From IMG/VR virus record IMGVR_UViG_3300023184_000385, positions 1 to 30,154 of that record: DNA of 30,154 nucleotides; one strand, written 5' to 3'. The position numbers were made by a program, and so were the translations under genes. Positions 1 through 30,154 of the stretch are shown here, in pieces. A model generated the notes under the pieces. It worked only from the letters and a program-made list of their open reading frames with translations, did not search any database and had not been told where the DNA came from. Source of the stretch: a virus. How positions within the stretch are numbered: position 1 is the first letter of the stretch; each line of letters opens with the position of its first letter.

Positions 1-1431
1 GCTAAAGGTGCTTACGTAGCCCCAGCAGGAACTGAACCATCAGTTATTCCCCCTGGAACTCCTAAAGGATATATTCTTGATAAAGCAACTGGTAAGTATG
101 TCCAACCACCACAAGAGGTTCCAGGTTCTACTTGGGATGATGTTAAGGGTGAATGGATTTTGCCGTCAGGTGACACAACATTGCTTCCTCCCGCTGGAAC
201 TCCTAAGGGATATGTATATGACCCAACAACTAAAGTATGGGGAAAGCCTAAGCAATTAAACCCAACCGATACTTGGGACGATGTAAATGGTATATGGGTT
301 CCCAAAGCAGGTGGCGGAAATAAAGGCTTACAACAAGTTGGCGACCTATGGTATCAAGATGGTGTATTGGTTGATGGCACAGTCAATGGTATTACCTATG
401 TTAATGGTAAAATAACTACTCCTAACGCAGACGATTCTGCAGCAATAGCAGCAGCAATAGCAGCAGCAAAAGCAGCAGATAAAGCAGCAGCAGATAAAGC
501 AGCAGCAGCAAGTGCTGGTGGCAAGGGAACCTTTACTCAAGCAGAGATGGATGCTGCAATCCAAAAAGCGCTTGATGCATCATCTCAAACAACTGCTAAG
601 CAGAATATGATTCAAGTCTTAACAGACCGTTTTGCACAGTATGGTTTGGCTAGTCTAGTTCCTAAAATTCAAGAATTAGCAGTTGGTGGTGCAACAGAAG
701 CCACGATTACTCTTGCTTTGCAAGGAACAGAAGAATACCAGAAGCGTTTTGCTGCAAATGCAGACCGAATTAAAAAGGGTTTATCTGTTCTTACTCCAGC
801 AGAATATTTAAATATTGAAGATTCATACCGTCAGACACTGCGTGCTTATGGATTAAAACAATTTGATACAGATGCCTATGTCAAACAATTTATTGCTAAT
901 GATATATCACCAACAGAGTTATCTAATCGTGTTGTTACAGCAGTTCAGCGAGTACAAAATGCTGACCCTGCCATTCAACAGCAACTTAAAGATTACTATG
1001 GAATCAGTGCAGCAGACATGGTCGGCTATGTACTTGACCCAGAGCAATCATTCCAGATGATTCAACGCCAAATAGCAGCATCAGAGATTGGTGTAGCAGG
1101 AGGTCGTCAAGGTCTTACCGTTGGTTTATCTGTAGCAGACCAACTCGCAGCACAGGGCGTTACGCAAGCAGAAGCGCAAAAGGGATACTCAACTATCGCT
1201 GATATCTTGCCTACTGCTCAGACACTATCTGGTATATACGGCAACACCGTTGGTACATATGGTCAATCAGAGGCTGAGCAAGAAACATTTAACTCGCTTG
1301 CTTCTGCGCAGCGCAAGCGTCAGCAGTTATCTGCTGCTGAAATAGCACAATTTAGCGGCTCTTCTGGAGTCTCTAAGGGTGCGTTCTCCACTGGATATCT
1401 AAGTAAGCAATCTAGCGGCGGACAATTCTAA
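1..1431 (+). CDS. Virion-associated protein of unknown function (5' end missing)
   Basis: The frame is open from base 1, so the true start lies outside the window; the TTG at 160 is internal. The visible N-terminal part holds two divergent copies of a module of about 40 residues, each with a GTPKGY motif followed by TWDDV and a Trp (about bases 46-159 and 184-303). An Ala/Lys-rich linker (about 430-515) follows, then a helical C-terminal domain ending in a Gly/Ser-rich tail. I do not recognise the family. Its place just before scaffold and capsid, and after portal if the genome is circular, suggests a head or internal virion protein. That role is inferred from position only. Confidence 0.75.
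   Translation, partial: AKGAYVAPAGTEPSVIPPGTPKGYILDKATGKYVQPPQEVPGSTWDDVKGEWILPSGDTTLLPPAGTPKGYVYDPTTKVWGKPKQLNPTDTWDDVNGIWVPKAGGGNKGLQQVGDLWYQDGVLVDGTVNGITYVNGKITTPNADDSAAIAAAIAAAKAADKAAADKAAAASAGGKGTFTQAEMDAAIQKALDASSQTTAKQNMIQVLTDRFAQYGLASLVPKIQELAVGGATEATITLALQGTEEYQKRFAANADRIKKGLSVLTPAEYLNIEDSYRQTLRAYGLKQFDTDAYVKQFIANDISPTELSNRVVTAVQRVQNADPAIQQQLKDYYGISAADMVGYVLDPEQSFQMIQRQIAASEIGVAGGRQGLTVGLSVADQLAAQGVTQAEAQKGYSTIADILPTAQTLSGIYGNTVGTYGQSEAEQETFNSLASAQRKRQQLSAAEIAQFSGSSGVSKGAFSTGYLSKQSSGGQF
438..515 (+). repeat. GCA-rich low-complexity triplet repeat
   Basis: Runs of gca codons broken by aaa and gat encode an Ala-rich, Lys/Asp-dotted linker inside the first gene. It probably forms a flexible or helical hinge between the repeat modules and the C-terminal domain. 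Such a tract can vary in length between relatives. Confidence 0.6.
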
Positions 1432-1445
1432 ATTCCTGACATGGA

Positions 1446-1483
1446 CCTATCGGCCCCATGCAGCGTATTAGACCGATAGTAGG
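1446..1483 (+). ncRNA. Candidate structured leader upstream of scaffold gene
   Basis: The 118-base gap before the scaffold start contains an inverted repeat. CTATCGG (1447-1453) pairs with CCGATAG (1473-1479), and CCT/AGG can extend it across a one-base bulge. The loop is about 19 bases. There is no T-tract, so it is not a standard terminator. It may be an mRNA leader element or a processing site between late genes. Confidence 0.3.
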
Positions 1484-1549
1484 AGCCAGCAAGTTTCCCC
1501 GAACTGAACTGTGGCCTGCGAACTAACAACGAATAGAAGGGTGGTTGCT

Positions 1550-2023
1550 ATGAGCAACAACTACTGGGATGATGACGAAGACGAAGATACAATCGATGAT
1601 GTACAAATGGATGGAAACGACTTACTTAAAAAGTTGCGGAAAGCCAAGCGTTCAGATGAAAAGCGTATCAAGGAACTTACAGAGCAACTTGAGGGATTCT
1701 CAAAACAGCAACGTGAGCAAACCGTCAAAGACGTCCTAGAAAAGAAGGGTGTAAATCCTAAAGCAGTTCGCTTAATCCTAAAAGATATCGATGATGTTTC
1801 AGAAGAGTCAGTTAATAACTGGCTCGAAGATAACGGAGATTTATTTGGATTATCGCCAACTGGGGATGCACCAAGATTAAGTGATATTGACCGTGCTGCA
1901 TTACGCAACCAGGACAATTTCACTCAAGGTGCAACAACACCTGACCGAGCAGAGAACTTAGAGATGCGACTCAATAATGCAGAATCTGCAGAAGAGATTA
2001 TCGCACTCCTCCGCTCAAACTAA
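1550..2023 (+). CDS. Capsid scaffold-like protein
   Basis: 157 residues, highly charged. It has an acidic N-terminus (DDDEDED near residues 7-13), a Lys/Glu coiled-coil stretch at about 25-65 and a short amphipathic C-terminus. It sits immediately upstream of the major capsid gene, the usual place for a scaffold, and the composition fits. A GTG at 1511 extends the frame, but ATG 1550 follows a good ribosome site (AGAAGGGTGG) and is preferred. Function is inferred from position and composition. Confidence 0.75.
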   Translation: MSNNYWDDDEDEDTIDDVQMDGNDLLKKLRKAKRSDEKRIKELTEQLEGFSKQQREQTVKDVLEKKGVNPKAVRLILKDIDDVSEESVNNWLEDNGDLFGLSPTGDAPRLSDIDRAALRNQDNFTQGATTPDRAENLEMRLNNAESAEEIIALLRSN

Positions 2024-2056
2024 TCATAGTTTCCTAGTCACTTGGAGGTGACATAA

Positions 2057-3013
2057 ATGGCTAATGCCTACGTATCAACAGATTCCGCTTCTCTCGGCGG
2101 TACACTCGGTAGCGCTGGTTTAGTACAGAAGGCGTATGACCGTCTTCTAGAGTTCGCCCTCCGTTCAGAACCCCTAATTCGTTCTGTCGCAGATAAGACT
2201 CCTACTAATCAGTCTATCCCAGGTTCAACAGTTGTTCTACAACGCTACGTTGACCTTTCACCAGCAACATCAGCATTGACAGAGACTGTTGACCCTGATG
2301 CAGTAGCAATGTCTACACCAACAACAGTTACTATCACTCTTAATGAGTACGGTAACTCTGTTCTTGTAACACGCGCTTTGGAACTATTCAGCCTTGCTGA
2401 TGTAGACCCAGCGATTGCTAACATTATCGCGTTCAACCTTGCAGACTCTATTGACTCTGTAGCAATGACAGCATTGCGTCAAGGAACAAACGTAATCTAC
2501 GCAGGTGCAACTGCAACATCAACAGCAACAATTACTGCTGCTGCAACACTATCTTCTGCTAACGTCCGTAAGGCCGTTGCTAAGTTACGTGCTGGTAAGT
2601 CTATCGCTCGCAAGGGCTCACTATACTGGGCTGGTATCCACCCAGAAGTTTCACACGACCTTCGTGCTGAGACAGGTTCATCAGGTTGGTTGCTACCAAA
2701 CCAGTACGGTTCTGCACAGGACCGCATCTGGGCAGGCGAAATTGGAACATACGAAGGTGCATACTTCGTAGAGTCTCCACGTCTGTACAATTCAACTGAC
2801 GGTGCATCTTCTGCACGTAACTACCGTACAATCATTGCTGGACAGCAAGCATTGGCACAGGCAGTTGCAGAAGAGCCACATGTAGTCATCGGACCAGTCG
2901 TTGACAAGTTGATGCGTCACCGCCCAATGGGTTGGTACGGCGTACTTGGCTTTGCTCGCTACCGCGAAGAGGCACTATACCGAATCGAATCAGGTTCATC
3001 AATCGCTTCGTAA
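2057..3013 (+). CDS. Major capsid protein (HK97-fold, N4-gp56-like)
   Basis: 318 residues, normal length for this type of coat protein. The N-terminus is Ala/Ser-rich; the middle has the conserved-looking stretch VLVTRALELFSLADVDP followed by a helix IANIIAFNLADSIDS. A C-terminal segment reads VVIGPVVDKLMRHRPMGWYG. The pattern resembles N4-gp56-type HK97-fold coat proteins. The ribosome site TTGGAGGTGA is very strong, as expected for the most abundant virion protein. A GNRA-loop hairpin follows the stop codon. Confidence 0.85.
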   Translation: MANAYVSTDSASLGGTLGSAGLVQKAYDRLLEFALRSEPLIRSVADKTPTNQSIPGSTVVLQRYVDLSPATSALTETVDPDAVAMSTPTTVTITLNEYGNSVLVTRALELFSLADVDPAIANIIAFNLADSIDSVAMTALRQGTNVIYAGATATSTATITAAATLSSANVRKAVAKLRAGKSIARKGSLYWAGIHPEVSHDLRAETGSSGWLLPNQYGSAQDRIWAGEIGTYEGAYFVESPRLYNSTDGASSARNYRTIIAGQQALAQAVAEEPHVVIGPVVDKLMRHRPMGWYGVLGFARYREEALYRIESGSSIAS

Positions 3014-3027
3014 TTGATTGACTGAGT

Positions 3028-3045
3028 GGCAGGGGAAACCCTGCC
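3028..3045 (+). promoter_or_regulatory. Perfect GNRA-tetraloop hairpin after capsid gene
   Basis: GGCAGGG (3028-3034), loop GAAA (3035-3038), CCCTGCC (3039-3045): a perfect 7-bp stem capped by a GNRA tetraloop, 15 bases after the capsid stop. The following bases are not T-rich, so efficient intrinsic termination is unlikely. It more likely stabilises the 3' end of capsid mRNA or attenuates downstream expression. Confidence 0.55.
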
Positions 3046-3071
3046 TCTTGGTAAGTTCATTAAGGAGAACA

Positions 3072-3344
3072 ATGGCAACTTATAAGTTCAGCACACCATA
3101 TGTGCTAGAAGGCCCATCAGGCAAACACCGCTTGTTCTACTTTGCAAAACTGCGCAAGGGAATAACCATTGTTAAATCTGGTGGAGTATATTCTCAGATA
3201 CGATACTCAGTTGATGCAGATTTAAGTGCCTATGATGAAGTCTATCGTGGCGGTTATATCTCTACTGGTATTAGTGAGGATACAAAAGCGGCACTTATTG
3301 CTGGTGGCGTTGATGTTACTGAAACTAACTTTACAGTAGAATAA
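3072..3344 (+). CDS. Small head-region protein, unknown
   Basis: 90 residues. ATG 3072 follows AAGGAGAAC, so the in-frame extension back to 3018 is rejected. It is beta-rich by eye, with alternating hydrophobic and aromatic residues (RLFYFAKLRKGITIV). It sits directly after capsid, a place often used for decoration, head-completion or stopper proteins. No family recognised. Confidence 0.7.
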   Translation: MATYKFSTPYVLEGPSGKHRLFYFAKLRKGITIVKSGGVYSQIRYSVDADLSAYDEVYRGGYISTGISEDTKAALIAGGVDVTETNFTVE

Positions 3345-3350
3345 GGGACA

Positions 3351-3665
3351 ATGGGACTACATCAGATACAGAAGCATCCAGAACCTGTAGAAGGTTGCTT
3401 TGGGTGCAAGGTAATGACTCTTGAGTTAAACTCGGGAGATGCAACGCGAGATATTCCAGATAAGAAATGGAATGCAGAACTGCAAGCATATCGGGACGCA
3501 CGCTCTCAAGGCATGCAACCAGGTGGTACAAGAATGGCTGATATTGAGTCAGCCTATACGGCATCTGAAACATTAGGTCAAGCCTATAACGCAGAGACTA
3601 TGCCTAAAGCAAGAGAAATTACCAATACATCAAAAGAAGTACTCAAAGAAATAGGAGCAATCTAA
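3351..3665 (+). CDS. Conserved-looking small protein with CxxC motif
   Basis: 104 residues beginning with a His/Pro-rich segment and a CFGCK motif near residues 16-20, then a helical, polar C-terminal half. A single CxxC could bind metal as a dimer. It overlaps the next start by one base, so it is part of a tightly packed late operon. Function unknown. Confidence 0.65.
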   Translation: MGLHQIQKHPEPVEGCFGCKVMTLELNSGDATRDIPDKKWNAELQAYRDARSQGMQPGGTRMADIESAYTASETLGQAYNAETMPKAREITNTSKEVLKEIGAI

Positions 3666-3808
3666 TGGCTAAAATGGAAATGTACGCATCTAAGGGTGCA
3701 ATGAAGAAGCACGAAAAGGGCGAAGGCTCAAAGATGCAAATGATGGAAAAGAAGGCTGGCATTAAAAACGTTGTTAAGAAGGCAGCAGCGAAGAAGAAGA
3801 GTAAGTAA
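3665..3808 (+). CDS. Lys/Met-rich basic mini-protein (47 aa)
   Basis: ATG 3665 overlaps the preceding stop (TAATG). The product is rich in Lys and Met, ending in AAAKKKSK, with very few hydrophobic residues. It is the first of four or five consecutive small basic proteins. It may bind nucleic acid, but no family is recognised. Confidence 0.6.
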   Translation: MAKMEMYASKGAMKKHEKGEGSKMQMMEKKAGIKNVVKKAAAKKKSK

Positions 3809-3809
3809 C

Positions 3810-4031
3810 ATGGCAAAAAAGCCTAATTACTTTGAAAATGTTGCAAATGAAATTAACGATGCATACCAAGCGTATCGTAAAAAAGACAACATGAGCAATA
3901 CTTCTGGACCTGGAACTGACGCTAAGGCTAATGCACTTGAGGCACTAGCACGCAAAGAGGTTGGTCAAACTCTTGGAGCAGTACTTCAAGGTCGTCGCTA
4001 TAATACAAGTGGGAAACAAATTAAGAAATGA
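3810..4031 (+). CDS. Small hypothetical protein (73 aa)
   Basis: ATG 3810 starts one base after the previous stop; an upstream in-frame start at 3771 lies inside the previous gene and is less likely. Sequence begins MAKKPNYFENVANEINDAYQAY, helical and basic, with a Lys-rich C-terminus. Its stop overlaps the next start (ATGA). Unknown function. Confidence 0.6.
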   Translation: MAKKPNYFENVANEINDAYQAYRKKDNMSNTSGPGTDAKANALEALARKEVGQTLGAVLQGRRYNTSGKQIKK

Positions 4032-4171
4032 AAAAGACCAAAGTTCAAAAGGTCATGCATGAATTTAAGTCTGGCACTCTCCACTCTGGAAAGGGTGGAA
4101 AGGTAGTCAAGAATCCCAAGCAAGCAATTGCTATTGCATTATCGCAAGCAAAGAAAGCGAAGAAAAAATGA
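4028..4171 (+). CDS. DUF6496-like basic mini-protein (47 aa)
   Basis: The segment VMHEFKSGTLHSGKGGK followed by a conserved-looking helix QAIAIALSQA matches my memory of the DUF6496 family, whose role is unknown. The C-terminus is poly-Lys. It starts in ATGA overlap with the previous gene and overlaps the next by four bases, so translation is probably coupled. Confidence 0.65.
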   Translation: MKKTKVQKVMHEFKSGTLHSGKGGKVVKNPKQAIAIALSQAKKAKKK

Positions 4172-4302
4172 AAAAGATTAAAAAAGCGGTTAAACCAGCA
4201 GGTAAGAAAGTTTCTCCTGCTAAGACAGCAATCAAGCCACCACTAGTTCGCGGTAACGCAAAAATAGTTCTAGCAACACAGCCAGACACAAGAGCAAAGT
4301 AA
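4168..4302 (+). CDS. Lys/Pro-rich basic mini-protein (44 aa)
   Basis: Starts MKKIKKAVKPAGKKVSPAK and is strongly basic in its N-terminal half, resembling a histone-tail-like sequence. The start overlaps the previous stop (ATGA). Too short for family assignment; the tight coupling and shared composition support it being a real gene. Confidence 0.5.
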   Translation: MKKIKKAVKPAGKKVSPAKTAIKPPLVRGNAKIVLATQPDTRAK

Positions 4303-4307
4303 AGCAA

Positions 4308-4595
4308 ATGACTGAGGCGTGGACGCGCAAAGAAGGCAAGAACCCTAAGGGTGGCCTCAATGCAAAGGGTAGAGCATCTTATAAAGGTGGCACTCTCAAG
4401 CCTCCAGTTAAGTCTGGGGATAATCCCCGTAGAGCATCTTTCCTAGCACGTATGGGAAATGCTCCAGGGCCAGAGCATAAGCCTAATGGTGAACCAACTA
4501 GATTACTCCTATCGCTTAATGCTTGGGGTGCAAGTTCAAAGGCTGATGCTAAGAAAAAAGCAGCAGCAATATCTGCTCGTAATAAGAAAAAATAA
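4308..4595 (+). CDS. DUF6321-like basic protein (95 aa)
   Basis: Starts with WTRKEGKNPKGGLNAKGRAS and contains FLARMGNAPGP in the middle and LNAWGASSKADAKKKAAAI at the C-terminus. These stretches look like the DUF6321 family found in phages and bacteria, function unknown. It is Lys/Arg-rich throughout. Last of the run of basic small proteins between capsid and the glycosyltransferase. Confidence 0.65.
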   Translation: MTEAWTRKEGKNPKGGLNAKGRASYKGGTLKPPVKSGDNPRRASFLARMGNAPGPEHKPNGEPTRLLLSLNAWGASSKADAKKKAAAISARNKKK

Positions 4596-4609
4596 CAAAG
4601 GTGGGGACA

Positions 4610-5344
4610 ATGACTGACAAATTAGCAATCGCCTGGTGCGATAATGGTATGGTTGATGGCAAGTTTATGCAAGGTGTTACAGACGTTATGCTCCATTCAG
4701 GAGTTGAAGTTACAACAACGCTACGCAGCCAAGGCAACCAAATTGCAAGACAGCGTGATAAGGTAATCAATCACTGGTATGATGGTAATAAATCAGACTG
4801 GCTTCTCTGGGTAGACTCAGATGTAGTTATCAGTGTAGATACTTTTAAGTTGCTCTGGGATAATAAGGATGTTGAAAAGCGCCCTATTATGACTGGGATT
4901 TACTTCACTACTGATACGCCAGAAGAAACGTTAATGATACCAATGCCAACATTATTCTCTTTTGTTGATGGTGGAGAGACGGTAGGGATTCAAAGAATTC
5001 ATCCCCTACCTAAGAATAAGTTAATGCAAGTAGGTGCTGCAGGCATGGGATATGTCTTAATGCATCGAAGTGTAGTTGATAGGATTAGAGCAGTAGTTCC
5101 AGAGGCTCCACTATTTTCTGATATTGGACATGGAAAGAATTTTATGGGTGAAGATATTTACTTCTTTGCTCTATGTGGTAAGGCTGATATCCCAGTGTTT
5201 GCTCATACAGGAGCAGTTGTTCCTCATATGAAACGATTCTCATTTGATATCAATTATTATAATGCTTTTATGGGTGCTCAAGAGCAACCTAAAGAACCAA
5301 CAAGTAAACTTATTACTCCAGGTTATATGAAAAAGAAGGGTTAG
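4610..5344 (+). CDS. GT-A-fold glycosyltransferase-like protein
   Basis: 244 residues. ATG 4610 follows AAAGGTGGGG; the in-frame GTG at 4601 is part of that ribosome site. A SQGNQIARQRD segment (about 40-50) is followed by WLLWVDSDVV (64-73), whose DSD is the metal/nucleotide-sugar-binding motif of GT-A enzymes. MGEDIYFFALCGKADIPV later in the protein fits the family acceptor-side pattern. It probably transfers a sugar from a nucleotide donor. Substrate is unknown; within the late operon it could decorate capsid or fibre proteins. Its size suits a single catalytic domain. Confidence 0.7.
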   Translation: MTDKLAIAWCDNGMVDGKFMQGVTDVMLHSGVEVTTTLRSQGNQIARQRDKVINHWYDGNKSDWLLWVDSDVVISVDTFKLLWDNKDVEKRPIMTGIYFTTDTPEETLMIPMPTLFSFVDGGETVGIQRIHPLPKNKLMQVGAAGMGYVLMHRSVVDRIRAVVPEAPLFSDIGHGKNFMGEDIYFFALCGKADIPVFAHTGAVVPHMKRFSFDINYYNAFMGAQEQPKEPTSKLITPGYMKKKG

Positions 5345-5347
5345 ACA

Positions 5348-5617
5348 ATGGCATTAGGAAGAGAAGGTAGCACTCTCATTGAAGAGTTAAATCGCCTTGC
5401 CTTTGGTGGCATATTACCACCTAAGACACAGTGGTTAGATGATGAAGGTGCTGCAAATAAATTAGCAGGCACTACTGGCTTAGCAGCCACTGGAGCCTGT
5501 AATATCTATGCTGGTCTTCCTATCACTAAATGGCAAGACCTTCAAGGTGCATGCAACGCAATCGCTGGTACTACTGGAAAAGGCGCAGCGGCCGCTCTTA
5601 GAACGGTGGATATGTAA
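5348..5617 (+). CDS. Small structural-region protein (89 aa)
   Basis: Begins MALGREGSTLIEELNRLA and contains two Gly/Ala/Thr-rich copies of a LAGTTG/IAGTTG motif around residues 39-44 and 74-79, with KWQDLQGACN between them. The stop overlaps the next start (TAATG). It probably belongs to the virion. Family not recognised. Confidence 0.6.
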   Translation: MALGREGSTLIEELNRLAFGGILPPKTQWLDDEGAANKLAGTTGLAATGACNIYAGLPITKWQDLQGACNAIAGTTGKGAAAALRTVDM

Positions 5618-6540
5618 TGACAACTACATTCGATGATATGGTTAATGAGACACTTATTAACCTATCTGGTTACACACTACAGCAAGACCGTTCAACATAT
5701 CTAGCATCACCAATTACTACAACAACATCTTCATCTGCCACCCCGTTGATTATTAGTCTGGGAGCAACCGATTCAATTGGTAAAGGTATCATTGAAATTG
5801 ATGAAGAGTTATTATGGATAGATACATATGACCGTATTGCAAATACAGCAACTGTTGCACCTTATGGACGTGGCTATCATGGTACAACTGCAGCAACACA
5901 TTCAGCAGATGTAAAGGTTTCAATTAGCCCTACGTTCCCACGCTTCTCAATTAAACGTGCTATTAATGATACAATCAAGGCTTTATCATCAGTTATATAT
6001 TCTGTAAAAACAACTACATTTGTATTCAACCCAGCAATAAATACCTACGCATTTAATAACTTAGGTATTAAAAATATTCTATCAATTCATTGGCAATCAA
6101 TTGGCCCATCTAAAGAATGGGTGCCAGTAAGACATTGGGACTTTGACCCAATTGCAGACAGCACTGCATTTGGTGCTAACGCTCAAACGATTACATTGAG
6201 CGATTCAATTGTTGCAGGTCGAACAGTTAAAGTGATGTATGCAGGTAATGCAACACCCTTTGATACGAATAGCGACGACTACGTAACACAGACTGGTATG
6301 CCAGACTCTACAAAAGATTTAGTAATTCTAGGTGCATCTTATCGCTTGTTGTCAGTCCTAGACCCAGCACGTGCTTCAATGGTCAGTCCTCAGGCGGATG
6401 AGACAGACTCTAAGCGCCCGTATGGTTCATCTGGAACAGCAGTTAAACAAATATATGCTCTATATCAGCAACGCCTTCAAGAAGAAACAAGACAACAGCA
6501 ACAAAATTTCCCAACAAAAGTTCACTACTCCCGTCGATAG
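5617..6540 (+). CDS. Probable head-tail connector or neck protein
   Basis: 307 residues. The helical N-terminus (TTFDDMVNETLINLSGYT) resembles connector proteins of short-tailed phages. The middle is beta-rich, including GRGYHGTTAATHSA near residue 88 and a segment starting FPRFSIKRAINDTIKALS. The C-terminus is a Gln-rich helix. It lies between head genes and fibre genes, as expected for a neck component. The assignment is by position and fold impression, not a recognised signature. Confidence 0.5.
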   Translation: MTTTFDDMVNETLINLSGYTLQQDRSTYLASPITTTTSSSATPLIISLGATDSIGKGIIEIDEELLWIDTYDRIANTATVAPYGRGYHGTTAATHSADVKVSISPTFPRFSIKRAINDTIKALSSVIYSVKTTTFVFNPAINTYAFNNLGIKNILSIHWQSIGPSKEWVPVRHWDFDPIADSTAFGANAQTITLSDSIVAGRTVKVMYAGNATPFDTNSDDYVTQTGMPDSTKDLVILGASYRLLSVLDPARASMVSPQADETDSKRPYGSSGTAVKQIYALYQQRLQEETRQQQQNFPTKVHYSRR

Positions 6541-6549
6541 GTAGAACAA

Positions 6550-8496
6550 ATGACAACTAGAAAATACTCCTCGCGTTCCCAGCAAACAACGCTGTCTAGC
6601 GCATTAACATCATCAGGTGCTACTGTAACTGTAACTTCTGGCGCAGCGCTGCTTGGTGGTATAACAGTTAGCGCTGGTGAAACCTTTACAGCAGTAATTG
6701 ACCCAGATACAGCCCTTGAAGAAATTGTAGATATTACCGCTGTCTCTACTAATATATTAACAATTACTAGAGGCATTGATGGTTCAAGCGGACAAGCCCA
6801 CTCTGCTGGTGCAATTATTCGCCATATGGCTATTGGTCGCGACTATCGTGAAGCCAATACACATATTGAGGCAACTACTGGACACGGTGCAACTGGTGCT
6901 GTAGTTGGTACAACTAACTATCAGACTTTAACTAACAAGACTTTAACTAGCCCAACTTTGACAACTCCAGCACTAGGTACGCCAACTGCTGCAGTGCTAA
7001 CAAATGCAACTGGACTTCCGCTAACAAGCGGTGTAACTGGCACATTGCCAGTAGCCAATGGTGGTACTGGTATTACTTCACTTGGAACTGGAGTGGCAAC
7101 ATTCCTTGGAACTCCGTCAAGTGCTAATCTTGCTGCCGCGCTGACAGATGAGACTGGAACTGGCGCAGTGGTATTTGCTAGTAGCCCAACTTTGGTAACA
7201 CCAGTTCTTGGTGTAGCAACAGCAACAAGCATCAATGGAACTACAATCCCAACAAGTGCTACTCTGGTTAAGACTAGCGATACTGGCACTGTTACTGGAA
7301 CTATGATTGCTAATGATACAATTGTGGATGCTGATATTAACTCAGCAGCCGCTATTGCTAAAAGCAAGTTAGCCCTTACTGGCGCTATCACATCAACTGA
7401 TATTGCCAACGATACAATTGTAGATGCAGATATCAATACTGCTGCAAACATTGCTTGGACAAAGATTGCTCCTTCTGCAACAGTATCTACAACCGAACTT
7501 GGATATCTAGACGGCGTTACTTCTGCAATTCAAACTCAAATTGATTCTAAGTTAGCAACTGCTACGGCATCAAGTACATATGCACCTTTGGCTAGTCCAA
7601 CATTGACTGGAACACCAACTGCCCCTACTGCTACTGCTGGTACAAGTACTACTCAGGTAGCAACCACAGCATTTGTAGGAACCGCCGTATCTAACCTTGT
7701 AGCCTCTGCTCCCTCAACTCTTGATACTCTTAATGAGTTAGCAACAGCCCTTGGCAATGACGCAGCATTTTCTACAACAGTGACCAACTCTATTGCAGCC
7801 AAGTTGCCTCTTGCAGGTGGCACTATGACTGGCGCCATCGCTATGGGAACTAATAAAATTACTGGTATGGGAACACCAACAGTATCTACAGATGCCGCTA
7901 CTAAAGGTTATGTAGATGGAGTAACTGTTGCCCCTAGCAACTTAACTGGTCCTATTACATCTGTAGGTTCAGCAACTTCTATTGCCTCTCAAACTGGTAC
8001 TGGAACTAAATTTGTAGTAGATACTAGTCCAACTCTTGTTACTCCTGTTCTTGGCGTGGCTACGGCAACATCTGTTAATGGTACAACTATACCAACATCT
8101 AAGACTTTAGTAGTTACTACAGATAAATTATCAGCACTTGCTGCTACAACTTCTGCAGAACTAGCAGGTGTTATCTCTGATGAGACTGGTTCAGGCGCGT
8201 TAGTATTTGGAACTGCACCTGCAATTTCTAACTTAACATTAACTGGAACATTAACTGCAGCAGCAACTTCTGGTACAAATGGGTACTTGCTTTCAAGTAC
8301 AGGCACTGGCGTACAATGGATAGCCGCTACTGCTGGATACACAGCACCAACCCTTGGTTCAACATCTATTGCTTCTGGTTCAACTAATACAACTTTAGTT
8401 GGATTTGTAAAACTACGTTCTGCTGCATTTACGCAGTTGGACGCCAACTCATACGAACAAGATATCGCCTTAATGCAAATTATGGGTGCTTACTAA
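6550..8496 (+). CDS. Tail fibre protein with phage tail repeats
   Basis: 648 residues, low in charge, rich in Thr/Ala/Gly/Ser. It contains recurrent tail-fibre motifs such as [14 protein letters not shown] and [18 protein letters not shown], plus two near-identical copies of a module beginning [15 protein letters not shown]. Two copies of [10 protein letters not shown] form another repeat, and [17 protein letters not shown] resembles fibre shaft segments. It probably forms a trimeric fibre used in host binding. The start context is weak (gtagaacaaatg), but the next gene boundaries leave no better choice. Confidence 0.85.
7177..8113 (+). repeat. Repeated coding modules in tail fibre gene
   Basis: A module of about 27 codons ([15 protein letters not shown] plus INGTTIPTS or VNGTTIPTS) occurs near 7183-7263 and again near 8023-8103. 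The shorter [10 protein letters not shown] module occurs twice near 7311 and 7407. Repeats of this type allow domain exchange and length change in fibres. Confidence 0.6.
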
Positions 8497-8515
8497 TAAC
8501 GGAAGGTAGTAACTA

Positions 8516-9304
8516 ATGGCTACAACAACTAAGGCTCTCTTTAGAGGGTCAATGCTTCTAGGTGCAAGCCCAGTTAGAGCATACGTTTCAAACGTTGCAA
8601 TTACAACAAACCTTGCAACTATCACAACAAATGCTGTACACGGATACGCTGTAGGAAACATAGTAACTATCACTGGCGCTCACGCATCTATTGATGGAAC
8701 CTATGTAATCTATACAGTGCCAACAACAACAACGTTTACTTTTGTTTCAACAACAGCAACTCTTTCATCTGCTGCTGTATCACCAGTTGGTATTGCTATT
8801 TCTAATACTGGCGCAACTGGTGGTGGTACTGTAACTAACCGTGTAATTCAAAACGGTATTACAACTATTACAACTGGTGCTGCTCACGGTCTTGCAATTC
8901 ACGATATGGTTGCCGTAACAATTGGTCTTTCATCAGTTGATACAGTTATGGCTCTTGTAATCGGCGTGCCTTCTACTACTACTTTTTCTTATGTGTCAGC
9001 AACAACAACACTAGCAACTGCATCAGTTACACAAGGAGCCTGGGTTAAAGTTCCTGTATTCTATACAGTACCTTCTGTAACAACTACTGTTGCAACTAAC
9101 ATAGTTGTTACTAACTTAAATACTACCGCTGTTACATTTTCTGTAGCATTAGGTGGAGTATCGCTTGCTAAAGATACAGCCTTGGCTGCTAATGCATCAG
9201 CATTTTTTGACCTTAAACAAGTATTAGACACAACTAAAACTATTAGCGGAGCAGCATCGTTACCTTTAGTAACGTTACACGCTAGCGGAGTGGAGATAGC
9301 ATAA
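8516..9304 (+). CDS. Tail/fibre-associated beta-repeat protein
   Basis: 262 residues. Two tandem modules each contain a hydrophobic HG-YAVGNIVTITGA or HG-LAIHDMVAVTIG type segment followed by TTTTFTFVS or STTTFSYVS. The C-terminal part is a separate beta-rich domain ending near FFDLKQVLDTTKTISG. The composition (Thr, Ala, Val) fits an extended virion adhesin. Ribosome site GGAAGG precedes the start; the stop overlaps the next start (ATAATGG). Likely part of the fibre complex. Confidence 0.65.
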   Translation: MATTTKALFRGSMLLGASPVRAYVSNVAITTNLATITTNAVHGYAVGNIVTITGAHASIDGTYVIYTVPTTTTFTFVSTTATLSSAAVSPVGIAISNTGATGGGTVTNRVIQNGITTITTGAAHGLAIHDMVAVTIGLSSVDTVMALVIGVPSTTTFSYVSATTTLATASVTQGAWVKVPVFYTVPSVTTTVATNIVVTNLNTTAVTFSVALGGVSLAKDTALAANASAFFDLKQVLDTTKTISGAASLPLVTLHASGVEIA

Positions 9305-10230
9305 TGGCAAGTACAGTATTTCCTGTAGCAAGTAGCGGTATGACAACAACACGTTTTCCAGCAACCAATTTTACACCATTTAATATTCCTGCTGGATTAA
9401 CTTTACAAAGTACAGTAACAACTACAACCGCATTTTCTGCTGGTTCATTACCTGCTCAAGTATGGGTAGTTATGATGGGTGGTGGTGGTAGTGGTGCTGG
9501 ATGGGGTACTAGTTCTCCCGCTGGTGCTGGTGGTGGTGCTTGCATCGGCTGGGTAGATGTTCCTTCTGCTGGACTTACTGCAACTATTGGTGCTGGTGGT
9601 GCTGCACAATCTAGCAATACTGGCAGCGGTAATGTTGGCGGTAATACTACTTTTGGAAATTTTATTGCTTATGGCGGCGGCGGTGCAAGTTTTGGTGGAT
9701 TGTTTTCCCAAAAAACTTTAATTCCTCGTGGAGATGGAGCAGGATACGGTGGCTGCACTAACTCTAATCACGAAACTATAAACACATTTCATTCAGGACC
9801 TAAAGGTTCTCCATTTTTAGATGGAATAAACTTTGCTTCGCCACCAACATCAGGCACTGGTTTTTTTGGCAATTTAAATAATCTTGCTTACATTAACTGG
9901 AACGGTGGCGGCAGAGGTGGCGAAGGCGCTGGAATGATGGGTGGCTCACTTGGTAGTGTTGGCGGTGCTGGATTATCTGGCGGTGGTGGTGGTAATGGCG
10001 GTGATGGCGGTGTTTCATCTCGTAACGCTGGATTAACAACATCGTTTGCTGGGGGCGTAGCGTCTGGGAACTATGGCGGTGGCGGTGCTGGTCTTTTGGC
10101 AGCAGGCGGTGCTGGCAGTTCACTTCTTGGTGGTACAGGTGGTTCTGGTGGCGGCGGCGGTGGTTGTTCTGGAACAGTGTCAAGTACTAGCGGAGCGGGT
10201 GGTAACGGATGCGTATTAATTTATTACTAG
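9304..10230 (+). CDS. Glycine-rich tail adhesin
   Basis: 308 residues with many Gly-rich runs, e.g. VWVVMMGGGGSGAG near residue 56 and GGGGGNGGDGG later, ending GGNGCVLIYY. This matches the glycine-rich domain found at the tips of phage fibres, where polyglycine helices carry receptor-binding loops. The long non-Gly inserts in the middle may be specificity loops. Overlaps the upstream gene by one base and is followed by a small accessory gene, suggesting a receptor-binding cassette. Confidence 0.75.
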   Translation: MASTVFPVASSGMTTTRFPATNFTPFNIPAGLTLQSTVTTTTAFSAGSLPAQVWVVMMGGGGSGAGWGTSSPAGAGGGACIGWVDVPSAGLTATIGAGGAAQSSNTGSGNVGGNTTFGNFIAYGGGGASFGGLFSQKTLIPRGDGAGYGGCTNSNHETINTFHSGPKGSPFLDGINFASPPTSGTGFFGNLNNLAYINWNGGGRGGEGAGMMGGSLGSVGGAGLSGGGGGNGGDGGVSSRNAGLTTSFAGGVASGNYGGGGAGLLAAGGAGSSLLGGTGGSGGGGGGCSGTVSSTSGAGGNGCVLIYY

Positions 10231-10240
10231 GAGATAACTA

Positions 10241-10426
10241 ATGGCTAATTTTGCAATTCTTGATGCACGAAATATAGTTACAGAAATTATTGTTGCTGAT
10301 TCACTAGAAGTAGCACAACAAATAATTGGAGCAAACTGTGTTGAACTTTTACCAGAAGCAAGTTTAGGAGATACTTGGGATGGTAAACAATTTATTAAAG
10401 TGGAGGTAGAAAATGCCGCAGTATAA
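10241..10426 (+). CDS. Small fibre-associated protein (61 aa)
   Basis: MANFAILDARNIVTEIIVAD with a C-terminal GDTWDGKQF motif resembles small proteins often found after tail-fibre genes, some annotated as fibre assembly or C-terminal fibre proteins. Ribosome site GGAGATAACTA precedes ATG 10241. The 3' end overlaps the next gene by 14 bases. Confidence 0.6.
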   Translation: MANFAILDARNIVTEIIVADSLEVAQQIIGANCVELLPEASLGDTWDGKQFIKVEVENAAV

Positions 10427-10544
10427 TTACAAATGCCCGTTGTGCGGGCATAACTATACAGAATATCGCACTGAAACTGACCCATTGTTTCATCCAAAAT
10501 GCAATGCTTGTGGTCAAACAGACTACGTAGAAGTAACAGAATAA
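10413..10544 (+). CDS. Zinc-ribbon mini-protein (43 aa)
   Basis: Two cysteine pairs, CPLCGH (8-13) and CNACGQ (30-35), form a typical zinc ribbon in YNYKCPLCGHNYTEYR. It starts within the previous gene after TGGAGGTAGAAA, a strong ribosome site. Partner unknown; a second zinc-ribbon protein of FmdB type occurs at 20238-20414. Confidence 0.65.
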   Translation: MPQYNYKCPLCGHNYTEYRTETDPLFHPKCNACGQTDYVEVTE

Positions 10545-10586
10545 CAATTACACCTGACCATGTGTTAAAACTGGTCAACTATTATT

Positions 10587-10670
10587 ATGGATACAATACT
10601 AACTGACATCTTCCCGCTTGCGCGGGATATAGATGATGCAATAGATGAAACAGAAGAACAAATATACTAA
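10587..10670 (+). CDS. Possible 27-aa acidic peptide
   Basis: An open frame encodes MDTILTDIFPLARDIDDAID plus an acidic tail and ends 9 bases before the next gene. No clear ribosome site precedes the ATG, so the call is weak. The same gap holds an inverted repeat, GACCA (10555-10559) with TGGTC. Confidence 0.3.
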   Translation: MDTILTDIFPLARDIDDAIDETEEQIY

Positions 10671-10679
10671 GGAGCATAC

Positions 10680-12686
10680 GTGGCTAGAGATATAACCGAA
10701 GGTCGTGGAGATAGTTCTGGCTATGGTCGCTCGATTGCTGTCGATGTAGGCATAATTTCTTCCACTTCATTGTGGCAAAATAACAATATTGCATATGATG
10801 TAGCAGTCGGAGGCATGCCTTTCATCTTTGCAATCAACGATGCTCGTCCTTATATCCGTCAGACTGCACCTTTTAAGAAAGACCAATTTGATAATGCCGC
10901 CGAACCAGGAGAGCAATCTCTATCTGGTTGGTGGATTCGCTCTCAAGCATCGTTTCATTCTGGTTCTGGAATTTCATTTTACGACCCAGCAACTACTGAT
11001 GAAAATGGCCACTATCGCTTTCGCGAAAGCAAAGGTGTTAATGTATGGACCAAGGGACAAGTTACCTTATTAAAAGATGTAACCTCTGGGCATGTAACAA
11101 CTGGAGGAATAGCATCTAATGGAACATCACAACAGCATATGCGTTCAATTAAATGGAGCACATTTACTGGTGCATTGTTGCATGATGGGTATGATGTAGA
11201 TAAAATTAAAGTAACCGACCCAAGCAATCCAGTGCATTTTATTGATTACAATGCTGTAGTTGACTTTCCAGTTTATGCTATTTGTGATGATGGAACTACT
11301 GCATTCTGGATTACAAATAAAACTGCTACTGGTAGAATGACTATGTACAAAAAAGCACTTACTGGTGACTATCTTACTGCTGATACACAAATGTGGACAC
11401 ATGCATCTGATGTTGCAAGTACTGCTGTTATGGAGTACGTTAAAGAACGTATTATTGCTTGTATAAATAATTCTGTTTATGAGTATTCTGCTTCATCAAC
11501 TGCAGTTGGTACTCCAGTATATACACACCCTAATACTTCTTATGTATATACAAGTATAACAGCATCTGGTCCTGCTATCTATATCGCTGGCTATAATGGT
11601 AGCCAATCAACTATTCAAAAGTTTACTCTTAATACATCAGGTGCAATGCCAACGCTTACGTCAGCAATTACTGCAGCAGAGATGCCAGTTGGCGAAATTA
11701 TTCACAAGATTTCTTATTACCTTGGTTACATGATGATTGGCACCAATAAGGGCGTACGCGCTGCTTCGATATCAGACCAAGATGGTTCAATTAACTACGG
11801 TCCATTAATTGTACAGACGACTCAACCTTGCTATGACTTTGCAGCACGTGACCATTATATATGGTGCGCCACATCTGTTGATGGAGAGCCTGGTCTTATC
11901 CGCATTGACTTGAGTAACGAATTAGAAACACTTCGTTTTGCTTGGGCAAATGATATCTATTATTCTGGCATAACTGGACATGTAACTACTACTTGTTGTT
12001 TTGCTGGTAATACAGACCCAACAGTTACCGACCAAATGATGTTTGCCACTGCTTATAATTCAGGCAATGGTGCTGTCTACGTTGAAGAATCTTCCACGCT
12101 TGCAGCCACTGGCTACCTAACTACTGGCAATATACGTTATGGCACATTAGAACCTAAGAATTTCAAACGTCTTCTTGGACGCGGAGACTTTACATATGGC
12201 TCTATGGCATTAGAAACAGTCGATAAAAGTGGAACCACCTATGAACATATTACATATAATTCAGTAGTACCATCGGTTGAAGTAACAACCTCTAACCCTA
12301 ATACTGCTCAAGAATATGTAGCATATAAATTTACTCTTGCCAGAGATGCAACTACTACAAGTTCAGGGCCAATTTTCAAAGGTTATCAGGCGAAAGCAAC
12401 TATTGCAACTCCGCGTCAACGCATTGTACGTTTTCCTGTTTATTGTTTTGATATTGAAACAGATAGATTTAACATCGTTCTTGGATATGAGGGACGGGCA
12501 TGGGATAGAATCCAAATGCTTGAAGAGATTGAGCAAAATGGAGATGTCGTCGCTTGGCAAGATTTAGCAACAGGCGAACTTAGACAAGCAATTATCGAGC
12601 AAGTTACATTCACAAGAATGACTCCACCAGACAAGCGCTTCAATGGCTTTGGTGGCGTACTAGAGATAACGGTTAGGACCGTATAA
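10680..12686 (+). CDS. Large tail protein (minor tail / tail hub candidate)
   Basis: 668 residues, started by GTG after AAGGAGCATAC. The N-terminal third includes FRESKGVNVWTKGQVTLL near residue 120. The central region has repeated beta-strand segments with Asp/Gly turns resembling a beta-propeller (for example DDGTTAFWITN, ATSVDGEPGLIRID). The C-terminal domain includes FNIVLGYEGRAWDRIQMLEE. This arrangement resembles actinophage minor tail proteins. Its place between fibres and lysis genes supports a tail role; the exact function is not established. Confidence 0.65.
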   Translation: MARDITEGRGDSSGYGRSIAVDVGIISSTSLWQNNNIAYDVAVGGMPFIFAINDARPYIRQTAPFKKDQFDNAAEPGEQSLSGWWIRSQASFHSGSGISFYDPATTDENGHYRFRESKGVNVWTKGQVTLLKDVTSGHVTTGGIASNGTSQQHMRSIKWSTFTGALLHDGYDVDKIKVTDPSNPVHFIDYNAVVDFPVYAICDDGTTAFWITNKTATGRMTMYKKALTGDYLTADTQMWTHASDVASTAVMEYVKERIIACINNSVYEYSASSTAVGTPVYTHPNTSYVYTSITASGPAIYIAGYNGSQSTIQKFTLNTSGAMPTLTSAITAAEMPVGEIIHKISYYLGYMMIGTNKGVRAASISDQDGSINYGPLIVQTTQPCYDFAARDHYIWCATSVDGEPGLIRIDLSNELETLRFAWANDIYYSGITGHVTTTCCFAGNTDPTVTDQMMFATAYNSGNGAVYVEESSTLAATGYLTTGNIRYGTLEPKNFKRLLGRGDFTYGSMALETVDKSGTTYEHITYNSVVPSVEVTTSNPNTAQEYVAYKFTLARDATTTSSGPIFKGYQAKATIATPRQRIVRFPVYCFDIETDRFNIVLGYEGRAWDRIQMLEEIEQNGDVVAWQDLATGELRQAIIEQVTFTRMTPPDKRFNGFGGVLEITVRTV

Positions 12687-12687
12687 A

Positions 12688-12891
12688 ATGAATGCAGTTG
12701 ACTATACCACAATATCAGTAGCAATCATCGCCATAATTACAGCATTTGCTGGAGGCGTAAAGTGGCTGGTTAAACATTTCTTATTTGAACTCAAGCCCAA
12801 TGGTGGTTCAAGTCTCAAAGACTCAGTGATTAGACTAGAAGAAAAAGTAGAAATCCTATATCAAATGATGCTCCAAAGGGGGAAAGATTGA
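12688..12891 (+). CDS. Small membrane protein, lysis-associated candidate
   Basis: 67 residues with one membrane segment at about 8-27 (TISVAIIAIITAFAGGVKWL) and a C-terminal helix with heptad-like character (VIRLEEKVEILYQMM). It is next to the endolysin and one base before its start, so it could be a holin, a holin partner or a spanin-like protein. Confidence 0.55.
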   Translation: MNAVDYTTISVAIIAIITAFAGGVKWLVKHFLFELKPNGGSSLKDSVIRLEEKVEILYQMMLQRGKD

Positions 12892-13341
12892 ATGATAACT
12901 GTTGCCAAGAAAGCCACACCAGCGGCGATTGCTGTACTACGACAAGCCACAGCACTACGGCCCAAGCGCAAGAAAGCCTCGGATGGCCTATTGCCTTCTC
13001 TCGCGCATCAGAAACAGAATCCTTCCTCAGACCACAACACAGGTTTTGCGGTAGATGTAACTCATGACCCAGATTTTGGTATCAATGGGCATGAAGTATA
13101 TGAGCATCTCAAGTCTGATAAGCGCGTCAAGTATTTAATTTTTATGGGCAAGATATGGACACCTGAAAAGGGAGACCATCCATACGATGGCCCAAACCAG
13201 CACAACCATCACTGCCATATCTCAATCAAGGAAACTTGCGGAGATGACACTTCTCCTTGGTTCCCTTGGTTGGGTTCCCCAACAACTATCAACAAGGTTA
13301 AGGCAGCAGTTAAGCCTCTACCCAAGAAGGAGACAAAATGA
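12892..13341 (+). CDS. Endolysin, M15/VanY-type peptidase
   Basis: 149 residues. The M15 zinc-binding pattern is visible: SDHNTGFAVD (46-55, with H48 and D55) and HHCH (106-109, H107 and H109). Family members cut peptidoglycan peptide cross-bridges or stem peptides between L- and D-residues. No signal peptide or cell-wall-binding domain is seen, so export would need a holin; the neighbours at 12688 and 13338 are candidates. The 3' end overlaps the next gene by four bases. This is the lysis enzyme of the cassette. Confidence 0.85.
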   Translation: MITVAKKATPAAIAVLRQATALRPKRKKASDGLLPSLAHQKQNPSSDHNTGFAVDVTHDPDFGINGHEVYEHLKSDKRVKYLIFMGKIWTPEKGDHPYDGPNQHNHHCHISIKETCGDDTSPWFPWLGSPTTINKVKAAVKPLPKKETK

Positions 13342-13532
13342 ATAAAGATAAAGTCTTAGCAGTAGTCACAACTTACGCACGCGCAGCCGTTCCTACAGTA
13401 CTAGCCATGTACATGTCTGGTGTCTCGGACCCTAAAGTCCTAGCCTATGCTTTTGTAACATCTTTCATAGCCCCAATCTGGAAAGCATTAGACCCTAAGG
13501 CTCCAGACTTTGGCAAGGGAAGTACTAAATAA
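13338..13532 (+). CDS. Holin candidate
   Basis: 64 residues with one clear and one possible hydrophobic segment (about 6-27 and 33-50) and a short charged C-terminus (LDPKAPDFGKGSTK). Small size, membrane segments, ATGA overlap with the endolysin and position before a terminator fit a holin. Topology and activity are not shown by sequence alone. Confidence 0.6.
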   Translation: MNKDKVLAVVTTYARAAVPTVLAMYMSGVSDPKVLAYAFVTSFIAPIWKALDPKAPDFGKGSTK

Positions 13533-13572
13533 TATCCCTTAGAAGCCCTAGAAGGCCCTTTTAAGACAAGAA

Positions 13573-13614
13573 ACCCCCTTACCTTAGTAGAAATACTAGG
13601 GCGAGGGGGTCTTT
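13573..13614. terminator. Strong bidirectional terminator
   Basis: ACCCCCT (13573-13579) pairs with AGGGGGT (13604-13610). An inner stem CCTTAGTA pairs with TACTAGGG through one G.T wobble, closed by a GAAA loop (13590-13593). CTTTT follows on the plus strand. It lies between convergent genes (13338-13532 plus, 13628-13780 minus), so it probably ends both transcripts. Confidence 0.85.
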
Positions 13615-13627
13615 TGTCATTTAATCG

Positions 13628-13780
13628 TTAATCTTCAAACTCTTCCTCGAGTTCTTCGAAGAACCTTTCGTACTGTTTACCAAGAATACGAGCCGTGATA
13701 TCATAGTAGATTGCTTCTAGTAGGTAAAATACCGTAATGCCAACAAATGAACTTAACGCCACTTCGAAAAAATTTGACAT
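13628..13780 (-). CDS. Small membrane protein with acidic tail (50 aa)
   Basis: Starts MSNFFEVALSSFVGITVFYL (hydrophobic segment about 5-25) and ends with an acidic stretch near FFEELEEEFED. ATG 13780 is preceded on the minus strand by AAGGAGTACT, an excellent ribosome site, and by a consensus promoter at 13855-13883. An immediate-early inner-membrane protein would fit (for example superinfection exclusion), but this is only inference. Confidence 0.65.
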   Translation of the reverse strand: MSNFFEVALSSFVGITVFYLLEAIYYDITARILGKQYERFFEELEEEFED

Positions 13781-13794
13781 AGTACTCCTTAGAT

Positions 13795-13835
13795 ATGTAT
13801 AATATATATTATTACATAAGGCCGAAGGCCGTTAT
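13795..13835. promoter_or_regulatory. AT-rich near-palindrome and GGCC hairpin in leader
   Basis: A near-palindromic 23-bp AT-rich tract (13795-13817, ATGTA...TACAT ends) is followed by the hairpin GGCC-gaa-GGCC with flanking ATAA/TTAT (13816-13835). Both lie in the untranslated leader of the minus-strand gene. They may be operators or mRNA stability elements. Confidence 0.4.
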
Positions 13836-13854
13836 ATAATTACTTACATAACTA

Positions 13855-13883
13855 AGTATACACACCAAATCTTGGTATGTCAA
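13855..13883 (-). promoter_or_regulatory. Consensus sigma70 promoter (minus)
   Basis: On the minus strand TTGACA (13878-13883), a 17-base spacer and TATACT (13855-13860). It points to the 50-aa membrane protein at 13628-13780. The spacer contains ACCAA-atc-TTGGT (13864-13876), a small inverted repeat that could be an operator. Confidence 0.8.
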
Positions 13884-13897
13884 ATATTATTAAACAA

Positions 13898-13927
13898 TTG
13901 ACAATCAACTAACTGTATGACTATAAT
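13898..13927 (+). promoter_or_regulatory. Perfect consensus promoter, probable leaderless start
   Basis: TTGACA (13898-13903), 18-base spacer, TATAAT (13922-13927). The start codon of the next gene lies only 6 bases after the -10 box, so transcription should begin at or next to the A of ATG, giving a leaderless mRNA. This drives the rightward replication operon. Confidence 0.85.
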
Positions 13928-13933
13928 TGAGTT

Positions 13934-14125
13934 ATGTCAATTCAACTAGAAGAATATACACTACCAGAGCATATATCTTACTCTGCGTTCACAACTTACC
14001 TAACATGTGGCTACCAGTACTATCTAGGTAGACTACTCAACAAGCAGGAAGAACCGTCAGTATGGTCTGTCGGAGGAACTGCGTTCCACCTAGCGTGTGA
14101 AAACTACGACAAGGGGACACTATGA
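13934..14125 (+). CDS. RecB/Cas4-like nuclease, N-terminal part
   Basis: 63 residues with the first conserved parts of a Cas4/AddB-type PD-(D/E)XK nuclease: SYSAFTTYLTCGYQYYLGRL, with C25 as the single upstream Fe-S cysteine, and GGTAFHLACE with H52. The protein then stops, and the rest of the nuclease is in a second frame starting at 14122. The mRNA is probably leaderless. Either the enzyme has two subunits, or there is a frameshift. Confidence 0.75.
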   Translation: MSIQLEEYTLPEHISYSAFTTYLTCGYQYYLGRLLNKQEEPSVWSVGGTAFHLACENYDKGTL

Positions 14126-14742
14126 TGCAAGACCCAGCAGTACAACTATGGCAAGAAGCATGGGATGACTCCAAGGGTGATATCGACTTATCCACAGCAC
14201 GTGTGGGCGGTCGGGCAACTAAGGCTAATCCTAACAAAGAAGACCAGAACTTTTGGCAAGCCAAGGGCCCAGAGTGGGTTCAAGCCTATATTGCATGGCG
14301 TGAACATAATAACAACTGGAAGATTTGGGTAGCACCAGATGGCAATCCAGGAATTGAACTAGCCCTAACACCAGTTGTCAGTGGCGTACCAGTTAAGATG
14401 ATTATCGACCGTGTCTTTGAAGTCAATGGGGAACTTGTCATTGTCGATTTAAAAACATCTCAGAACACACCAACCAGCAGTCTACAGTTGGGATTCTACA
14501 AACTTGGACTTGAACAAACGTTCGGCGTTGAGGTAAAGTGGGGAACTTACTACATGTCTCGAGGTAACAATATCTCAGAGATGGTAGACCTATCAGAGTA
14601 CACTTACGACAAGATGCAGTACCTTATAGAAACATTTGACAAAGCAAGACAATCGGGTGTATTCTTGCCCAACACAAACAATTGCCAGTACATGTGTGGA
14701 CTCACACAGTATTGTCAGTTCTCTACGAAGAAGGATAAATAA
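14122..14742 (+). CDS. RecB/Cas4-like nuclease, C-terminal part
   Basis: 206 residues. Catalytic residues are visible: D96 in MIIDRV, D109 and K111 in VIVDLKTS, then a Q-x3-Y helix (Q122, Y126). Three cysteines near the end (C188, C192, C198, spacing C-x3-C-x5-C) fit the downstream part of a 4Fe-4S cluster whose fourth ligand would be C25 of the upstream ORF. Start overlaps the upstream stop as ATGA, indicating coupled translation. Family members are DNA exonucleases used in recombination or end processing. Confidence 0.8.
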   Translation: MMQDPAVQLWQEAWDDSKGDIDLSTARVGGRATKANPNKEDQNFWQAKGPEWVQAYIAWREHNNNWKIWVAPDGNPGIELALTPVVSGVPVKMIIDRVFEVNGELVIVDLKTSQNTPTSSLQLGFYKLGLEQTFGVEVKWGTYYMSRGNNISEMVDLSEYTYDKMQYLIETFDKARQSGVFLPNTNNCQYMCGLTQYCQFSTKKDK

Positions 14743-15156
14743 ATGGCCGAAGACTGGAAGTTACAAGTATCGTATAAAACTTCGACTGGTGACATGATTA
14801 ACGTTCGTGCGCAAACAGCGGATGAACTTAGTGTATTGCTCGAAGGTGTTGGCGACTATGCTACACAGATTGCTGCAACACAGCGTTTGCTTTCGGGGGT
14901 AAGCACGGTAGCCCCTTTATCAATATCGAGTTCCACAGAAAACATAACGCAATCCACTTACTCCGCTCCTACGCAGGGTCAGGCTCCGTTCGCTACGGCA
15001 GCACCAATGACCCAACCAACCTCGCAGTCGGGGCCAGTATGCGTACACGGGGCACGCAAGCACAAGTCGGGAATATCAAGCAAGACGGGAAACCCATACT
15101 CGATGTGGGTATGTCCAATGCCTCAGGGCGCGGACCAATGCAAGCCAGTCAACTAA
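14743..15156 (+). CDS. Unknown replication-region protein with C-terminal Zn motif
   Basis: 137 residues. An N-terminal beta/alpha segment (WKLQVSYKTSTGDMINVRAQ) is followed by a disordered Ser/Thr/Pro/Gln-rich linker (about 55-95). The C-terminal module has CVHGARKHKSG, then KTGNPYSMWVCP and QC, giving one His and three Cys that can bind zinc. It lies between nuclease and helicase genes, so a single-stranded DNA-binding or loader role is possible but unproven. A second reading frame at the 3' end is discussed as a finding. Confidence 0.65.
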   Translation: MAEDWKLQVSYKTSTGDMINVRAQTADELSVLLEGVGDYATQIAATQRLLSGVSTVAPLSISSSTENITQSTYSAPTQGQAPFATAAPMTQPTSQSGPVCVHGARKHKSGISSKTGNPYSMWVCPMPQGADQCKPVN

Positions 15157-15200
15157 TACCAGAAGAATTTCCATTTTAAAGAACTAAGAAGGGGTGCTAA

Positions 15201-15983
15201 ATGAGAACTCTAGTGCGTTCAGTTGGTAGAGCCTCTATTGGCGGAGAACCCCTACCTAGTTCGTTTAAAGCATTCGAACAGAACAAGATTATCATACGAC
15301 GTTCAGAAGTTTCTATGTTTGCAGGTGCTCCAGGAGCGGGAAAATCTACTCTCGCTCTGGCGCTTGCTCTCAAGACCAATGTGCCAACGCTTTATATATC
15401 TGCGGATACTAATGCACACACAATGGCTATGCGTTTAGCATCCATGATTTCGGGGAAGAGTCAATCTGATGTTGAGCAGAAACTTAATACTGATGTTGGA
15501 TGGACGAAAGCAGTCCTCCAAAAAGGAAACCATATAGTCTGGTCGTTCGAATCATCACCAACCTTAGAAGATATCGATGAGGAAGTTCAAGCGTTTGAGG
15601 AGTTGTGGGGCTGTAGCCCATCTCTCATTGTCTTGGACAACCTCATGGATGTTGCCACCGATGGTGGCGAAGAGTTCGCATCTATGCGAGCAATCATGAA
15701 GGAGTTAAAGTATCTTGCTAGGGCAACTAATGCAGCGATTGTCGTACTACATCACACTTCGGAGGCAGTTCCTGGTAATCCTTGTCAGCCTCGAAGCGCA
15801 ATCCAAGGGAAAGTCTCGCAACTTCCTGCTCTCATATGTACACTTGGCACGGTTGGCACATCAATGGGCGTTGCGTCAGTCAAGAATCGCTATGGCAGAG
15901 CAGACGCGAATGGGAGTCTTATGACTTGGCTAGCATTTAATCCAGAATATATGTACATCGATGACATTCCTGAGAATGTATAA
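15201..15983 (+). CDS. DnaB/RecA-like replicative helicase ATPase
   Basis: 260 residues. Walker A GAPGAGKST (42-50), Walker B SLIVLDNL (141-148), and a segment IVVLHH (180-185) resembling the DnaB/RecA glutamine or sensor region. The length fits a single RecA-type core like the DnaB C-terminal domain or phage RepA, without the DnaB N-terminal domain. Ribosome site AAGGGGTGC. It probably unwinds DNA at the fork with the primase encoded downstream. The stop overlaps the next start by one base. Confidence 0.8.
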   Translation: MRTLVRSVGRASIGGEPLPSSFKAFEQNKIIIRRSEVSMFAGAPGAGKSTLALALALKTNVPTLYISADTNAHTMAMRLASMISGKSQSDVEQKLNTDVGWTKAVLQKGNHIVWSFESSPTLEDIDEEVQAFEELWGCSPSLIVLDNLMDVATDGGEEFASMRAIMKELKYLARATNAAIVVLHHTSEAVPGNPCQPRSAIQGKVSQLPALICTLGTVGTSMGVASVKNRYGRADANGSLMTWLAFNPEYMYIDDIPENV

Positions 15984-16129
15984 TGGAAAAGACATTAGCA
16001 ATACACCTTTTGGAACTGCGTGAAGAGATAGCCAAAGATATTGAACGTCATATGCCACATGGGAACATGTGTGATATTACAATGGTATATACACAAGCGG
16101 TGGCAATAGTACGCGGGAAGTATAAATGA
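15983..16129 (+). CDS. Small hypothetical protein (48 aa)
   Basis: Begins MEKTLAIHLLELREEIAKDI, amphipathic helix, followed by HMPHGNMCDIT. Starts by overlapping the helicase stop (TAATG) and overlaps the next gene as ATGA, so it belongs to the operon. No family recognised. Confidence 0.6.
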   Translation: MEKTLAIHLLELREEIAKDIERHMPHGNMCDITMVYTQAVAIVRGKYK

Positions 16130-16497
16130 CAACTAGAAAATCGCACAAGGCAAGAGGAGCAACATTTGAAACCGACACTAGGGAATTCTTTCGAGGACTT
16201 GGATATGATGCTGAACGACTTGCTAGAACAGGTGCAAAGGATGAAGGCGATGTTGTCGTTAGAGCGGACTTCTTGGGAGCAAACATTGGCATCATTGAAT
16301 GCAAAGCCCCAGGCGCAGGCAACGCTATTTCACTCAGCGGTTGGGCAAAAGAGGCTCAAGTTGAAGCAGCAAATTATTCAGAAGCAAGGGGGCTCGACCG
16401 TAACTCAGTCCTCGCTGCTGTACTTATCAAGGCTAGAGGAAAGTCCATAGCAGATTCCTATTTAGTATTAAGGTTGGGCGATGTATTTAGTGGATGA
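16126..16497 (+). CDS. Hjc-like Holliday-junction resolvase (PD-(D/E)XK)
   Basis: 123 residues. KARGATFETDTREFFR carries the N-terminal Glu (E15), RTGAKDEGDVVV carries the acidic D42, and IIECKAP carries E58 and K60, the classic E...D...E-x-K site of archaeal-type resolvases. Length is typical for Hjc. It probably resolves recombination or replication intermediates before packaging. Overlaps the next ORF by 17 bases. Confidence 0.75.
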   Translation: MTTRKSHKARGATFETDTREFFRGLGYDAERLARTGAKDEGDVVVRADFLGANIGIIECKAPGAGNAISLSGWAKEAQVEAANYSEARGLDRNSVLAAVLIKARGKSIADSYLVLRLGDVFSG

Positions 16498-16855
16498 TTT
16501 GCCAGACATAGTAGCAGTGCTGCGCCATTACGGCGCGACGATAAATCGTATAGGTAGACAAGTTAATATTAAGTGTCCGTTCCATAATGACTCGCACGCT
16601 AGTGCAAGTTTCAATACTCAAGATAATATTTTTAATTGCTTTGCGTGTGGTATGCAAGGCAATAGCATTCAAATAATTGCAAAGCAAGAAAGGTGTGAGA
16701 TTCGTGAAGCAAAGTCAATTGCAGAAGGAATTACTGGGGAGAGCGACGAGCAGGTACGCGGGAAGCATCTCTCTGGCCGAAGATTACCTAGCAAGTCGGG
16801 GAATCACAAGGGAAGTAGCACGTCTGGCGCGATTAGGCGTAGTAGAGGAGCCTGA
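16481..16855 (+). CDS. DNA primase, zinc-binding part (5' frame of split gene)
   Basis: 124 residues in this frame. The first 85 form a DnaG-type CHC2 zinc domain: CPFHND (C32, H35) and CFACG (C53, C56). Past roughly residue 86 (ITGES) the sequence turns into low-quality Arg/Ser-rich text, while the other frame becomes primase-like. The meaningful product is therefore probably the zinc domain joined to the downstream frame by a +1 shift at GGGG (16736-16739). Confidence 0.8.
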   Translation: MYLVDDLPDIVAVLRHYGATINRIGRQVNIKCPFHNDSHASASFNTQDNIFNCFACGMQGNSIQIIAKQERCEIREAKSIAEGITGESDEQVRGKHLSGRRLPSKSGNHKGSSTSGAIRRSRGA

Positions 16856-17339
16856 GACTGGACATGAAGCGTTTGTTGGCCGTCTTTCGATTCCGTACAT
16901 TACTAAAACTGGCATTGTTGATTTACGCTTTCGCTCTCTTAATCCAGCGGTGGAACCGAAGTACATGGGAATGACTGGACAAGAAACAAAGATGTACAAC
17001 GTAACTGATATTGAAAAAGCGGGCGACTGGATTGGAGTATGCGAAGGTGAACTGGATACTATCACTCTTAGTGGTTGCATTGGGATTCCTTGCGTTGGAG
17101 TTCCAGGTGCGAACAGTTGGAAGAAGCACTACACCAGATTACTTGCAGACTTTGAGCGAGTCTTCGTCTTTGCAGACGGCGACCAACCAGGAAAAGAGTT
17201 TGCTAATAGCCTTGCGCGAGAGTTGCCAGTTACAGTCGTGTCGATGCCAGAGGGAGAAGATGTGAACTCAATATTTGTAAAACAGGGTGGGGATTATATC
17301 AAGAATAGAATGGGGTTGAACATTGACGAAGAAGAATAA
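16677..17339 (+). CDS. DNA primase, TOPRIM part (3' frame of split gene)
   Basis: 220 residues from the TTG at 16677; primase-like sequence begins at about residue 22 (RATSRYAGSISLAEDYLASR). The TOPRIM domain shows EGELD (123-127) and ADGD (166-169), the metal-binding residues, with TEL-like strands between. A separate start is possible at GTG 16704 after AAAGG, but a +1 frameshift from the zinc frame is the simpler reading. It would synthesise primers together with the DnaB-like helicase. Confidence 0.8.
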   Translation: MQSKKGVRFVKQSQLQKELLGRATSRYAGSISLAEDYLASRGITREVARLARLGVVEEPETGHEAFVGRLSIPYITKTGIVDLRFRSLNPAVEPKYMGMTGQETKMYNVTDIEKAGDWIGVCEGELDTITLSGCIGIPCVGVPGANSWKKHYTRLLADFERVFVFADGDQPGKEFANSLARELPVTVVSMPEGEDVNSIFVKQGGDYIKNRMGLNIDEEE

Positions 17340-17682
17340 AATCCAACCGTGTCGTGTATGCGGTGAGCATTTTGATAATATTTTTGAAGCAACTGACCAC
17401 CTGCTAGAAGATGGTGGAGAGGAACCTTTTGACCCTAAGTTTATTCTACCTAGTGGCTATGCCTTAATGATTGGCTCATTACTCCGCTGCATTTATGGGT
17501 ATGCCGATAACCCAGAGCAAATCAAAAACATTACTGAGTCAACTTATGCAACACTTTATGCAGCAGAAGTTAACGTTGGTGATATGCGTGAGTTAGTCGA
17601 AGACATGATTGTAAATGAGCATATGCTTGATTTTGAAAAAGAATTAAAAGAACTTCTAAAGGAGGACAAAGATGGCAAATAA
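17323..17682 (+). CDS. Unknown protein with zinc-finger-like N-terminus
   Basis: 119 residues from a TTG start overlapping the primase end by 17 bases. CRVCGEHFDNIFEATDHLL (10-28) resembles a C2H2-type finger (C10, C13, H26, possibly H16). The remainder is helical and acidic, ending in KELLKEDKDGK. No ATG is available upstream of the finger, so TTG is chosen. Function unknown; replication context. Confidence 0.6.
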   Translation: MTKKNKIQPCRVCGEHFDNIFEATDHLLEDGGEEPFDPKFILPSGYALMIGSLLRCIYGYADNPEQIKNITESTYATLYAAEVNVGDMRELVEDMIVNEHMLDFEKELKELLKEDKDGK

Positions 17683-17959
17683 TAAATTCGTCAATGACCT
17701 AGGTGATACAACGTCAGAGTTGTTTGATTTACTCGTATCAAAGCATGAGGATTACGGCCCGAAGAACATTACGGATAGCCCAGGTGGGCCTCTTAATGGA
17801 TTACGTGTACGAATGCATGACAAGTTAGCAAGGATTAATAATCTAGTAGATGCAGACAAAGACCCTAAACATGAGTCTCTTGAGGATTCATTTAAGGACA
17901 TGGCAAACTATGCAATCATCGGATTGCTAGTACTGAGAGGACAATGGGATAGCGAATGA
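17672..17959 (+). CDS. DUF1599-like (Nmad-type) protein
   Basis: 95 residues. The stretch LVSKHEDYGPKNI followed by GLRVRMHDKLARINNL and FKDMANYAIIGLLVL is the pattern of DUF1599 / nucleotide-modification-associated proteins, probably all-alpha and metal binding. Ribosome site AAAGGAGGACAAAG is very strong. It may act on nucleotides or modified DNA, but the activity is not known for this protein. Confidence 0.65.
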   Translation: MANNKFVNDLGDTTSELFDLLVSKHEDYGPKNITDSPGGPLNGLRVRMHDKLARINNLVDADKDPKHESLEDSFKDMANYAIIGLLVLRGQWDSE

Positions 17960-18231
17960 AAATATTCGGACCATATAAAGGTAGCAAGGCAAACGGTGGA
18001 CGACCAATCTACGTCATTAAAAAGAAAAAGAAAGATGGCACGACTGAGACAACCTCTACCAATAAAGCCCGACTCGATTATGAAAAGGCTACTGGCAAGA
18101 AGTTATCTCGCACTACCGATGTTGACCACAAAGATAACGGTGGTCGTGCAGGACGAGATGGAATCGGCAACCTTCAAGCGATGAGTCATAAAAAGAACGT
18201 TGCCAAAGAGAACAAGAGACGAGCAAAGTAA
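17956..18231 (+). CDS. HNH-like nuclease
   Basis: 91 residues. The Lys-rich N-terminus is followed by TDVDHKDNG (D57, H58), GNLQAM (N72) and SHKKNVAKEN (H78, N81). This is the order of HNH nuclease metal-site residues. Short single-domain HNH proteins act as nicking or packaging-associated nucleases in phages. Overlaps the upstream stop as ATGA and the next start by one base. Confidence 0.7.
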   Translation: MKIFGPYKGSKANGGRPIYVIKKKKKDGTTETTSTNKARLDYEKATGKKLSRTTDVDHKDNGGRAGRDGIGNLQAMSHKKNVAKENKRRAK

Positions 18232-18974
18232 TGAAAACCATAGTCTGCGTATCCGATTTACAAATACCTTACCATGATAAGCGAGCGGTAGCCAATCTTG
18301 CTGCTTTCATTAAAGCGTACAAGCCAACAGAGGTTGTATCAGTTGGCGACGAAATGGATATGCAAACTATATCTAAATGGTCTAAGGGCACGCCCCTAGA
18401 ATATGAACGCTCTATCGGACGGGATAGAGATGAAACGACTCGGGTGCTCGAGTCTCTCAAGGTCAAGCATATCATTCGGTCGAACCACACCGACCGTTTG
18501 TATAACACAGTTATGATGCGTGCTCCTGGGTTACTCGGGCTCCCTGAGTTGGAACTTTCAGAGTTCTTGCGTCTTGATTCAATCGGTGCAACATACCATG
18601 ACAAGCCATACGAACTGGCTCCTAACTGGTTGCTTATGCACGGTGATGAAGGCGCTATGAAGTCCACAGGAGGGCTTACAGCCCTTGGTTTGGCTATGCG
18701 TACAGGCAAGTCTGTCGTCTGCGGTCATACACATCGTATGGGATTGGCCCATAATACACAATCATATGGTTCGTCTTCTCCTCAAACCGTATGGGGCATG
18801 GAAGTCGGCAACCTCATGAAGTATAAGGATGCTAAGTATATCAAGGGTGGATTATTTACATGGCAGCAGGGTTTTGGTATACTCTATGTAGATGGCCGTA
18901 CAGTGGTGCCAGTTCCAATTCCAATCCAACGTGATGGTTCATTTATAGTAGAAGGTAAGATGTGGGGAAGATGA
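18231..18974 (+). CDS. Metallophosphoesterase
   Basis: 247 residues with calcineurin-like phosphoesterase motifs: SDLQIPYH (8-15; D9, with Q11 replacing the usual His, and H15), GDEMD (39-43), SNHTD (84-88, the GNHE-like motif), MHGDE with H137, and GHTH (165-168). It needs two metal ions and cuts phosphate esters or nucleic acid. Substrate is unknown; in a replication operon it could act on nucleotides or DNA 3' ends. The variant first motif is notable. Confidence 0.75.
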   Translation: MKTIVCVSDLQIPYHDKRAVANLAAFIKAYKPTEVVSVGDEMDMQTISKWSKGTPLEYERSIGRDRDETTRVLESLKVKHIIRSNHTDRLYNTVMMRAPGLLGLPELELSEFLRLDSIGATYHDKPYELAPNWLLMHGDEGAMKSTGGLTALGLAMRTGKSVVCGHTHRMGLAHNTQSYGSSSPQTVWGMEVGNLMKYKDAKYIKGGLFTWQQGFGILYVDGRTVVPVPIPIQRDGSFIVEGKMWGR

Positions 18975-19651
18975 TGTTGGCGTGGGAACGTATCGAACAG
19001 TGGGATTACATTGTAGTTAGCGTCGCATCAGAATACCACCGACGATATAATATGGTTGAACTAGAAGATATTAAACAATCATTATATGAGTGGTTCCTCG
19101 AACATCCTAATAAGTTAGATGAATGGGAAGCAATTGGTCATAAGGATGCTAAGAATTTAATCTATCGTTCATTGCGTAATCAAGCATTAGATTACTGTCA
19201 GACATGGAAAGCCAAATCAGTTGGTTATGAAGCATCAGATTTATTTTATTATGAACCAGATATGGTAGAGGCGTTACTGCCTGCTATCTTGCGTGATGAT
19301 TTTACTGTGATGCCAGTATTAAACCTTGGTAAAACAGGACGACCACCAGCACCATCAGAGGGCGGTAACATGATGGCGATGATGGTCGAGATTGACTTAG
19401 CGTATAATAAACTCAGCAAAGAAGATAAGGTAGTGCTGTTTTATAAATATGCTATGTCCCTGGATTACGGTTCAATCGCAGAACAGATGGAACTAGGCAG
19501 TGAAGATGCTGCGCGTATGCGCCATAATCGTGCCATTAAGAAGTTAATCAATCGCATCGGTGGTTTTAGACCTTTCTTAGATAAAGATATTGACCAGCCA
19601 GTAAGTGCCGTAGAAAATGGCGTACCACCACAGGAACATGGAAGCGATTAA
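18971..19651 (+). CDS. Sigma70-family-like protein
   Basis: 226 residues from ATG 18971, which overlaps the upstream stop (ATGA) behind GGGGAAG. The N-terminal helical region (LEDIKQSLYEWFLEHP, then LIYRSLRNQALDYCQ) resembles sigma region 2. The C-terminal region YNKLSKEDKVVLFYKYAMSL followed by SIAEQMELGSEDAARMRHNR is a clear region-4-like helix-turn-helix. The loop between them is unusual. It may direct RNA polymerase to phage promoters. It is last in the rightward operon. Confidence 0.65.
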   Translation: MMLAWERIEQWDYIVVSVASEYHRRYNMVELEDIKQSLYEWFLEHPNKLDEWEAIGHKDAKNLIYRSLRNQALDYCQTWKAKSVGYEASDLFYYEPDMVEALLPAILRDDFTVMPVLNLGKTGRPPAPSEGGNMMAMMVEIDLAYNKLSKEDKVVLFYKYAMSLDYGSIAEQMELGSEDAARMRHNRAIKKLINRIGGFRPFLDKDIDQPVSAVENGVPPQEHGSD

Positions 19652-19717
19652 TATCCAAGGAAACAACATTGCGATAGTTAAGCCTAGTATTTTTTTCAGT
19701 TGGTCGTTCCCCCATAT

Positions 19718-20134
19718 CTAGTTGTAACCCTCAAATGCATCATGTTCAGCAATCTCTACCGCACGTGCAGTCCTAATATGTTCCAACAATCCCGCTGGTT
19801 TTATTAGATATCCTCTCGATGGATTCGGGGGGATATTGCACGTTATGGGTTTGCCTGTCTCCCATACCGCTTCTCTGAGTCTATGCAATGGAACTATTAA
19901 TACTGAATCTTCTAGCACGAATCCCCAATGACTTGCCTGACTAACTCTGATGCCAGATGGCTTCCAAGCATCTTCGTTTACATAATAACATTCTGTCTCA
20001 ATGTATATGTTGCCAGTTTCATGCCAACGTCTATCAGTTTTTACTTCCACCGTATCAAGGTGTAGCAAATCTGCAATCTTACTTTCACCGACCATGCCAT
20101 CCCTAAGGTCTAAGTCCCAATTACTATCCTTCAT
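19718..20134 (-). CDS. PD-(D/E)XK-type nuclease-like protein
   Basis: 138 residues. LDLRDGMVGESKIADLL (E17) followed by TVEVKTDRR (E30, K32) and GNIYIETECY matches the E...(D)...E-x-K pattern of small restriction-like endonucleases; a later HWGFV resembles a core strand. The last gene of the leftward operon. It could process phage or host DNA. The 66-base gap to the convergent sigma-like gene shows a T-run but no clear terminator hairpin. Confidence 0.6.
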   Translation of the reverse strand: MKDSNWDLDLRDGMVGESKIADLLHLDTVEVKTDRRWHETGNIYIETECYYVNEDAWKPSGIRVSQASHWGFVLEDSVLIVPLHRLREAVWETGKPITCNIPPNPSRGYLIKPAGLLEHIRTARAVEIAEHDAFEGYN

Positions 20135-20237
20135 GTTTACCGCTTAATATATCTGTAAGTTCTGTCATGTTTTTTTCAATCTGTAAAATTAACTTATCTC
20201 GCAGTGCTTGTTCCTCTGCTGAATAACTTTGTACCAT
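20124..20237 (-). CDS. Small hypothetical protein (37 aa)
   Basis: Encodes MVQSYSAEEQALRDKLILQI followed by a polar C-terminus. Start ATG 20237 has the near-perfect ribosome site AGGAGGATAA, and the 3' end overlaps the next gene by 11 bases. A helical peptide of unknown role. Confidence 0.6.
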   Translation of the reverse strand: MVQSYSAEEQALRDKLILQIEKNMTELTDILSGKHEG

Positions 20238-20414
20238 TTATCCTCCTGTAGAATAGAAGCCTGTACCGTTGAACTTAACTGGTGGTGCACTATACACGCG
20301 ACTCATTGGCTTGTTGCATGTATCGCAATATGGGATGATTTCATCATCCGTCATGCCTCTAACTATAGTAACAGTATCTGAATCAGAATCGCACTTGTAT
20401 TCATAACTAGCCAT
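20238..20414 (-). CDS. FmdB-type zinc-ribbon protein, degenerate first knuckle
   Basis: 58 residues from ATG 20414 (one-base overlap with the upstream stop). It starts MASYEYKCDSDSDTVTIVRG and ends SAPPVKFNGTGFYSTGG, the FmdB family pattern. The second knuckle CDTC (30-33) is intact, but the first is C8-DSD, so only one Cys remains where two are expected. Zinc binding may be lost or altered. Confidence 0.65.
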   Translation of the reverse strand: MASYEYKCDSDSDTVTIVRGMTDDEIIPYCDTCNKPMSRVYSAPPVKFNGTGFYSTGG

Positions 20415-20803
20415 TAGTACCAACCCTTCCGTTGATGGAACTTCCATGCTTTGCATGGGCTGCCGTATCGAGATAGAATATATGCAAATCCTCTATCAAT
20501 CTGGCGCGGTGCAGGAGTTTGTGTTGACATTCCCAGTAGTTGCGGAATCCCACCTGCGTGCTTACCCATTACCTTTTGTTTATTATATGCTTTAGGTCTC
20601 CAGTTGGATTCCCTTGTCCATAACCTATCTAAGCATGCGTACTGATTGTCAGCCCACGCTAGCATTACATCTCTAGCATATGCCTTACTGTCTGCTACTA
20701 CCCATTCCCTTGGTATGATTTTATCTACTGTCGGGTTAGCCCGATGACCGACAATGAATACAATCAAGCCAACAATGATTACAAAGATAAGTCTCTTATT
20801 CAT
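20414..20803 (-). CDS. Membrane-anchored lytic transglycosylase-like protein
   Basis: 129 residues from ATG 20803, preceded by GAGGAGTAAA. A hydrophobic N-terminal anchor (about 4-19) is followed by LDRLWTRESNWRPKAYN, with the candidate catalytic Glu E65, and AGGIPQLLGMS, the pattern of SLT/lysozyme-like enzymes. It would cut peptidoglycan glycan strands from the outer face of the membrane. It is far from the lysis cassette and in the early block, so it may have a role other than lysis, such as exclusion or entry-related remodelling. Confidence 0.6.
   Translation of the reverse strand: MNKRLIFVIIVGLIVFIVGHRANPTVDKIIPREWVVADSKAYARDVMLAWADNQYACLDRLWTRESNWRPKAYNKQKVMGKHAGGIPQLLGMSTQTPAPRQIDRGFAYILSRYGSPCKAWKFHQRKGWY
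20730..20745. promoter_or_regulatory. Palindrome B copy 1 (inside gene)
   Basis: GTCGGGTTAGCCCGAT, 14 of 16 bases matching the perfect copy at 24365-24380. It lies within the coding region of the transglycosylase-like gene. A repressor bound here could block transcription, as stoperators do. Confidence 0.4.
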
Positions 20804-20804
20804 T

Positions 20805-21131
20805 TTACTCCTCAATCCAAGGTTTGAGAACCCTATAACTAATCAAGGCTCTACCTTCATCGGATAACTTAGTAAATCTCTGCCCACTCATAATGACTCG
20901 CTCACCAGCAAGGGTACCACCCCAAATACCGTAAGCCAAGTTTTTTGGTTGCATCCCTTCGTCAAGACACTCTTCTTGCTTATCGCAAGAGTTGCATAAG
21001 GCAATAGCCCTGCCCGTCTCCTTGCCTAGCGGTATCAGTGTTTTTAACGTGGGCTTGCCACGCGGAACATCAGGATACCACGCATCGGGATTACTATCCC
21101 CTGTGCATTTGCCTATGATTGCCGATGTCAT
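20805..21131 (-). CDS. WhiB-like Fe-S regulator
   Basis: 108 residues with the four-cysteine signature C9, C46, C49, C55 (CNSCDKQEEC) and the GIWGG turn (68-72) of the WhiB family, confined to Actinobacteria and their phages. These proteins bind a 4Fe-4S cluster and usually region 4 of the primary sigma factor. A phage copy may shift host transcription or block host WhiB functions, for example septation or superinfection control. Start overlaps the previous stop (TAATG). Confidence 0.85.
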   Translation of the reverse strand: MTSAIIGKCTGDSNPDAWYPDVPRGKPTLKTLIPLGKETGRAIALCNSCDKQEECLDEGMQPKNLAYGIWGGTLAGERVIMSGQRFTKLSDEGRALISYRVLKPWIEE

Positions 21132-21280
21132 TAGTAATCCCTCACTATATTGGTAACTCGAATTACCGATTGAGAATCAAGACGCAGGACAATATAGTCA
21201 ATGGCTTCTTCTTCAGTCATTGGAGCACTGCCTGCAATCATATCTTCAACCGATATGCTGAAAGTAAATGATTTACTCAT
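21131..21280 (-). CDS. Small hypothetical protein (49 aa)
   Basis: MSKSFTFSISVEDMIAG then EEAIDYIVLRL. ATG 21280 overlaps the upstream gene's end by eight bases (ATGAGTAA), which supports this start rather than the extension to 21328. Unknown function. Confidence 0.55.
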   Translation of the reverse strand: MSKSFTFSISVEDMIAGSAPMTEEEAIDYIVLRLDSQSVIRVTNIVRDY

Positions 21281-21371
21281 CTCCCCACATCCTATCTGGC
21301 TCTTGGTATCCATCATCTTCTTCTTCATCCTTGCCTAGTGCGATATCATCGTCTAACTCTGGCTCACTCAT
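21273..21371 (-). CDS. Acidic micro-protein (32 aa)
   Basis: MSEPELDDDIALGKDEEEDD and ending RMWGDE: nearly half Asp/Glu. Start ATG 21371 overlaps the upstream stop (TAATG) and follows AGAGGTGG. Strongly acidic small phage proteins often mimic DNA or bind host enzymes; that is inference. Confidence 0.6.
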   Translation of the reverse strand: MSEPELDDDIALGKDEEEDDGYQEPDRMWGDE

Positions 21372-21511
21372 TATGCCACCTCTTTCAATAGTAATCGAAC
21401 TTGCGCTGTTTTCTTATCTTGGCTTGCTATATTATATAGTGAGTTGCTCGTTAGTATCTGCAAGTAGTCTATCAGTATCTCACGCAATTGTTCCTTCTGT
21501 TGAATAGTCAT
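21371..21511 (-). CDS. Small helical protein (46 aa)
   Basis: MTIQQKEQLREILIDYLQIL and a Lys-rich second helix ending LLLKEVA. The gene contains one copy of palindrome A (21427-21439) within codons for LYNIA. Coupled to the next gene. Unknown function. Confidence 0.55.
   Translation of the reverse strand: MTIQQKEQLREILIDYLQILTSNSLYNIASQDKKTAQVRLLLKEVA
21427..21439. promoter_or_regulatory. Palindrome A copy 1 (CTATATTATATAG)
   Basis: Exact 13-bp copy, located inside a small gene. On the minus strand it contains TATAAT. Confidence 0.55.
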
Positions 21512-21513
21512 GC

Positions 21514-21729
21514 TTATCCCCTGTTCGCTGATGGTGAGTAGTATGGATATACCACCGCATTGATTAGATTTTTAGCCCATATGAGAGCCTCATCGGAAGT
21601 CCAGAAGGGCCCGTATAGAATCACGCCATCTGATTCGGTTTGTGTTGAAGTAACCCACCCAGCGACCTGTTGACCGTAGAGTTCAGGCATTACCTGTATT
21701 TTAGTATCCGAAGTCGAAGTTCTTGTCAT
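21514..21729 (-). CDS. Small hypothetical protein (71 aa)
   Basis: Sequence contains GWVTSTQTESDGVILYGPFW and EALIWAKNLI, a small alpha/beta pattern with aromatic residues. From ATG 21729 it overlaps the upstream gene by 29 bases; ATG 21690 after ACAGGTA would avoid the overlap and is an alternative start. No family recognised. Confidence 0.5.
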   Translation of the reverse strand: MTRTSTSDTKIQVMPELYGQQVAGWVTSTQTESDGVILYGPFWTSDEALIWAKNLINAVVYPYYSPSANRG

Positions 21730-22537
21730 AGTAACTCACTAACCCTTTCTTGTTGGTTGCGTACTTATCTGTCTCTGGTGTCCAGCATAGGCAGGTATCT
21801 TGGTAGGTACCGTTGCAGTCAAAGCATTGAGCGCACACTTCGCAGAAGTAAGGATTCGCATCCTCGAACTGCTCACTTAGGCACGACGGGCACGTCGCAT
21901 CTTCATCCGAGTACTTATATCTCTTCTCATCTTGCGCATACTTCTCTTCAAAGGGCAACGCAACGTAGTGTGACCATGCCGATGCCTTGTAGGTAGTATT
22001 ACTCCACCACATGCCTTCGTTATCCCAATGACCACTGGATTCATTGATGATATAGCACGCATCTCTAGCCTTCGGGTCGAGCGTGAAGATAACTATCTTA
22101 CTGCCAGCCGACCACTTACTAAGTATCTTCCACACGTTAGCATCATCTAGTGCAGCCACGCCACCCATAGCAGGCAGCACATCTTCTGCGAAGACTCGCG
22201 TATCGCTACGCTTATCGGTCGTGTGAATCTCAACATCTAAGATGCCATTGTGTGCGAGGTAAGTCTGCTCGCTAACCTTGAATGGATGGCAATTCTCCTC
22301 ATTCTTAACACCATGCGTAGCATATCTAGCATGGAACATTGCATAACTAGCAGGGAACTCTTTGCGCACTGCAAGGAACTCCTTGATAATCTTTTTGGAT
22401 GACATACCACGACCAGTAATGATACCGTTCGGAGTAATTACTGCATAGCCAAAGCCATGCGGATTATTACATGATGCACACTCTAAGTCCTTCTTGCGAG
22501 GCGTAGAGTTGGGTGATGCTACGACTAATAAACACAT
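21701..22537 (-). CDS. Type II (Ntn) glutamine amidotransferase
   Basis: 278 residues. Cys2 right after Met is the N-terminal nucleophile; HARYATHG (69-76), HNG (96-98) and RSDTRVFAEDVLP (110-122) are class II amidotransferase motifs. The C-terminal 65 residues form a Cys-rich zinc module (CPSC, CEVCAQCFDC, CLC). It would release ammonia from glutamine, or cut a gamma-glutamyl-type bond, for the neighbouring amidoligase. Palindrome A at 22555-22567 precedes it, overlapping the upstream stop. Confidence 0.8.
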   Translation of the reverse strand: MCLLVVASPNSTPRKKDLECASCNNPHGFGYAVITPNGIITGRGMSSKKIIKEFLAVRKEFPASYAMFHARYATHGVKNEENCHPFKVSEQTYLAHNGILDVEIHTTDKRSDTRVFAEDVLPAMGGVAALDDANVWKILSKWSAGSKIVIFTLDPKARDACYIINESSGHWDNEGMWWSNTTYKASAWSHYVALPFEEKYAQDEKRYKYSDEDATCPSCLSEQFEDANPYFCEVCAQCFDCNGTYQDTCLCWTPETDKYATNKKGLVSYYDKNFDFGY

Positions 22538-22554
22538 TTCATTCTCTCATTCTA

Positions 22555-22567
22555 CTATATTATATAG
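22555..22567. promoter_or_regulatory. Palindrome A copy 2
   Basis: Extended form ACTATATTATATAGT. Lies across the stop of the amidoligase gene and 18 bases before the amidotransferase start, in a position to control the second gene. Confidence 0.6.
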
Positions 22568-23786
22568 TGACTAGGGTTGATTTCCATACTTTGGCAAGGC
22601 GTGCCACTAACTCTGGGTACAAGGCCTCATTAGCCTTGATATATGCAACGAAGTTGCTAGGGCTAAGCGCCCCATCACGTACTTGTGGCACGCTCATAAC
22701 TCTGGTGTACTCAACGCTGGCGTGCGCCAAGTCAAGATGTGCCTTGATTGTATTGCCATTAACGGTACCCCTAAAGATACGTAACTCTAATGTATCTCGG
22801 TTGAGAGTATTAACTGCTGAGTAGCGGTCACTTCCACGACCACTGCCTAACTTGTGCTTGAAAGATTTATGCGTTGCAGTAGGGCGCGACCATCTCTGCT
22901 CTTCATCACTCCATACGTAATCTGATACCACTAAAACATCATCAAACTTAGCCCATTGGTCGGACGAGCGACCTGCTAGGGCTTCATATAACTCTTGATT
23001 AGAGTAGACAAGGTTGAGGAATCGGTGCATGTGTGAACCATTAGTAAATCCTGTGCGTGATATATGGATATGGAGTCCACATGTTTTGGTATCCCAAGAC
23101 TTAACTTTGTAGTCGGTACGCAATCCTTCTATTACTGTCCAGAAGTCTTGTGCTTCATTCTTGTAGAAGTCATGGCTCATGGGATGAGTCACCACCTCGA
23201 ACCCACATTGAAGTGAGCCATCATGCTTGAGATATGCAAGTTCCTTGCTCTCTAGTTGGTAGGCATAGTTGGCCGAGTCGTTGAGATTACCACGCGCCTC
23301 TACCTCAATCTCGATACCAAAGTACAGTCGTTCATCCTTGTTGGTACTGTGGAAGATAGCATCAGGTCGGTATGAGTAATCATGCACAACGCGAGGCTGG
23401 TCATCATCATCATCACTATCGCACCCATTATCGCAACCGTCTGCATAGTAACCATCGCAACCTTCACAGAAGTATGCCCTATCTAAACAATCATGGCACC
23501 AATACTCGCGTCTATCTTGAAGGCGAGAAGTGCCATCACTGATGTGGGTTTCGCAATTATCACAATAGTATGCTGCGATATCAACGCAGTCCCTACACCA
23601 TATTGACATGCCATCGACTTCGGACAAGTCATCATTTATAGAATGTATATCGTCGCAGCGTTCGCATACCCTGCAACAATCTGTGCATATTTGCTCATCA
23701 TTAACTGTAGTTACTGCATCATCAACGTTGGTGTCAGTTAAACATACCGCACACTCAACTGTTGCTTCTTCATCAACTGTAGTCAT
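22560..23786 (-). CDS. Amidoligase with N-terminal zinc modules
   Basis: 408 residues. The first 120 residues carry about nine CxxC-type pairs (CAVC, CTDC, CERC, CRDC, CDNC, CHDC, CEGC). The catalytic domain follows: FGIEIEVE (156-163), HDGSLQCGFEVVTHP (188-202), GLHIHIS (237-243), ELRIFRGT (334-341), the signature of the putative amidoligase family of the ATP-dependent COOH-NH2 ligase group. Family members are predicted to form amide bonds on peptides or cell-wall precursors. Driven by the promoter at 23851-23879; followed by the amidotransferase. Confidence 0.8.
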   Translation of the reverse strand: MTTVDEEATVECAVCLTDTNVDDAVTTVNDEQICTDCCRVCERCDDIHSINDDLSEVDGMSIWCRDCVDIAAYYCDNCETHISDGTSRLQDRREYWCHDCLDRAYFCEGCDGYYADGCDNGCDSDDDDDQPRVVHDYSYRPDAIFHSTNKDERLYFGIEIEVEARGNLNDSANYAYQLESKELAYLKHDGSLQCGFEVVTHPMSHDFYKNEAQDFWTVIEGLRTDYKVKSWDTKTCGLHIHISRTGFTNGSHMHRFLNLVYSNQELYEALAGRSSDQWAKFDDVLVVSDYVWSDEEQRWSRPTATHKSFKHKLGSGRGSDRYSAVNTLNRDTLELRIFRGTVNGNTIKAHLDLAHASVEYTRVMSVPQVRDGALSPSNFVAYIKANEALYPELVARLAKVWKSTLVTI

Positions 23787-23800
23787 TGCCTATCCAATCT

Positions 23801-23816
23801 GTCGGGCTAACCCGAC
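23801..23816. promoter_or_regulatory. Palindrome B copy 2 (operator candidate)
   Basis: GTCGGGCTAACCCGAC, in the untranslated leader between the amidoligase promoter and its start codon. It could be a repressor site, or form an RNA hairpin of 6 bp. Confidence 0.6.
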
Positions 23817-23850
23817 GCTAGATTCGTTACGCGTTGCAACGAATACCTTA

Positions 23851-23879
23851 ATCATACTATACGGATAACTTGCTGTCAA
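23851..23879 (-). promoter_or_regulatory. Consensus promoter for amidoligase operon
   Basis: On the minus strand TTGACA (23874-23879), 17-base spacer, TATGAT (23851-23856). The leader of about 58 bases carries palindrome B. The promoter lies inside the 3' end of the upstream 55-aa gene. Confidence 0.8.
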
Positions 23880-24024
23880 TATAGATATCGTTCAGGCGTG
23901 AACGTATCTCTTGCATCTCCAAGACTAACGCCTTGAAGTCATTACGCTTGTGATTTTCTTCTTGAGTACGCAAGGCACCCATTACGGCATGAAACTCACG
24001 CTCAGACAATTTGGCAAGAATCAT
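23857..24024 (-). CDS. Small helical protein (55 aa)
   Basis: MILAKLSEREFHAVMGALRT, then a charged helix with heptad pattern (LEMQEIRSRLNDIYID). Start overlaps the upstream stop as ATGA. The 3' end contains the amidoligase promoter. Unknown function. Confidence 0.55.
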   Translation of the reverse strand: MILAKLSEREFHAVMGALRTQEENHKRNDFKALVLEMQEIRSRLNDIYIDSKLSV

Positions 24025-24203
24025 CGTTGAAACTCCATGACTGTCTCGAACACTGCATCGTCAAGTTTTTCCACTAACTCACGCCACTCTGCCTCGCTTA
24101 AATCATGCCCAAGAATCTCTTGGACAAGTTGGTAATCAAGCCGCGATTCCCAAAGATTTGTGTCGGACAATTCTGCCACCAATTCATCTGCACTTGGATA
24201 CAT
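24021..24203 (-). CDS. Small acidic protein (60 aa)
   Basis: MYPSADELVAELSDTNLWES and VQEILGHDLSEAEWRELVEK: acidic and helical. Start overlaps the upstream stop by one base (TAATG), stop overlaps the next start. Unknown function. Confidence 0.55.
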   Translation of the reverse strand: MYPSADELVAELSDTNLWESRLDYQLVQEILGHDLSEAEWRELVEKLDDAVFETVMEFQR

Positions 24204-24349
24204 TAGTTTGACCCCTTGACTTGACGACGAAGTTTAATTACTTGACGTTCAAGGATATAGACACGACGAAAGGCTAAAACGAGTACAACATTAACCGCGA
24301 ACAATGCAATAGTTAATGCGAACACATCACTTGTCTGTAGGTACATCAT
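24203..24349 (-). CDS. Small membrane protein (48 aa)
   Basis: One membrane segment at about 9-27 (VFALTIALFAVNVVLVLAF) followed by a basic tail (RRVYILERQVIKLRRQVKG) that should stay in the cytoplasm. Ribosome site AAGGAGTAA precedes ATG 24349 (a second ATG follows). Palindrome B copy 3 is just upstream. Confidence 0.6.
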   Translation of the reverse strand: MMYLQTSDVFALTIALFAVNVVLVLAFRRVYILERQVIKLRRQVKGSN

Positions 24350-24364
24350 TTACTCCTTCATACT

Positions 24365-24380
24365 GTCGGGTTAACCCGAC
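24365..24380. promoter_or_regulatory. Palindrome B copy 3 (perfect)
   Basis: GTCGGGTTAACCCGAC is a perfect 16-bp palindrome directly upstream of the membrane-protein gene, between a weak TATGAA and TTATCA on the minus strand. Operator candidate. Confidence 0.6.
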
Positions 24381-24382
24381 AT

Positions 24383-24483
24383 GATAACGCTTTGTTATCA
24401 CGCGCTCGCTGGTGGACTTGCACCACCATACCTGCCTATCGCGAGCAACCCAGCCTATCTCCTGCCCAAATCAGGGTAGGCTG
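24383..24483. ncRNA. Three-hairpin structured element
   Basis: Hairpin 1: GATAAC/GTTATC (24383-24399). Hairpin 2: outer stem GCTCGC (24404-24409) with GCGAGC (24441-24446), inner stem TGGTGG (24410-24415) with CCACCA (24423-24428); on the minus strand the seven-base loop is TGCAAGT, close to a tRNA T-loop. Hairpin 3: CAGCCTA (24451-24457) with TAGGCTG (24477-24483), containing CCTG/CAGG. The stretch is not coding and is more GC-rich than its surroundings. Strand and function unknown; not a complete tRNA. Confidence 0.4.
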
Positions 24484-24514
24484 TCGGCCAATACTCTATT
24501 CTAGCATCAAAACA

Positions 24515-24766
24515 TTATTGAGTCAAATCGCCTACCTTAACTAACTTTTGATAGCGATACACATGACCATCAAATATCTGAGCATCCATTATATCCTCTA
24601 GGCGCTGGATATAGTCCTTCCCAAATACAAAATAATCGCCCGACTTTGAGAGCCTATAATCGTGCAATACTGTGCTAATCATCTGCGCTTGGCGTTTAGT
24701 AAGTATAACCTTGCGGTTATTCTTCCATGCCTTGTAAGGGTTGGGAATGGTAATTGTAAGTTTCAC
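24515..24766 (-). CDS. Basic small protein (83 aa)
   Basis: MKLTITIPNPYKAWKNNRKV is followed by KRQAQMISTVLHDY and a Tyr/Phe-rich C-terminal half. Could be DNA binding from its basic N-terminus, but no motif is recognised. ATGA overlap with the upstream gene. Confidence 0.55.
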   Translation of the reverse strand: MKLTITIPNPYKAWKNNRKVILTKRQAQMISTVLHDYRLSKSGDYFVFGKDYIQRLEDIMDAQIFDGHVYRYQKLVKVGDLTQ

Positions 24767-24909
24767 ATTGACTCCTTATTAGTTGCTTCAAGCATCGCCT
24801 TAATGTTGCGAGCCTTAATATCGGCTACGCGTTGGGCTTCATCATCGCGATTCTTTACGACCTCTGCTTTGGCAATTAAGCGAAGCAAAGTTTGGGTATT
24901 TGTATCCAT
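24763..24909 (-). CDS. Small helical protein (48 aa)
   Basis: MDTNTQTLLRLIAKAEVVKN, one long charged helix. ATG 24909 follows GAAAGGTAATGAA and lies downstream of palindrome A copy 3 and of a consensus promoter; the longer form from 24945 would read through the palindrome and is rejected. Confidence 0.6.
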   Translation of the reverse strand: MDTNTQTLLRLIAKAEVVKNRDDEAQRVADIKARNIKAMLEATNKESM

Positions 24910-24923
24910 TTCATTACCTTTCA

Positions 24924-24936
24924 CTATATTATATAG
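24924..24936. promoter_or_regulatory. Palindrome A copy 3
   Basis: Extended form ACTATATTATATAGT between promoter 24975-25003 and the 24909 start. A second palindrome, GCGCAATTTGCGC (24940-24952), adjoins it on the promoter side. Confidence 0.6.
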
Positions 24937-24974
24937 TAGGCGCAATTTGCGCTACTACTTGGCCTGATGAGATA

Positions 24975-25003
24975 AGTATAACACATCATGGGGTCGGTGT
25001 CAA
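24975..25003 (-). promoter_or_regulatory. Consensus promoter (minus)
   Basis: On the minus strand TTGACA (24998-25003), 17-base spacer, TATACT (24975-24980). Transcribes the gene at 24763-24909 and those downstream. Palindrome A copies flank it at 24924 and 25021. The 24910-25207 gap holds no gene that I can support. Confidence 0.85.
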
Positions 25004-25020
25004 GGGCATCACCTAGGTCG

Positions 25021-25033
25021 CTATATTATATAG
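25021..25033. promoter_or_regulatory. Palindrome A copy 4
   Basis: Exact 13-bp copy 17 bp upstream of the -35 box of the promoter at 24975-25003. With the copy at 24924, two bound proteins could form a loop over the promoter. Confidence 0.6.
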
Positions 25034-25093
25034 TAACCCACCGAATCTAAATTGTGGCGACCGTAAATAAATTGCGTCCGAGCGCGAATCAAA

Positions 25094-25144
25094 GGTTTGT
25101 GTTGGTTTGTGTCGGCCGCTCCCCACGCGGTCGGGCGTGTCGCG
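25094..25144. repeat. Short repeats and inverted-repeat arm
   Basis: Two overlapping copies of GGTTTGTGTYGG (25094-25115) are followed by GGTCGGGCGTGTCG (25129-25142), which is the exact reverse complement of 26068-26081. Its partner lies on the other side of the 25208-25885 gene. Confidence 0.5.
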
Positions 25145-25163
25145 ATAACTTTTGGGCATGGCT

Positions 25164-25191
25164 AAACCCCTAGCCCGCGAGGGGCTAGGGG
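25164..25191 (-). terminator. GC-rich terminator after 25208 gene
   Basis: CCCCTAGCCC (25167-25176) pairs over 10 bp with GGGCTAGGGG (25182-25191), five-base loop. On the minus strand only a short TTT tract follows. It lies just past the stop of the 25208-25885 gene. Confidence 0.65.
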
Positions 25192-25207
25192 CTAGAGCCT
25201 TTGAGGT

Positions 25208-25885
25208 TTAGGCTTTAACTGCTTTGGTGTTTTTTTCTACTGTGATGAGTTTTGCAATTACCTTGTGAAGTTTTTCTAGTTCGCTAGTAGTGAGTGTTTT
25301 CAAGTCATTCTGATTAAGGTAGGCATCAACTGCATCAACGATGCTTTCAAGTGTGATTCCCTGTGCTAATTCTTGTACGTCTTGCTCAACTTTGTCACCC
25401 TTTGCGTCTGCCTGTGATTCTGCTTTTGTCTTAGTGTTATCGGATAATTCTTTGAGCGTGTCGTACTTTGCAAGATGAGCCTTCACGCCTGATGCTTTCA
25501 CATCCGCTAGGACACGTCCTGCAAGAGTAAGAATAGCCGACGCGGTAACTTCTGGCAGTTCATTCTCATACTTTGCGATGATTGATGATGCGGTTGAGAT
25601 TGATGGAATGTGCCCATGCTTTACGACGATGCCTACCTTGATTCCTTTGGCAGTATTTTTAAGAGTTGAGATAGCCACTGCCTGAGTTAAACCTGATTGC
25701 ATCTGAGCATCTAGTGACTTAATGAATTCGAGGTTAGCGATGTTTGCATCCTCACCCTTTGAGATTACTTCCATGTACTCATTCTCTAGTGATGAGTTCA
25801 ATTCCACTAGCGGGCTAGTGTTTTTTACTGTGTTTTCTTTTGTCATGTTCTGTCCTTTGTTTGGGTAGTTCGTGGCCTTTGCCAT
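25208..25885 (-). CDS. Origin-proximal protein of unknown function
   Basis: 225 residues from ATG 25885, or 212 from ATG 25846. The first start is 6 bases after TATAAT, giving a leaderless mRNA; the second has the good ribosome site AAAGGACAGAAC. The protein is mainly helical, Lys/Ala/Glu-rich, with a low-complexity middle (about 150-170) and a C-terminal helix pair. It stands alone next to the origin, with its own promoters and a terminator, so it may be an early regulator or an origin-related protein. No helix-turn-helix was recognised. Confidence 0.65.
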   Translation of the reverse strand: MAKATNYPNKGQNMTKENTVKNTSPLVELNSSLENEYMEVISKGEDANIANLEFIKSLDAQMQSGLTQAVAISTLKNTAKGIKVGIVVKHGHIPSISTASSIIAKYENELPEVTASAILTLAGRVLADVKASGVKAHLAKYDTLKELSDNTKTKAESQADAKGDKVEQDVQELAQGITLESIVDAVDAYLNQNDLKTLTTSELEKLHKVIAKLITVEKNTKAVKA

Positions 25886-25891
25886 GTCTTA

Positions 25892-25921
25892 ATTATACTC
25901 ACACCTTTTGAAATATGTCTA
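25892..25921 (-). promoter_or_regulatory. Promoter with probable leaderless start
   Basis: Minus strand TAGACA (25916-25921, 5 of 6 bases), 18-base spacer, TATAAT (25892-25897), then six bases to ATG 25885. Same geometry as the promoter at 13898-13927. Confidence 0.75.
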
Positions 25922-25943
25922 ATCCATTTACCTAATTCGCTCA

Positions 25944-25956
25944 CTATATTATATAG
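25944..25956. promoter_or_regulatory. Palindrome A copy 5
   Basis: ACTATATTATATAG followed by c, so 13 bp of symmetry. It lies between two minus-strand promoters (25892-25921 and 25981-26009) and could control both. Confidence 0.6.
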
Positions 25957-25980
25957 CGACATTCGCGACATATTGGACTT

Positions 25981-26009
25981 ATCATACCATAACGGGGCAA
26001 TAAGGTCAA
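25981..26009 (-). promoter_or_regulatory. Second upstream promoter (minus)
   Basis: Minus strand TTGACC (26004-26009), 17-base spacer, TATGAT (25981-25986). Would transcribe the 25208-25885 gene with a leader of about 90 bases that includes palindrome A. Confidence 0.65.
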
Positions 26010-26037
26010 TTCGGACATTGTGGACATGGGGCATCTA

Positions 26038-26053
26038 TCGAACACCTGTTCGA
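26038..26053. promoter_or_regulatory. LexA/SOS-box-like operator
   Basis: TCGAACACCTGTTCGA is a palindrome with arms TCGAACA/TGTTCGA, matching the known actinobacterial LexA consensus TCGAAC-N4-GTTCGA exactly. It lies 28 bp upstream of the promoter at 25981-26009 and 38 bp from the first DnaA box. Confidence 0.7.
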
Positions 26054-26067
26054 AAAGTTTGTGTCGG

Positions 26068-26081
26068 CGACACGCCCGACC
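26068..26081. repeat. Inverted-repeat arm
   Basis: CGACACGCCCGACC, reverse complement of 25129-25142. Overlaps the small palindrome GTGTCGGCGACAC (26061-26073). Confidence 0.5.
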
Positions 26082-26091
26082 TCGTTGTGGA

Positions 26092-26525
26092 CTATCCACA
26101 GGTTATCCACATAGTTATCCACAGCCCCATAGTTATCCACAGGGCAGAGAGTCATCTGCCGAATAATCATTATTATGTAAAGTTAGAATCTGGAATAGCC
26201 TCGTCTCATCTAGTGAGATAGGCGTATCAATATATGGACAAGATAATGATTGCCAGATAATTGTTATTATGTAAAGTTGGTTTGACCCTAGGGTTATTAA
26301 AAAACCGAGGGACTTGCTCTTATAGTATCAACCAATAATTTTCTGTTATATTACGGGGCTATATATAGAGAAATACGACTGTCAAAAAATATATTACCGA
26401 ACTATGTTCGGAAACACCTGTTTGAACAGGTTATCTATAGTATATAAATAATATATACGGAGTCGCTCCGTTTAAGACTCCGCTCCTCCTATAGTATATA
26501 ATATATAGTTATATATATTAATAAT
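26092..26525. other. Probable replication origin
   Basis: Four DnaA boxes: CTATCCACA (26092), then TTATCCACA at 26103, 26115 and 26133, all in one orientation. Two 30-bp repeats follow (26157, 26251), then a long AT-rich stretch to about 26525 that could unwind, with small inverted repeats (ACCTGTT/AACAGGT at 26416-26431; ACGGAG/CTCCGT at 26457-26471). The order boxes, repeats, AT-rich DNA is typical of bacterial and plasmid origins. I see no gene in 25886-26581. Confidence 0.75.
26157..26280 (+). repeat. Pair of 30-bp direct repeats (iteron-like)
   Basis: Copies at 26157-26186 and 26251-26280, 25 of 30 bases identical, 94 bp apart, both containing TTATTATGTAAAGTT. Near the DnaA boxes, they may bind an initiator or regulator. 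Confidence 0.6.
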
Positions 26526-26581
26526 GGGATAGTTATGCCCGTTTAATCCAACCGTTAAATAGGCGTTTTAAGGGGACAATA

Positions 26582-28450
26582 ATGGGACGCAAGCCAGGGG
26601 TACAATCTGTACCTAAAGAGGAAGCCCAGGCTAAAGTACTAACCCTACTTGAAAATGGAGCAACCATCACAGCCGCTATGGCGGCAGTCGGAAGACAAGA
26701 TACAGCCTTTCGTCAGTGGGTTATGGTAGATGAAAATTTTAAAGAAAAAGCCGATAAAGCCCGCCTAGCGGGTAAAGGCGTAAAAGTAGATTTAGCAGAA
26801 CTTAAAGATATATCCTATCCTGAGTTCTCAAAGCAGTTTTTAGATACTACCCTTTTTGAACACCAACTCAACTGGCTTGACCTTATTGAAGGTCGTGAGC
26901 CATCGTGGCAACCTACTGGTATGACATATGAGCCTGGAGACCCTAAGCGCATTCTTATCAATGTGCCTCCTGAGCATGCTAAGTCAACTACCATCACCAC
27001 CAACTATACTCTTTACACTATTGTAACCAACCCTAATGCTAGAGTCATTATTGTCTCTAAAACCCAGGGTATGGCACGCAAGTTCCTTGGTGCTATTAAA
27101 ACAAGACTTAGCCACCCAGCCTACATGAAACTACAGACGGCCTTTGGCCCTAATGGTGGTTATAAAGCAGATGCAACCCAATGGTCTGCTGATATGATAT
27201 ATCTAGGTACGGGCCGCGACTCTGGCGAGAAAGACCCGACTGTACAGGCTTTGGGTTTCGGTTCCCAGATTTACGGAGCACGTGCAGATTTAATCATCCT
27301 AGACGATGTTGTGATGAACTCAAATGCCCATGAGTGGGAGAAGCAAATTGAATGGCTTCAAAAAGAAGTTATCACACGTCTGGGACGGCACGGAAAACTG
27401 CTGATAGTAGGAACCCGTGTCGCTCCCATAGATTTGTACAAAATGATACGCTCTGGCGACCAATGGACTGGCGGAAAGACTCCCTTTACCTATTGTGCCA
27501 TGCCAGCAGTTCTACAGTTTGATGAAGACCCAAAGAACTGGAAAACTTTATGGCCTAAGACCAATATTCAGGAGAATGATTTAGATGAGCAATTCGAGGA
27601 TGGACTCTACCCCAAGTGGGATGGACCTTCTCTCTTTAAGCGTCGCTCTGAGGTCGCTCCGTCGGTATGGGCTATGGTCTACCAGCAAGAAGACGTTGTC
27701 GAAAACTCCATCTTCTCACCAGCCTGTGTTGCAGGTTCTGTCAATGGAATGCGAAAACGAGGCCCTTTAAAGGCTGGCGTTCCTGGACACCCCAAAAACA
27801 CCGATTCTCTCTTTACGGTTATCGGTCTTGACCCAGCCATGTCTGGTGCTACGGGTGCAGTTGTTCTTTCTTACAATCGTGCCGATTCAAAGATTTATAT
27901 CTTAGATTGCGTCAATATGACGGATACCACACCTCAAAGGATTCAAAACCTTATTGAAGAGTGGGTTATCAAGTACAAACCGCAAGAACTGCGTATTGAA
28001 ATCAACGCTCACCAAAAGGCTTACGCCTTGGATGAGCATTTAAGGACCTTCTTAGCCCAACATGGTTGTCAACTCAACCCCCATTTTACGGGCAAGAACA
28101 AGTGGGACGTGGGATTCGGTGTTGCATCGATGTCTAACCTATTTGGTTCAATGCGAGATGGACGCTTCCAAGATAACAACTTAATTGAATTACCTTCTAA
28201 CGAAGGTTCAGAAGGACTAAAGACACTGGTGCAGGAACTTATTACCTGGAAACCAGATACAAGAAACCCAACTGACTGCGTGATGGCCTTATGGTTTGCC
28301 ATCATTCGCGTACGTGAGTTAATGCAGCAATCAAGCAATTCAAAACAGTATGCAAGCAATAGATGGTCTACTAGGGCACAACATGCTAAGAGACTATCTT
28401 TAAATTTAGATGAAGCCTTTGCAGAGCAATGGGTTGAACAATACGGATAG
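26582..28450 (+). CDS. terL: Terminase large subunit with N-terminal HTH
   Basis: 622 residues. The first 65 residues form a helix-turn-helix-like domain (ENGATITAAMAAVGRQDTAF) like small terminase subunits. The ATPase follows with NVPPEHAKST (Walker A, about 126-136) and LIILDD (Walker B, about 236-241). The nuclease shows VIGLDPAMSG (about 413-420), IEIN (about 471) and NPTDCVMALW with the last Asp near 564. It pumps phage DNA into the procapsid and cuts it. ATG 26582 follows AAGGGGACAATA. No separate small subunit was found in the window. Confidence 0.9.
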   Translation: MGRKPGVQSVPKEEAQAKVLTLLENGATITAAMAAVGRQDTAFRQWVMVDENFKEKADKARLAGKGVKVDLAELKDISYPEFSKQFLDTTLFEHQLNWLDLIEGREPSWQPTGMTYEPGDPKRILINVPPEHAKSTTITTNYTLYTIVTNPNARVIIVSKTQGMARKFLGAIKTRLSHPAYMKLQTAFGPNGGYKADATQWSADMIYLGTGRDSGEKDPTVQALGFGSQIYGARADLIILDDVVMNSNAHEWEKQIEWLQKEVITRLGRHGKLLIVGTRVAPIDLYKMIRSGDQWTGGKTPFTYCAMPAVLQFDEDPKNWKTLWPKTNIQENDLDEQFEDGLYPKWDGPSLFKRRSEVAPSVWAMVYQQEDVVENSIFSPACVAGSVNGMRKRGPLKAGVPGHPKNTDSLFTVIGLDPAMSGATGAVVLSYNRADSKIYILDCVNMTDTTPQRIQNLIEEWVIKYKPQELRIEINAHQKAYALDEHLRTFLAQHGCQLNPHFTGKNKWDVGFGVASMSNLFGSMRDGRFQDNNLIELPSNEGSEGLKTLVQELITWKPDTRNPTDCVMALWFAIIRVRELMQQSSNSKQYASNRWSTRAQHAKRLSLNLDEAFAEQWVEQYG

Positions 28451-28457
28451 GATGACA

Positions 28458-30154
28458 ATGGCATTAACAATGGAACAGATTGCGGCGCGAGTTGCTTCGT
28501 TGCGCTATCGCAATCATGAACGTGATGCTCGTAACCTTGACGTTCTTGCTGTTCGTAAGGGAAAGATTGCAGAAGTCTATCCTAATTTCTTCCCAGATGG
28601 TGTTGATGCTAACGTAGTAGCCAACTTTATTGACATTGTCGCACGCGACTTGTCAGAAGTTATGGCTCCGCTTCCAGCGGTTAACTGTTCAGCGGCCAAC
28701 CAAGTAAGTGACCGTGCACGCCAGTTTGCTGATAAGCGAACACGCATTGCATCTAACTACTTTGCACACTCAGATTTAGCAGTTAACATGTACTCAGGTG
28801 CCGATTGGTACCTAACCTACGGTTTCGTCCCATTCGTAATTGAATTGGATGACGAAAGCAAGTTGCCACGTATCCGCATAGAAAATCCAATTGGGGCTTA
28901 CCCAGAATTTGACCGCTATGGACGTTGCGTTGCTTTTGCTAAACGATATATGATGACACTAGGCGAACTATGTGCTCAATTCCCAGAGTATGACACAGTC
29001 CTTCTCGGGTCTATGGGTTACAAGCAAGACCTAAATCATCAAATTGAATTGATTCGCTACTACGACAAAGACCAATCAGTTATCTATATCCCTTCAAAGA
29101 AGGATTTAGTCCTATCAAAGGCTAAGAATCCTCTAGGGAAAATGATGATTGTTGTTGCACGTAAGCCATCTATCGATGGCGAACTACGCGGACAGTTTGA
29201 TGATGTACTTGGTATTCAATTACTGCGCAACCGTTTTGCATTACTTGCAATGGAAGCCGCAGAAAAAAGCGTACAAGCACCAATCGTCCTTCCTCAGGAC
29301 GTGCAAGAACTCCAGTTGGGTGGCGATGCAGTTATTCGCACATCCAATCCTGCTGGTGTTCGCCGCGTAGAACTGACACTCCCCCAGGGAGCATTTACAG
29401 AGCAGAATCTGCTTAATCAAGAACTACGTGTTGGTGCTCGTTACCCAGAAGGACGTACTGGAAACGTTAATGCATCAATTGTAACTGGTCAAGGTGTACA
29501 AGCACTCATGGGTGCCTTCGATACACAGGTAAAATCAGCACAGGCAATCTTTGCAGCAGCACTTCGCGATGTTATTAACATCTGTTTTGAAGTTGATGAG
29601 AAGATTTTCCCAGCAGAAAAGACAATTCGTGGAGTCGATTCAGGCTCTCCATACGAAGTAACATACAAACCATCAAAGGATATCAAGGCTGACTACTCCG
29701 CCGATGTCCGTTATGGCATGTTGGCTGGTCTTAATCCAGCACAGGGACTTATTTTCATGCTACAAGCATTAGGCGGCGGCCTTATCTCTAAGGATATGGC
29801 CATGCGCGAGTTACCATTTACGGTAAACGTATCGCAAGAACTTGAAAAGATTGAAATTGAGAAGATGCGTGATGCACTTCTTGGTTCCCTCACCGCATAT
29901 ACACAGGCAATTCCACAGATGGCAGCATCTGGTGGAGACCCAAGTGCAGTCGTGCGCAAGATTGCAGACGTTATTAAGGCTCGCCAAAAGGGACAGGCAC
30001 TTGAAGATGCAATTGAAGCAACATTTGCTCCAGAGCAACAAGTTCCTCCTGCTGGGGTTCCATCGGTTGAGCAACCGTCCCCTGTTCCCCCTGGTTCTCC
30101 AGTAGGAGGCTCTCCAGAAGGCGCACAAGGCCCAGGACAAGCACCAATGGCACC
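28458..30154 (+). CDS. Portal protein (3' end missing)
   Basis: 565 codons, open to the right edge. An N-terminal region with LRYRNHERDARNLDVL is followed by GADWYLTYGFVPFVIELDD, a stem-like region, and a helical core (LLRNRFALLAMEAAEKS). The C-terminal part is Pro/Gly/Gln-rich. The family forms the dodecameric ring through which DNA enters and which binds the neck. It lies 7 bases after the terminase. If the ends join directly, six codons of new sequence would lead to a stop. Confidence 0.85.
   Translation, partial: MALTMEQIAARVASLRYRNHERDARNLDVLAVRKGKIAEVYPNFFPDGVDANVVANFIDIVARDLSEVMAPLPAVNCSAANQVSDRARQFADKRTRIASNYFAHSDLAVNMYSGADWYLTYGFVPFVIELDDESKLPRIRIENPIGAYPEFDRYGRCVAFAKRYMMTLGELCAQFPEYDTVLLGSMGYKQDLNHQIELIRYYDKDQSVIYIPSKKDLVLSKAKNPLGKMMIVVARKPSIDGELRGQFDDVLGIQLLRNRFALLAMEAAEKSVQAPIVLPQDVQELQLGGDAVIRTSNPAGVRRVELTLPQGAFTEQNLLNQELRVGARYPEGRTGNVNASIVTGQGVQALMGAFDTQVKSAQAIFAAALRDVINICFEVDEKIFPAEKTIRGVDSGSPYEVTYKPSKDIKADYSADVRYGMLAGLNPAQGLIFMLQALGGGLISKDMAMRELPFTVNVSQELEKIEIEKMRDALLGSLTAYTQAIPQMAASGGDPSAVVRKIADVIKARQKGQALEDAIEATFAPEQQVPPAGVPSVEQPSPVPPGSPVGGSPEGAQGPGQAPMA

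Follow-up and report, generated by a model that had tools for sequence, protein, structure and literature searches.

The window, that is, the whole stretch of 30,154 bases analysed here, is an IMG/VR virus record without end repeats that is placed in the linear class of that database. It is regarded as incomplete, covering about 30 of some 39 kb, because near-complete relatives measure 38-42 kb, the portal ORF is truncated at the right end and the portal-to-capsid genes are missing. The genes found between portal and capsid in relatives are absent at window 30152 / 1; among them is one for a protein of 1,100-1,800 aa, of which relatives carry alternative, seemingly unrelated versions. On the plus strand the window encodes a PD-(D/E)XK exonuclease (14122..14742), the ATPase domain alone of a DnaB-like helicase (15201..15983), a RusA-like Holliday junction resolvase (16126..16497) and a split DnaG-type primase (16481..17339; CHC2 zinc ribbon at 16481-16855, Toprim at 16677-17339). 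These helicase, RusA and primase genes, together with WhiB and sigma factor genes, the terminase large subunit (TerL) and the close relatives of the latter, identify the window as a Planktophila-type actinophage; its TerL matches at 78% those of the isolates LanE43-AprE7 (E7) and AprF5 (F5) (OX376640, OX376641), which lyse 'Ca. Planktophila' (PMC10202952). The host is probably a small freshwater actinobacterium, and a TerL search in the genome collection for the host returned no match. The initial annotation had described a phage with a helicase and a primase but no visible DNA polymerase or initiator gene, and this holds for the annotated proteins of the window and for the 43 proteins of E7 scanned with Pfam and NCBIfam, a diverged polymerase or initiator being possible in either.

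The region of interest is the gap between a leftward operon and terL. The first leftward gene (25208..25885, minus strand) encodes a fast-evolving, predicted all-helical protein (mean pLDDT 84) for which no convincing Pfam, PHROGs or PDB fold match was found, and whose fast-diverging family comprises 39 loci linked by blastp. On the other side, terL (26582..28450, plus strand) is followed by the portal gene (28410..30152, plus strand), which runs past the window end and was assigned from its position and from relatives; by eye, the TerL N-terminus (26582-26780) resembles a helix-turn-helix, and terL has no obvious gene for a separate small terminase next to it. The gap itself comprises a hypervariable slot (25886..26260), which carries host-type operators in relatives, and a conserved part or terL leader (26261..26581, plus strand) with the promoter-like motif TCTGTTATATT and the hairpins CCGAACNNNGTTCGG, ACCTGTTTGAACAGGT and ACGGAGTCGCTCCGT. 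This conserved part is possibly a structured leader or a late promoter; a search for known RNA elements gave no Rfam match.

Within the slot, four DnaA boxes follow one another on the plus strand: one with a single mismatch, CTATCCACA (26092..26100), and three exact copies of TTATCCACA (26103..26111, 26115..26123 and 26133..26141), so that the three perfect boxes and one near-match in one orientation reported by the initial annotation are confirmed at 26092-26141. The array is trailed by the window version of a GGRGATAGTC-like anchor (26142..26153, plus strand), recognised by eye, which in relatives trails the variable array. The repeats noted beyond the boxes are also present, not as 30-bp units but as two plus-strand copies of 28 nt that are 86% alike (26157..26184, containing AATAATCATTATT, and 26251..26278), and the DNA after the boxes is AT-rich as described, with 65% AT at 26142-26283 and 72% at 26438-26535; the highest AT content of any 60-mer in the window is reached at 13760, away from the array. 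Two further elements had escaped the initial annotation. One is a putative sigma70-type promoter reading leftward (TTGACC-17-TATGAT with a TG extension, 25981..26009, minus strand), recognised by consensus match. The other is an SOS/LexA operator, the perfect 16-bp palindrome TCGAACACCTGTTCGA (26038..26053), which conforms to the actinobacterial SOS operator TCGAACNNNNGTTCGA; within the host group, recA and lexA are preceded by the same box, the recA copy matching the inner CGAACNNNNGTTCG. The distance upstream of the leftward -35 element is about 30 bp for the LexA box and about 85 bp for the DnaA array, which is an unusual position for a repressor.

Single DnaA boxes with at most one mismatch are no more frequent in the whole window than expected by chance (9 versus 9.05), and the significance is therefore confined to their clustering: when the window was simulated 60 times with a Markov model, three or more boxes within 60 bp never arose (0/60), which rules out a chance origin of the array. 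The start-to-start spacings of 11, 12 and 18 are helically phased, as in other viral arrays, whose spacings peak at 11-12 and 21-22; these peaks are not produced by the search pattern, since it admitted spacings of 10-25 and 10-29. Arrays of three exact DnaA boxes were found in at least 120 viral contigs. DnaA arrays also occur in T7-like, T5-like and other lytic phages, such as Arthrobacter phage Seahorse and Microbacterium phage RubyRalph, and the earlier view that a DnaA cluster is unusual for a lytic tailed phage was thus mistaken. Among the T7-like phages, Escherichia phage P483 (L210, 2929-3050) has five exact boxes and Klebsiella phage VLCpiA2a (L207, 2447-2550) has four, in both cases in a long non-coding region; P483 has genes for a DNA polymerase and a primase-helicase of its own. 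In the 80 array-bearing viral loci listed, simple regular expressions found no dnaA or polymerase genes.

The relatives of the window were taken as 80 loci found via TerL, plus E7, F5 and L098. In these, about 330 bp before terL are conserved and the DNA further upstream is hypervariable. Of the 66 scorable loci, 13 have a DnaA array in the slot, with boxes facing one way, the other way or both, and the other 53 have none. The sisters L013 and L015 are near-identical over the last 250 bp before terL, and have DnaA boxes in one case versus TCTCAGG repeats in the other; the slot contents of L098 and L009 differ too. In L015, L006 and L020 the TCTCAGG repeats, spaced by about 11 bp, replace the DnaA array or stand beside it, and no counterpart of the TCTCAGG array was found in G076, the host-like genome described below. 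E7 and F5, Planktophila phages of the same virus group and with the same core gene set as the window, have no DnaA cluster in their whole genomes, and CRP-like and TTGTCGACAA palindromes are found in their slot instead. The core replication genes are present with or without an array. In ten relatives the helicase could be matched over its full length, at 97-98% identity in nine and at 80% in the tenth. When the slot was defined as -800 to -300 in 55 loci and compared with the rest of the loci, the DnaA box was enriched 168-fold, the LexA box 256-fold and GTTGAANNTTCAAC 121-fold, and reversed controls gave none in the slot for all motifs except a low-complexity ATTTATT repeat. The TTGTCGACAA palindrome, present in the slots of 14 related loci, was 202-fold enriched there. 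The DnaA, LexA and CRP motifs were taken from prior knowledge; the other palindromes were picked after the slots had been viewed, and their enrichment is therefore partly circular. The sites are concentrated in the intergenic gap, as in the gap regions of phages with CtrA sites.

To avoid this circular choice of motifs, slot-wide blastn was run against G076, a complete-looking Actinomycetes genome of 1.35 Mb of which the first 1.34 Mb were used; the blastn tests alone are free of after-the-fact motif choice. Host-like genomes were selected by their size, 1.2-1.4 Mb, and by the presence of two exact LexA boxes, and on the basis of class, size, G+C of 42-49% and operator matches we infer that they belong to the Nanopelagicales. 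With 55 slots as queries, 48 of 68 hits in G076 were intergenic, intergenic DNA making up 5% of the genome, compared with 2/20 for reversed slots, 0/16 for block-shuffled slots, 3/18 for the conserved part of the gap and 1/26 for terL coding pieces. These hits fell in oriC, to either side of dnaA, in the SOS promoters of lexA and of a DUF6504 gene, and at GTTGAANNTTCAAC in three places, one of which precedes a MarR gene; masking the DnaA, LexA and GTTGAA sites lowered the intergenic share to 10 of 29. The window's own gap aligned best with host-like oriC (up to 90% identity over 30 bp), the lexA, recA and DUF6504 promoters being among the top hits. The idea that the array is a copied segment of host oriC was rejected, as the likeness is limited to about 30 bp round the boxes. 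The pair of CTATCCACA and TTATCCACA at 12-bp spacing also occurs upstream of dnaA in G076, and the SOS box type of the window upstream of recA, lexA and the DUF6504 gene. The slot sites match functional-looking sites of the presumed host taxon, and the boxes are supported as host-type DnaA boxes by the oriC alignment of the gap and by their phased spacing. A perfect DnaA-trio run, TACTACTACTAC, lies beside TATATA in G076 (204330-204345) and in the dnaA-dnaN gap of G039 and G058.

Exact DnaA boxes are few in host-like genomes, at 5-17 per genome. In the 1.34 Mb of G076 there are five, all intergenic: two upstream of dnaA and the others in the gaps before dnaX, before pnp and beside a class II ribonucleotide reductase. 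The double-box 23-mer was uninformative, being present in 40 scattered taxa with a dnaA motif nearby in only six. Among the phage-derived palindromes, AGTTGAANNTTCAACT, with the core GTTGAANNTTCAAC, is found in 2-4 copies in nine of 148 sampled Actinomycetes genomes (eight of 1.3-1.4 Mb and one of 2.2 Mb), in single copy in four and not at all in 135. One copy of GTTACTNNNNAGTAAC in three of 12 host-like genomes is suggestive only. For TTGTCGACAA, GTCGGGNNNNCCCGAC, ATCCTATAGGAT and TCTCANNNNNTGAGA no intergenic or above-control sites were seen in the host-like genomes tested; G076 has no intergenic copy of TTGTCGACAA, and TCTCANNNNNTGAGA was rejected as a host operator as it did not exceed the control.

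On balance we lean towards reading the array as a docking site for host DnaA within a hypervariable control strip, which may serve regulation, titration or both. The strip, flanked by a leftward operon of early type and by the terL operon running rightward, would gather sites for host DNA-binding proteins, and these would differ by relative, being those of DnaA, LexA or a MarR-type regulator. Host DnaA and LexA would most likely bind the strip during infection, and once bound they would make the divergent phage promoters responsive to how far the cell is engaged in replication or suffering DNA damage; as the phage copy number rises, the array could also titrate DnaA from the few perfect chromosomal boxes. 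With 5-17 exact boxes per host-like genome, a four-box array on a multiplying phage could both sense and titrate DnaA. The presence of an array in P483, which has its own polymerase, was counted in favour of the control strip, and precedent is offered by the phages with CtrA sites (PMC9437464) and by the E. coli uvrB gene, which is jointly repressed by DnaA and LexA (PMC6015884). Against the control strip, each phage has few sites to act as a titration sponge, neither the LexA box nor the array is at the usual position of a repressor relative to the leftward promoter, several enriched palindromes are without host-like counterparts, and the intergenic share of the blastn hits drops once the DnaA, LexA and GTTGAA sites are masked.

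Taken more broadly, the aquatic actinophage lineage may possess a dedicated, fast-turning slot that captures host control sites (oriC/DnaA, SOS/LexA and MarR regulon) as interchangeable decoys or as sensors of the state of the host, a generalisation that we advance tentatively. That host-type control sites are exchanged at a single slot is a more interesting finding than the origin reading considered below. It points to phages of some of the smallest free-living bacteria sensing or sequestering a number of host regulators via DNA alone, and to a quick exchange of regulator sites between close phage relatives. Phage slots may also offer a practical route to host operators and to host assignment, AGTTGAANNTTCAACT being nearly confined to a single group of small actinobacterial genomes.

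A purer form of the titration idea is that the strip is nothing but a decoy that sequesters DnaA, or LexA or the MarR regulator in relatives, so that host initiation is silenced or host genes are derepressed. We hold this to be rather doubtful as a full account, and since it overlaps with the titration half of the control-strip explanation, the confidences placed in the two are not meant to add up to one. Tens of phage copies would outnumber the exact boxes of a host-like genome, which in G076 are all intergenic, the type of site varies among relatives, and the arrays of T7-like and T5-like phages lie near genome ends or in early regions, all of which would suit a decoy; the sites per genome are few, however, and the window has a single LexA box.

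The initial annotation had proposed an origin built from host DnaA boxes; on such a reading, host DnaA would bind the array, open the AT-rich DNA and recruit the helicase and host polymerase III. Part of this proposal stands: the boxes are of host type, four of them form a phased cluster beside AT-rich DNA in a large gap between divergent operons, a phage polymerase or initiator was not found in the window or in E7, and the best alignment of the gap is to host-like oriC. The cumulative GC-skew minimum, which lies 0.5-4.9 kb from terL in relatives, also speaks for it; but the skew is confounded with gene direction, which it tracks, the maximum, at 32-35 kb, does not face the minimum, and the pattern looks the same with or without an array. 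The part that is not supported is a dedicated origin. Among relatives sharing the same replication genes the array is kept in only 13 of 66 scorable loci, near-identical sisters having swapped it, and one is also borne by the T7-like P483, which encodes a DNA polymerase. No DnaA-trio was found near any of the 13 arrays, where the best match had 4-5 mismatches and was no better than in shuffles, yet the trio is perfect in host-like oriC, the kind of origin used for comparison. We therefore consider the DnaA-dependent origin, and a dedicated one in particular, unlikely, and the strip appears not to be an essential origin; an auxiliary origin role for the array is compatible with these observations. 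A DnaA-box cluster in a phage is by itself no proof of an origin.

It has been described that the injection-stop region of phage T5 consists of repeats, palindromes and DnaA boxes (PMC13250531), and these ingredients, shared by T5-like phages, together with the location of the array region next to terL, raise the alternative of a comparable DNA-entry pause or a packaging signal; this is improbable, since no two-step entry is known in this family, the elements are not conserved, and it is the conserved rather than the variable part of the gap that adjoins terL. Least credible of all is that the repeats are operators of a fast-evolving phage protein, perhaps the strongly diverging product of 25208-25885 encoded beside the slot, with the host likeness being secondary, for the predicted all-helical fold of that protein matches nothing and the matches to host oriC, SOS and MarR sites would be left unexplained.

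Several known systems resemble the control strip in part. Bacterial oriC and the origins of plasmids and of the phage P1 type have phased DnaA boxes beside AT-rich DNA, as the window does; unlike these, the window array has no DnaA-trio, is not conserved, and a Rep gene was not found. In P483, VLCpiA2a, Seahorse and RubyRalph the boxes lie, as in the window, in a non-coding stretch, which in those phages belongs to the end or early region, the P483 array being located between terL and the leading genes, although P483, unlike the window phage, has its own polymerase and primase-helicase. The T5 injection-stop region and the left terminal repeat of T5-like phages also show that a lytic tailed phage can combine DnaA boxes with repeats and palindromes; T5 is nevertheless an unrelated phage, and the sites of the window are exchanged between relatives. 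A further likeness is to the CtrA 'lytic deferment' phages of Alphaproteobacteria. In these virulent phages, CtrA binds to its sites in intergenic gaps and terminal repeats, through which phage genes are regulated, and DnaA sites showed no positional asymmetry in the phages of that study (PMC9437464). Host-regulator sites are concentrated in gaps or terminal repeats and are gained and lost between relatives, as they are here; whereas binding is proven for the CtrA phages, in the window actinophage and its relatives it is predicted DnaA, LexA and MarR-type sites that are exchanged at one slot.
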